A stretch of 46,197 nt of DNA from positions 1 to 46,197 of IMG/VR virus record IMGVR_UViG_3300043419_000955; one strand, written 5' to 3'. The stretch comes from a virus. The notes under the pieces are model-generated. The model did not search any database, was not told where the DNA came from, and saw only the letters and a list, made by a program, of their open reading frames with translations. Made by a program: the position numbers and the translations under genes. This document shows positions 1-46,197 of this stretch, piece by piece; positions within the stretch are counted from its first letter, which is position 1; each line of letters begins with the position of its first letter.

Positions 1-1677
1 TCCATTGAGAGAACCATTTATGTTTAAACCTGATGGAGAATTATAAGCAGCATTTGCAGTATATTTATCTGGACTTCCTGGTTGAGTTGTAGTGTTATAA
101 CTAGCACCTCCACTAAAATTACCTTTCTTTACATTTGCATTTACACCATAATCTGCTAATCTATCATTTGCAACATTAGCATTACCTGTTACTGAATAAT
201 TATTATTACCAACAGTAGCAGAAGTATTTAAAGCATTTACAGTATTTCCTGTATTTTGATTACCTGGAGTAATAGTTGCATTATAAGATGCTTGTTGACC
301 AGGTATAGCCTGTGTAGTTCCTGATATTTGTTTTGTTTGTGTAACAGGTTGATTTGTATTACCTGCGCCTCCTTCTTCAAATCTCATTAATCCACCATAA
401 GCAGCTTTTATCTTTGCTTCTTGTTCTAACATCTCTTTGCTAGGCTTTTTACCAGAACCTGCATTGGCTCTAATATTATCCCATAATCCTCTTTGTGAAT
501 AACTACCATCTGCTCTACGTATCATTTCACCACCATGTTTCATTTCATTAACTTCACCACCTTCTTCCCAAGTAGCTCTAGCAAATGCTCTGAAATAAGG
601 ATTTTTTTCTAAGTTATGTTTATGTCTAGCATAAAAAGCTTTCTTTCTTGCAGGATCATTAGGATGTTGTCCTAACTTAGAATCACCAAAGTACTTAACA
701 GTTCCATCAGGTCCTGTTACTTTGTGAGTTTTACCTTTACGATCATGACTTCTTGTTACAGTATACCCACCTTTTGCCATCATTGGGTATTCATCTGTGT
801 ATGCTTCATCAGGTAAAAACTTGGTTAATCCACCATACTGATTAGTTGTTAAACCTAACTGTTGATCAATTTCATTTTGATTATACATTGATTGCATACC
901 AGAACCAGTAGCTTTCATGGTTGAACCTGGTGCAGTAGATGTTGTTGGTTGAACAGGAGCAGTATTAGTTGGACCACTAGCAACTGTAGGTTTAGTAGGA
1001 GATGTTTTTGCTCCTAAACCTTGAAAACCATTTGTTGCAAAGTTATTAAACTCAGGAGTACCAGGTGCAAAATTAGGAAATGAAAATTCATTATTCTGTG
1101 CAACCATTGGAGGGTGTACACCTAACGCAGTACTAACTTCTTTTTCTTTAGCAGTTTTAGCACGTTGTTTAATAACATCTTCAGCTGAACCAAATTCACC
1201 AGTATTTGTATTAACTAAAGTGTTTGTAGTTGTTTTATTAGGATTGAACATTTTTTCATATCCTAATATGGCACCTGAAGCACCAGCAGCAATACCAGCG
1301 CCAGCTTTAATTTTACCAAATAAACCTTTGTCAGGTAACTGACCTAACATATTGTTATAGTTACCCAAGCTGTTAATAGTAGCAAGACCTTTGTTCCAAT
1401 CACTGTTTTTTAAATCAGCAAGAGTATGTTGTGATGTTTGTGTATAAATGTTATCACCTTCTTGTGGTGTATAACCAGGCATTTGAAATCCTTCAGCAGC
1501 CTTTAACATCATAGGGTTTGTTTCAGTATCTCTAATTCTAAACTGTCCTCCTATTTCATGTTTAGACAATTCAATAGCTTCAGGATGATCTTCAAAAAAA
1601 GATTCCTGTGTTGGGTATTTTTTGTAAAATTCAGCTTCACTTTTTACACCCGCAATTCTTAAAAAACTGTCTATCAT
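1..1677 (-). CDS. Virion protein with YGG motifs (partial, C-terminus cut)
   Basis: The frame is open from an ATG at 1677 to the window edge, giving 559 visible residues and no stop, so the C-terminus is missing. The protein is rich in Asn, Gly, Thr and Ala. A short Gly/Ala-rich hydrophobic stretch (GAGIAAGASGAILGY) lies near residue 125. The motif YGGLTKFL occurs near residue 280 and YGGLMRFEEGG near residue 425; a KGGYTVTRSHD segment and a HGGEMIRRADGSY segment lie between them. The same motif family occurs in the gene just upstream (stop at 1684, 6-base gap), so the two are probably co-translated and functionally linked. Position at the distal end of the tail operon suggests a virion or ejected cargo protein; the exact role is inferred. 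Confidence 0.6.
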   Translation of the reverse strand, partial: MIDSFLRIAGVKSEAEFYKKYPTQESFFEDHPEAIELSKHEIGGQFRIRDTETNPMMLKAAEGFQMPGYTPQEGDNIYTQTSQHTLADLKNSDWNKGLATINSLGNYNNMLGQLPDKGLFGKIKAGAGIAAGASGAILGYEKMFNPNKTTTNTLVNTNTGEFGSAEDVIKQRAKTAKEKEVSTALGVHPPMVAQNNEFSFPNFAPGTPEFNNFATNGFQGLGAKTSPTKPTVASGPTNTAPVQPTTSTAPGSTMKATGSGMQSMYNQNEIDQQLGLTTNQYGGLTKFLPDEAYTDEYPMMAKGGYTVTRSHDRKGKTHKVTGPDGTVKYFGDSKLGQHPNDPARKKAFYARHKHNLEKNPYFRAFARATWEEGGEVNEMKHGGEMIRRADGSYSQRGLWDNIRANAGSGKKPSKEMLEQEAKIKAAYGGLMRFEEGGAGNTNQPVTQTKQISGTTQAIPGQQASYNATITPGNQNTGNTVNALNTSATVGNNNYSVTGNANVANDRLADYGVNANVKKGNFSGGASYNTTTQPGSPDKYTANAAYNSPSGLNINGSLNG

Positions 1678-1683
1678 ATTGGT

Positions 1684-3990
1684 TTATTTAAATTGATCTA
1701 ACCATTTAGCAAATCCATATCCACTGTATCCACCATAAGCTTTTTCATCTTTGCCACGCTTTTCAGTTTTTAAAGCACTACCAGTACGACGTGGTTGAAT
1801 ATCCATACCTGCATAACGTTGAGGCATTGGTGATGGTTCAGCTGGAGCTTGTGTTGGAATTTGCCCTGGTACATATTGTTCCATGGAAGGAGTATTCCAT
1901 CTTTCAGGCATAAGTTCCATACTTTCTAAATTCTTTTTAGCAATATACTTTTCATACGCTGCTTGAGTTTTAGGACCCCACATGCCGTCAACTTCGCGAT
2001 CTTCTCCATTAGCAAATTTCTTACCCGATGGTTCCAAAATACCAGAAGCAATAAGTTCACGTTGAACTTTCTTAACATCATCTTTTGTTAAACCATTACC
2101 AAATGGATCAGCTTTTGAAGGACGCACCGCAGATTTAACAACTGTAGGTAAATCACCTCCATTATAAGGCGTTACTTTATCTTCACCTCCAGTAATAGGA
2201 TATGTAACACTACCAGGTGTTGGAGCAGGTGCTCCATTAGGATAAGCAGCAGTAAATCCAGATACTCCTGGATTTGCAGCAAGCCATTTCATCATTTGAG
2301 CTTGATCAGACATTGCTTCTGCAGGCATGTTACCTATAGGAGCAAATCTTTGAGTAGGAGCATATACAGCTTGAGGATAACCAGCTTGACTTATTTGTGC
2401 TTGAGGATATTGTCCTTCTTGTGGAACATACCAATTAACATTAGCTGGTTCATGTACTGTAGTTTGTTGTACACGTTGACGAGCTGCTTGAGCAGCTACT
2501 TCAGGATCTGTATGTACTGATCTTGTTGTTCTTGCAGGAAACATGTTTGGAGCAAATCCTGGTTCATCAGGAGTATATCCACCAATATCAAATTTTTGCA
2601 ATGGATACATTGCTATAAACTTAGCTAATCCACCCATGTCATGTTTATACAATGGTGTACCATCATATGTATATCCTGTAATTTGTCTACCATTAACTGT
2701 AGGAGTAGCAGCAGGTTTGATTTGTGGTTGTGGAACATATTGAAGTGCACCATTAACAATCTGCATAGGTTGACCTGCACCACTTCTATCTATATATGTA
2801 TTATTTGCAGCTGGTACATAGTTACTAAAATCAATAGGTGCATTAGGAGAAACTTCACCTGCATAACCATATTGTTCTAATGACCCACCCATTTGTTTTG
2901 CAAAGTTATGTGCAAACACAGCTTTCTTAACCATTTCAGGTGAATAATCTTCTTTGTTAGCCATAATATGTCTAGCAGCTTCTTGGATACCCATATTCAT
3001 ACGAGTAGCTTGAGCAGTAAACGTTCCCTTCTTTGATGGATCAATATGAATTTTACTTCCACCTACTAAAAATTTCATTAAACCACCATAAGCATGTGAT
3101 GGATTTTCATATGAGTTATTCATATTTTGTGTATATTGATGAGTTTGATTGGCATTTTGATCTGCGCCATGGTCAGCCAAATGTTCAACTTGATGGTGAA
3201 CAGCCTTATGTGCAGCTTTGTGTGCAGCTTGTTCTGCAACTTGACCTACACCTGAATGTAATATATGTTTTCCTGCCATTGCAACTTCTTCCATTGTAGG
3301 ACCAAATACTTTCATTACAGGTTGAATAGCTTTACCAACAGGTAAAACTGCTGATGCATCTAATAAACGATTAGCTGTATTATATGCAGCAAGTTTTGTT
3401 TCTGGCGAAATAGGTTGCCCAGTTAAAAGTTCTCCTGAAGCACCAATTGTTGCATTGGCAATATCTGCTGCAGTATCAGGCAATCCAACTGTTAAATTGT
3501 ATGCAGTATTTGGAGCTGCTACCGTTGCTATATAACCTGGAATACCTGCCAACATATCAAAATTATTCTCACGACCTGTCATTGATTGCAATGGGTGAGT
3601 AGCAAAATTTTGAATTTGTTGTACTGTTGTAGGAGTTTGAGTTTGCGCTACAGTTGCTTGTGGTGCAGCAGCAGCTTGTTGACTCATTCTGTTAGCTTGA
3701 GCTACTTGAGCAGATGTCATACGTGATGCTGCTTGTTGACCATACTGAGTACGCAATCTTTCCAATTCAGCTTCATGTGCTGCTTGCGCAGCTGCAGCCT
3801 GAGCTTGTGCTTGAGCTTGAGCTTGTTTTTGTTTAGCTACGTTTGCAACAGCACTCTGCATCATGTTGTTAGCTGTTGTTGGACGCACAGATGTACCAGC
3901 CACCTGGAACATTTGTCTTGCAGGATCTGGCTCAATTCTCTGACGTTGAGACAAGATAAAATTCAGTAGTATATCTCTATTTTGTGCCAT
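1684..3990 (-). CDS. Virion protein with coiled-coil N-terminus, YGG motifs and peptidoglycan-binding-like domain
   Basis: 768 residues. Residues about 45-110 are an Ala/Gln-rich helix, probably coiled coil. Residues about 150-240 are Ala/Gly-rich and weakly hydrophobic. YGGLMKFL occurs near residue 300, MGGLAKFI near 450 and YGGYSGYG at the extreme C-terminus, matching motifs in the next gene. Residues about 635-685 (DDVKKVQREL, then VDGMWGPKTQAAYEKY) resemble the PG_binding_1 fold, in which a Gly-x-Trp-Gly-x-x-Thr signature follows a helix. This suggests contact with peptidoglycan during DNA entry, or a structural use of that fold. The start overlaps the stop of the muzzle candidate as TAATG, implying translational coupling. 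Likely a virion cargo or tail-tip protein; the assignment is inferred. Confidence 0.6.
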   Translation of the reverse strand: MAQNRDILLNFILSQRQRIEPDPARQMFQVAGTSVRPTTANNMMQSAVANVAKQKQAQAQAQAQAAAAQAAHEAELERLRTQYGQQAASRMTSAQVAQANRMSQQAAAAPQATVAQTQTPTTVQQIQNFATHPLQSMTGRENNFDMLAGIPGYIATVAAPNTAYNLTVGLPDTAADIANATIGASGELLTGQPISPETKLAAYNTANRLLDASAVLPVGKAIQPVMKVFGPTMEEVAMAGKHILHSGVGQVAEQAAHKAAHKAVHHQVEHLADHGADQNANQTHQYTQNMNNSYENPSHAYGGLMKFLVGGSKIHIDPSKKGTFTAQATRMNMGIQEAARHIMANKEDYSPEMVKKAVFAHNFAKQMGGSLEQYGYAGEVSPNAPIDFSNYVPAANNTYIDRSGAGQPMQIVNGALQYVPQPQIKPAATPTVNGRQITGYTYDGTPLYKHDMGGLAKFIAMYPLQKFDIGGYTPDEPGFAPNMFPARTTRSVHTDPEVAAQAARQRVQQTTVHEPANVNWYVPQEGQYPQAQISQAGYPQAVYAPTQRFAPIGNMPAEAMSDQAQMMKWLAANPGVSGFTAAYPNGAPAPTPGSVTYPITGGEDKVTPYNGGDLPTVVKSAVRPSKADPFGNGLTKDDVKKVQRELIASGILEPSGKKFANGEDREVDGMWGPKTQAAYEKYIAKKNLESMELMPERWNTPSMEQYVPGQIPTQAPAEPSPMPQRYAGMDIQPRRTGSALKTEKRGKDEKAYGGYSGYGFAKWLDQFK

Positions 3991-6900
3991 TATCGTGGAC
4001 TTTGAAGAAGTTTAGTTGTATGTAATTTAAGTATCATTTTAACATCCATCACACCATTTTTGCGTAATACAATTCTATTACCATAATGTCTAAACTTTTT
4101 ACGTTCAAAAGGTGACTTGTTATAATTAATATACGAAGGATTTATCGTACGTTGGTAACCATTGCAGCTAGTAATCCACATTGGTGTCTCATTATAGTTA
4201 AACTCTCCTCTATTATTTGTAACATCCCAGAATGTATTGAAGCGATATTTATTCTCTTCTTTACTTACTAAGATATCAGTCCCATATAACCCTACCAATG
4301 GATATTGTATCTGTTGACCTGGGTTATTTTTAGATTTCAAATTTAACTTTAAAATTCCAGATATTTGCTCAGAATTATGAATAATTGCAGTGTCAAAATT
4401 ATAATCTAAAATATGTTTATAATCTTGGCCAGCATTTGTGTATTTATATGCATCCATCCAATATTCTACACTTCTGAGAGTTGTTATTGCACCAGGTGTT
4501 ATTACTGGTAATTCAACTTCCCAAGGATACTGTACACCATAATATTCACAGTATTTGTTCCACATACTATTGTGTTTCCAAATACCATTGTCTTTTGTTG
4601 TAAAGAAATGACTATACGCTGGTATAAATAAATCAGGAACCCATGAGTGAAAACTAACCCAAGCTTTAGATTTTGGATCATAACTTACTGTCCAACTACA
4701 AGGTTTAAAGAATTCTTTATTAGAGAATTGAACATAGTTTTTAATTCCTTCCACCATGTAATAAGGAATACCTGTAGGATCGTTGTAATACAAATCATCG
4801 CGTAATGGTATGTAATCCTTCTTAGTAAAGTATACTAATTCAAATTGTTGGTCATACATTGCTTGACAACCAATACCAAATACTGGATTGTCATACAATT
4901 TATAATCACCTGCAGCTTGTAACAACTTACTTGGTAAGTGGTTTGTAAACCAGTACTTAAGACCATTACGTGAAATTTCATCCAATCCACCACCAGTGTA
5001 GTGCATGATCTTACCTAGTTTTTGAGATATGTAGAATAAACCAAATGGTGTATTTACTGCAGATCTTGATGAGGTACATGAGCCATACTCTAACGAATCA
5101 TCAGCATTTACAATACTTTGCATATTTTGCTGGAACAATCCACCATCACCAATTGTAAACTTAGTACCAGATTTAGTTTGAAGTTGGTCAACACCAGCAA
5201 ATTGTACTGGTTCTGCATCTTCAAATAATATAATAGCACCTTGAGCATTTAAGGCTTTGATTGTGGAAATTTTACCACTGAAATCTTTGTAGTTGAGTGG
5301 TAAATAGTTTCTCCAGTTATCACGCTTTAACCCTGACTGATGTTGTAAAGAGTAGATTGCTCGTTTAGGGTAATACTCAAAACATGTGCTGTAGATTTCA
5401 GGGTCGTAGTCACGTGGTAAGATTGATCCCCAAGATGCAAAGTTAGAGAATAACTTGCTGGATGAAAGTGATAAATCATATTTATATTGTATTGCAGATG
5501 TAATTTTGTCAGATCTAAACATTGTAGAAAGATCAGCAAATGATCCTCCATAAACATCATAAAACTTTTCTGTATCAGGTTCACCATAATCTCTATACGC
5601 TAAGTTTAATTCACTTTCTGTATAGAAGTCACGTACACCATTATAAAACAAATAAGCATAAGAGTTACGCACACTAAATACACCTCTAAATGCATCTTTG
5701 TTATCTAATCTATGGAAGTCAGAAGGAGTGACAAAGTTTAAATGCCAGTTCTGTAATGTTATGTTTAAGTCAGTAATATCATACTTATTAGTATCTATCC
5801 AGTATCTTGGTGCTGGACCATTAACATAGTTACGATAATTAAACTCTGTACCATTTGGTTCACCTTGCAACCAACTATTGAAGAAGTAATAAGGATTCTT
5901 TTCTGTATAGCGATTTATGTATACATCTCCACCAAATATAACACCTGATCTAAAACGCATTAATCCATTTGGTGTAGTAGCCAATACACAACTGTCAGTT
6001 GGTAATTGTACAATGCTTGTTAACTGACCATATTGATTTTGAAAATCAACTTTTATTGCACCATAATAAGTAGATGTAGGTTGACTAAAATTTTCAAATG
6101 GTTTGTTAGTTGCTCTAACATCACTTAGACGTTGTCTTGTGGTATCTGAAAATGCTGGTGTTGGAATTGAGCTTGCAGTTTGAACCATAACAAATTTGTT
6201 ACGATTAACATTGTTAACTCTGTAAGTTGGACTAAAATCTTGAACACCAGAACCAATATACTTAGCTAAACCAGATGGTATGTTTCTACGATACATAGGT
6301 TTAATACCGCTTGGAACTGCAGAATTTGAAAGTGCTGCAGATGAATCGTAATGTGCGTGTGAATTATACTGTAACATATAATCACGATGTGGAATCATCT
6401 TGTAAAAGATATCTAATACAAGATCCATTGCTTGACCTAAATAATAGGTAGAAGATAATACAACAGTAGCTACTGCAGCAGCTGTAGCAAATGTACCACC
6501 CGCAGATGAAATACCTAGCGATTGTAAAAAACTGGCGTTTACTAAATCAGGAATAGAAGATGCAATACCAGACTGACGAGAACCTTCTGAAGTAAGTACA
6601 GTACCAGCTCCATAAGGTGCTGCAGCTATATATTGGCCACCAGATGTAGTAGAACTACCAACCGCATTTAATGCTGCAATACCTACAGACACTAATGCAG
6701 ACATACCAAATACAGCGTTAGTTATAAACTTGTTCTTTGGATGTTTGTATGGTACTTCAAATGCACCAACTGAATAACCACGTTCTTCTCTATAAATTTT
6801 AACATGATTACCACCTAAGTATGGACGTACAAAGTTTGTTTCAGGAGAATGAAAACTAAAAAGATAATCTTTAAATATATCAATATCAGATTCTCCATTA

Positions 6901-8642
6901 ATTCTACCATAGTCAGATGTACCTTCATCTAAAGAAGCATAGTTTTGAGTCAAGAATTTATCTGGTCTCAAATCATTGTATGGATAGTTTTGATGACATC
7001 CTTTCATACCAGCTGGTGGATTACCATTCATGTCATACTGAACAATGTTATTGAAAACACCTTTGGCTACAATAGTTCTATTTCCTTCACGTGAACCACG
7101 CAAAATTTCATACCCAACAATATCTTTTATTGGATTTGCATTCTCATCTAATGGATGCTGTATGTTAACAAACTCAACACCAAGGATATAAATGTTATTA
7201 CCTTTATGAATGTGAGTTGTTTCATTTGATGGCATTTTGTGATGACGTATTGGTTCTCCACACAATGAACCCCAGATTTCTGGTTTATCATTTGGATATC
7301 TTTCTGTACTCTCCCAATACCCCATTTGACCTCCATCTACAATAAGACCACCATCTTTGGTAATGGTATTTGTAGCCAGTCCAGCTGTTGAGGTATCGTA
7401 TACTTGCCAACGTTCTGTTTCATTTGCTGAAATTTTATCTGGTGTTGATCCTACTGCAATAGAATCATTTGCGTTTTTAGGTCTTCCAGGAATATGGTAT
7501 GATGCACTTCTTGCACCAGTATTATACACCCAGCGTATAAAGAATGAATAAACTTCATCACGCATGTAACCAGTGATATTTCCACCATGCCAGTAGTAAT
7601 CTTTTGGATATTCTACACTATGCCAATTAACGCGTATATTATTTGCTAAAGGTTGATAATTGAATTGTGGTTGTGTTGTTACACCTGTACGAATCATGTA
7701 CCCACCTAACTCAAATATCTTATCACTCTTTTCATATACAATATGCTTAAGTGGAATTTGAGCTAAATCAACAGTTGGTAAGTCTTGACCAAAAATATCT
7801 AAATGTATTTCTGATTGGTCAATACTGTAATAACCAATACGTTTAGCAATTGTTTGTTGATTAATTACAGCAACAATTACTAATTCAAATTCATGAAAAT
7901 TTGTATCTAAGTTTGTTATTTTAACATCCAAAGATCCTCCAATACCAACATGTTCCCACAAAGCTTGTGGTTGACTTGGTGCAGAATAATCTGTTAATCT
8001 TACACCATTCTCAGAATATGCAACAACAGCTATATAACTACCATTATTTAATTGTCCAGCACCAGTTCCTTTTCTTATAGTAACACATGGTTGATCAACT
8101 AATGGATGTAAACGTAAAGCATCACAATCAAGTTCATCAGAATAAATAGGAGTCACACATTCAGATGGATCACTATCTCCAATTATTTTATAAGGTACTC
8201 TACTTAAATTTAAAACTCTATCAGGATTTAATCCATCTTGCCAATATACAGAACGTGTACAATCGTAGTTTTCTTTACAAACACCAGTAATAATATTTGA
8301 ACGTTTGAATCCCAAACACCTATCATTTACAACTTGAGTATAAGTGCTTGTACGCTCATCATAAATACCAATCTCAGAATCCATATCATTTGTTGAAAAC
8401 AATATCCATTCTGTATCTGTTTTATGAACAGCACCAATAATTGTATAAGGAGCTTCTTCAGTTTTAAAGTTAGCTGATTCATTACTTAATGTACCTGTCT
8501 CACCAACATGCGTATTGTTGATAGCATTGACAGCATGTGTCCATACTTTGTCTGATAAATAAATATCAGCAGTATCTTTGACCATACCTTCTGTAAAGGT
8601 ATTGGTCTTATTGGTGCCAGCGTTTTGTAATTCGTCACTCAT
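3990..8642 (-). CDS. Giant tail protein, candidate crAss muzzle protein
   Basis: 1550 residues from the ATG at 8642 (MSDELQNAGT). A longer frame begins at 8714, but the 8642 ATG overlaps the upstream stop as TAATG, the same junction used elsewhere in this operon, so I prefer it. The protein is rich in Tyr, Asn and Asp with alternating beta-type sequence. Residues about 635-735 contain two hydrophobic segments separated by a Gly/Ser/Ala-rich linker. Length and place between ring-protein genes and cargo-type genes match the muzzle protein that caps the tail of phicrAss001 (gp44). That match is from size and synteny, not from alignment. A large tail hub or adsorption protein is the alternative. 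Confidence 0.55.
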   Translation of the reverse strand: MSDELQNAGTNKTNTFTEGMVKDTADIYLSDKVWTHAVNAINNTHVGETGTLSNESANFKTEEAPYTIIGAVHKTDTEWILFSTNDMDSEIGIYDERTSTYTQVVNDRCLGFKRSNIITGVCKENYDCTRSVYWQDGLNPDRVLNLSRVPYKIIGDSDPSECVTPIYSDELDCDALRLHPLVDQPCVTIRKGTGAGQLNNGSYIAVVAYSENGVRLTDYSAPSQPQALWEHVGIGGSLDVKITNLDTNFHEFELVIVAVINQQTIAKRIGYYSIDQSEIHLDIFGQDLPTVDLAQIPLKHIVYEKSDKIFELGGYMIRTGVTTQPQFNYQPLANNIRVNWHSVEYPKDYYWHGGNITGYMRDEVYSFFIRWVYNTGARSASYHIPGRPKNANDSIAVGSTPDKISANETERWQVYDTSTAGLATNTITKDGGLIVDGGQMGYWESTERYPNDKPEIWGSLCGEPIRHHKMPSNETTHIHKGNNIYILGVEFVNIQHPLDENANPIKDIVGYEILRGSREGNRTIVAKGVFNNIVQYDMNGNPPAGMKGCHQNYPYNDLRPDKFLTQNYASLDEGTSDYGRINGESDIDIFKDYLFSFHSPETNFVRPYLGGNHVKIYREERGYSVGAFEVPYKHPKNKFITNAVFGMSALVSVGIAALNAVGSSTTSGGQYIAAAPYGAGTVLTSEGSRQSGIASSIPDLVNASFLQSLGISSAGGTFATAAAVATVVLSSTYYLGQAMDLVLDIFYKMIPHRDYMLQYNSHAHYDSSAALSNSAVPSGIKPMYRRNIPSGLAKYIGSGVQDFSPTYRVNNVNRNKFVMVQTASSIPTPAFSDTTRQRLSDVRATNKPFENFSQPTSTYYGAIKVDFQNQYGQLTSIVQLPTDSCVLATTPNGLMRFRSGVIFGGDVYINRYTEKNPYYFFNSWLQGEPNGTEFNYRNYVNGPAPRYWIDTNKYDITDLNITLQNWHLNFVTPSDFHRLDNKDAFRGVFSVRNSYAYLFYNGVRDFYTESELNLAYRDYGEPDTEKFYDVYGGSFADLSTMFRSDKITSAIQYKYDLSLSSSKLFSNFASWGSILPRDYDPEIYSTCFEYYPKRAIYSLQHQSGLKRDNWRNYLPLNYKDFSGKISTIKALNAQGAIILFEDAEPVQFAGVDQLQTKSGTKFTIGDGGLFQQNMQSIVNADDSLEYGSCTSSRSAVNTPFGLFYISQKLGKIMHYTGGGLDEISRNGLKYWFTNHLPSKLLQAAGDYKLYDNPVFGIGCQAMYDQQFELVYFTKKDYIPLRDDLYYNDPTGIPYYMVEGIKNYVQFSNKEFFKPCSWTVSYDPKSKAWVSFHSWVPDLFIPAYSHFFTTKDNGIWKHNSMWNKYCEYYGVQYPWEVELPVITPGAITTLRSVEYWMDAYKYTNAGQDYKHILDYNFDTAIIHNSEQISGILKLNLKSKNNPGQQIQYPLVGLYGTDILVSKEENKYRFNTFWDVTNNRGEFNYNETPMWITSCNGYQRTINPSYINYNKSPFERKKFRHYGNRIVLRKNGVMDVKMILKLHTTKLLQSPR

Positions 8643-8992
8643 TATAACTTGATTGTTATATTTTTCTTGTTCAAAATTTTGTACACATGCTCTGTTATGT
8701 ATCCATTCAACCACGCTTGAGATTCTTCATCCTCAATATCAATATCTTTTGTAACCATAGTTGCTAAATGAAACAATTCATGAGCAATTAGATTATGGCT
8801 AATAAGTTCTTTAACCAATACAACTAAATACGTTTTGTTATACCCTAAAGTAATTCCTTCACAATTAGTTACATCATGAACCATAATACCTTTTTTCATA
8901 AGCAAATCTTGCAATTCACTCATTGAATCTACAACCATGAGTTGCACTTCAGTTTCATAAACTGAAATTTTGATTTTTCCTTTGGTTATCAT
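8642..8992 (-). CDS. Small HExxH metallopeptidase-like protein
   Basis: 116 residues. The segment H71-E72-L-F-H75 is a gluzincin-type HExxH zinc motif, and E89/E90 in DIEDEESQAWLNGYI could supply the third ligand 14-15 residues later, as in minimal metallopeptidase domains. No signal peptide or membrane segment is seen, so it would act in the cytoplasm or virion. The start overlaps the ring-protein stop (ATGA) and the stop overlaps the muzzle start (TAATG), so it is translated with tail proteins. A role in tail protein maturation or assembly is plausible. With only about 110 residues and no visible substrate domain, activity is unproven; a non-catalytic assembly factor is possible. Confidence 0.55.
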   Translation of the reverse strand: MITKGKIKISVYETEVQLMVVDSMSELQDLLMKKGIMVHDVTNCEGITLGYNKTYLVVLVKELISHNLIAHELFHLATMVTKDIDIEDEESQAWLNGYITEHVYKILNKKNITIKL

Positions 8993-10116
8993 ACAATGCT
9001 GCTTTTAAACATGTTGTAGTATCTATGGTACATAGCTTTACGATTCATTTCCCAGTTCTTCTTCAACTCATTAAAGTCAGGAGTATTAACAAATGAATAT
9101 GCGTTATTTCTAGCAGCTCTCAATCTTTGCTCAACAAACTGTATATGGTTTGCTACATTTTCACCAGCAAACATCAAGTTTTCAAATATGCGTTGTTTAA
9201 TAGCATATTCATAAAACTCATTACATAAAGGATGATCTAATACCATTAAGTTACCATTGTCATCTTCCATCAAACTTTGGTAGTTAATATATACTGTACC
9301 TTCGTCAAAGTTAGTTACTAAAAAACCATTTTTAATGTGTGCAGTTCTGTAGTCTGTACTTTGTAAATTTACACAGTCAGCGCTTACATCTTTACTCTTT
9401 TCAATACGCATAGCAGCCAAACGTTTTGCTTGCATTAATTTACCATTTGTTACATAAATCACTTTTGGAATATGCATAAATGGATCATTAATTAATTCAG
9501 CAGGACACGCAGCTTCTTGTAATTGAGTAACAGTAGTAGCAGGAGTTTCAGGTGCACCAATAATAACTACTTTAATATCAAGCTGAGTTGTTGGAGCAGT
9601 TGATGTAATTGTAATTGTATCTTCAGTTGGGGTTTGTACTTCAAAACTAAGCATTGTTCCATCAGGAGCAAATGCCTCAACAATAACATTATGAGTATTA
9701 AGATTGTGTGTAATAGTAGTTACACCATTTGGAATATTTAATGTAGTAGTATATGATCCAACAGAATGATTCAAATAATATTGTTGTGCTAAATAAATAC
9801 CTTGCAAGACACCATCTGTTATACCTTCAGTATATGTTTTATCTTCAGTTTCACTTTTATATGAAGTAGTATCTTCACAAATTAGAGCAAAGTTTAAAAC
9901 ATAAAAATCAACTGGTAACTTAGCTTTACCTTTATACACAGTAATAGCTTTAGCACGTGACTGATTAATTCTCAATCCCAATTCATAATTGACACGCATA
10001 GCAACTTTAATCAATTGCTGAGCATCAATCATACCTTCTAAGTCAAAGCTTTTTAAATCAAGCTTTACACTGTCAAGTAATTCATCAAAGGTTCTGTATT
10101 GAGGTTCTGTTAACAT
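8989..10116 (-). CDS. Ring / tail-tube connector protein
   Basis: 375 residues. The N-terminal 100 residues and C-terminal 130 residues are helical and conserved in style, with LPVDFYVLNFALICED early and an Arg/Asn-rich helical end. The centre, about residues 120-185, is a Thr-rich beta insertion (TTTLNIPNGVTTITHNL) that looks like a separate jelly-roll or Ig-like insert. Place directly before the muzzle candidate and after another connector gene fits the ring proteins of crAss tails, which relate to T7 gp11 and P22 gp4 tubular proteins. ATG at 10116, five bases after the upstream stop. The particular ring assignment is not certain. Confidence 0.55.
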   Translation of the reverse strand: MLTEPQYRTFDELLDSVKLDLKSFDLEGMIDAQQLIKVAMRVNYELGLRINQSRAKAITVYKGKAKLPVDFYVLNFALICEDTTSYKSETEDKTYTEGITDGVLQGIYLAQQYYLNHSVGSYTTTLNIPNGVTTITHNLNTHNVIVEAFAPDGTMLSFEVQTPTEDTITITSTAPTTQLDIKVVIIGAPETPATTVTQLQEAACPAELINDPFMHIPKVIYVTNGKLMQAKRLAAMRIEKSKDVSADCVNLQSTDYRTAHIKNGFLVTNFDEGTVYINYQSLMEDDNGNLMVLDHPLCNEFYEYAIKQRIFENLMFAGENVANHIQFVEQRLRAARNNAYSFVNTPDFNELKKNWEMNRKAMYHRYYNMFKSSIV

Positions 10117-10121
10117 GAGAA

Positions 10122-10793
10122 TTAGCGATTTATATGACGGTTATCAGAGTCAGTATCTTGTGGTATTTGTAACAACAAACTTAAATCTTTAGAAACCAAT
10201 TGTTCAACTTCAGCTAAAAGAAACTCAGGAACTCTGATTTCCTCATCTTGTACAAATTTACATAGATCTGATGGGTCACAGTTATATTTACTTACATCTC
10301 CTTCAAACACACCTTCAATACGAATAGCATCCCAATCTAAATTAGGAAAATACAAGTATCCATCAAGATACCAATAATACTTTCTTGTATTGTATTTGAA
10401 TGTTTTTTGCTTTGACATTTGTTCAAAGCTGTTTGGATATGTAGGAGTCACATCTTGTGATAAATCTATTGATGTAACTGAACGTAATAATGGTCCCCAA
10501 TAACCTTCCATTAATGCTGGAAGTTTTGTTTTTGTACGCTTAAAATAACAACCAGTAACAATACCTCTACAACCAGCTTGTGCTCTATCAACATCAATTA
10601 ATTCCATAAAGTCAAGTGACTGGAATATTGAATTGAACTTCATCAACTTATTTAAACTATCTTGTCTACGCATAAGCATTCTTGCATGCTTCATGACCAT
10701 AGAATAGATAAAGCGATCAGTCATAAATGCATCATATTTTGATGATTTAAACTGATTACGTAATCTTGAAGTAACTTCACCTATTGTTATCAT
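10122..10793 (-). CDS. Conserved crAss connector / tail stabilisation protein
   Basis: 223 residues. An N-terminal helical region (MITIGEVTSRLRNQF, then MVMKHARMLMRRQDS) is followed by a beta region containing YYWYLDGYLYFPNLDW, and a final helix with PEFLLAEVEQLVSKDLSLLLQIPQD. An N-terminal helix, central beta part and closing helix resemble P22 gp4 / T7 gp11-like adaptors that extend the portal. The start overlaps the upstream stop by four bases. I recognise it as the type of conserved protein found in this place in crAss-like genomes but cannot name its ring position. Confidence 0.5.
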   Translation of the reverse strand: MITIGEVTSRLRNQFKSSKYDAFMTDRFIYSMVMKHARMLMRRQDSLNKLMKFNSIFQSLDFMELIDVDRAQAGCRGIVTGCYFKRTKTKLPALMEGYWGPLLRSVTSIDLSQDVTPTYPNSFEQMSKQKTFKYNTRKYYWYLDGYLYFPNLDWDAIRIEGVFEGDVSKYNCDPSDLCKFVQDEEIRVPEFLLAEVEQLVSKDLSLLLQIPQDTDSDNRHINR

Positions 10794-11371
10794 AAGTCAA
10801 ATTCGTTGTAATTTTCTATTGTATCTTTAGTTTGTTCTACTCGCTGTATTTGATAATCATAGCTTTTAAACAACTTACTAATTTTTCTTGTTGGATCAAC
10901 CACAACATATTGTTTCCAAAGCTGAGGGTAAGTTTTACCTACCATCCTTGTAAACGCACGTGCTGGATTAAATGCCCAGATCTCATTGTTTTTAAAACGA
11001 TATCTAGTTCCATAAGTAGTATAAAAGATCTTTGCTAGATAATTGTCACTTTCCCAATTTCTGTGCTGAATTACTTTTAAATAATCTGCACTTGCTTTGA
11101 AATCTACATTTTTAGATTTCTTTGGTTGGCAAGTTCCAATAAACACATGACCTAACAAGTTTGGTAATTCTACACCATCTCTAACTTCAATGACTGTTTT
11201 CCAGACATTTGTGTTAAACTTGTAAATCACTTCCTTAATTTGATCATCAGATAACACATTACAACCAGGAACATTCTCTCTTAACTTTTTAATGAATTCT
11301 TTTGTTAAAAGATTCTTGCTTGGCTTTCTGTATCTGGGACCATTTAAGTTTGGTTTTCTAGCTTCTCTCAT
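10790..11371 (-). CDS. Conserved crAss virion-operon protein, function unknown
   Basis: 193 residues, basic. Residues 20-70 contain two helices (EFIKKLRENVPGCNVLSDDQIKEVIYKF) and a segment VRDGVELPNLLGHVFIGTC; the middle is rich in Lys, Asn and Tyr, with RFKNNEIWAFNPARAFTRMV. This basic, aromatic composition is compatible with nucleic-acid or scaffold contacts. It ends by overlapping the next connector gene by four bases, so it belongs to the tail-assembly transcription unit. No catalytic motif is visible. Confidence 0.5.
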   Translation of the reverse strand: MREARKPNLNGPRYRKPSKNLLTKEFIKKLRENVPGCNVLSDDQIKEVIYKFNTNVWKTVIEVRDGVELPNLLGHVFIGTCQPKKSKNVDFKASADYLKVIQHRNWESDNYLAKIFYTTYGTRYRFKNNEIWAFNPARAFTRMVGKTYPQLWKQYVVVDPTRKISKLFKSYDYQIQRVEQTKDTIENYNEFDL

Positions 11372-11422
11372 TATACCACTACATATAAAAATTACAAAAA
11401 AAGGAGGACATTATGAAACAAC

Positions 11423-12736
11423 TTACACGCTATAAGTAAATTCTCCTATCAATCCATTATTAGCGTCATGAATGTGCAAAATTGCTGCACGTTTATTACC
11501 CACCCATTTGTTGTGATAATGGTAATAGTCAGAGCTAGTTAATGCAGGGATAATCCTACTTACAAATCCATTCTCCTCATTTTCAGTAATATACTCTTTT
11601 GTTTTGCGTCCATGGTAATGGCCAGTATAAAGCATCCTGTGTACAGAAGATCCCCATTCTTGTGGGAATTCTACTGCAAATACTAAAGGGTTGTTCTTTG
11701 CAGAAACATCACCATGTTCAAAGCAAATCATATTTTTACCATACATAAGTACTTTACGCTCAGCGTAATCTATGCTAAACTTCATACGTTCCCAATTTTG
11801 GAACATTTGTTTTAAAGCGTGAAGTAAATGGAAAGAACTCAAACGATCATGGTTACCTGGTACAAATACAACTTCAAGTTCTTCTGTATAGTTATATATG
11901 TGAGACAAAGCATTTGATATTGAATCAAACGCTTGTAAATAAGCATTAGTAGCTGTACTTGAATTCTCAACTGGAGTTCCTTTTGTAGTTGTACCGTTAA
12001 AAGTATCCATGTTTAAGGTGTCAGCACCAATAACTAAAACTACTTTTTGTAGTGTATAATTAACATGTGCTTTACCAATAAGGTACTTTATAGCGTTTTC
12101 TACGTGGATTTCTAAATCTTCATTACCAGTTTTACCAAAGTGAAGATCTTGCAATGAGATTACTGCACAAACTTCTTCTGATACCCCTGAGTTTAAATAG
12201 TAAAATTCTGGTGCAGCAGGTTGTGCTAATTCATAATTTTGTAATAAATCCAAAAATGTACTTTGGATCTGTTCTGCTTCTGGACGTTTAGTTACCAATG
12301 CAGATACCAACCACTTATCAGATTTCTCTTTATTCCAGTATTGACTTAACTTCCATTTAGAAGTATCAATCTTAAGAAGTTTAATAATCTCTTCTGCACT
12401 TTTAGGTTCAGTAGAAGAAATTGCTGAAATTTTACTTGTACCAGATTCAAGATCTTCATGTACTTCAAAGTACTTTGCAGATTCAGTTTCAGGTAATTTC
12501 TCTGTGAGAGCTTTTAATAATTCTTTTTCTGTTTTTACAGAATAAGATTTGCTAAGTTCTTGCTCAGCCAAAGTAATTATAACATTGTCTACTTTAGAAC
12601 CCACCTTGTGGATAACTTTTAACAATGCATCTTTAACTTTAAGGTACTGAGGGAGGGAGATTCCTAATCTGCTAGCTTCAGATTCTGCAGATTTTTTGCG
12701 TTTAAGACTGTTGTAAACAGCTGATATAATGGTCAT
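11423..12736 (-). CDS. Calcineurin-like metallophosphoesterase
   Basis: 437 residues. The C-terminal half holds all expected metal-binding motifs: D197-L-H199 in LQDLHFGK, D239 in VIGADT, G-N295-H296-D in VFVPGNHDRLSS, H341 in FEHGDVS and G-H373-Y-H375 in YTGHYHGR. This is the two-metal hydrolase fold of phosphatases, phosphodiesterases and Mre11-type nucleases. The N-terminal 150 residues are helical and charged, perhaps a dimer or DNA-binding part. It has its own Bacteroidetes-type promoter (12766-12797) behind a terminator, so it heads a new unit within the late block. The substrate cannot be told; DNA-end processing or nucleotide phosphate hydrolysis are options. Confidence 0.85.
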   Translation of the reverse strand: MTIISAVYNSLKRKKSAESEASRLGISLPQYLKVKDALLKVIHKVGSKVDNVIITLAEQELSKSYSVKTEKELLKALTEKLPETESAKYFEVHEDLESGTSKISAISSTEPKSAEEIIKLLKIDTSKWKLSQYWNKEKSDKWLVSALVTKRPEAEQIQSTFLDLLQNYELAQPAAPEFYYLNSGVSEEVCAVISLQDLHFGKTGNEDLEIHVENAIKYLIGKAHVNYTLQKVVLVIGADTLNMDTFNGTTTKGTPVENSSTATNAYLQAFDSISNALSHIYNYTEELEVVFVPGNHDRLSSFHLLHALKQMFQNWERMKFSIDYAERKVLMYGKNMICFEHGDVSAKNNPLVFAVEFPQEWGSSVHRMLYTGHYHGRKTKEYITENEENGFVSRIIPALTSSDYYHYHNKWVGNKRAAILHIHDANNGLIGEFTYSV

Positions 12737-12765
12737 AAGAATGGTTTTCTAAGACATGAGTCTAA

Positions 12766-12797
12766 CAAATATAATGGTTTTATATACAAATAGCAAA
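12766..12797 (-). promoter_or_regulatory. Bacteroidetes-type promoter for the phosphoesterase unit
   Basis: Read on the minus strand, TTTG (12797-12794) is followed after exactly 20 bases by TATATTTG (12773-12766). This matches the Bacteroidetes primary sigma consensus TTTG-N19-21-TAnnTTTG. The expected start of RNA is about 20-30 bases before the ATG at 12736. Confidence 0.7.
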
Positions 12798-12803
12798 TTC
12801 TGC

Positions 12804-12836
12804 AAAAAAAGTTGCCCCCAGTTTTACCTAGGGGCA
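12804..12836 (-). terminator. Intrinsic terminator after the 303-aa fibre gene
   Basis: TGCCCC (12813-12818) pairs with GGGGCA (12831-12836). On the minus strand the hairpin is followed within two bases by seven T residues (A-run at 12804-12810). It lies 45 bases beyond the stop of the fibre gene and just ahead of the next promoter. Confidence 0.8.
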
Positions 12837-12880
12837 TCATCTTTCAGGAAAAAACCAACAAACCTGACGAATGATTACTT

Positions 12881-13792
12881 TTATAAACTTGTGTATTTTA
12901 CAGGATGTAAGTACATGCTAACATTTGTTGCACCATTTACATTACCTCCACCATTTACAGTTGCACCATAAGGAACATATGCGTTAATAGCAAAATAGTA
13001 GTTACTTCCACTAACAGTTTTACTGCATGATAAAGTCCATTGTAAAGCATAGTTAGGATTAACAGGACCAGCTGTAGAATAAATACATGTATTGTTAAAT
13101 CCAGGTACAGTTAAAATTGGAAAATCATTTATTGCTGATGGAGTATTAGTATTTCTTTCAGCAACTGGTAATAAATACCCTGGTAATTCAGCAATTTTAA
13201 TACCTACACCACTTGAATAAGTAGCTGAAGACATAACCATTACAGTTGATTTGCTCAATGTACCTTTTAAATGGATCACTCCATCTGCATCTAACAAATA
13301 ATAAATTGGAGTAGCTGCACTAAATCCATTATACCAAAGGATATCATTGTTTGCAATTTGTGTCCAAACGCCTTTTTTAATTGTTAATGTGCGCGCAGAA
13401 CAATCATCATCATCAACTACAGTGAAATCATTTACATTGTATCTGATAATTGTATTGTTAATTGCATTAACCAACATTTGTACTGCATCAGAAACTGAAG
13501 TAGTTTCTGGTTCAACAACACATCCCCATGTAATGCCTGTAACAGCTCCTTCACCTGTACTACCACCTGCTTCTAATGCACACAGTTTATCTGTAATTGC
13601 AATTATCAAAGCATTTAATGTCATGTTTACTGTAGTAGTAATACATTCAATAGCAGGACCATCATATCTAACACATGTGGTGTTTATGACTTCTGGACAC
13701 GGTTCACCTTCACATACAGGAGGTGCTGGTATTTCTACTGCTGGTACTGTAGGATCTGGACATCCGCAGTTATTATTTAATTCTGGATACAT
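12881..13792 (-). CDS. Fibre-like virion protein, short paralogue
   Basis: 303 residues. The N-terminus has Cys-Gly-Cys and Pro-rich sequence, then a Cys-bracketed unit (TTCVRYDGPAIECI to TDKLCAL) that matches the first unit of the 516-residue protein next door, and a second shorter unit around GITWGCVVEPETTS. The remainder is Gly/Ser/Thr/Asn-rich beta sequence ending in NVSMYLHPVKYTSL, as in trimeric fibres. The shared N-terminus suggests both proteins dock at the same virion site and differ in their tips. Likely a head or tail fibre used in adsorption; no enzyme motif is seen. It is the last gene before a terminator. Confidence 0.55.
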   Translation of the reverse strand: MYPELNNNCGCPDPTVPAVEIPAPPVCEGEPCPEVINTTCVRYDGPAIECITTTVNMTLNALIIAITDKLCALEAGGSTGEGAVTGITWGCVVEPETTSVSDAVQMLVNAINNTIIRYNVNDFTVVDDDDCSARTLTIKKGVWTQIANNDILWYNGFSAATPIYYLLDADGVIHLKGTLSKSTVMVMSSATYSSGVGIKIAELPGYLLPVAERNTNTPSAINDFPILTVPGFNNTCIYSTAGPVNPNYALQWTLSCSKTVSGSNYYFAINAYVPYGATVNGGGNVNGATNVSMYLHPVKYTSL

Positions 13793-13812
13793 CTCAAAAA
13801 ATATTTATCAGT

Positions 13813-15363
13813 TTATGGAGTATAATAAGTTATGCCTGAGCAGAATGCACGAGAACCAATTGAAGAACTTGCTGAGTTAACTCCAAGATAAGTTCTTGTA
13901 AATGCTGTACAAGATCCTGAATGAGTTTGTGTACCAGCACTATAGTAAGTATAGTTTACGCTTGATACACCAACTGGAAGAACTACATCAACATATTCTG
14001 TAGTTGTTGAACCACCAGAATAAGCTAAGCTGAACATTACACGTACAGTTGCAGCACTTGAAGTATTGATAACTAAGTTATTACTTACATCACGCAATTC
14101 AACTATAATGTTACGTTGTGTTGCAGGATAGTTAGATCCGCTACAAGTAATTGAAGTTGAAGATGTTACAACATTATCAGTTACACGAACACAAGGAGCA
14201 ACAGAAGGATTCACTAAATGTAAAATGTTAAATGCTTCAGCTTGACCGCAAGAATAGATTGCTGTTATTTTTACATAAAATAACTCATCATAAGATGCTG
14301 CAAATCCACTTACATTTATTGATCCTGATGTAACAGCTGTTCCTGCAAAAGTTTGATTATACACACTAGGAGTTACAACAGAACCAGATGTGTATCTAAA
14401 TATTTCAAGTAATAATGATGTAGGTGTAGGAGCGCCAACAATTAATGCTGGTGGTGTCCATGTAAATGTATTGTTTACTCCATCTACAATTGTATTAATA
14501 TTACTTACAGGTACAGCAGAACAAGGAATTGTTCCTGTACAACAAGTAGTAACCTTTTCTCGCATATCGCAAACAACTAACCATAGGTTGGTTAGATTTT
14601 GCATTACAGTTGATGGAGAACTTGTCCATCCTGGTAATGCATTCATTAAACTACCTGGATCAGCTAACTGTGGAGCAGTATCAATACCTGCACATTCAAC
14701 ATCAATAAACGTATCTATGGCAGAAGTAGAACCAAGTAAACCCAGCAATTGACAAAATTTTTCTTCAAAATTTTCAAACGCTGTTTGTATTTCCATTGTA
14801 ACACCTGGTGTTCCACCACTTGCACACTGTGTAGTAATGAATATGTCTGCAGTTGGATATGTTGCTTCTTGTAATTCAGCTACAGCAATTTCCAATGTTG
14901 TAACACGTGTAGTTAAACTATTTATATCTGTAATTATATCACAGATATTAGTAGCCAAATACGTTAAGTAATCGTCTAAAGGTAATTGTGTTATTACTTG
15001 ATCATTCTCAGTATATTGTAAACATACTGGTAAATCATAAAAACTAGTACCAGGCACAATACCACCACTGTTGTTACAGCAATTTAATGCTTCACAAATT
15101 TTGTTAATTAATAACTGAATAAGTTGAGTTTGGTTTGTAACTCCTGTGCTAGGGTTTAAACATGTCAAATCAAGTGCAGTAATATCAAGTACTTGATCAG
15201 CCATTTCACACAACTTTGTTGCAAGTTTATATACAACCTCAGTTATATTATCACCAGAACATAAGTTAATACATGGGATATCTGGACCTTGCCATACCAC
15301 ACAGTTAGAACTGATTGGTATACAAGCTTGCGTATCTTTATTTGATGTATTTATTGGTTCCAT
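13813..15363 (-). CDS. Fibre-like virion protein with five Cys-bracketed repeats and FN3-like domain
   Basis: 516 residues. Residues 21-265 contain five units that each open with Cys and close with a helix ending in Cys: C21-C52, C68-C90, C114-C141, C180-C204 and C224-C265. The closing helices look alike (YKLATKLCEM, LLINKICEAL, YLATNICDII, FEEKFCQLL, LWLVVCDM). Residues about 290-385 resemble a fibronectin type III-like beta sandwich (NTFTWTPP to FYVKITAIYS). The last 130 residues are another beta domain with scattered Cys. Overall this suggests an adsorption fibre or head decoration. It starts overlapping the stop of the next upstream gene. Confidence 0.6.
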   Translation of the reverse strand: MEPINTSNKDTQACIPISSNCVVWQGPDIPCINLCSGDNITEVVYKLATKLCEMADQVLDITALDLTCLNPSTGVTNQTQLIQLLINKICEALNCCNNSGGIVPGTSFYDLPVCLQYTENDQVITQLPLDDYLTYLATNICDIITDINSLTTRVTTLEIAVAELQEATYPTADIFITTQCASGGTPGVTMEIQTAFENFEEKFCQLLGLLGSTSAIDTFIDVECAGIDTAPQLADPGSLMNALPGWTSSPSTVMQNLTNLWLVVCDMREKVTTCCTGTIPCSAVPVSNINTIVDGVNNTFTWTPPALIVGAPTPTSLLLEIFRYTSGSVVTPSVYNQTFAGTAVTSGSINVSGFAASYDELFYVKITAIYSCGQAEAFNILHLVNPSVAPCVRVTDNVVTSSTSITCSGSNYPATQRNIIVELRDVSNNLVINTSSAATVRVMFSLAYSGGSTTTEYVDVVLPVGVSSVNYTYYSAGTQTHSGSCTAFTRTYLGVNSASSSIGSRAFCSGITYYTP

Positions 15364-15596
15364 TATAATGTATTAATGCGTTCTTCAACTTTTACTCTTT
15401 CACAAGAAGATAAATTTGGATTACATCCACAGTCAATTAATTCTAATTGTCTTGTATAAATGTTTCTTAAATCATCTGCAAGATCCATATCAACATGTGC
15501 TTTACAAATTTTTAACCCAAAGCGTTTTTTACGCACTTCTTGAAAAACTGTATCAGCAAACAATCTGTTAATATGAACTATAGGTGTTTCCATCAT
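15363..15596 (-). CDS. Small conserved virion-operon protein
   Basis: 77 residues, MMETPIVHINRL at the start. The C-terminal part (LELIDCGCNPNLSSCERV) carries three Cys near a mainly helical, basic body. The stop overlaps the start of the 516-residue fibre gene and the start overlaps the upstream Cys-rich small gene (ATGATG). Close coupling with fibre genes suggests a fibre chaperone or a minor virion part; I do not recognise the family. Confidence 0.45.
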   Translation of the reverse strand: MMETPIVHINRLFADTVFQEVRKKRFGLKICKAHVDMDLADDLRNIYTRQLELIDCGCNPNLSSCERVKVEERINTL

Positions 15597-15748
15597 CCTT
15601 GTGATAAGTTTGTTTGATTTAATTTAGCTTGAGCAATTTGAGCTTCGTAAGATTGTATGCATGAACTACATACATTTTTACCATTTGAAGCTGTTCTGAT
15701 TTGACATCCGCATGTTAATGCTGCATTGCAATTTTGACAAGTACTCAT
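15593..15748 (-). CDS. 51-residue zinc-ribbon-like protein
   Basis: A short frame from the ATG at 15748 to a TGA at 15593, overlapping the next start. The protein begins MSTCQNCNAALTCGCQ and then has VCSSCIQSYEA, giving CxxC (4, 7), CxC (13, 15) and CxxC (27, 30) pairs that could bind one zinc. The tail is Gln/Ala/Asn-rich. Dense Cys pattern, correct frame overlap and lack of any other gene in this 170-base gap support it. Similar tiny ribbon proteins occur beside structural genes in other marine and gut phages, as I recall. The function is unknown. Confidence 0.6.
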   Translation of the reverse strand: MSTCQNCNAALTCGCQIRTASNGKNVCSSCIQSYEAQIAQAKLNQTNLSQG

Positions 15749-15768
15749 ATTTGTTGGTTTTAGAGTTA

Positions 15769-16326
15769 TTATTTACAGGTTATGCAACAACCTGATTGGA
15801 ATTTACTTAGTAAATTTTTAGCATAAAGATACATGTTAACACCATCTTTAGGTGAATGACAGTATTCAGTTTTTGCTTTTGCTCCATCAATGTACATTTT
15901 GATATAACGCAAGTCATGTAACTTTTCATGTTGTTCAACAGAAGGTTCGCATGGAGCTAATTGTACTTTACATACTTCTTTCCAGTATGTATTCAAAAGT
16001 TTTGTTACACGTAAGTGATAGTATTCTACATATACTTTATCATTAGGTGAAACACTATATCTGATAGTATACAAACCATCAGGTAAACTCATAATTTCTG
16101 GTGAGTTTACAGGGATAAGTCCTAAATCAATTGCATTTAAATTGATAGATTCACCTGGAACAAATGTAGTAACATAAACTGGTATGGTAAATCCAGGTAG
16201 CGTAATATCCAATCTTGGACAATCTACGTCTAATCCAGTAGCATAAACAGATGCGTCTACAATACGCAATATGTTATCACATGCTGTATCTGGTATGTCT
16301 AATGCTAAATGATGTTTAAGTGCCAT
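15769..16326 (-). CDS. Conserved virion structural protein
   Basis: 185 residues. The N-terminal half is beta-rich (VDCPRLDITLPGFTIPVYVTTF, cut here for length, then DGLYTIRYSVSPNDKVYVEYY), typical of a jelly-roll or Ig-like head or tail domain. The C-terminal half is helical and ends GCCITCK, three closely spaced Cys that could bind metal or a partner. It is the first gene after the terminator at 16383-16413, so it may begin the fibre transcription unit. The exact role is unknown. Confidence 0.5.
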   Translation of the reverse strand: MALKHHLALDIPDTACDNILRIVDASVYATGLDVDCPRLDITLPGFTIPVYVTTFVPGESINLNAIDLGLIPVNSPEIMSLPDGLYTIRYSVSPNDKVYVEYYHLRVTKLLNTYWKEVCKVQLAPCEPSVEQHEKLHDLRYIKMYIDGAKAKTEYCHSPKDGVNMYLYAKNLLSKFQSGCCITCK

Positions 16327-16375
16327 TTTGATGTAAATTATCCTCTACTAAAAAAATACAAAAAATTACAGACAA

Positions 16376-16413
16376 AAACAAAAAAAGGAGGAGAGTTTCC
16401 TCTTCCTCCTTTT
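16376..16413 (-). terminator. Strong intrinsic terminator after the 571-aa structural gene
   Basis: AAAAGGAGGA (16383-16392) pairs perfectly with TCCTCCTTTT (16404-16413). On the minus strand the stem is followed by a T-rich run read from forward A residues at 16376-16386. It starts about 20 bases after the structural gene's stop. Confidence 0.8.
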
Positions 16414-16431
16414 ATTTGTTAAAGTTTATGA

Positions 16432-18147
16432 TTAAACAGTTACTGTGATAGCAGTACCGCAATCGTAGTTACCAAAGTCATTCAACATCTTGATGAAACC
16501 TTGCTCAAACGCAGTGTTACGAGCAGGAGTAACAATCTTGATAAGATATTGATCACTATCCATTGTACCACTTGGGTTAGCTTTGCGAGGAACACTGTGT
16601 AAAATGTTATATACATAGTATTTAGCTGCACGACTAATCTCACCGTTAACAATGTTACCAGCTGCATCAACATAAGACAATGTAGTATCGTTCAATACTT
16701 CACGTAAACGTGGATCCAATTGGAATGGTTCTTGTTGGTAGCGTTTAGCAAGAATCAATTCACGAACTAATGGTTCACCAAAACCACGACCTTGCAAACT
16801 TTGTTGTTTTTCTGTAGGAACAAAACATGAAGTAACACAAACGTTACCTTCACTGTCTAACATAGAAGCATAAAGTTCTAAAGGTTGTAATTCAAAGTGG
16901 TCAGTTGGGTAAAAAGAAGCATTACCAAATTGTGTTTCAACATAAGCAGTTACTAATTCCATAAATGATTCAGGATTTGCAGTTGCAACAGCAGAACCAG
17001 TGATTGGTTGGTAACCAGAAGGGTTCAAAGTAGCATCATACAAATAAGTACCATTAACCAAAGAAGTGTTTACTTTGTGGTAAACAGCAGGAGTGATTGT
17101 AGTAGTTGTAAATGCACTAATTGTTGTAGCACTTGGAGTGTACAAGTTAGTAGCAGCAACTAAAGCAACAGCACCAGAACCAGTTGTATTTGTGTAAGAA
17201 GAACTTACAAAAGCAGTAACAGGAGATGTAGAAGAAATAGTTGTTGAAGAAACAGTCTGTGCAATGTTAACTGTGAATACAGAACCTGTTCCACCACCAC
17301 CAGAAACTAATGCAGTAATAACAGTTCCAGCAGCAACACCAGTACCTGTGATAGTTTGACCTACAGAGAATACAGTGTTAGTAGCAGTACCAACTGTGAA
17401 AGTGTTACCAGCAATTGTTGAACTTGTAGCTGAAGTAGCAGTAGTTGGAGTAAAGATAACTTTATCACCAGCATAGATACCATCGCGAGTCATAGTCAAT
17501 GCAGAAGCAGCAGTAGCAGAAGCAGTAGCAGCTGTACCAGATACTTTAACACGACTCCAAACGATTGGCATTACAAAGTCTTTCAAAGTGTTGTAAGTAG
17601 CAATACGTTCTGCCCATTGTAACATTACATAATTTGGATCAATTGCACTGTTTGAAGAATCGCAACAACCAGAGTTAGCATCCAATGTAAAGTAAGCATT
17701 GTGTGTCAAGAAACGAAGAGCAGGAGAACCCTTGATGTCAAGACGCAAACGATACGTTTTGTTACAAACAACTGGACATGAACTAGAGTAAGTGTAACTA
17801 ATGTTCATTACTTCGTTCACTGGACTAGTTGGTTGTGTAACGTAGAAAGCGCTAACATACTTAGGATTGATACCCTTAGATTTAACAGTTTCTTTGTAAC
17901 CTCCATGATAAGGTCCAATTTTGTCTACTGAGTGGTAGCTACCTTGTGCCAAGTACACCAATGGTGAACCTGTGTAAGAAGTACCTGAAGACAAAGCCAA
18001 GCTTGTGTTAGTGGTAGCGCTAACAAGTGCCAACTGACCATAAGTCAAAGCAGATGTAGCTGTACCTGCACCTACGATGAAGCCTGAAGCATCGGTGCCA
18101 TCTTTTGTTACCAGCATCTTCTGGTACGCGTGAGGAAAATAAGCCAT
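16432..18147 (-). CDS. Major virion structural protein with inserted Thr/Gly-rich beta domain
   Basis: 571 residues, beginning MAYFPHAYQKM, a start typical of a conserved crAss structural family. Residues 1-200 and 390-571 look like a globular virion protein, with CPVVCNKTYRLRLDIKG early and REVLNDTTLSYVDAAGN late. Residues about 205-320 are an Ala/Ser/Thr-rich insertion. Inside it, residues 247-305 (NTFTVGTATNTVFSVGQT through TVNIAQTVSSTTIS) match a beta element I know from many unrelated phage fibres and decoration proteins. The unit has its own possible promoter and a strong terminator, suggesting high-level expression. An auxiliary capsid or sheath-like role is possible but not decided by the sequence. 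Confidence 0.55.
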   Translation of the reverse strand: MAYFPHAYQKMLVTKDGTDASGFIVGAGTATSALTYGQLALVSATTNTSLALSSGTSYTGSPLVYLAQGSYHSVDKIGPYHGGYKETVKSKGINPKYVSAFYVTQPTSPVNEVMNISYTYSSSCPVVCNKTYRLRLDIKGSPALRFLTHNAYFTLDANSGCCDSSNSAIDPNYVMLQWAERIATYNTLKDFVMPIVWSRVKVSGTAATASATAASALTMTRDGIYAGDKVIFTPTTATSATSSTIAGNTFTVGTATNTVFSVGQTITGTGVAAGTVITALVSGGGGTGSVFTVNIAQTVSSTTISSTSPVTAFVSSSYTNTTGSGAVALVAATNLYTPSATTISAFTTTTITPAVYHKVNTSLVNGTYLYDATLNPSGYQPITGSAVATANPESFMELVTAYVETQFGNASFYPTDHFELQPLELYASMLDSEGNVCVTSCFVPTEKQQSLQGRGFGEPLVRELILAKRYQQEPFQLDPRLREVLNDTTLSYVDAAGNIVNGEISRAAKYYVYNILHSVPRKANPSGTMDSDQYLIKIVTPARNTAFEQGFIKMLNDFGNYDCGTAITVTV

Positions 18148-18203
18148 TTTAATTTAGATTTTGGGTTTATAAAAAAATATTTTGTGAGTAACAGAACTCA
18201 TAT

Positions 18204-18234
18204 ATAATATACAATTCTGTTTTTAAACTTCAAA
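18204..18234 (-). promoter_or_regulatory. Possible promoter for the 571-aa structural gene
   Basis: On the minus strand TTTG (18234-18231) is followed after 19 bases by TATATTAT (18211-18204), which fits six of the eight consensus positions of TAnnTTTG when the two free positions are counted as fits. It lies in the 103-base gap after the ferritin gene. The last two bases deviate, so this is weak. Confidence 0.35.
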
Positions 18235-18250
18235 GATTTACTAAAAATTA

Positions 18251-18847
18251 TTATCCCATTTCATTGTCAAGTAAACGTAATGCTACTTTGTCAGTACCAA
18301 AAGCATTTAATTGATCAACCCAGTTCTGCATTTTGTCATGCTCTTCTACTTGTTCTTTCAAGTATTTCAAGGTTAACTCATATAACATGTGATCACCTTT
18401 CTTAAAAGCATCAGTAGCTAGATCTTTAACTTGTTTAGTTACAACAATCTCATGATCGTAAGAATCATGGATGATTTGTGGTAAACCAGAAAACTCTTGA
18501 ATTGGAGCATCCAATCTTGGAGTCATTGGTTGTACACCCATTGCTAACAAATATTCACGCGCCCAATCAGCATGTGCTAATTCTTCATTTGAATATTTTT
18601 TCCACAATGCAGCAGCATTAGTGTAACCATTGTTGTTTAACCACATAGACATTGCAAGATATATTCTTGAAGAATACTCTTCTTGTTCAATGCGATAGTT
18701 AAGATAAGATACGCACTCATCAGATAATAAAATGTTTTTACCTTTTATTGATGGTGCTTTAACTCCAGGAGCAACTGTTGGTGCAGTGCTTTTAACAGGA
18801 GTCGCTAATGTACGTTTTAGCATATTGCCATTGCTTGACTGTTCCAT
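18251..18847 (-). CDS. Ferritin with basic N-terminal extension
   Basis: 198 residues. Residues about 42-195 form a non-haem ferritin. Aligned by eye with E. coli FtnA, the ferroxidase ligands are kept: E57 (QEEYSSRIY), E89 and H92 (NEELAHA), E133 (DHEIVVTKQV), Q166 and E169 (KEQVEEH). It should oxidise Fe(II) and store iron in a 24-mer. Residues 1-40 are an added Pro/Thr/Lys-rich, probably disordered tail not usual for ferritins. The start overlaps the stop of a ring-type gene (TAATG), so it is translated within the virion operon. It could load iron into the virion, guard DNA from oxidation, or scavenge iron in the cell. Confidence 0.85.
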   Translation of the reverse strand: MEQSSNGNMLKRTLATPVKSTAPTVAPGVKAPSIKGKNILLSDECVSYLNYRIEQEEYSSRIYLAMSMWLNNNGYTNAAALWKKYSNEELAHADWAREYLLAMGVQPMTPRLDAPIQEFSGLPQIIHDSYDHEIVVTKQVKDLATDAFKKGDHMLYELTLKYLKEQVEEHDKMQNWVDQLNAFGTDKVALRLLDNEMG

Positions 18848-19545
18848 TATGTATTAAGATTTGAATTTGTTTTGTTACGTGAATACTGGTTAGAACTTTC
18901 AATATCACCAGCAATAATACTTACAGCATCATCAATAATTAACTCAACTATATCATCTTTAAATTCACACTCAACATTTGCTGATAATGTGTTTGTAGCA
19001 ATATCCATACAACCATAAAAGCTGATTGGACGTGGTTTGCGATAATAAGTTAACTTAGCATTTTCAATATCAAACTTACCATTTGTGTAAATACGTACTC
19101 TGTTGCCTATAAATGTAGCAAATGTTTCACCCCATTCAGCACTTGGACCACGTAATACATCAGCTAATAAATTGTCTACGTCTGCTTCAGCAGCTAAATA
19201 AGCAATTACTGCACGATTAGGACAACATTCAGTTTTTGCTTCTGCACCTATACGTTTAAAGTATAAATAATCAGCTGGTAAAAACTCAGTCTCATTGTAA
19301 GTTGGGTATTTAGCAGTTGTCAATATATCTGATTTCAGAAGTATTTGCAAATCATCAATCTTCATGTCTGTTGATTCATCACCTGCTTTTGACTGGTTAA
19401 TACCATTAACTTGACGACGTACCCATTCTAGCTGAGCTTTATTGAAAGCTTCAGTAATCTGCCAACATTCAATGTTGTCATAATCCAAAGACGCTAATTT
19501 GTTTAAGCGTTCTTTAAACTTGATTTGTAATAGGTTGTTGTTCAT
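18847..19545 (-). CDS. Connector / ring-type virion protein
   Basis: 232 residues. The N-terminal helix (FKERLNKLASLDYDNIECWQ) is followed by a central LPADYLYFKRIGAEAK segment, a beta part with RVRIYTNGKFDIENAKLTYY, and a final helix with CEFKDDIVELIIDDAVSIIAGD. Helical entry, LP-D-Y segment and closing helix are the pattern of gp11 / gp4-like tail-tube adaptors. The Asn-rich C-terminus looks disordered. It overlaps the ferritin start by one base. ATG at 19545, preceded by the hairpin region 19553-19612. Confidence 0.5.
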   Translation of the reverse strand: MNNNLLQIKFKERLNKLASLDYDNIECWQITEAFNKAQLEWVRRQVNGINQSKAGDESTDMKIDDLQILLKSDILTTAKYPTYNETEFLPADYLYFKRIGAEAKTECCPNRAVIAYLAAEADVDNLLADVLRGPSAEWGETFATFIGNRVRIYTNGKFDIENAKLTYYRKPRPISFYGCMDIATNTLSANVECEFKDDIVELIIDDAVSIIAGDIESSNQYSRNKTNSNLNT

Positions 19546-19552
19546 ATGCGTG

Positions 19553-19612
19553 TACCCGTTAGGGTATAATTTAAGTATTTCTAATCAAATTATACCCGCT
19601 CAGGTATAATTT
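19553..19612 (-). terminator. Two hairpins with GGTATAATTT repeats
   Basis: AAATTATACC (19587-19596) pairs with GGTATAATTT (19603-19612); a second small hairpin pairs TACCC (19553-19557) with GGGTA (19562-19566). The larger stem reaches the stop codon of the 337-residue gene and could end or slow transcription. GGTATAATTT occurs twice directly and once inverted, so an operator is the alternative. Confidence 0.5.
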
Positions 19613-20625
19613 TATTGGTTCCACATTTTCTCCACATTCTTTGTAAGATCCATTAAGATCTCCTCATTAAGTGGATTTTTCAAATACTCTACTACATCTG
19701 ATGGGTTTTTACCTACCATTGTAGCACTCTTCATGTGATAAATAAAACCATCACCACGTGTTGCAATTAACTTGTAGAAGTTTGCATCTTTTACGATTGC
19801 GCGCATCTTTAATGTTTCCATGTCTAGATTTGCAACATCTAAGAAACGTTGTGCTGTTTTCTTTTTATCCTTATCTACTCCTTCACCATTGATATATTTA
19901 TCCATGTTATCATACATGATATCTGATGGTGTAGTTTTACGATACTGTGTTGAATTTGGATCAACAATCTTACAAACGTAGAATAACTTGTTTTGATTTT
20001 TATCAAACAACTTCTGCAATTCTGCAAGAGCTTTGTTACGCAACTTCTTAACTTCAGTACGAATTTGAGCAGTTTCTTCAAACTTATCTAAATAGAATTT
20101 AGAACCAGTAATTCTGCGTGCCTCTTCCATTGATTTCGCAATCATAGAAAATCCACCTGCTTCAATTGCTTTCATCTTGATAAGATCATAAGGATCTTTA
20201 GCAGGATCCAAAAACACAGGATCATTACCTAAACGCAAAACAATCTTTTCCCAGAATTCTGCATTGTCAGGACGTAGCAATTTAACTTTATTCCAAAACT
20301 CATTATCATTTGGATCAATCACATTTGACGCTAATTCTTTTTCTAATTGCGCAACTGTAATACGTATCTGCTTAATTGCAGCTTCTCTTTCATCATTATC
20401 CAAATCTTTAAGTTCTGGTGCGAACTCATTAAGACCTGTAACGTAACGTCTGATACCATTGTTTTCAAGACACATAAGTGGTTCTTCGTGAAAACATCCT
20501 TCAAAGAGCGTCATGTTGTAGCGTTCCAATCCCATGTTTGCATAGGTATTGTCTACATAAGGGCGAATGCTAATACTAGCATTTCTTTTTAGAGAATTGT
20601 GCTTCTCAATCATTGTTACTTCCAT
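19612..20625 (-). CDS. Conserved crAss head-region protein, function unknown
   Basis: 337 residues if the ATG at 20625 (MEVTMIEKHN) is used; the frame extends to a TTG at 20664 but that would place an A/C-rich leader in the protein, so I chose the ATG. The body is mostly charged helices (RIRITVAQLEKELAS-type and FEETAQIRTEVKKLRNKALA), with GDGFIYHMKSATMVG near the end. It is separated from the major capsid gene by a 208-base structured gap. Position suggests a head assembly or head-completion role. No known motif is visible. Confidence 0.45.
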   Translation of the reverse strand: MEVTMIEKHNSLKRNASISIRPYVDNTYANMGLERYNMTLFEGCFHEEPLMCLENNGIRRYVTGLNEFAPELKDLDNDEREAAIKQIRITVAQLEKELASNVIDPNDNEFWNKVKLLRPDNAEFWEKIVLRLGNDPVFLDPAKDPYDLIKMKAIEAGGFSMIAKSMEEARRITGSKFYLDKFEETAQIRTEVKKLRNKALAELQKLFDKNQNKLFYVCKIVDPNSTQYRKTTPSDIMYDNMDKYINGEGVDKDKKKTAQRFLDVANLDMETLKMRAIVKDANFYKLIATRGDGFIYHMKSATMVGKNPSDVVEYLKNPLNEEILMDLTKNVEKMWNQ

Positions 20626-20833
20626 ACGGAGATTGTTGGTTTGTGGGTTTTTAAATTTTTGCAACGTTGGTCAGCTTGCGCCTAAGCTCCTGAACCACGT
20701 CAAGGTGTTGCTTACAGGAGTTGCCTGGATTTCGCCAGGCAGAAAAGAAAAGTCAGTAGTACTGACGGGAGGTGGAGTATTGTTATGTGTAGTCAATGGG
20801 GAGAAGATTATCTCCCCAAAGATACACAATTAG
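20626..20833 (-). other. Gene-free gap with a row of hairpins after the capsid gene
   Basis: Five hairpins follow one another: TGGGGAGA/TCTCCCCA (20797-20818), GTCAGT/ACTGAC (20752-20766), TGCCTGG/CCAGGCA (20722-20741), CTCCTG/CAGGAG (20687-20720) and AGCTT/AAGCT (20673-20688), the last two sharing bases. This is dense folding for a 208-base gap. It may stabilise capsid mRNA, terminate transcription or be a processed RNA. Confidence 0.5.
20742..20766 (-). terminator. Candidate terminator after the major capsid gene
   Basis: On the minus strand the six-base-pair stem GTCAGT/ACTGAC with a three-base loop is followed at once by TTTTCTTTT. The stem is short, so termination may be partial and allow read-through to the next head gene. 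Confidence 0.5.
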
Positions 20834-22480
20834 TTAGAATGAACCACCAGTGATTGGGTTACGCATAACGATCTTCAATACTTTCGTTGGATCTTTAACC
20901 CAGATAGAAGGCATTGTTTGTGTCATGAATACGCGGTATCCGTTGAAGTTTCCACTAGAAGCGAAACCTTGCGTACGTCCCATGTAATCCATAGTACCGT
21001 TTTGGTAGAACCATCTCATTTCGCTATCCCACTTCAATTTCAACAAGTAAATGTTGTCATTTGTGTTATCAGTGATATCAAACACGATGAAGTTGTAAGA
21101 GCTTAATGGATATCCATCAATGATTGGATTCTCAATATCGTTGGTATGAACGTTATCAAAAGCTGGGTTCAATACAAACTTAACGTTAGCTAAGAATGGA
21201 ATTGTGTAGCTAGTGAACGCAAAACCAAAGTTCAAATCCATAGAGTTGTTACCAGAAATAGCACCAACACCTGATTTATCCATGTTTGCGATAAGACCAC
21301 CACCTAAGTTAGCTGTGAAAGCTTCCTTCTTGATTGCTTCGTTGATCAAACGCATACCAGCCATACCAGTTTGTACAATGATCTGACGTTGAGGATCTGG
21401 TCCTTTTAATTCAACCTTACCATTGTAGAAGTTGAAGATCTCAGAACGGAACAACTCAAGACTGAAACCAGACTTATTGTAAACACGTTTGAAAGAGTTA
21501 TCCAATTGACCCCAAAGACCCACTGACAAGCGGATATCATCTGGACCATCTTGCTTAATCTTTCCACCTTGTCCCCACATTAAGTAAGTTTCGATGTCAT
21601 TAGCAACTTTGCTCAAGTGAGCAGCTTCCATCTTTGTCAAGAACGTACGAGTCAATGTACCATTGTCATAAGCTTTCTTGATGTAGTCTTTACCCATTTT
21701 GTTAACCATCGCATCAATGTTAGTCAATGAAGGATCGTTAGCAAGATTTGAGTCAAATGAACGCCAGATCTCAGTTACAGGAACTGTACCATCAGCATTC
21801 AAACCACCTTTCATCATCAACTCTGCACGAGAAGATACTGAATAGTGAACGTGAGCTTCAGCACCACCAACAAAGTTGTAGTACTCACGGAAACCAGCGT
21901 TCAATTCTCCAATGTCAGAGAAACGCTCACCGTATTCACCACGAGCAGAACCTTTACGGAAGAACTTAGTACCAGGTTTCAAATACTTCTTATCCAAAGA
22001 AGCAGTACTGTTGTTGTTAACCAACTGAACAGTGTAGATAAATCCATCAGCGCCAGGAAGAATGTCATCAGCAACGATGTACATTTCCAATCCCTTGTAC
22101 TTGTCATAAGTGATGATATCACCGTGACCAAAAGCACGCTTGTTTAATTTGATTTTGAAGGTAGTACCATCAATACCAAGTGTAGTGTTTGTAGGTTCAA
22201 CGTCTTCAACGATGTAAGGTAAATCCTGTACGATAGGAGTTTGCCATTTGTACTCGCCACGAGCGTTGTCTACTAAAATGGTGTTTTTACCACCAAATGA
22301 TGCCATCTGATAAAGAGGCATTTCTACCTTTTGGGTCATTGCCCAAAGATCAACTGGACCTAAATCCATAGGTTCAGTGTTCTTTAGCATGTTCACCAAG
22401 TGGTAGCTGTCCACATGGGAACTAACCTTGTAGTTAGTATCGCGTAGGAACAGTCCGTTGTTTAAAACAGGTGTTGACAT
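20834..22480 (-). CDS. Major capsid protein
   Basis: 548 residues. Called from place and composition: it follows portal and scaffold genes, has the length of crAss capsid proteins, and reads as an HK97-type subunit with an N-terminal arm (MSTPVLNNGLFLRDTNYKVS), a helical spine around NLANDPSLTNIDAMVNKMG and a beta-rich C-terminal part with NGYRVFMTQTMPSIWVKDP. Codon use in the gene favours C/G-ending codons more than its neighbours, as in highly expressed genes. The ATG at 22480 lies 31 bases after the scaffold stop. A 208-base structured gap follows. Confidence 0.8.
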   Translation of the reverse strand: MSTPVLNNGLFLRDTNYKVSSHVDSYHLVNMLKNTEPMDLGPVDLWAMTQKVEMPLYQMASFGGKNTILVDNARGEYKWQTPIVQDLPYIVEDVEPTNTTLGIDGTTFKIKLNKRAFGHGDIITYDKYKGLEMYIVADDILPGADGFIYTVQLVNNNSTASLDKKYLKPGTKFFRKGSARGEYGERFSDIGELNAGFREYYNFVGGAEAHVHYSVSSRAELMMKGGLNADGTVPVTEIWRSFDSNLANDPSLTNIDAMVNKMGKDYIKKAYDNGTLTRTFLTKMEAAHLSKVANDIETYLMWGQGGKIKQDGPDDIRLSVGLWGQLDNSFKRVYNKSGFSLELFRSEIFNFYNGKVELKGPDPQRQIIVQTGMAGMRLINEAIKKEAFTANLGGGLIANMDKSGVGAISGNNSMDLNFGFAFTSYTIPFLANVKFVLNPAFDNVHTNDIENPIIDGYPLSSYNFIVFDITDNTNDNIYLLKLKWDSEMRWFYQNGTMDYMGRTQGFASSGNFNGYRVFMTQTMPSIWVKDPTKVLKIVMRNPITGGSF

Positions 22481-22511
22481 AGTAATTGTTTATTTTGTTT
22501 ATTGTTTAAGG

Positions 22512-23753
22512 TTAACGTTTAAAAATGTTTGCAGGACGTGGAATCTTACGTGAGATTGGCTTTTCATCCTCTTCGTCTTTATTAGAACTAGCAATTTTGC
22601 GTGCTTCTTCAGTTTTTAGTTTACGTACTGTATCCTGTGTAACTTCAGATTTAACTTGCTTGCGAATGTTTTCTTTATAATCATCTGGATCAGATAATAA
22701 CCAAAGTGTTTCTGCAATCAAGTCATAACGAGGAGTTTTACCAAACTGATGCTCTTCTAACAATTTACCCAACAAGTTAGTTGGACGTCCTGTCATTGAA
22801 GCATACTTTACAGTAGTTAATTCATCCCATAAGAACTTCTGACGTTTGCCATCCAACTTAACACCATTTAAATCACCTGGTTTCAAGGTGTGATAAATGT
22901 TGTCCATGTAGGCACGTTTTTGTTCTTCTTGTTGTTGACGGAAAGCTTCTTGTTGTGCAAGTTTATATTGAACAATTTCTTCTTGCTTTTGATCTAACTT
23001 TGGTTTAAACTGAAGTGCTTTTTTACTTAGTGTACCCATTTCCATCCACTCAGTAATTTGATCTTCAATAAGATCTGCATCTCCATTACCATAGTTAGTT
23101 GCTTGTAAGTATTGACGTACAATGATTTCTTGATGTCCAGGTTCATTGACATCTAAGTTACGTACTTCTTCTACTTGAGCTAAAGCTTGGAAAAGACCTT
23201 TCATGTCTTGTCCACCGCGTGCAACATACTCAGCTGCATACTGTAACTCTTGAGGTAAAGATTCAAAGAACTCTTTTGGAGTTTGTTCTCTAATTGATCT
23301 TTCGCGTTCTTCAAAATTTGCTTGAAGCAACTCTTTCCAATCTTTAATAGAATACTCTTCCAAAGGTTTTTCATCTTCAAAAGGAACAATCATTCCTTCT
23401 TCGATGAGTTTACTGAATGTATCTACTAGACCACTTTTGTCTAAGCGCTTACGTCCAGGTTTTCCAGCTTCTTCATCTTCTGCAGCAGCTTCAAGTTCTG
23501 AATCTAAAGCAGCTAATGCTTGTGCTGTTTCAGCTTTTTTCTCAGTTGCTGTTGGTTCTTTTTCCTCATCATCTTTATCAGATTCAAGGAATCCCATGTC
23601 AACTGTTTTTCCAGGAGCTGAAAAAATTCCTGGTTTTTCTTCTTCACCACCTTCTGGTGTTACTATTGATTCAGCACCTGGCATAGGTAAAAAGTCATCA
23701 ATGCTGTCAATTGTAACACTATCAACTGTAGTGTTTTTGTTTTCAATACTCAT
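22512..23753 (-). CDS. Probable capsid scaffolding protein
   Basis: 413 residues between portal and major capsid genes. The first 110 residues are acidic and disordered (EEEKPGIFSAPG, DKDDEEKEPTATEKK). The middle has amphipathic helices and a Gln/Glu-rich coiled coil near residues 255-285 (QKQEEIVQYKLAQQEAF). The C-terminus is basic (SRKIPRPANIFKR), as in scaffold tails that touch the capsid lining. No protease motif is seen. Scaffold function is inferred from position and composition. Confidence 0.6.
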   Translation of the reverse strand: MSIENKNTTVDSVTIDSIDDFLPMPGAESIVTPEGGEEEKPGIFSAPGKTVDMGFLESDKDDEEKEPTATEKKAETAQALAALDSELEAAAEDEEAGKPGRKRLDKSGLVDTFSKLIEEGMIVPFEDEKPLEEYSIKDWKELLQANFEERERSIREQTPKEFFESLPQELQYAAEYVARGGQDMKGLFQALAQVEEVRNLDVNEPGHQEIIVRQYLQATNYGNGDADLIEDQITEWMEMGTLSKKALQFKPKLDQKQEEIVQYKLAQQEAFRQQQEEQKRAYMDNIYHTLKPGDLNGVKLDGKRQKFLWDELTTVKYASMTGRPTNLLGKLLEEHQFGKTPRYDLIAETLWLLSDPDDYKENIRKQVKSEVTQDTVRKLKTEEARKIASSNKDEEDEKPISRKIPRPANIFKR

Positions 23754-23862
23754 AAGATAGTTGGTTTAAATTTATCTTCATATACAATCTACAAGATAAA
23801 CTTGAAAGATTTACATTTTAGAAAGGTAAAGTGTATTAAATATGCACTATAACGCTATCTTG

Positions 23863-26595
23863 TTAATCTTTTTTGTCGTACTTGTTCTTGTTCACACGTG
23901 CAACTTGAACTTGCTTGTCTGCAATTCTTTCGCGTGATGCAATTTCTTGACGTTTCAAATCAAGTTTTTGTTGCTCAGACGCTTGTTTTGTTAAAGCTGC
24001 GTCACGTGATAAAGCTTGATCTGTTTCACGTGCGCGCTTCTTATCCAAGTATTCAAGTGTGTTAATATAATCTGATTGGTTGTCTTTGTTCATGTCTTGC
24101 ATAGCAGTGTAACCAGCAGAACGTACTTCAGCAACTTGGATATCATTTGCACGATCCAATGCTTTTTGTTCAGCTTGGAATTTAAGCATTGCTTCTTGAC
24201 GTTGATTTTCTGCTTCTTGCTTCATTTTCTCAGTCTCTTGCATTGCTTGTTGTTCTTGCTGCTTAGCATTTGTATTCTTCTCTTCAATACCCTTCATAAC
24301 ATGTGTAATCTCAGCTAATGAATCAGCTTTGATGATATTACCCAAATCATAAATAGAAGCACCTGCAGTATTGTTATTTAATGCAAGTTGACGTATTTGT
24401 TCCATAACTTGACGCTGACTAACACGTGTTGTAGCAAATACATTTAAATCACGTGCAAGTAACTCAGTACCATTGATTTGGAAATTAACTTTTTCATCCA
24501 AGCTAGTTACGTATTGTAAACGTAAAGATGGTCTGTTAGAGTTATAGTACTGTGCCAAGTCTGTACGCATTTGGTGTACACGTGGCATTAAGTATTCTGA
24601 GTGTTGTACAAAGTACATCTCAGTTTGTGAGTAAGAAGCGTTCATTGCTTGTTCTACACCAGTAGCAGTTTGCTGTGAAATAGGTGTACCCATACGTTGA
24701 GGATTAACACCAATAGCTTCAAAACACTGACTCTTAAAGTAGTTAGATAACTGAATACGTGTCATCAAACGATTAGTTTGATCTAAGTTCAACACTTGAT
24801 AATGTTGGAAGTTAGTAGCGCTTTCAGTATTAGCAATTGTAGTATCTAAAGGAAGCATCTGGAAATTCTTCATTGCCACAAATGCTTTTGAGAAATTGTT
24901 CTTACCCCAGTCTTCACCCATTGAGTGACGTGGTAATGCATTTTGATCAAGTACAATTACAGTACCTAATTCATCTACCAAGATATCAGCAATCTGGTTA
25001 TTAACTAGATTATAGCCAATCTGGTAAGGTTTCATCTTATCTACTAATGATGTACTCTTTGTATTACGATCAGAGAATACAGCACCTTCAATTGGAAGCT
25101 TACAACCATATAAAGTAAAGTCACCTTTGAACTGGAACTTAACTGGTTTAACATTTAAATAGATAGGAGAGAATCCCATGTTATCAACGTTACCATAGAA
25201 ACTTGGTCTGTTTGGTCCAATTTTGACACCACCCCAAACTTCATTAATCCAGATCCAATCAATGTGCTCACCAGAAACTAATGTTTCACGTGATTTCTTT
25301 TTAAACACAGACGTGTCATATATTGGTTTAACTGTTACTTTGTAGTTCTCATCTACAATCATATCTTCCAACATACCTTCCTCATCTACTTTAGTTAGAT
25401 GACCAACCATACGTTGGCTCTTCCAATAACAAGTAGTTACACGTAGCAAATTCAAATTACTTAAATCTTGCAAGTCTTCTGATTCATTAAGAATGCGGAA
25501 GATAATATCATCACCTGTATTAACAAATGTATCACGTGCGCTAAGGAACTGACGCATACCTAATGATGGTCCTTGTACGTTCCACTCATGTGAACGTGTA
25601 GGATCATAGTAACTACCATCATTCTGTACACCTGGAATCATATAACCTGCAGATTTTACAGGATAAATAGCTTCCAAAGACTTTAACTGATCATCAGACA
25701 TCATCCAACCATACTTATCAATAACGTCAGATAACGTTAAAAGATCCATACGTCCTGCCCAGTTAGATTGTGAAATGTAACGTGCATCAGGAGATTTGTG
25801 GTAGAATGTTAATACTGGATTCCAAATCTCAATATCATAGTCATCCTCATTCATCTTGAAATGCCAGAACTCACGATCTGTAATAAGCATATCTCTGAAT
25901 GCAAGATTCTCTAATTCTTTCATATAAAAGCGCTCCTCATCAACTTTGTGTTGGTGAGTTGCCCATTCTTCTACCAAAGAACGATAGTCCTTTTTAAAAA
26001 ACTCTTCAATTTCTGGTAAACTCTTGATGCTCTCAGGAGACATCATTTGTTGAATCTGTTGTGCTTGTTGTTGATCTTGAGGATTAAGGCCCATCTTTTG
26101 AATGTTTTCTTGCATCCTTTGTTCACCAAGTGCAACAAGCGATTCTTCCAACATAGTACGTTTTGCTTCCAACAATTCATTGAAGCTCGTTTCATCAACA
26201 GCGCGATAAATAATGCGATCATTGCGTTTAGCAAATTCTCCTGTTAATACATTTAATACGTTTGGTACAATTGGGAAAAACTTTAATTCAAACGCACTTT
26301 GATCTTCTTTAGTCAAGGTTTCAATAAGATCTGCCATTTCATTATCTTCTTCAATAATGTAGTCAGTTCTGTCAATAACACCATTTGCTAATTTATAGTT
26401 CTTTAACAATCTGCGTGCATTACGTCTTAACTGTTTGAGACCTTGCATCTCTAACCAGTCCATGTTCCATCCACCCCATGAATCACTTTTTTCATCACGT
26501 GGCAAAAATTGAACAGGTTGAGTCAAAGTACCCATACGGTTGTACTCTGCTTTCGCCCCATTCTTTAACTGCATTGCATTATATACTAGTGCCAT
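23863..26595 (-). CDS. Portal protein
   Basis: 910 residues, next to TerL and upstream of scaffold and capsid, as expected for a portal. The N-terminal part has helical and beta segments with SNWAGRMDLLTLSDVIDKYG and a typical core in the middle (VNPQRMGTPISQQTATGVE, an anti-receptor-like loop followed by helices). Residues about 785-910 form a long Gln/Glu/Lys-rich helix that should line the upper barrel. It is somewhat longer than the roughly 800 residues of other crAss portals, mostly because of that C-terminal barrel. The subunit would form the dodecameric channel through which DNA is packed. Confidence 0.85.
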   Translation of the reverse strand: MALVYNAMQLKNGAKAEYNRMGTLTQPVQFLPRDEKSDSWGGWNMDWLEMQGLKQLRRNARRLLKNYKLANGVIDRTDYIIEEDNEMADLIETLTKEDQSAFELKFFPIVPNVLNVLTGEFAKRNDRIIYRAVDETSFNELLEAKRTMLEESLVALGEQRMQENIQKMGLNPQDQQQAQQIQQMMSPESIKSLPEIEEFFKKDYRSLVEEWATHQHKVDEERFYMKELENLAFRDMLITDREFWHFKMNEDDYDIEIWNPVLTFYHKSPDARYISQSNWAGRMDLLTLSDVIDKYGWMMSDDQLKSLEAIYPVKSAGYMIPGVQNDGSYYDPTRSHEWNVQGPSLGMRQFLSARDTFVNTGDDIIFRILNESEDLQDLSNLNLLRVTTCYWKSQRMVGHLTKVDEEGMLEDMIVDENYKVTVKPIYDTSVFKKKSRETLVSGEHIDWIWINEVWGGVKIGPNRPSFYGNVDNMGFSPIYLNVKPVKFQFKGDFTLYGCKLPIEGAVFSDRNTKSTSLVDKMKPYQIGYNLVNNQIADILVDELGTVIVLDQNALPRHSMGEDWGKNNFSKAFVAMKNFQMLPLDTTIANTESATNFQHYQVLNLDQTNRLMTRIQLSNYFKSQCFEAIGVNPQRMGTPISQQTATGVEQAMNASYSQTEMYFVQHSEYLMPRVHQMRTDLAQYYNSNRPSLRLQYVTSLDEKVNFQINGTELLARDLNVFATTRVSQRQVMEQIRQLALNNNTAGASIYDLGNIIKADSLAEITHVMKGIEEKNTNAKQQEQQAMQETEKMKQEAENQRQEAMLKFQAEQKALDRANDIQVAEVRSAGYTAMQDMNKDNQSDYINTLEYLDKKRARETDQALSRDAALTKQASEQQKLDLKRQEIASRERIADKQVQVARVNKNKYDKKD

Positions 26596-26620
26596 ATTCT
26601 TATAATATTGTGTGATTTAC

Positions 26621-28822
26621 CTAACGTAGGTTTCTAAATGGATTGCGAGGTTTGTGGTATGGTGAAACAGTTGTTTGCCCCCTTCTGTTATTATGGTGGG
26701 GGTTCATACTTAATATACCTCTTTTAGACAAGTTATCCAAATTACTGGTGTCTTCTCGTTCAACACGACGTGAATATCCTCTGTTTGACTCTTGAACCCT
26801 TGCAAATGCCACCAATGCGCAAAAACTTACTAGTCTATCCACGTTCAATCCATCTCTGTAAGCTTGCATTTCTTTTAATAACATGATATCTGGGATACGC
26901 TCAATACCATAGGTAGTTTTAACAATCTCCCCATCAGTTTTAGTTTCATGGTGTATCTCTTCTTCCAAAAACTGCACAGCATAAGATATCAAGTTTCCTT
27001 TAAAGATGTTACCTACGTTTCTCCAACCATACTCTTGGTATACATTGGAGTTAGAACCTAGTTCTTTAAGGAACATAATCTGGCTTTTTGGTACCAAATA
27101 CTTTTGTTTTCTGCGTGATATCATGTACTGGATAAACAAAGAAACGTTATTTTCCACAATTGTCCAAGCATTATACCACTCAATAATCATTTCCAGACGT
27201 TCATGCGTTTTATTAAGATCGTCAAAACGTCCACACCAAGAAGCTACAATTTTGTCTCTTTCAATTGACTGTTCTATTGTACCATCAGCTTTATGCTTTG
27301 TTACTTCTAAGCTAGTTTTGTAAACATATATAGAACACAATGAATCTGATGTTGTTGTTTTACCTTCAGATACAGGGTCAATACTTGCATAATAAGTTCC
27401 AAACGCAGGATCTTTTGCAGGTCTTTCGTAAACGCATAACACGCCCTCCTTGTCTTGTGTCTTTGGAGATATAGGAAACTCTCTGATAGGTAGCTTACGT
27501 GATTCTTTAGCTACTACTTTACCTGCGTCATCGCGTGATAATTCAAGATGTTCTGTAAAGTATTCTTTGTCCTCAATTCTGCGTAACTGCTTGGTTACCA
27601 AGTGCATAGGAAACACACTGGCTTTTCTTGAACTGAAAGCTTCTGAGATATACATAGGTTTCTGAGAAACACGTAACTGATATTCATCAGCTCTTAGTTT
27701 CTGTTTCCACTCAATACGTTCTGCCAGAATTAATTCTTTTGCTTTCTCAACAAGACTGTTACCAAAGTTGTCTATACATGGTAACATGCTCCATTGCTCA
27801 GGTATAAACAATCCACATTCTCCTATTTGACCCTGATCATCTAACAGATCTGTACTTACTTTAAGTACATCTTTTGCGTCAGGATTTAGTATAAGATCTT
27901 TCAAAGGTTCACATTGTTCCAAATCACCCACAGATCCTGCTGCAATAAACATACCTGTATAGATCATACCAGATTTCATGGCAGGTAGCAAATACTCTAG
28001 TGTTGTACCCATTTGATGAGCAATACCTGCTTCCTCATGAAAGAAGATAGAACAAGGACCACCGACACCATTTGTTGGATCTTTATCTAACGCTGTACCA
28101 ATAACAACTGATTTTAAACCAACGTCACGTTTTTTGCCACCTTGGTTTACCTCAATCTTCTGTTCCCAGTTAAGTACCTTATCTGGATTACATGGTCTAT
28201 ACCAACCTGTATGTGTATTCAGGAAGTTTCTGTACTCTTCCAAAAAACGCCATGTACCTTTCTCATTAATGTAATCTTTTAAGGAACCAGCAATCTTATT
28301 GATAGAACCTTCTTCAAACCAGAATGAGTTAATTAAAATACCAGCGTGGAAGTAAGAAGACGCAATCTGACGTTTCTTAAGGATTGCCACATGTTTATAA
28401 GAGTGTTTTGCAATCTCTTCATACAATGCCATATGGTACTGTGCATCTCTAACATCAGCAAATGTAAACTTGGCTACCTCTTTATTATAGATAGGTAAGA
28501 AGTTTAACCACATGTAATATCCACGTGGTAGATACCATGTGCCAGATTTACCAATATAAATAACACCATTTCTGCATTTATCTTTTTGGTCATCCCAGTA
28601 CTGTACAAAGTCCTTACTTCTGTTTGGTGCTACACAGTAGAATCCATTCTTGTTAAAGATACGTGCTTGCTCATTAAACTTTAATGATGTTTCATCAAAG
28701 TTATACAAGCCAGGTTCTTTGAATATAGACCACAAAAATTCTACAAACTCTTCACGTGTTCCAAAATCTGTGTGTGACCACTCACCAGTTGTGTCATTAT
28801 ATGTGGGTATACTACGATACAT
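26621..28822 (-). CDS. terL: Terminase large subunit
   Basis: 733 residues with the two-domain layout of packaging motors. The ATPase has an atypical Walker A (LKKRQIASSYFHAG, residues 148-161), lacking the usual Gly-Lys-Ser, and a Walker B at SIFFHEEAG with E263/E264. The nuclease domain starts YYASIDPVSEG with D482 as the first metal ligand, and a later acidic residue lies in DGLNVDRLVSF. These features and the Trp-rich N-terminus fit crAss terminases. It would pump DNA through the portal and cut the concatemer. The start overlaps the upstream stop (TAATG). Confidence 0.9.
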   Translation of the reverse strand: MYRSIPTYNDTTGEWSHTDFGTREEFVEFLWSIFKEPGLYNFDETSLKFNEQARIFNKNGFYCVAPNRSKDFVQYWDDQKDKCRNGVIYIGKSGTWYLPRGYYMWLNFLPIYNKEVAKFTFADVRDAQYHMALYEEIAKHSYKHVAILKKRQIASSYFHAGILINSFWFEEGSINKIAGSLKDYINEKGTWRFLEEYRNFLNTHTGWYRPCNPDKVLNWEQKIEVNQGGKKRDVGLKSVVIGTALDKDPTNGVGGPCSIFFHEEAGIAHQMGTTLEYLLPAMKSGMIYTGMFIAAGSVGDLEQCEPLKDLILNPDAKDVLKVSTDLLDDQGQIGECGLFIPEQWSMLPCIDNFGNSLVEKAKELILAERIEWKQKLRADEYQLRVSQKPMYISEAFSSRKASVFPMHLVTKQLRRIEDKEYFTEHLELSRDDAGKVVAKESRKLPIREFPISPKTQDKEGVLCVYERPAKDPAFGTYYASIDPVSEGKTTTSDSLCSIYVYKTSLEVTKHKADGTIEQSIERDKIVASWCGRFDDLNKTHERLEMIIEWYNAWTIVENNVSLFIQYMISRRKQKYLVPKSQIMFLKELGSNSNVYQEYGWRNVGNIFKGNLISYAVQFLEEEIHHETKTDGEIVKTTYGIERIPDIMLLKEMQAYRDGLNVDRLVSFCALVAFARVQESNRGYSRRVEREDTSNLDNLSKRGILSMNPHHNNRRGQTTVSPYHKPRNPFRNLR

Positions 28823-29031
28823 TATGCAAGTTCTTTATAGCTTAATAAAATACTAACGCCAGACGTTACTATTTTCTTGCTAACAGGGTCAGATTCTAAA
28901 AACAAAGTTCTGCTGCGTACAACAAATACTTCACCATCTAATAAAAGTGTTTCATTCTTGTTTGGTATTTCTCCATTTCTGGAGTCAAAATCAAACATTT
29001 CACCACCTGGTTTTACAATTTTAACAACCAT
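28822..29031 (-). CDS. Small beta protein upstream of TerL
   Basis: 69 residues from the ATG at 29031 (MVVKIVKPGGEMFDFD). A longer frame reaches 29061, but the chosen start gives the usual short overlap (11 bases) with the upstream stop. It reads as a small beta barrel-like domain (ETLLLDGEVFVVRSRTLFLE). It lies in the packaging block, coupled to TerL; role unknown. Confidence 0.4.
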   Translation of the reverse strand: MVVKIVKPGGEMFDFDSRNGEIPNKNETLLLDGEVFVVRSRTLFLESDPVSKKIVTSGVSILLSYKELA

Positions 29032-29392
29032 ATAAGTTCTTGTGATCTTTGTTATGAACAATCAATAAAGTTGTAAGCATTGCTTCAAGCGTTTTTGTTC
29101 TGATAACAACATGCTTAGTTTCTTTACCATTAAGATATTGACGTGAATCTTCCACATGATAAGCAACCCACTCTTGAGTATAAGGGTTGAAGTGAAATCT
29201 CCAATCATACATCCACTCTTCTTTCAAAGCTGGTTTATCATTTATAATCTTTTTACCACCATGTATATAATACAAGGAGCCTCTATCTAATAGATAGTCA
29301 GCTAATTTAGGTAATAGATTGAACCTGTTTAACTTAACAGAGATTGATACATACATGTATCCAAGTTTTTCGTAGAATGCTTTTTTCTTCAT
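29021..29392 (-). CDS. Small protein of the packaging block
   Basis: 123 residues. Basic N-terminus (MKKKAFYEKLGYMYVS) and aromatic centre (EEWMYDWRFHFNPYTQEWVAYH), then a helix rich in Thr and Leu. No family recognised. It sits five bases after the upstream stop in the same transcript as TerL. Confidence 0.4.
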   Translation of the reverse strand: MKKKAFYEKLGYMYVSISVKLNRFNLLPKLADYLLDRGSLYYIHGGKKIINDKPALKEEWMYDWRFHFNPYTQEWVAYHVEDSRQYLNGKETKHVVIRTKTLEAMLTTLLIVHNKDHKNLYGC

Positions 29393-29397
29393 TGTAT

Positions 29398-29913
29398 TTA
29401 CATTTGATCGTAAGATAAGTGTTGTCCTCCACGTACTTGACTCTTCTGTTCTTCCATCAAGTCTTTGTACGCTCCTTTAAAACTCATACGTATAGCTTCA
29501 AATTTTGCAGCTGCATTAACTAATGAGTTGATATTTCCATCGCGTCCATGCTCAATCTGTGTTGTTTCCATATAACGAGCAAGTCTGTCAAGCATTGACT
29601 TAAGACCCATGTACGCTCTGTATGTTGGAGTTTCATATAACTTCTTGCACAATTCTAATGCAATAACTATATGTTCATCTTCAGTTGAAAATGTGACTTT
29701 AAGTTGTGTAAGGATTAATTCTTCTTTGTCATTTTCTTGCACATCAAAGAATGGATTTAAATCAGGATTTGGACAGGACATGTAAAACAAATAAGCATAC
29801 ACATTCACGTAATCTTCTGGATATACTTCCATGATATCTTTCAATGCTTTTAATGTATAGCAATGTTCTGAAGGAACTATCTTACCATTATGTATATCAA
29901 ATAGCTTAACCAT
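29398..29913 (-). CDS. Helical protein, possible small terminase candidate
   Basis: 171 residues, mainly helical. KALKDIMEVYPEDYVNVYAYLFYMSCP could be a helix-turn region; the C-terminal helix (LVNAAAKFEAIRMSFKGAYKDLMEEQ) is followed by RGGQHLSYDQM. Size and place one to three genes before TerL would suit a small terminase subunit, but no DNA-binding motif is clear. The stop-start overlap with the nuclease gene shows co-translation. The function remains open. Confidence 0.35.
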   Translation of the reverse strand: MVKLFDIHNGKIVPSEHCYTLKALKDIMEVYPEDYVNVYAYLFYMSCPNPDLNPFFDVQENDKEELILTQLKVTFSTEDEHIVIALELCKKLYETPTYRAYMGLKSMLDRLARYMETTQIEHGRDGNINSLVNAAAKFEAIRMSFKGAYKDLMEEQKSQVRGGQHLSYDQM

Positions 29914-30758
29914 TATTTTTTCTTTTTCTGCAGTTTAGCTGCGTTATCTTTATACCAAGTAAGTATACTTAATACTTCATCTTTAAGATATGGTAGTTTG
30001 TACTGTACAATATCTTTTACAATTGGACTACCTTGTTCATCTAACTTACTAATAGGATACCCAAACTCATCTTTCTCTTCTTCTTCTTCAAATAAGATAT
30101 GGTGAATAATTAAATCACCAGGTTTAAGAGTAGGATTGTGTTTAAGAATCATAAACATGTAAATAGACAATTGTAAGTTGTAATGATTCAAGTTACAATC
30201 ATCTAAGTGGGAGACTGGTGGAAGCATTTTCTGTGATATACCCTCCCAATTTTTAAATGATTCAGTTTTAATCTCCTTGTTGGTTTTGTAATCGGTGATG
30301 TGAACTAAACCATTTGCTACTTCCACCAGATCGCTCTGCCCACAGATACCTGCACTACGCAAGTACACCATATGTTCTGGATAGATTCCTTCTATTAACT
30401 TTTGATTTGGCGCTACTTTTAAACCAGCTTCATCATGCATTGGTCTGATAACAGGCAATTCAACATCATGTCTGTTTATAACAACACAAGATGTAATATC
30501 CTGCTCACGTTGATCGTGATACCAGTTACCCAACGTACATGCTCTGTCAGATTCACGTTTCCAAGCTTCTTGGATTTTCTCTTGTGACATGCCATACCAC
30601 TTACTCTTTTTACTTGCAGCACTTTTTTTTGCAATAGCATTGCTGTCAAAAGGTTGCTTTAAATGTCCAAGTAAAGTAGTTACGCTAGTCCAAATAGTTG
30701 AATCTGTAGAGTCAATGGACTTATATGAGTGCGTTGTTGGTTCAAATACAAGTGCCAT
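29913..30758 (-). CDS. PD-(D/E)XK-family nuclease
   Basis: 281 residues. The active-site set is visible: D143 in CGQSDLVEV, then D156-Y-K158 in HITDYKTNKE, with a Gly-rich ACTLGNWYHDQRE containing H81 and E85 earlier, and a Gln-Tyr motif (NLQLSIYMFMIL) later, as in RecB / Cas4-like exonucleases. An acidic Glu-rich loop (EEEEEKDEFGYP) interrupts the C-terminal part. It likely trims or processes DNA ends in replication, recombination or packaging. It overlaps the following gene by one base. Confidence 0.8.
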   Translation of the reverse strand: MALVFEPTTHSYKSIDSTDSTIWTSVTTLLGHLKQPFDSNAIAKKSAASKKSKWYGMSQEKIQEAWKRESDRACTLGNWYHDQREQDITSCVVINRHDVELPVIRPMHDEAGLKVAPNQKLIEGIYPEHMVYLRSAGICGQSDLVEVANGLVHITDYKTNKEIKTESFKNWEGISQKMLPPVSHLDDCNLNHYNLQLSIYMFMILKHNPTLKPGDLIIHHILFEEEEEKDEFGYPISKLDEQGSPIVKDIVQYKLPYLKDEVLSILTWYKDNAAKLQKKKK

Positions 30759-31066
30759 TATTTTAAGTTTTGTTTTATTAAATCTTCCTCTTCTTGAGTT
30801 ACAGCTGCTGACCAGTTGTCAATATCACACTTTGAAGATAACGAGCGTGTTTTAAAAGCTAGTGAACATCCGCATAAAGCACAACAAGGTTGTGTTCCAG
30901 GAACAGCACACTTGCTTCCTGTCTTATCTATATGCTCACAAGACATGCATGTTTGTAATCGCTCATTTGCAATTTCTTCAATGTGTTCTTTTTTAAAGAT
31001 AGAATTTGCAACGCCTTCTGCAATTTTACCTTTATTCTTCCAGATGTGTATCAGATTTATTTTCAT
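30758..31066 (-). CDS. Cys-rich zinc-binding protein
   Basis: 102 residues. Eight cysteines cluster between residues 40 and 80 (CMSCEH, then SKCAVPG, QPCCALCGCSL and SSKCDID), enough for one or two zinc sites. The N-terminal 35 residues are helical and basic. Typical conserved member of crAss packaging blocks; DNA or protein binding is likely but unspecified. It overlaps the IHF-like gene by 35 bases. Confidence 0.55.
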   Translation of the reverse strand: MKINLIHIWKNKGKIAEGVANSIFKKEHIEEIANERLQTCMSCEHIDKTGSKCAVPGTQPCCALCGCSLAFKTRSLSSKCDIDNWSAAVTQEEEDLIKQNLK

Positions 31067-31430
31067 GGTTCCACCTTTTTTGTTTTATTTCTTCTTTGCG
31101 TTTACGCTCACTATCCAATGTTTCACGTAAAACATTGTACTTAACTAAGTAACGTTCATTCTCCAATGAAGATTCATAAGCACGCATAGTTCCTACATTT
31201 CTCAAATAAGGTATCTTTGCTTCTGTGTGCTGTATCAAATGATCTAGTGACTTTGACTTAACAACAAATGTACCCAACTTAGGTACTTCAATTGCTATAT
31301 CATCACAGGATATCAATGACTTATGCAACTCACTGTAAAAGAACTTGACCACATCGTCCACCAGTTCTACTGGCAGTTCCATTTCATTTGCAGTCTTTAT
31401 AGTTATCTGTTTACGCTTTACTGGTTTCAA
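31032..31430 (-). CDS. IHF/HU-like DNA-bending protein
   Basis: 132 residues. The N-terminal helices (VELVDDVVKFFYSELHKSLIS) followed by AIEVPKLGTFVVKSKSLDH match the helix-turn-helix and first beta strands of HU/IHF, including the typical Leu-Gly-Thr-Phe turn. The arm region is shorter and the C-terminus adds a basic helix (RKRKEEIKQKRWNHENK). The only start that keeps the first helix is a TTG at 31430, overlapping the upstream gene by 20 bases; the first ATG would remove it. crAss genomes are known to carry IHF subunits. It should bend DNA in packaging, replication or gene control. Confidence 0.75.
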   Translation of the reverse strand: MKPVKRKQITIKTANEMELPVELVDDVVKFFYSELHKSLISCDDIAIEVPKLGTFVVKSKSLDHLIQHTEAKIPYLRNVGTMRAYESSLENERYLVKYNVLRETLDSERKRKEEIKQKRWNHENKSDTHLEE

Positions 31431-31818
31431 GAGCTAAGAAATTATAATCCAACAATACATTACCTTTTGATGCAAGAGTGATCTTTTCAGCAAGCTGAAT
31501 CATCTTTTTACCTTTCTTGCTTTTCTCTACTAGACCACGTTTTTCTAGCTTTACAATTCTGTTGCGTACATTCTGAGAACGTACAGCAATCTCTTCAGGT
31601 TTTATATCTGGATATAAGTGCTTTGCTGCAGTTGCACAGAACGATACTAGTTCAACTGGACCCCATAAAGCAAGTAAGGTAAGTAACTCCATGTCAGAAG
31701 GAATCAAATGTTCCTTTCCAAAAAAGACTACTTCAGTCATGATTTGGTATTTAACTAAATCATGTGCGTTCAACCTTACCTTTTTTTGTATGCGATTTAC
31801 TTGCATGTTGGTTTTCAT
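31411..31818 (-). CDS. Winged-helix DNA-binding protein
   Basis: 135 residues from the ATG at 31818 (MKTNMQVNRIQKK); the frame extends to 31848 but that start lies closer to the tRNA and gives no better context. Residues about 50-120 read as a winged helix: PSDMELLTLLALWGPVEL, then AVRSQNVRNRIVKLEKRGLV as the recognition helix and wing. Such proteins are typically transcription factors. It overlaps the IHF-like gene, and both may organise or regulate DNA. Confidence 0.5.
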   Translation of the reverse strand: MKTNMQVNRIQKKVRLNAHDLVKYQIMTEVVFFGKEHLIPSDMELLTLLALWGPVELVSFCATAAKHLYPDIKPEEIAVRSQNVRNRIVKLEKRGLVEKSKKGKKMIQLAEKITLASKGNVLLDYNFLALETSKA

Positions 31819-31854
31819 TATTAAGTTATTTTCACCTGCCCAGCGCAAGACTGG

Positions 31855-31875
31855 TTGTTGTTTCCACCAAAAACA
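31855..31875 (-). other. Hairpin between tRNA and winged-helix gene
   Basis: GTTGTTT pairs with AAACAAC around CCACCAA. It lies just downstream of the tRNA on the minus strand and could be a processing signal or weak terminator. There is no T-run. Confidence 0.35.
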
Positions 31876-31892
31876 ACATGCAGGTTTTTTAG

Positions 31893-31963
31893 TTGCGGGA
31901 CTAGGAATTGAACCTAGATCTCTAGCTTATGAGGCTTGCATGCTACCACTACACCATCCCGCT
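31893..31963 (-). tRNA. tRNA with anticodon CAU
   Basis: On the minus strand, GCGGGA (31962-31957) pairs with TCCCGC (31900-31895). A D-arm with GUGU/GCAU, an anticodon loop CUCAUAA with C-A-U, and a T-arm CTAGG/CCTAG with loop TTCAATT follow in order. U8 and the G-G of the D-loop are in place. The loop matches that of methionine tRNAs. Two oddities: base pair 1-72 would be A-A, as in a mismatched initiator, and pair 28-42 is A-A. CCA is not encoded. It may be elongator Met, Ile with modified C34, or an altered initiator. Confidence 0.8.
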
Positions 31964-31969
31964 TTGGTA

Positions 31970-32260
31970 TTACCAGATGATAGCGACATCAAATTCGCTA
32001 ACCATCAATTTTAATTGACCTTCAACATCAACTACTTCAGCTGATTGTAAAGCTCCAGAAGGAAGATATACTTTATCTCCAACAGCAATTGACTCAACGT
32101 CTTCACCAATAGCAAAAACTTCAAGCTTTGTCCATTGACGCATCATTTCAATTTCCATACGTTGTTTAACATCTTCTGTTAATTCAATCGTTGATTCTGG
32201 ACGTACAGGTTTTTCTACTAGGATCCTGCGACCTTTAAGTGCTTTAAATGGTAAACTCAT
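31970..32260 (-). CDS. GroES-like co-chaperonin
   Basis: 96 residues, the length of GroES. The layout fits: GRRILVEKPVRPESTIELT as the first strand and mobile-loop region, then EVFAIGEDVESIAVGDKVYL, which carries the VGDxV signature, and LMVSEFDVAIIW at the end, close to the LIMSESDILAIVE end of GroES. The mobile loop is reshaped compared with host GroES, as in T4 gp31. It likely caps host GroEL to fold capsid or other large phage proteins. First functional gene of the leftward transcript. Confidence 0.7.
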   Translation of the reverse strand: MSLPFKALKGRRILVEKPVRPESTIELTEDVKQRMEIEMMRQWTKLEVFAIGEDVESIAVGDKVYLPSGALQSAEVVDVEGQLKLMVSEFDVAIIW

Positions 32261-32265
32261 GAGAT

Positions 32266-32529
32266 TTATTTTGTTTTAGTTAAGGTTGCGGTTTTAGCTT
32301 CACTAGGTGCTTCATCTTGATCTTCATCAGACTCATCAGCGCCTGGTTGTTCTGATTGAATTTGTGCAATAACACGCACAGCTTGTAAACGTTGAGCGTC
32401 TGCAACAGCTGCATCCTTCTGCAACTGAGCCAATTCAGCACGTAGTTTTGCTAATTCAATTTGCTCCTTATACCAAGAAATAACTTGCTCTTGAGAAGGG
32501 AGTTCCTTTTTGTCTTTTTCGTTTGACAT
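32266..32529 (-). CDS. Small coiled-coil protein, first gene of the leftward operon
   Basis: 87 residues. A helix rich in Gln, Ala, Leu and Glu (QIELAKLRAELAQLQKDA) is predicted to be a coiled coil, followed by an acidic, disordered tail (GADESDEDQDEAPSEAK). The start is about 35-40 bases after the promoter at 32569-32600. Function unknown; a multimerisation or partner-binding role is likely. Confidence 0.5.
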   Translation of the reverse strand: MSNEKDKKELPSQEQVISWYKEQIELAKLRAELAQLQKDAAVADAQRLQAVRVIAQIQSEQPGADESDEDQDEAPSEAKTATLTKTK

Positions 32530-32568
32530 TGTTGTATTGATTTTTAAACTTTAAAAGTTGTTACACTA

Positions 32569-32600
32569 CAAATATACTTCACAAGTTTAACTTTTGCAAA
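32569..32600 (-). promoter_or_regulatory. Bacteroidetes-type promoter for the leftward virion operon
   Basis: On the minus strand TTTG (32600-32597) is followed after exactly 20 bases by TATATTTG (32576-32569), the same sequence and spacing as the promoter at 12766-12797. The expected RNA start is near 32562. It lies in the divergent gap where strand use changes. Confidence 0.75.
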
Positions 32601-32676
32601 TTTATTTAGATAAATAATTGAAAAGAATACAACTATTCAAATGTTTCCCTATCTTAGAAGTGTAGACCTCCACATT

Positions 32677-33324
32677 ATGAAAGAGCCTAAACGTATCCGC
32701 AAGCAAGAAATCAAGTATCAAGTAACTTTAAATGAAGAGCAGAAGGAGGCAAAAAGACTTATTAGGGAAAACCAGATAGTCATTATCACTGGTCGCGCTG
32801 GTTGCGGAAAATCACTTGTATCAGCTCAAACTGCTTTAGACTTCTTATTTAAAGAGGAGTGCGACCATGTGTTTGTAACACGCGCAACCATTGAAGTAGG
32901 TAACTCATTAGGGTTTTTACCAGGTAGTCTTGGAGAGAAGTTTGATCCATACTTAGAAGCATTCATGGAAAACCTTGGTAAATGCTACACAAAAGAGAAG
33001 ATTGATGATATTATAAAGTCTGAGAAAGTAAAGGCATTACCTGTACAGTTCATCAGAGGTAAGACTATTGAAGATATCCTTATAGTAGAGGAAGCACAGA
33101 ACCTTACAAAAGGACAGATGCTAGCAATCCTTACACGATTGGGTAAGACAGGTAAAATAGTCATCAATGGGGACAATGAACAAAAAGACATCAGAGATGA
33201 GTTCAACGGACTCTCTTATGCTATAGAATTATCAAAGAAGATTGATGGTATTGAGTGGATTAAACTAGCACACAACCACCGTTCTGACTTGGTAGGTAAG
33301 ATACTTGAACACGAATACAAATAA
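32677..33324 (+). CDS. phoH: PhoH-like ATPase
   Basis: 215 residues from the ATG at 32677 (MKEPKRIRKQ); an upstream ATG at 32641 would add 12 residues and leave almost no leader. Walker A is GRAGCGKS near residue 38; Walker B is ILIVEEAQN. VFVTRATIEVGNSLGFLPG and IVINGDNEQKDIR are conserved PhoH segments. PhoH proteins are P-loop ATPases related to helicase-like domains and are common in phages; the substrate is probably RNA but is not settled. First rightward gene after the strand switch. Confidence 0.9.
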   Translation: MKEPKRIRKQEIKYQVTLNEEQKEAKRLIRENQIVIITGRAGCGKSLVSAQTALDFLFKEECDHVFVTRATIEVGNSLGFLPGSLGEKFDPYLEAFMENLGKCYTKEKIDDIIKSEKVKALPVQFIRGKTIEDILIVEEAQNLTKGQMLAILTRLGKTGKIVINGDNEQKDIRDEFNGLSYAIELSKKIDGIEWIKLAHNHRSDLVGKILEHEYK

Positions 33325-33334
33325 CTTCACCACT

Positions 33335-33538
33335 ATGCACATAAACAACGAATACGAACTAGGGGACATTGTCTACCTACGTACAGACCCAGACCAAAAC
33401 ATACTTGTTGTTACTGGTATTCTTGTAACAGCAGGGGGCCTTCTCTATAAACTCGCCATAGGAACAAGCGAAAGCGTCCACTATGGTCTAGAACTCTCCA
33501 GGGAGAAAGACATCCTCCTAGCTACCAACGCTAATTAA
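33335..33538 (+). CDS. Small conserved protein downstream of PhoH
   Basis: 67 residues from the ATG at 33335 (MHINNEYELGDIVYLRTDPD). A longer frame starts at 33305 inside phoH and is less likely. It reads as one small beta domain (ILVVTGILVTAGGLLYKLAI), like short RNA- or protein-binding barrels. It begins 10 bases after phoH and ends before a strong terminator, so the two form one unit. Confidence 0.5.
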   Translation: MHINNEYELGDIVYLRTDPDQNILVVTGILVTAGGLLYKLAIGTSESVHYGLELSREKDILLATNAN

Positions 33539-33546
33539 GATCCCCC

Positions 33547-33604
33547 CTATACTTAGTCAGTATAGACAGACCCCCCACCTAATAAGTGCGGGGGTTTCTT
33601 TTTA
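33547..33604 (+). terminator. Double-hairpin terminator after the PhoH unit
   Basis: CTATACT/AGTATAG (33547-33565) is followed by CCCCC/GGGGG (33572-33594) and a T-rich run to 33604. It ends the PhoH transcript. Confidence 0.85.
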
Positions 33605-33875
33605 TGGGTACTAAGGGGTGCAATTTGCAATGAGGATGAAAGTGTGGGTACCTACTATGCAACAACTCCCCGCCCTCACGCAGCGCCATGGGTACCCCCA
33701 TGCTTTTGCCACAGCACACTTGTGTATTAGGTAAAACACTGACATCTCTCTGAGGAAGAACAACAACACACACAGAGGACAGCACACCCACCCACGCCAC
33801 GCACGCAGCCACCCGCACAGCACTCTTGTATGTGTAGACTACACACAGCCAGAGCTTGTACAATGTATTAGTGTA
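33605..33875. other. Gene-free A/C-rich region with a 72-base T-free tract
   Basis: No credible gene is seen. Between 33752 and 33823 the plus strand has no T and is rich in A and C, unlike the AT-rich genome. Hairpins CATGGG/CCCATG (33687-33702) and TGTGTA/TACACA (33831-33845) flank it. It could be an unstructured RNA leader, a single-strand binding site or part of an origin. Confidence 0.45.
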
Positions 33876-33896
33876 CCAAACACCCTTACTAACTAA
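33876..33896 (+). promoter_or_regulatory. Two-box element, copy 1
   Basis: CCAAACACCC, five bases, AACTAA. The first box begins 37 bases before the ATG at 33913. See copies at 34209, 34500, 35143, 35649, 35944, 36620, 37119 and 37904. Confidence 0.65.
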
Positions 33897-33912
33897 TTAA
33901 ACCAACTTTATT

Positions 33913-34173
33913 ATGAAAAACAATTTCCTTTTTGTAGTAGTTAGATTACTAGCTATTGCTGTTCTTGCTTTTATGACTATGAACCCATCTTGTAAAATGT
34001 TTGCTGACGCTATCTCTGGTGATGAACCACAGTATGGCCTTGCTGTTATAGCAGTGTTGTTGATTACATTTACTATTGGCGTGCAGTTCATCTTTGTAGC
34101 ACAGATTGCTACAAGAGACTACAAGTTTTATAGCAGAAAAGAGAAAGTTAACAAGATTGTTGACAAGTTCTAA
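33913..34173 (+). CDS. Small membrane protein
   Basis: 86 residues with two hydrophobic segments, about residues 5-24 (FLFVVVRLLAIAVLAFM) and 42-63 (YGLAVIAVLLITFTIGVQFI). The loop between is short and polar and the C-terminus is Lys-rich, so it is probably cytoplasmic. First of three consecutive small envelope proteins, each with its own two-box element. Early expression of inner-membrane proteins often serves exclusion of other phages or host takeover; that is inference. Confidence 0.6.
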   Translation: MKNNFLFVVVRLLAIAVLAFMTMNPSCKMFADAISGDEPQYGLAVIAVLLITFTIGVQFIFVAQIATRDYKFYSRKEKVNKIVDKF

Positions 34174-34179
34174 TGTATT

Positions 34180-34207
34180 AGAGCAGGACTAACACTCCTG
34201 CTCTTTT
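34180..34207 (+). terminator. Intrinsic terminator
   Basis: AGAGCAGGA (34180-34188) pairs with TCCTGCTCT (34196-34204) and runs into TTTT. It is followed two bases later by the next two-box element. Confidence 0.85.
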
Positions 34208-34208
34208 A

Positions 34209-34229
34209 CCAAACACCCTCATTAACTAA
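34209..34229 (+). promoter_or_regulatory. Two-box element, copy 2
   Basis: CCAAACACCC, five bases, AACTAA; starts 37 bases before the ATG at 34246. Confidence 0.65.
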
Positions 34230-34245
34230 CAAAACCAATAACGAT

Positions 34246-34452
34246 ATGAAAAACTTAATGAAGATTGTAATAGGATTGTTCCTACCTGCAATTATGACTT
34301 TCGCTTTTATTGTAGTAATTGCTACAATGATTTCAGTGTTAACACCTGCTACCTTTATGGATGTCACTACATGTGCACCTGTATGGGTAATAGGTTTCTT
34401 CTTGTGGTTGTTCCTAACTGTTGTAACAGGCAATGAACTACAAGACATGTAA
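34246..34452 (+). CDS. Small membrane protein
   Basis: 68 residues, nearly all hydrophobic, in two segments (IVIGLFLPAIMTFAFIVVIA and VWVIGFFLWLFLTVV). A single Cys lies in the loop. The short tails suggest a two-helix hairpin in the inner membrane. Resembles the preceding gene in layout but not clearly in sequence. Confidence 0.55.
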   Translation: MKNLMKIVIGLFLPAIMTFAFIVVIATMISVLTPATFMDVTTCAPVWVIGFFLWLFLTVVTGNELQDM

Positions 34453-34461
34453 TTTTTGGTT

Positions 34462-34499
34462 TGACCATTTGGCGTGTATAGATTGCACGCCTTTGGTCA
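34462..34499 (+). terminator. Nested hairpin before the lipoprotein gene
   Basis: TGACCA (34462) pairs with TGGTCA (34494) and, inside, GGCGTG (34471) with CACGCC (34486). No T-run follows, but the two-box element begins at the next base. Confidence 0.6.
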
Positions 34500-34520
34500 C
34501 CCAACACCCTCATTAACTAA
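34500..34520 (+). promoter_or_regulatory. Two-box element, copy 3
   Basis: CCCAACACCC (one change), five bases, AACTAA; starts 40 bases before the ATG at 34540. Confidence 0.6.
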
Positions 34521-34539
34521 CCAAATAAATATTTCACTC

Positions 34540-34662
34540 ATGAAATTCTCTTTCTACATCATCGTGCTTTTAAGCATAGTATTGTTCGCTTCTTGTGCTA
34601 CTGAGTCGCACAACTGTAAGCAATGGCGTGTATACCACCAAACTTGTGGTCCAATACACTAA
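34540..34662 (+). CDS. Tiny lipoprotein
   Basis: 40 residues. MKFSFYIIVLLSIVLF is a signal sequence and ASC forms a lipobox, so signal peptidase II would cleave before Cys18 and leave a mature lipoprotein of about 23 residues ending QTCGPIH. The start was chosen by the lipobox and by its distance to the two-box element; an in-frame upstream start at 34474 would destroy the signal. Tiny phage lipoproteins can block receptors or entry, as in lipoprotein conversion systems; this is inference. Two extra Cys may form a disulphide. Confidence 0.65.
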   Translation: MKFSFYIIVLLSIVLFASCATESHNCKQWRVYHQTCGPIH

Positions 34663-34672
34663 AGAACTGTCC

Positions 34673-34699
34673 TGAGCATGACACTAAACTGCTCATTTT
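34673..34699 (+). terminator. Hairpin TGAGCA/TGCTCA (first of a pair)
   Basis: TGAGCA (34673) pairs with TGCTCA (34690) and is followed by TTTTC. The loop contains ACTAAAC. A closely similar hairpin lies at 35101. Confidence 0.6.
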
Positions 34700-34717
34700 C
34701 AATCATTTAATAACCAA
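34699..34717 (+). promoter_or_regulatory. Degenerate two-box element
   Basis: TCAATCATTT followed by AACCAA, 35 bases before the ATG at 34734. The boxes differ from consensus and the spacing is shorter, so this is weak. Confidence 0.35.
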
Positions 34718-34733
34718 CAAAAACAATTGTAAC

Positions 34734-35090
34734 ATGAAAACATTTCTTATTTTTCACCCATCAACTGGTGCAATAAACCATGAGATGAAAAGCGGTGTAT
34801 ATAAGTATGACCTTATACATTCTCTTGAAGCTAACTCGCTGGAAGACGCATTTAAGTTAGCACAAAATGATTTCTCAGAAGAGTATGCTCTCCTTGATAA
34901 AAGAAGCACATGTGTAGGAGATGTCATTATTAACCTTGATGACCAAAGAGTACACCACATGGTAGCAGGTACAGGATTCATTGATATTCCTCGCAATGTT
35001 ATAACATATGTTCCTTGGTACAGTCACATGGAAGATTTAAAAAATGAGTGTGAACTCAACGCATTGGAGAATCAATCTCCTGAATGTTAA
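34734..35090 (+). CDS. Small protein of unknown function
   Basis: 118 residues from the ATG at 34734 (MKTFLIFHPSTGAINH); the frame opens earlier but the earlier part runs through a hairpin. Alternating beta and helix sequence (SLEANSLEDAFKLAQNDFSE, VVIINLDD-type strands) suggests a small globular domain. Flanked on both sides by nearly the same TGAGCA/TGCTCA hairpin. No family recognised. Confidence 0.5.
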   Translation: MKTFLIFHPSTGAINHEMKSGVYKYDLIHSLEANSLEDAFKLAQNDFSEEYALLDKRSTCVGDVIINLDDQRVHHMVAGTGFIDIPRNVITYVPWYSHMEDLKNECELNALENQSPEC

Positions 35091-35100
35091 CTGCTACACC

Positions 35101-35132
35101 TGAGCACGTGAATAAACTGCTCACCTTTTTTT
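35101..35132 (+). terminator. Terminator TGAGCA/TGCTCA (second of a pair)
   Basis: TGAGCA (35101) pairs with TGCTCA (35118), followed after CC by seven T residues. Nearly repeats the hairpin at 34673. Confidence 0.8.
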
Positions 35133-35142
35133 CTAGTCATTT

Positions 35143-35163
35143 CCAAACACCCAAATAAACTAA
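35143..35163 (+). promoter_or_regulatory. Two-box element, copy 4, leading to a non-coding stretch
   Basis: CCAAACACCC, five bases, AACTAA. No ATG-led gene follows at the usual distance; the structured RNA candidate begins immediately after the second box. This is the argument that the element is a promoter rather than part of a coding leader. Confidence 0.65.
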
Positions 35164-35640
35164 CATAACTGTAATCCTGTAAAGGTATTGCAAATGCGCC
35201 CTAGACCTCTACAAAGAGTGCGGGAGCTTCAGACTGAAAGTGTCTGTTACAGTTATTTTTAGCAATAACACATTATAAGCATTTGATGTGTTGTTGCTTC
35301 TCTTAACCTTTATAGGTTGAGTTATATTACTCGCTGTTGGGAGTGAATATGTAAAAACTACAAGGAAGTCCTGGTCAGGATGAGCAGTCAACAGTACAGT
35401 CACCTTACAGCAGTGTAGGGTCAGTCCCCCGAAAGGGATATAAGTGTCCAGCTGGGAACTTGTACTACAGATAGGCGCTGTAGTAATGCTTGAAATTCAA
35501 ATCACTGTTGGTTGTAAGACCATAGCCAACAGTGAAGTGAATGGATTAACTCAACGTGTGCACTGATATCAAAACTCGATATCAAAACCACGCATCAGTA
35601 CCAAACCACCTGCTGCCACATGTGATCAAAACGATTGACT
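35164..35640 (+). ncRNA. Candidate large structured non-coding RNA
   Basis: About 480 bases without a gene on the plus strand, between its own two-box element and the next. Helices seen by eye: an 11-bp outer helix 35165-35175 with 35246-35256; AACACAT/ATGTGTT (35267, 35286); CTTAACCT/AGGTTGAG (35302, 35314); ATTACTC with GAGTGAAT and one bulge (35326, 35341); ACCTTACA/TGTAGGGT (35402, 35414); CCC-GAAA-GGG with a GNRA loop (35428-35437); TATAAGT/ACTTGTA (35439, 35458); TACTACAG/CTGTAGTA (35463, 35478); TCACTGTTGG/CCAACAGTGA (35502, 35526). ATCAAAAC occurs three times near the 3' end. Size and density recall ornate phage RNAs such as GOLLD or ROOL, but I cannot assign a family. Confidence 0.6.
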
Positions 35641-35648
35641 ATTCATTT

Positions 35649-35670
35649 CCAAACACCCTTTGATAACTAA
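35649..35670 (+). promoter_or_regulatory. Two-box element, copy 5
   Basis: CCAAACACCC, six bases, AACTAA; starts 33 bases before the ATG at 35682. The only good copy with a six-base spacer. Confidence 0.6.
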
Positions 35671-35681
35671 ATATAAACCAT

Positions 35682-35930
35682 ATGCAAAAGACTTTATTCC
35701 AACTGAACTACACTACGCAGTTCTTTAATGAGTTAGGAGAAATAAGTTTCTCCATTGATAGCACCAAAACATTCCCTACAAGAATAGGTGCCATCAACCA
35801 TCTACGTGCTATGAAACAATTTACGCACATAGACAATACTGGCGTATTTGTAAACACCTTTCGCAAGTTTAAAGTAAGCGCGTCAGGTAAGAAAATGTTT
35901 GTTAAACTCCCTATACCAGAAATGATATAG
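35682..35930 (+). CDS. Small basic protein of unknown function
   Basis: 82 residues (MQKTLFQLNYTTQFFNEL). A possible beta-helix-beta order, with TRIGAINHLRAMKQF as helix and KFKVSASGKKMFVKLPI at the end. The stop TAG lies inside a 12-bp hairpin, so the 3' coding end also serves as the terminator stem. No family recognised. Confidence 0.5.
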   Translation: MQKTLFQLNYTTQFFNELGEISFSIDSTKTFPTRIGAINHLRAMKQFTHIDNTGVFVNTFRKFKVSASGKKMFVKLPIPEMI

Positions 35931-35937
35931 GGGGTTT
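35904..35937 (+). terminator. Terminator embedded in the end of the 82-aa gene
   Basis: AAACTCCCTATA (35904) pairs with TATAGGGGGTTT (35926) with one G-T pair. The stop codon is in the 3' arm. Confidence 0.7.
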
Positions 35938-35943
35938 AATAAC

Positions 35944-35964
35944 CCAAACACCCTTTTAAACTAA
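35944..35964 (+). promoter_or_regulatory. Two-box element, copy 6
   Basis: CCAAACACCC, five bases, AACTAA; starts 46 bases before the ATG at 35990. Confidence 0.65.
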
Positions 35965-35989
35965 TTATTAACTATAAACCCCACTAATC

Positions 35990-36541
35990 ATGGAACTCTC
36001 AAAAAAACAACAAGAACTAATCATCAAGGCAGGTCACAATGCTATTACAAACAACTCAATTTTGTTTGCAAGAAACATGCCTGTAATCATTGAAGCGTTA
36101 AATTCAGAATTCAGCAATGACCAAGTAAACACGCTCCTTGATATGCTGTTCTGTATTAATGATGAAAGCATCAACCAGATGCCTATCAATCAAACTGTAT
36201 TTGCTATGTATCGTAGTAAGAAAGATGAACGCGTTGAAACTCATTTGATTGACGGTAACATTGAATCTTACAACCCTATTACTAATAAGGTTGTCATCAG
36301 TTACATGTCAGTAAAGACATCACGTAAGTATTTCACAGACGATACTTATGCAACAGAAACTGAAACGCCAACTGATTTCTTTGAAGACAGACTTGTACCG
36401 TCTTACATGACTACAACTTGTGAGAAACTCAAAGACATTGAGTCTAACACACGCAATGCAAAAGAAAACAATGAATGGATTAAAGGCAGTCAGTATTTGA
36501 ATTGGGTATCTGAGTTACCACCTGTTCCTGAGAACCACTAA
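35990..36541 (+). CDS. Protein of unknown function
   Basis: 183 residues. N-terminal half helical (QQELIIKAGHNAITNNS, NDQVNTLLDMLFCIND), centre beta (SYNPITNKVVISYMSVK), C-terminal half acidic and polar. No catalytic or membrane motif. Transcribed as a single unit with its own upstream element; a perfect palindrome follows its stop. Confidence 0.5.
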   Translation: MELSKKQQELIIKAGHNAITNNSILFARNMPVIIEALNSEFSNDQVNTLLDMLFCINDESINQMPINQTVFAMYRSKKDERVETHLIDGNIESYNPITNKVVISYMSVKTSRKYFTDDTYATETETPTDFFEDRLVPSYMTTTCEKLKDIESNTRNAKENNEWIKGSQYLNWVSELPPVPENH

Positions 36542-36542
36542 T

Positions 36543-36558
36543 TGTTCCACGTGGAACA
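36543..36558. promoter_or_regulatory. parS-like perfect palindrome
   Basis: TGTTCCACGTGGAACA is a 16-bp perfect palindrome without a loop. It fits the parS pattern TGTTnCACGTGnAACA and differs by one base from the B. subtilis form TGTTCCACGTGAAACA. It begins two bases after the 183-residue gene's stop. It may bind host or phage ParB, or another dimeric regulator. Confidence 0.55.
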
Positions 36559-36563
36559 TTGTG

Positions 36564-36601
36564 TACAATACAGCACTATTCTAATAGGTAGTGCTGTTGT
36601 A
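36564..36601 (+). terminator. Long hairpin after the 183-aa gene
   Basis: ACAGCACTA (36570) pairs with TAGTGCTGT (36589), extended by TACA/TGTA past a two-base bulge. No T-run, but it has the usual place just before a two-box element. Confidence 0.6.
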
Positions 36602-36619
36602 TACATTCTCATTTCATTT

Positions 36620-36640
36620 CCAAACACCCTATCTATCTAA
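36620..36640 (+). promoter_or_regulatory. Two-box element, copy 7
   Basis: CCAAACACCC, five bases, ATCTAA; starts 36 bases before the ATG at 36656. Confidence 0.6.
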
Positions 36641-36655
36641 CTAAAACTCATACCT

Positions 36656-37069
36656 ATGCAAAAACAACGCATCCCCCTCGCAACCTGTTCAGACTATCAA
36701 CTTGAAACTGAAAACGGTTATGTACGCAGAATCAAAGTTAAAGTAAGCGTATTCTGTTCTTACGAAAGCATTGCTGTGTCCAAGTATCTACAAATCCCTG
36801 TAGACAATTTTACACCAAGTAACTACACAATACTTGTGACAGACTTGTACGATTGTATTGTTGACAGCACACCTGATGAACGTATGCTTAACAGATACAC
36901 AGGTACTGTAGAACAACAGTACAAAGACAAGGTTAAAAGTTTGGAAACAGAGATTATCAGTCTCAAATTCAAATTGCAAAGCCAGTCTTTTAAACTTGCT
37001 GTATTAGCAAACAGACGCTTCAAAGACAGTACTCCACAAGAAATGAGAGACTTGTTTGCGAAACTATAA
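36656..37069 (+). CDS. Small protein with C-terminal coiled coil
   Basis: 137 residues. The first 80 residues are beta-like (VRRIKVKVSVFCSYESIAVS, NYTILVTDLYDCIVD). Residues about 82-115 form a helix (QQYKDKVKSLETEIISLKFK) predicted as a coiled coil, so the protein is probably a dimer or trimer. No family recognised. Confidence 0.5.
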   Translation: MQKQRIPLATCSDYQLETENGYVRRIKVKVSVFCSYESIAVSKYLQIPVDNFTPSNYTILVTDLYDCIVDSTPDERMLNRYTGTVEQQYKDKVKSLETEIISLKFKLQSQSFKLAVLANRRFKDSTPQEMRDLFAKL

Positions 37070-37077
37070 GGTAGTAA

Positions 37078-37107
37078 GGTAGGTAGGGTACACAAACTCT
37101 ACCTACC
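37078..37107 (+). terminator. Hairpin GGTAGGTAG/CTACCTACC
   Basis: Nine base pairs (37078-37086 with 37099-37107) between the 137-residue gene and the next two-box element. No T-run. Confidence 0.6.
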
Positions 37108-37118
37108 CACCACTACAC

Positions 37119-37139
37119 CCAAACACCCAACGTCACTAA
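37119..37139 (+). promoter_or_regulatory. Two-box element, copy 8
   Basis: CCAAACACCC, five bases, CACTAA; starts 37 bases before the ATG at 37156. Confidence 0.6.
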
Positions 37140-37155
37140 TTAAATCCCCATAACT

Positions 37156-37650
37156 ATGTCAGTAACTATCATTACAGACCCAAAGACAGGTAACAAAGTT
37201 CGTTACTACGCGTCTAACCCTGAATTCGCATACTGCGTTATGCAATCTGATAAGATTGTACACAGAGCAGGCGGGTTCATTGACAAGCAGACACGCACCA
37301 CTATCTTGCGTGCTAAGAAAGACATTCTTCAAATGTTTGTCAACACTTATGCTAACAGTCCTGTACCAGGACAGATAGTTGTTAGAGAGTTCACAGAGAG
37401 TGAATGTCCTGAATCTTTTAAGTCACGTCTACGTTCAGACGTTGACTATGAAGTAGCAGTACAACCATTCTTGAAACGTCCACAAGATGATGCTCCTTAC
37501 TTGCGTAAAGAAGGAGACAGAATCTTGCGTTTCACAGATTACGACCCTGATAACGTTATGCAAGACGTGCGTGTAGAACACGACAACCAGGAAGAGATTG
37601 CCCAATGGCGTACAGCAGTACGTGCAGGCGGTGCTAACTTGCCTTCCTAA
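37156..37650 (+). CDS. Paralogue A of a conserved pair, possible nucleic-acid-binding protein
   Basis: 164 residues. Its central part (YASNPEFAYCVMQSDK, PVPGQIVVREFTESECPESF) matches the gene at 37941 (YDSNPEYGYIRLSE, TMPGRICVQEYLESEVPDHI), and both end in NLPS. Beta-rich core, basic surface and late acidic segment (DYDPDNVMQDVRVEHD) would suit a single-strand DNA-binding type fold, but this is inference. Codon use is slightly richer in C-ending codons, hinting at high expression. Confidence 0.5.
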   Translation: MSVTIITDPKTGNKVRYYASNPEFAYCVMQSDKIVHRAGGFIDKQTRTTILRAKKDILQMFVNTYANSPVPGQIVVREFTESECPESFKSRLRSDVDYEVAVQPFLKRPQDDAPYLRKEGDRILRFTDYDPDNVMQDVRVEHDNQEEIAQWRTAVRAGGANLPS

Positions 37651-37721
37651 ACAAGGACAGTGAGCGTAGTAGAAATGCTACGCTCTACACCTTGTCCACA
37701 ACCCTGTCCACAAAACAGGGT
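37651..37721 (+). terminator. Two hairpins after paralogue A
   Basis: An outer ACAAGG/CCTTGT (37651, 37690) encloses GAGCGTAG/CTACGCTC (37662, 37679). A second hairpin pairs ACCCTGT/ACAGGGT (37701, 37715). The remaining 180 bases before the next gene are A/C-rich, with a partial first box (CCAACCACCC at 37743) and no credible gene. Confidence 0.65.
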
Positions 37722-37903
37722 ACACCAATTCACTATCCCATTCCAACCACCCCAAATACTCAGAAAGGGTTACAGCAATAGTGTACCCAGTCAAACTCTC
37801 ATGGATAATCAGAACTGTACCCCGCAAGGAATCAAGACCAAATCAAAACCATGTACACAAACCCACTACCATCCCACCCACTACCCCCATTCACAACCCC
37901 ATT

Positions 37904-37924
37904 CCAAACACCCAACCAATCTAA
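37904..37924 (+). promoter_or_regulatory. Two-box element, copy 9
   Basis: CCAAACACCC, five bases, ATCTAA; starts 37 bases before the ATG at 37941. Confidence 0.6.
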
Positions 37925-37940
37925 TCTAAATTTACACCTT

Positions 37941-38432
37941 ATGTCTAATGTAAGAATTATGCCTAACAAAGCTGGTGCAATGTTCACAGCTTATGACAGT
38001 AACCCTGAGTATGGTTACATTCGCTTGTCTGAAAGCGTACGTAGTATTAACAATGGCTTCATCTCTGTAAAGGAGAAGAGTTGTTTAATACGCGGTAAAG
38101 TGTCTGACCTTCAAGGGTTAATTAAAGACGCCAAGTATGGTACTATGCCAGGACGTATTTGCGTTCAAGAGTATTTAGAATCTGAAGTTCCTGACCATAT
38201 TGTTAATGTCATCCACAATGACAAAGCAATGACGTGGGAAGATGCTATCAAATCGTACGTAAAACGTGCAGGTAATGATGGCATGGAACTTACTTATGGT
38301 GGAGAGCGTATCATCAGATACTCTTTCTATGATGAGACAGGTACTACTGCTGACGTTAAAGTACAGAATGACAACACCGCTGAGGTGCGTGAGTTCTTAG
38401 CTGCACGTAAAGCTGCTAACTTACCATCTTAA
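37941..38432 (+). CDS. Paralogue B of the conserved pair
   Basis: 163 residues from the ATG at 37941 (MSNVRIMPNKAGAMF); an upstream in-frame ATG at 37851 would make the A/C-rich leader coding and is rejected. Shares the beta core and the NLPS ending with the protein at 37156, showing tandem duplication. The first half has SCLIRGKVSDLQGLIKDAKY, the second half DDTAEVREFLAARKAA-like helix. Abundant small proteins of this kind recur in crAss-like genomes, as I recall; ssDNA binding is one possibility. Confidence 0.5.
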   Translation: MSNVRIMPNKAGAMFTAYDSNPEYGYIRLSESVRSINNGFISVKEKSCLIRGKVSDLQGLIKDAKYGTMPGRICVQEYLESEVPDHIVNVIHNDKAMTWEDAIKSYVKRAGNDGMELTYGGERIIRYSFYDETGTTADVKVQNDNTAEVREFLAARKAANLPS

Positions 38433-38462
38433 TTGGTGGTATTTGTGCGTAAGTGATTGATT

Positions 38463-38489
38463 GTGAGGGTGGTAAAACACCACTCTCAC
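38463..38489 (+). terminator. Hairpin GTGAGGGTGG/CCACTCTCAC
   Basis: Ten base pairs with one G-T pair (38463-38472 with 38480-38489) and a seven-base loop, 30 bases after paralogue B. No strong T-run follows. Confidence 0.65.
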
Positions 38490-38597
38490 CTTCTATCACC
38501 CTTAACTAAAGTGCTAGTTAGCCACAAAAGTCGCGACACTAGATAGCAACTAGTCAATGTACTCAAGAAATCATTAACTTTTAATCAGAACTAACTT

Positions 38598-38957
38598 ATG
38601 TCTACTACACAAGAAGAATGTATTTGTCCTTACTGTGACAATCATCATGCAAGTCTTTATCTTCTTATAGAAGAAGGAGAGACCACCTTTTGTGATCAAT
38701 GCGGTTACTATGATGCTCTTTACTATGAAGAGGATGGTAGCATCCACCGCGAAACTGTTAAGAGACCCTACGCTGCTTATGAGTATATCACTACCACAGG
38801 TACTAAGTACTTTGGTACTATCCGCTCTAAGACACACGCGGGTTCTTATACCCAAGATTGTATGGAAGATGAACGCTGTGACACGCTGATATTTCACCGC
38901 TATGTAAACGGTAAGTTCTCAGAAGTTACAAAGTTCTCAAAAAGTAATAACATTTAA
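38598..38957 (+). CDS. Zinc-ribbon protein
   Basis: 119 residues. CPYC near residue 10 and CDQCGYY near residue 33 form the two halves of a zinc ribbon. The rest is beta-rich with many Thr and Tyr (YEYITTTGTKYFGTIRS). Such ribbons occur in transcription- or replication-linked proteins. It starts the denser gene cluster that runs to 42.1 kb; the 165-base gap before it holds a hairpin but no clean two-box element. Confidence 0.6.
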   Translation: MSTTQEECICPYCDNHHASLYLLIEEGETTFCDQCGYYDALYYEEDGSIHRETVKRPYAAYEYITTTGTKYFGTIRSKTHAGSYTQDCMEDERCDTLIFHRYVNGKFSEVTKFSKSNNI

Positions 38958-38971
38958 ACCAATAACAAATC

Positions 38972-39478
38972 ATGGCAAAGAAAACTATGCCCCAGAATGT
39001 AGTGAAGATTCTCGCTACACGTATCCAAGACGAAATCGTTACAAAGCGTAAACAGCAAAACAACAAAAAGTTTGCTGACGTAAAGAAAACTCCTGAGTTC
39101 AAACAAGCAGAATCAAAACTGAAGGAGTTAAACAGTTTATACAATAACTTGAAAAACCTTGAAGAAGAGTTTGAAAATTTACGCGACACTTGTATTGATA
39201 AGTACTCAGATGATACCTTCCACTTTGGTTGGAATGCTTCTTTGATAAGAAATCGTTCTGGTTATTATTCAAGTGTGACATACGTTGGCGAAGAGAATGG
39301 TAAACCAAAGTCTTTGGCAGTTCTACATGAACCACACCGTGGACATGACAATTCTCGTTTAGGTATTCCTACAATAGAAGAAATCAGCCACAAGATTACT
39401 TTAGAGGATTACTTTGCTAACGAAGACATGACTCATGAAGAGTTTATTTCTAAAATCGTAGCTGAGTATGCTAAATAA
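38972..39478 (+). CDS. Coiled-coil protein of unknown function
   Basis: 168 residues. A basic N-terminus (VTKRKQQNNKKFADVKK) leads into a helix (LKELNSLYNNLKNLEEEFEN, residues about 50-70) predicted as coiled coil. The C-terminal half is mixed, with HFGWNASLIRNRSGYYSSV and a late acidic helix. It overlaps the next gene by 11 bases. No family recognised. Confidence 0.45.
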   Translation: MAKKTMPQNVVKILATRIQDEIVTKRKQQNNKKFADVKKTPEFKQAESKLKELNSLYNNLKNLEEEFENLRDTCIDKYSDDTFHFGWNASLIRNRSGYYSSVTYVGEENGKPKSLAVLHEPHRGHDNSRLGIPTIEEISHKITLEDYFANEDMTHEEFISKIVAEYAK

Positions 39479-40016
39479 GTTTAGGTCCCGCAGAAAACAG
39501 AAACTTGTCAGAATATTCAGAGTTCTATGTATGACCTTGGCAGGATTGCTAATTGGTACTACACTCTATGAAGCATTCTATGATAAGTTGTTGTTTGTAA
39601 ATAACCCACGTATTCTACCTATCTATATCACCCTTGAGGTATTCCTTATTGGTGATATGGTGGTAGAACTATTGTCAGCAGTCTTTAATCTCTACAGAGA
39701 ATATAGGACTACCTACAGGTGGAACGCTTCGTTAAGCACTCCTCTTTACAAGAGAGATACTAATGGTGAATTAGAACAGATATCAGAACCTGTTAACTTT
39801 GAATTCTACCATGACATACCTACAAGTTATAAACTTCAAGAGATACTTGCCAATTACATATGGCACGTAGCAAATGAAGAAAGATTTGATGATGTGTCAA
39901 ATGAAGCGTTATGCGAGTGGATTAACATGAACACTAACTATCTTGCTGCTCGTAATGCAGAAGACTTAGAACGTCTACAAATGATGTTCTATGAGAAAAA
40001 TCGTTGGATTAGATGA
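39468..40016 (+). CDS. Membrane protein
   Basis: 182 residues with two hydrophobic segments, about residues 19-36 (VLCMTLAGLLIGTTLYEAF) and 50-70 (LPIYITLEVFLIGDMVVELL), then a 110-residue soluble part. The Arg/Lys-rich N-terminus (RSRRKQK) suggests a cytoplasmic start and cytoplasmic C-terminus. It overlaps both neighbours and is coupled to the lysozyme-like gene, so it may act with it at the envelope, for instance as a holin-like partner; this is speculative. Confidence 0.5.
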   Translation: MLNKFRSRRKQKLVRIFRVLCMTLAGLLIGTTLYEAFYDKLLFVNNPRILPIYITLEVFLIGDMVVELLSAVFNLYREYRTTYRWNASLSTPLYKRDTNGELEQISEPVNFEFYHDIPTSYKLQEILANYIWHVANEERFDDVSNEALCEWINMNTNYLAARNAEDLERLQMMFYEKNRWIR

Positions 40017-40549
40017 TCTACAAGTTTGACTTGAATTCTTTACAATTCAAAGAACATCGTCCCAAACCTTGGTGGATTGTCTGGTTACTGACTGTATCAA
40101 TAGTTGGGTTTACTAGTTACCACTATGGTTTTGTAAGAGGTTTTGAATCACCGCGGGAGTATAAAGTGTCTGTCACAACGACGGACACTTTTACACCTGA
40201 AGCGTTTAAGTCATACTTGAAAGACTTACAGATTCAATTCCCTCACATCGTATATGCACAAGCTTGTCTTGAGACTGGACATTTTAGTAGTCAGATTTTT
40301 AAATCTAACAACAATTTGTTTGGTATGAGAGAAGCTCGTGGTAGAGTATCAACAAACAAAGGTGCAGAGAATGGACACGCAGTGTATCAACACTGGCGTG
40401 AATCTGTTCTTGATTATGCACTATTCCAGTGCTGTTATTTGAAAAACATACATTCAGAAGCAGAATACTATGAGTATCTATCAAAGAATTATGCGGAAGA
40501 TAGCACGTATGTCAGTAAAGTTAAGGTGCTTGCGAAAGAATTTAAATAG
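40013..40549 (+). CDS. Membrane-anchored glucosaminidase-type lysozyme
   Basis: 178 residues. A signal anchor lies at residues 19-36 (WWIVWLLTVSIVGFTSY). The catalytic part resembles glucosaminidase family (GH73): YAQACLETGHFSSQIF with E87 as the likely acid, then NNLFGMREARGR, and later SYAED-type segments (SVLDYALFQCCYLKN). It should cut peptidoglycan outside the inner membrane. Signal-anchored form suggests timed release, as in SAR endolysins. It is placed among rightward genes, not in the late operon, so a role other than lysis is possible. ATG overlaps the preceding stop. Confidence 0.7.
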   Translation: MIYKFDLNSLQFKEHRPKPWWIVWLLTVSIVGFTSYHYGFVRGFESPREYKVSVTTTDTFTPEAFKSYLKDLQIQFPHIVYAQACLETGHFSSQIFKSNNNLFGMREARGRVSTNKGAENGHAVYQHWRESVLDYALFQCCYLKNIHSEAEYYEYLSKNYAEDSTYVSKVKVLAKEFK

Positions 40550-40763
40550 AGAGCCAATCAAGTATGTGGTACAGCATTCACATGTTGTGCCACATTATTT
40601 GGTTATACGTCTTAATTTAAGTACAAAGAACATGTACACCTGTGAGTTTATTGAATTAGCAGATGCTATTAATCATGTCTCACGCTCGCGTAAGAAATAC
40701 ACTAACTGCGAGTATATTATCGTCAACAAGGACAAAAATAAGTTCTTGAAATTTAACGTTTAA
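40509..40763 (+). CDS. Small basic protein overlapping the lysozyme gene
   Basis: 84 residues from an ATG at 40509, overlapping the lysozyme by 41 bases; starts at 40470, 40491 or a TTG nearer the end are also possible. The unique part reads EPIKYVVQHSHVVPHYLVIR and YTCEFIELADAINHV. No other gene occupies 40550-40763, which supports it. Function unknown. Confidence 0.4.
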   Translation: MSVKLRCLRKNLNREPIKYVVQHSHVVPHYLVIRLNLSTKNMYTCEFIELADAINHVSRSRKKYTNCEYIIVNKDKNKFLKFNV

Positions 40764-40776
40764 AAATTTAAACTTT

Positions 40777-41301
40777 ATGACAAAAGTTACAATTGCCAAT
40801 TGCAATGCCAATTGCTATGTCTTGCACTCAGATATGGGTGACAAGAAGTTTTATCAGTATGGTAAAACCACTTATCAAAATCAACCGTCGCATAATGCTA
40901 CAGCAGTTGATATTGAAGAAGGGTTACATCTTAATCTGATACAACGCCCTATGTACAGACGTTTAATGTACGGTATGAAAGAGTTCTCAGATGCACAGAA
41001 GCGTGCTATGAGTCCTCAAGCAATACACAGAATTGAACAGGATCATTTGCGTGCTACACGTTTTCTTCACATTATGAAAGCAAAGCGTTACATGGCTGCT
41101 GAAACTAAGTTAATCAATCAAATCTTTGGAGAGAACTCCATAAGATATGACAAGGATTGTGACTGGATGGAACCACTTCCTAGCGGAGTGACATTGCGCT
41201 CTCTCAAGTTTACAACTACTGATGTTATCAACGAATTGATAATCAGAAAGTTGTTACCTGCAAATTTTTTATCTATCACTCCACAAACTCCTATGTTATG
41301 A
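40777..41301 (+). CDS. Protein of unknown function
   Basis: 174 residues. Beta-like N-terminus with two near copies of a short stretch (IANCNANCYVLHSD), helical basic centre (AIHRIEQDHLRATRFLHIMK) and C-terminal SITPQTPML. No family recognised. It overlaps the next gene by four bases (ATGA). Confidence 0.4.
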   Translation: MTKVTIANCNANCYVLHSDMGDKKFYQYGKTTYQNQPSHNATAVDIEEGLHLNLIQRPMYRRLMYGMKEFSDAQKRAMSPQAIHRIEQDHLRATRFLHIMKAKRYMAAETKLINQIFGENSIRYDKDCDWMEPLPSGVTLRSLKFTTTDVINELIIRKLLPANFLSITPQTPML

Positions 41302-41609
41302 CACAGATTACTGAAACAACAGTGCCAAAGTATGCTGGCTTATCAAACAAAGACATCATTTTGACCTATCACAAAATGAAGGACATCGTTGATACTATGG
41401 AATCTAACTTGAAAAAGTTAAGAATCCAGAAGACAAACGATAATGGTGTCACTTATCATGACATAACACAAACGCAAGCAGACTCATTTAAGAAGTCTGA
41501 GTATTACCAAGTTATTCATAACGTGGTAAAGACTCTGTCTCCTATTGTGAATCTGCTTGAAGATTGTGATACTGAACTAAAAATGTTCAGTGAAGGACTT
41601 AAGAAATAA
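41298..41609 (+). CDS. Small helical protein
   Basis: 103 residues, mostly helical (DIILTYHKMKDIVDTMESNL, VKTLSPIVNLLEDCDTELKM). Likely forms a helical bundle or a coiled coil. Coupled with the gene before it. No family recognised. Confidence 0.4.
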   Translation: MTQITETTVPKYAGLSNKDIILTYHKMKDIVDTMESNLKKLRIQKTNDNGVTYHDITQTQADSFKKSEYYQVIHNVVKTLSPIVNLLEDCDTELKMFSEGLKK

Positions 41610-41638
41610 TTATTTTAACTAAACAAAAACTTAGCAAA

Positions 41639-42139
41639 ATGGCTAAACAGTATTTAGATCGCTGCGCATCTTTGCGTACAGAAATGTTAGATGCAGACAA
41701 GAATTCTATTGAGAATATCATTGTCATTGGTATTGAATTGAGTGATACAGGTAACCCAAAAGGTGTCCTTATTCAGTCAAAGTGTAACCCTTTCTTAGCA
41801 TTGGGTATTCTTGAACGTATGCAACGTGAGATTGATAACTTAAAGAAAGAAATCCATACAAGGATTGATGATATCTCAGATGCAAATCATGACGAAGGTT
41901 TCATTGATGGTCTTAAAGACATGATGAGAACTTTAGGTCAAGGAGATACATTTGAAGCAACTGATGAAGACGTTGAAACGTTAAAGAAGTTGCGTGACCG
42001 TATGAAAAACGCTGCTGACAAAGAAGATTATGAAGAAGGTAAGCGTGTTCGTGATGAGTTACGTGAATTCTTTAAGAAACGCTTTGGAAATGGAACATCA
42101 ATGGATGATTCAACATTCAATCCAAAAGACTTTATGTGA
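41639..42139 (+). CDS. Protein with UVR-like motif
   Basis: 166 residues. Residues about 112-150 (LKKLRDRMKNAADKEDYEEG, then KRVRDELREF) match the UVR motif of UvrB/UvrC and McsA-like proteins, a helical hairpin for protein contacts. The N-terminal 80 residues are a small alpha/beta domain with a helix (ILERMQREIDNLKKEI). Last gene before a hairpin and the MoxR/VWA pair. A repair or adaptor role is suggested by the motif but not shown. Confidence 0.5.
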   Translation: MAKQYLDRCASLRTEMLDADKNSIENIIVIGIELSDTGNPKGVLIQSKCNPFLALGILERMQREIDNLKKEIHTRIDDISDANHDEGFIDGLKDMMRTLGQGDTFEATDEDVETLKKLRDRMKNAADKEDYEEGKRVRDELREFFKKRFGNGTSMDDSTFNPKDFM

Positions 42140-42159
42140 TGTGTATAAGCTGTAGTGAC

Positions 42160-42183
42160 AGGGTACTTGTAACAGAGTACCCT
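42160..42183 (+). terminator. Hairpin after the UVR-motif gene
   Basis: AGGGTACT pairs with AGTACCCT (42160-42167, 42176-42183), eight base pairs. No T-run. Confidence 0.6.
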
Positions 42184-42231
42184 TATCTATAGTATCAAGA
42201 ATCAAAAAAAAAACAATTAATCAATACAATT

Positions 42232-43518
42232 ATGATCCTCTTACAAACTAGAATTGAAGGTACAAACTATCAAATTCGTCCTTTATCAGGTCAAGCAAAC
42301 CTTGACAAAACGTTAACGTGTCCATTAGAAGACTTGCAAATTAAAGCAACTGTCTCAGACTTTGCACGTTATCCGTTAAACAGCGTGTTTATCTGCACAA
42401 CAGAAGAAATGACATCTGGTGTAGAAATGTTTATCCCAAAGGGTAGTGCAATCCCTGTGTATTTTGAAGATAATATATTCCCAATCACTGAAGCGAACAA
42501 AGAAGAGATTTGGAATTATATCACCACTTACATGATTGATAACCCTGAGATGGGTCATGACCACGCAAAGAAATATGCTGCGTTGGCAGAGAAAGCACTT
42601 GGAATAAAGATTGACATTGAAAAGATGTTGACTCCAAAGATTGATGAAGCAACAGGTAAAATGGAAGCAGGTGCTAACTTCCGTAGAAGTTTGACTGCTA
42701 TGTATCCTGCACCTAAAGTTGAAGACTGCGGATTCCAAGTTGACCAAGACAAATGGTATCTTATGGTTCGTAACGTGTTACGTGGTGAGAATACTATGTT
42801 GGTAGGTCCTACTGGTTCTGGTAAAACAGAAATGATTGCATTACTTGCAAAGACTATGGCAAGAGAATTGAATATCCAAGACATGGGTACTGTTCAAGAT
42901 GCTCAGTCTGCATTGCTAGGTGTGCATCGTTTGAATAAGGAAGGTCACTCAGAATTTGAGTTTGCTCCATTCATCAGTCACGTTCAATCTGGTGGTTTAG
43001 TTTTATTGGATGAGCTGAATCGCTCTCCACTTGCTGCAAACAATATCTTATTCCCTGCATTAGACAAGCGTCGCTACATTCCTGTAGATATCGCTTGTGA
43101 ATCTTGTGATCGTAAGATTAACATTCACCCTGATACTGTGTTCTTTGCAACTGCAAACTTGGGTGCAGAATATTCTGGTACTCAAGCAATTGACCGTGCA
43201 TTGTTAGACCGCTTCATGCCAATTGAGTTGGATTATCCACGCGAGGCTGAAGAAATTCGTGTGCTAATGTTGCGTACAGGTATTGGTGAGAAGCAAGCAA
43301 AAGCAATTGTAAAGGTTGCTAATGAGATTCGTAAGCAGTCGAAAGAACAAGAGTTGTCTAACGCAATTTCTGTTCGTCATACCCTACAAGCTGCTAGTCT
43401 GATTGCAGATGGTTTTGAAACTGAGAAGTCTTTACTTTCAGTTATCATGCCTTTGTTTGAAGATGGTATTGGAGTATCAGAACGCTCTAAGGTGTTGGGT
43501 ATCGTTAGTGCATTTTAA
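42232..43518 (+). CDS. MoxR-type AAA+ ATPase
   Basis: 428 residues. Walker A GPTGSGKT at 192-199, Walker B LVLLDELNRS with D260/E261, sensor 1 ATANLGAEYSG with N309, and the DRALLDRF segment with an arginine finger near R327. The linker GGLVLLDELNRSP is typical of MoxR / NorQ / CobS-type ATPases. The N-terminal 170 residues contain a helical domain of unknown use. These ATPases act with VWA partners to remodel or activate targets, which is what the next gene encodes. No T4-like helicase motif is seen, so a replicative helicase is unlikely. Confidence 0.85.
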   Translation: MILLQTRIEGTNYQIRPLSGQANLDKTLTCPLEDLQIKATVSDFARYPLNSVFICTTEEMTSGVEMFIPKGSAIPVYFEDNIFPITEANKEEIWNYITTYMIDNPEMGHDHAKKYAALAEKALGIKIDIEKMLTPKIDEATGKMEAGANFRRSLTAMYPAPKVEDCGFQVDQDKWYLMVRNVLRGENTMLVGPTGSGKTEMIALLAKTMARELNIQDMGTVQDAQSALLGVHRLNKEGHSEFEFAPFISHVQSGGLVLLDELNRSPLAANNILFPALDKRRYIPVDIACESCDRKINIHPDTVFFATANLGAEYSGTQAIDRALLDRFMPIELDYPREAEEIRVLMLRTGIGEKQAKAIVKVANEIRKQSKEQELSNAISVRHTLQAASLIADGFETEKSLLSVIMPLFEDGIGVSERSKVLGIVSAF

Positions 43519-43544
43519 TTGATCACAGAGGGTCATAGAAGATA

Positions 43545-43566
43545 GGGGAGATTATATAGTCTCCCC
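43545..43566 (+). other. Hairpin GGGGAGA/TCTCCCC between the pair
   Basis: Seven base pairs (43545-43551 with 43560-43566). The same stem recurs at 20798-20817 after the capsid gene. It may reduce or tune expression of the VWA gene relative to the ATPase. Confidence 0.5.
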
Positions 43567-43595
43567 AACTCTTCAACTCTCTTAAAACATTAACT

Positions 43596-45512
43596 ATGTC
43601 TAGAAAGACTTTTAAAACTGACTGGTTTAATAGAAGTTCAGAACATGATTATACTTTCTATGATCCAAGCAAACGTTTGTTTAACTGGGATGATGGACTG
43701 GATAATTACAGTTCTTACTTCATGGCAAAAAATCCTGTTAGTGATGCAGGAAAATTCTTAGGTAGTATGTTCAGAGTACTGGGCATAGGTAAGGATAAAA
43801 AGTTCACTATTACAGGTAATGATACTGTTGAGAAGACACGTTCTTCACATAAAACAGACTCTCCTGTTATTCAAGTACCTATCAACATGTTGCGTGATGA
43901 TAAAGGTGTATACGTAGAAGACAACAGTATTGTTGATGCTTTTTATGGTGCATCTATTCAGAATGCATCTATGGCTACCATGCAGACTAAAGCAGAATAT
44001 ATACGTTCTCTTGAGTTGCGTGGTTACAAAAGTGATAGTACTAAAGACGATGACCGTTCTGATACAACTAAATATCTTGCGTCTCTGTTGAATTCAGAAC
44101 GTATAGATAAAAAGTTGTCAGATAAATTCCCTGGTTATCTTAAGTTTGTTCAGAAATACAAGAATCATGCATATTCAAAGATGCAGGAGGAAGATGTAAT
44201 GGCAGAACTTATGAAAGATAAAGGCACACAACTTCTTGATCTTGTCACAAAGATGATTCGCTATCCAGCAGACATCAGTGAAGATCAACTAGAAGAGTTT
44301 GCTGAACCATTGTCAAAGATTAAACATTTATTACAGAGCGAAGGTGGTATTCCTGATTCTCTTACTAAATGTGAAAGTCTTGCAGGTAAACTATCTAAAC
44401 TTCTTTATGAAATCGAACCTCCTCCTCCAGGTGGTGGTGGCGGTGATAGTGATGAAGATAAAGATGGTGACGGTGATGGTGACAGTAAAGATGGTGGCAC
44501 AGGAGAAGGTGAAGGTGATAAAAGCAAAGGTTCAAGCAAAGGTGGTAAACCAATGGATGAAGCAGCACGTAAAATGATGCGTTCTCTTATCAATGCTGGT
44601 ATGAAAGATGATTCTGTATCAAGTAAAGATTTAAAAGACTTGCATGAGTTTGATTCTAGTACTAAAGAAGCAGATGGTTTTGAAGAAAAAGGTGAAGTTT
44701 ACAGTTCTACTGTTAGTTTTGCTACTGCTACTGAAGACAAAGAATCTTATTTAAGAGTACGTGAAAAGCTTGATATGTCAAAAGCACAGACACTTGCACG
44801 TCTTTTTGCGCGTAAGAACAAAGATTATAAGTTTAGCATGAAGTCTATGCGTTCAGGTAGATTGGATACTGATAAGTTAGCAGAAGCTGTACAAGGTGTT
44901 CCAAGTATCTACGAGCGTATTGGCCAAGTGAAGACTAATAAGATTTGCGTTGGTGTTCTTATTGATGAGTCTGGTTCTATGGGCGGTGGTAATAAAATGA
45001 AGAAAGCAAAAGAAGCAGCAATATTCATCAATGAAATCTTCAGAAAGATGCAAGGTGTAGAGTTATTCATTTATGGTCACTCTGCTGATATGGAAGAAGA
45101 AGGAACTACTGACATGATAACTTATCGTGAACCAGGTAAAACTAACATGTATGCTTTAGGTAGTTGCAGAGCACGTATAGAGAATAGAGATGGTGATGCA
45201 ATTTTAGCTACTGGTATGCGTATGCGTAAGTTTACACAAAACGCTGGTATTCTGTTTGTTATATCTGACGGTGCTCCATGCGCTCACAGATATAATGGTG
45301 CAAGTGCAATTGAAGACACAAAGCAAAAGGTCATAAAGACTGAAGCTTTAGGTTTACAAGTCATTCAGATTGCAATTGAATCTTCTGTACCTTCTGAGAG
45401 AATGTTTAAACATTTCATTCAAATGACTGACATTGAGAACTTACCTACCGATATGGTTAAGTTCTTGAGCAGAAAAATTGATCATCTCATCAAGGAAAAG
45501 GTTTTTGTTTAG
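43596..45512 (+). CDS. VWA-domain protein, CobT-like partner of the MoxR ATPase
   Basis: 638 residues. Residues about 450-638 form a von Willebrand A domain with MIDAS: D457-E-S459-G-S461, then the Thr in PGKTNMY and the Asp in FVISDGAPC. The middle (about 275-315) is an acidic Gly/Asp-rich linker (GGGGGDSDEDKDGDGDGDSK), as in CobT and NorD. The N-terminal 270 residues are helical and unique. With the upstream MoxR gene it makes the common ATPase/VWA pair. The sequence does not show the substrate. Confidence 0.8.
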   Translation: MSRKTFKTDWFNRSSEHDYTFYDPSKRLFNWDDGLDNYSSYFMAKNPVSDAGKFLGSMFRVLGIGKDKKFTITGNDTVEKTRSSHKTDSPVIQVPINMLRDDKGVYVEDNSIVDAFYGASIQNASMATMQTKAEYIRSLELRGYKSDSTKDDDRSDTTKYLASLLNSERIDKKLSDKFPGYLKFVQKYKNHAYSKMQEEDVMAELMKDKGTQLLDLVTKMIRYPADISEDQLEEFAEPLSKIKHLLQSEGGIPDSLTKCESLAGKLSKLLYEIEPPPPGGGGGDSDEDKDGDGDGDSKDGGTGEGEGDKSKGSSKGGKPMDEAARKMMRSLINAGMKDDSVSSKDLKDLHEFDSSTKEADGFEEKGEVYSSTVSFATATEDKESYLRVREKLDMSKAQTLARLFARKNKDYKFSMKSMRSGRLDTDKLAEAVQGVPSIYERIGQVKTNKICVGVLIDESGSMGGGNKMKKAKEAAIFINEIFRKMQGVELFIYGHSADMEEEGTTDMITYREPGKTNMYALGSCRARIENRDGDAILATGMRMRKFTQNAGILFVISDGAPCAHRYNGASAIEDTKQKVIKTEALGLQVIQIAIESSVPSERMFKHFIQMTDIENLPTDMVKFLSRKIDHLIKEKVFV

Positions 45513-45523
45513 TTTAGTTATAG

Positions 45524-45558
45524 CAAGTCCTGGATTCTTATCTGGGACTTGTTTTTTT
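45524..45558 (+). terminator. Strong intrinsic terminator after the VWA gene
   Basis: CAAGTCC (45524) pairs with GGGACTTG (45544), leading straight into seven T residues. Confidence 0.9.
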
Positions 45559-45583
45559 ATTACATCACAACACAATTTTATTT

Positions 45584-46197
45584 ATGAAAAACGTTTGGAA
45601 CAATCATGGTTCTGACTTTATAATGTCAGAAATTACAAATCAGGTACCTATTTTACCAAAAGGTGTCTATAAGTTGAACAGAAATCCTATGACAGGACAA
45701 TTCTATGTCACTCGCATCAGCGATAAATTTAAATTTGACTACAAAGTCTATGGAACAGAAACAAGTTTTATTGACCACGTAGTTAAAACATGGAATAATA
45801 CAACTGCTAACATGGGTGTACTTCTTAATGGAGTTAAAGGTACAGGGAAGACAGTGACTGCAGAACAAATTAGCAACACTGTTGACTTACCAGTTATTAT
45901 TATCCCAACTGCATATGAAAATATTACTAATTTTTTGAACGAATTGAATCAAGATGTGATAGTTTTCATTGATGAATATGACAAAATCTTTGAACGCTAT
46001 AACAATAGTTTATTAACTGTTATGGATGGTGTGTTGAAGACAGACACGCGTATTTTATTTTTGTTAACAAGTAACAATGACTACTTGGAAGCAAACATGA
46101 AGCAACGTCCATCACGTGTGCGTTACATCAAACAGTTTGGTAACATGAAGTTAGAAACAATCATTGAGATTGTAGATGACTTATTGATACACAAACA
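45584..46197 (+). CDS. AAA+ ATPase (partial, C-terminus cut)
   Basis: Open from the ATG at 45584 (MKNVWNNHGSDF) to the window end, 204 complete codons. Walker A GVKGTGKT near residue 87, Walker B VIVFIDEYDK near 128, sensor 1 LFLLTSNN near 155 and a conserved Arg in RPSRVRYIKQFG. The small core and this order suit a DnaC / IstB-like loader or a general AAA+ ATPase. A terminator separates it from the VWA gene. Whether it works with the MoxR pair cannot be told. Confidence 0.8.
   Translation, partial: MKNVWNNHGSDFIMSEITNQVPILPKGVYKLNRNPMTGQFYVTRISDKFKFDYKVYGTETSFIDHVVKTWNNTTANMGVLLNGVKGTGKTVTAEQISNTVDLPVIIIPTAYENITNFLNELNQDVIVFIDEYDKIFERYNNSLLTVMDGVLKTDTRILFLLTSNNDYLEANMKQRPSRVRYIKQFGNMKLETIIEIVDDLLIHK

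Follow-up and report, generated by a model that had tools for sequence, protein, structure and literature searches.

Related transcription systems

The crAss-like phages are very abundant. In phage phi14:2, gp66 reportedly transcribes the early genes, as Drobysheva is said to have found in 2021. For the virion RNA polymerase of N4, the early promoters are small hairpins.

According to the passages of PMC10770324 that describe Thermus phage P23-45, a conserved motif precedes the pre-early transcription starts of one genome region, the giant virion protein gp96 contains a two-barrel polymerase, and among relatives the motif goes with the presence of the polymerase. The same passages report seven termination sites with a common motif in that region. 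RNA ends were mapped there, and the assignment of the motif to gp96 is the authors' proposal, based on ChIP-seq and mapping. They also name the RNA-interference polymerase QDE-1 as the closest solved relative of the crAss-like two-barrel polymerase. The promoter of the Bacteroidetes sigma factor sigma-ABfr is given in part of PMC7366714 as TTTG near -33 and TAnnTTTG at -7. No promoter motif of crAss-like phages was found in titles, in the opening parts of abstracts or in passages of PMC8375218, PMC12118408 and PMC10770324.

The window discussed here is the whole stretch of viral DNA that was analysed, 46,197 nucleotides. Like P23-45, as far as the cited passages describe it, the virus combines a conserved upstream motif confined to one part of the genome with a giant two-barrel polymerase; unlike the AT-rich, mapped P23-45 motif, ours is C-rich and two-boxed, its start sites are inferred and its spelling varies between relatives. 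Phage phi14:2 gp66 has a homologous catalytic region, but inspection by eye revealed no repeated element of this kind ahead of the first genes of phi14:2. By the same inspection no equivalent was seen before the early-side genes of phi14:2, crAss001 and crAss002, and no strong element is common to the three. The sigma-ABfr promoter, in the form quoted above, is likewise two-part and matches to it precede some other genes of the phage, but it differs from our element in sequence and spacing. The short hairpin of an N4-type promoter is lacking: in all nine copies, the first 40 bases counted from box 1 are unfolded (0 kcal/mol, RNA parameters).

The two-box element and its distribution

Nine plus-strand copies of the element CCAAACACCC-N5-AACTAA lie between positions 33876 and 37924 (Table 1). 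They had been noticed from the sequence alone, and every coordinate and sequence checked out, as did the tally of box 2 (AACTAA six times, ATCTAA twice, CACTAA once) and the spacing of five bases in eight copies and six in one. Box 1, which is C-rich and G-free, is CCAAACACCC in eight copies and CCCAACACCC in one. The boxes are constant between copies; the spacers and flanks are unrelated. Copy 7 has a perfect AACTAA at spacing 9 besides the ATCTAA at spacing 5.

Table 1. Coordinates of the element copies, genes and structured stretch of the array (all on the plus strand; distances run from the start of box 1 to the ATG)
Feature	Position	Strand	Remarks
Element copy 1	33876..33896	+	CCAAACACCC-N5-AACTAA; ATG 33913 (+37)
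Unit gene, 86 aa	33913..34173	+	No Pfam match
Element copy 2	34209..34229	+	Hairpin end adjoins box directly; ATG 34246 (+37)
Unit gene, 68 aa	34246..34452	+	No Pfam match
Element copy 3	34500..34520	+	CCCAACACCC; hairpin end adjoins box directly; ATG 34540 (+40)
Unit gene, 40 aa	34540..34662	+	Lipoprotein-like by eye
Gene without own element	34734..35090	+	Start picked by eye; longest frame from 34623
Element copy 4	35143..35163	+	Precedes structured stretch; first ATG 35194, 22 codons only
Candidate structured non-coding RNA	35164..35640	+	No long plus-strand frame; stable fold
Element copy 5	35649..35670	+	Spacing 6; ATG 35682 (+33)
Unit gene, 82 aa	35682..35930	+	No Pfam match
Element copy 6	35944..35964	+	Stable hairpin ending 1 base 5' of box; ATG 35990 (+46)
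Unit gene, 183 aa	35990..36541	+	No Pfam match
Element copy 7	36620..36640	+	Stable hairpin ending 14 bases 5' of box; ATG 36656 (+36)
Unit gene, 137 aa	36656..37069	+	Sub-cut-off Pfam match only (E 0.014)
Element copy 8	37119..37139	+	CACTAA; stable hairpin ending 2 bases 5' of box; ATG 37156 (+37)
Unit gene, 164 aa	37156..37650	+	Resembles the gene at 37941
Element copy 9	37904..37924	+	ATCTAA; no hairpin in preceding 60 bases; ATG 37941 (+37)
Unit gene, 163 aa	37941..38432	+	Resembles the gene at 37156

The search was extended to G001, a contig of 111,924 bp in which the window lies at 99.998% identity. A matrix run over both strands of this contig gave the nine array sites scores of 27.6-29.6 and the next best site 15.1. 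With up to two mismatches, the pattern matched eight times in the entire contig, always inside the array; the opposite strand gave no match, nor did the pattern read backward. Twenty second-order Markov genomes yielded a mean of 0.05 matches (maximum 1). In the window itself, up to three mismatches gave eight matches; 100 shuffles averaged 0.51 and never gave more than 6. The two-mismatch scan of the other 19 records returned a single two-mismatch match in each of three and one backward-control match in one. Ten other viral contigs with an exact match, at one match each (up to two mismatches, partial sequence), were judged to be chance.

The sequence-only reading had named copies inside genes or on the opposite strand as what would refute it, and the element survived this test over the complete contig. 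The nine sites form a conserved motif that precedes a set of genes on a single strand, is absent elsewhere and is confined to 4 kb of the 111.9-kb contig. Evidence for the window's spelling comes from one virus.

Units, hairpins and leaders

Eight of the nine copies head single small genes, to none of which Pfam allowed a function to be assigned. One gene of the array, at 34734, has no element of its own; a weak hairpin precedes it. The distance from box 1 to the ATG keeps to the proposed 33-46 bases in all eight coding units; "usually 37" amounts to four of them.

What follows copy 4 had been called non-coding. It has no long plus-strand frame and folds strongly (35166-35480, z -4.09, none of 100 shuffles as stable), which makes it a candidate for a structured non-coding RNA; a 22-codon frame does begin at the first ATG. 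Rfam gave no hit at gathering score, only two chance-level microRNA matches. No convincing relative of the stretch was found outside the same virus, either in the fetched loci (best E 0.002 over 34 bases) or in phage records (best E 0.1), and an 18-base piece of it was found in the same virus only.

The claim that a terminator-like hairpin precedes each copy was too strong. For five of the nine, the upstream 60-mer lies within the most stable 2.2% of 400 random 60-mers from G001, and within the most stable 4.3% of 1500 from the window. Copy 4 has a weaker hairpin and a T run upstream, and the 60-mers before 33876, 35649 and 37904 are nothing unusual in fold stability. Because a strict scan for intrinsic terminators found none before any box, the hairpins may not be terminators; inside the array that scan reported just two plus-strand sites, 33934 and 35302, neither of them placed ahead of a box. 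The argument for a promoter that was drawn from terminator hairpins is accordingly only partly valid. With the five spellings of the element (see below) pooled, 16 of 27 sites stand behind upstream hairpins at the 2.5% tail or less.

From box 1 to the ATG there are 3 G in about 303 bases. Before other genes G makes up 7.5% of the last 20 bases and 14% of the 20 before those. In the tract that follows box 2, up to the first ATG, G occurs once in 135 bases of the coding units versus five times in 30 at copy 4 (Fisher p 0.0008). In both counts from the boxes, one of the leaders runs a single base into its ATG.

Such leaders could mean that the boxes act in the mRNA, as a 5' signal for translation or stability read by a phage RNA-binding protein or the ribosome. 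We regard this as unlikely, though it is the alternative that fares best. It would account for the regular distance to the ATG and for a tract from box 1 onward that is G-free and unfolded; that the tract spans box 1 as well counts against a promoter, since a signal within a transcribed leader is compatible with it too. Other genes likewise show a modest excess of AACTAA upstream (8 of 96, versus 3.4% of random 60-mers), and boxes stand without a strict terminator upstream. Against it, both boxes are intact at copy 4, even though G occurs in the leader there and nothing longer than the 22-codon frame follows; several boxes are adjoined by stable hairpins and no host-type promoter is present there; and neither CACCC nor CCAAAC occurs upstream of any of the 30 other genes having at least 40 upstream intergenic bases.

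Host-type promoters and sigma factors

Promoters of the host type stand before some other genes of the phage. The array has no plus-strand match to the Bacteroidetes housekeeping sigma promoter, in which TTG or TTTG precedes TAnnTTTG: TAnnTTTG is absent from the plus strand between 33.5 and 38.6 kb, and its one minus-strand occurrence, at 36740, is inside a gene. A sigma-70-type scan of 32.4-46.2 kb returned 48 sites where 44.3 were expected.

Next to the phage's own polymerase, the sequence-only reading had offered a phage-directed host sigma factor. On a reading of this kind the boxes would still be promoter or activator sites, but for host RNA polymerase that a sigma factor or activator of the phage redirects. 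This is less supported than the phage's own polymerase and improbable in our estimate, yet not excluded. Sigma factors also recognise two boxes at a fixed spacing, the layout seen here, and the host-type promoters in other parts of the genome point to host polymerase being used as well. No sigma-like or transcription-factor domain exceeded the Pfam cut-off in the 32 scanned of the 52 rightward frames of at least 70 aa, but 20 frames were outside the scan, and the boxes and their spacing are unlike TTG-N17-21-TAnnTTTG. Sub-cut-off Pfam matches at 38598 (SBP, E 0.035) and 38972 (AATF-Che1, E 0.005) look like chance.

That the copies are operators, bind some other protein (a repressor, or one of packaging or replication) or are left over from the duplication of cassettes is very improbable: their clustering in one region and the likeness of two unit genes would suit this, but orientation and start-codon distance are strict, spacers and flanks are unrelated, and no host-type promoter is nearby to be controlled.

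The giant RNA polymerase and the elements of relatives

The genome has crAss-type marker genes for terminase, portal and major head protein (PHROG matches). The terminase matched 140 phage records, and the 20 matches listed, mostly crAss-like by name, have 24-26% identity. It also encodes a 4,442-aa protein with the sequence GSDFDVD, the DFDxD site of a giant two-barrel polymerase. This protein aligned by hhalign with phi14:2 gp66 and crAss001 gp50 (97.6%, E 3.5e-12) and by tblastn with the crAss002 RNAP; no solved structure was matched by sequence. That the polymerase is carried in the virion is inferred from homology only.

The polymerase is observed to diverge fast. Its identity is 34.4% to that of G006 and 36.5% to that of G003, where capsid (89%), portal (74-78%) and terminase (75-78%) are far better conserved; another virion protein falls to 60-61% in this comparison. 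In the catalytic core, genomes with a common spelling of the element are at 95% (G002-G003) and 99% (G006-G023), the G002/G003 and G006/G023 groups and G019 are at 63-70% to one another, and G001 is at 45-48% to these.

Relatives carry elements of similar layout and lineage-specific spelling before orthologous genes. Orthologues of the genes at 37156 and 37941 have such elements at the same place. These were read by eye beside orthologous genes, and then counted in those same genomes, because an EM motif search of whole-genome upstream sets gave weak motifs only and a 9-mer enrichment test exceeded shuffles in just one of 21 loci, that of the window's virus (near-identical loci, those with less than 3,000 bases downstream of PhoH and those with fewer than four upstream windows were left out).

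Four further spellings were read, two of them on thin evidence. TWYACMCCCC-N8-CAGT occurs exactly four times in G021 and three times in G019. AACCTTCAACYCMC-N8-TCA occurs exactly four times in G006 and twice each in G023 and G024; it is absent from the other 13 of 16 records, and its backward control matched in none of the 16. TACYCACCAYC has four copies in G018, spread over no more than 1.7 kb of a single strand, and two in G020, but it is short and its backward control matches eight times over 13 records. AANCCCC-N8-TYAGTATTA (up to two mismatches) has only one or two copies each in G002, G003, G030 and G033-G036, with single matches in three records of unrelated spelling and four backward matches. 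In locus L109, two looser matches to box 1 are not directly before a gene.

Groups by spelling equal groups by polymerase in the seven genomes where both were seen, and the terminase groups are identical. The parallel change of element and polymerase cannot be told apart from general divergence of the genomes, because the terminase groups the genomes likewise and another virion protein is itself down to 60-61%.

Interpretation

On balance we lean towards the elements being phage-specified promoters, most likely for the giant single-polypeptide crAss-like virion RNA polymerase. Several observations speak for a promoter of the phage's own RNA polymerase: strand and place are strict; the copy ahead of the structured stretch, where no long gene follows, has kept its boxes; the plus strand of the array lacks the host-type promoters that occur before some other genes; the spellings before orthologous genes differ by lineage; and the polymerase diverges fast, in groups that match the spellings, as do those of the terminase. 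They make this the best supported proposal, without proving it.

Each element would head a unit of one gene, or one RNA, and in several cases a stable hairpin may end the preceding unit. The polymerase, or a phage partner, would recognise box 1 and box 2 at their fixed spacing, and RNA might start downstream of box 2 but ahead of the start codon, so that the leaders would be short and G-free. These units would be expressed early, with host polymerase acting only later, at TAnnTTTG promoters in other parts of the genome. In the absence of RNA data, promoter function, the reading enzyme and its binding, the start site and the early timing are all inferences.

More tentatively still, and with real doubt, we suggest that the crAss-like virion polymerases of this environmental group use fast-evolving bipartite promoters, forming orthogonal pairs that would be mutually unreadable at terminase identities of 72-82%, and that the early region consists of promoter-gene-terminator cassettes, one of which would lead to a structured non-coding RNA.

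The array shows which genes are probably early and offers a candidate for a non-coding RNA of the phage. With a strict, short and repeated candidate element and its variants in relatives, start-site choice by the polymerase becomes directly testable.

Genome context

The 46,197-base window record is part of the genome of a crAss-like phage: its terminase has matches in 140 phage records (among the 20 matches listed, identity is 24–26% and the names are mostly crAss-like), and its portal, capsid and terminase have PHROG family matches. The whole window lies, at 99.998% identity, within the 111,924-base contig IMGVR_UViG_3300046820_000975 (G001). In window orientation, leftward genes, those for the virion included, occupy the left part; the genes of the right part point rightward, and several are for replication (DnaB, DnaG zinc finger, AAA_24, UDG and thymidylate synthase). 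The element array starts just after PhoH (32641–33324), near the divergence point of the two blocks. About 260 bases without a plus-strand frame of 60 amino acids (33610–33870) separate the first element from a hairpin, GC-rich and accompanied by a T run, that was seen by eye at approximately 33570–33606 and is absent from a strict terminator scan.

Features of the window outside the element array
Feature	Position	Strand	Remarks
Ferritin-like protein	18251–18847	-	PF00210, E 2.8e-22; among virion genes
tRNA-Met (CAT)	31892–31963	-	between the two gene blocks
Glucosaminidase domain	40013–40549	+	PF01832, E 4.1e-15; rightward block
AAA ATPase (AAA_5, CbbQ_C)	42232–43518	+	
CobT-type VWA protein	43596–45512	+	follows the AAA ATPase gene

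The last two genes form a chelatase-like pair. A tRNA-Met also lies approximately 1.4 kb from PhoH in two compared loci, L097 and L107, and tmRNA genes were observed in L194 (4031–4500) and L132 (6687–7062), from phi14:2 and a relative of the window phage.

The two-box element

The sequence-only reading had placed nine copies of the element on the plus strand at 33876–37924, and all nine positions proved right on re-reading. At up to three mismatches the window holds eight matches, against a shuffle mean of 0.51 (largest 6; none of 100 shuffles reached 8). At up to two mismatches, eight occurrences were found over the whole of G001, all within the array and on one strand. Three of the other 19 records have a single two-mismatch match each; in 20 genomes simulated with a second-order Markov model the mean was 0.05 and the maximum 1. 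When both strands of G001 were scanned with a two-box matrix, the nine copies scored 27.6–29.6 and the next-best site 15.1. Box 1 on its own is less specific to the array, occurring at 12 sites when one mismatch is allowed (Markov mean 3.65, maximum 8), and a weak tenth copy at 37743, CCAACCACCC, lacks box 2.

Both boxes are near-fixed by column, with the spacer and flanks variable between copies. The eight coding units contain 3 G in approximately 303 bases from box 1 to the ATG; G content is 1.3% in the last 20 bases before the gene, vs 7.5% in 30 other genes, and 1.3% vs 14% in the preceding 20. In all nine copies the 40 bases from box 1 fold at 0 kcal/mol (random mean -4.3). A terminator-like hairpin had been described before every copy; five of the nine do follow a hairpin whose stability ranks in the top 2.2% against 400 random G001 60-mers and within the top 4.3% against 1500 random window 60-mers, and the other four do not. 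The array gene at 34734 has a weak upstream hairpin and no element. A strict intrinsic-terminator scan of 32.4–46.2 kb returned 15 sites (7.7 expected), none directly before any box, and a terminating role of these hairpins is therefore not shown.

Using the Bacteroidetes consensus (TAnnTTTG with an upstream TTG) from PMC7366714, 17 TTG-N17-21-TAnnTTTG sites were located in G001 (7 and 10 by strand), not above the Markov value of 10.8 per strand. Four are intergenic, 52–70 bases before a gene, two per direction; intergenic DNA makes up 5.0% of G001. Between 33.5 and 38.6 kb no TAnnTTTG occurs on the plus strand, and the one on the minus strand (36740) is inside a gene.

A unit without a long gene

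Downstream of the 35143 copy there is no long plus-strand frame until 35682. Bases 35166–35480 fold at -101.2 kcal/mol (z -4.09; none of 100 shuffles equally stable). The structured stretch (35164–35640) includes a 22-codon frame from the ATG at 35194. Of the 30 bases that separate box 2 from this ATG, 5 are G, vs 1 in 135 for the coding units. An Rfam search of the stretch gave nothing at gathering score and only chance-level matches below it. Its best match among the compared loci outside the window virus is 34 bases (E 0.002), and among phage records E 0.1; among viral contigs, an 18-base piece occurs only in the window virus. The stretch is probably a non-coding RNA gene, and a candidate for a new phage RNA. 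At 8175 in L107 and 14016 in L142, lineage-specific elements lead into G-containing stretches that fold only moderately better than shuffled sequence (z -2.2 and -1.9); perhaps these are further small RNA units.

Elements of related phages

In relatives, orthologues of the last two unit genes have elements in the corresponding position that resemble the window's in layout but are spelled differently; these were counted over whole records. TWYACMCCCC-N8-CAGT (up to one mismatch) occurs five times on one strand in G019 (three exact), with one further copy on the opposite strand, and five times on one strand in G021 (four exact); three others of the 16 records hold five one-mismatch matches between them, of which one falls within an element of another spelling, and the pattern read backwards gave two. 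AACCTTCAACYCMC-N8-TCA has four copies in G006 and two each in G023 and G024; the remaining 13 of the 16 records lack it, the backward pattern gave no match, and the mean in Markov sequences of G006 is 0.00. We regard these two spellings as solid and the following two as thin. TACYCACCAYC was found four times in G018 (one strand, within 1.7 kb), twice in G020 and not in the other 11 of 13 records, with eight backward matches over five records; AANCCCC-N8-TYAGTATTA (up to two mismatches) has one or two copies in 10 of 17 records, seven being of the G002/G003 kind and three outside it with one match each, and four backward matches. Since the patterns were derived from the sequences in which they were counted, the counts are merely descriptive; the independent evidence is that spacers differ among the copies of one genome and that the spellings are nearly absent from other lineages. 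An upstream hairpin in the 2.5% tail accompanies 16 of 27 sites over five spellings, not all independent as G019 and G021 are related. In L109, looser box-1 matches exist that are not directly before a gene.

The giant RNA polymerase

Apart from the giant crAss-type polymerase, no transcription enzyme was found; this polymerase is a 4,442 amino acid protein in G001 that carries SDFDVD (first aspartate at 2728). A tblastn search matched crAss-like RNAP catalytic subunits in 60 records, and profile comparison with phi14:2 gp66 / crAss001 gp50 gave 97.6% (E 3.5e-12), spanning the catalytic site. Its sole PHROG match is DprA-like, near the C-terminus, and a sequence search of solved structures found nothing. 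Over the main matched stretch it shows 36.5% identity to G003 and 34.4% to G006, compared with 88.7% for the capsid, 74–78% for the portal, 75–78% for the terminase and 60–61% for a 1,574 amino acid virion protein. A search of 20 records recovered the polymerase core in 12, and nine were compared. Core identity is 95% for G002-G003, 99% for G006-G023 (232 residues), 63–70% between these two groups and G019, 45–48% from G001 to all of them, and 36–41% for G018. The spelling is known in seven of the nine genomes (G005 and G026 were not examined), and G001 stands apart in both polymerase and box spacing (N5 vs about N8). Because the terminase sorts the genomes into the same groups, this match is agreement, not proof.

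Interpretation

The strict strand, the position before an ATG, the one unit without a long gene, the lack of a host-type promoter and the many close upstream hairpins suggest, most simply, that the elements are promoters of short units; transcription start, enzyme, timing and unit-gene function are not shown. One main rival, that the element acts in RNA as a leader, draws support from the G-free tract, which takes in box 1; the 35143 unit is the best single argument for the boxes acting on DNA. The other is that a redirected host polymerase reads the elements. Pfam scans of 32 of the 52 rightward frames gave no sigma-like domain above the cut-off, and a spelling that is lineage-specific and common to the copies within one genome needs a reader encoded by the phage. 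No crAss-like promoter motif was reported in the titles and abstract openings searched; as most subscription papers, including that on the phi14:2 polymerase, lay outside this search, priority cannot be claimed. In Thermus phage P23-45 (PMC10770324), promoters with a motif have been mapped and are proposed to serve the tail-fused virion polymerase of that phage; relatives without this polymerase lack the motif. P23-45 so described is a precedent for the elements as promoters of the phage's own polymerase: a phage-encoded factor would read them, and the giant polymerase is the candidate.
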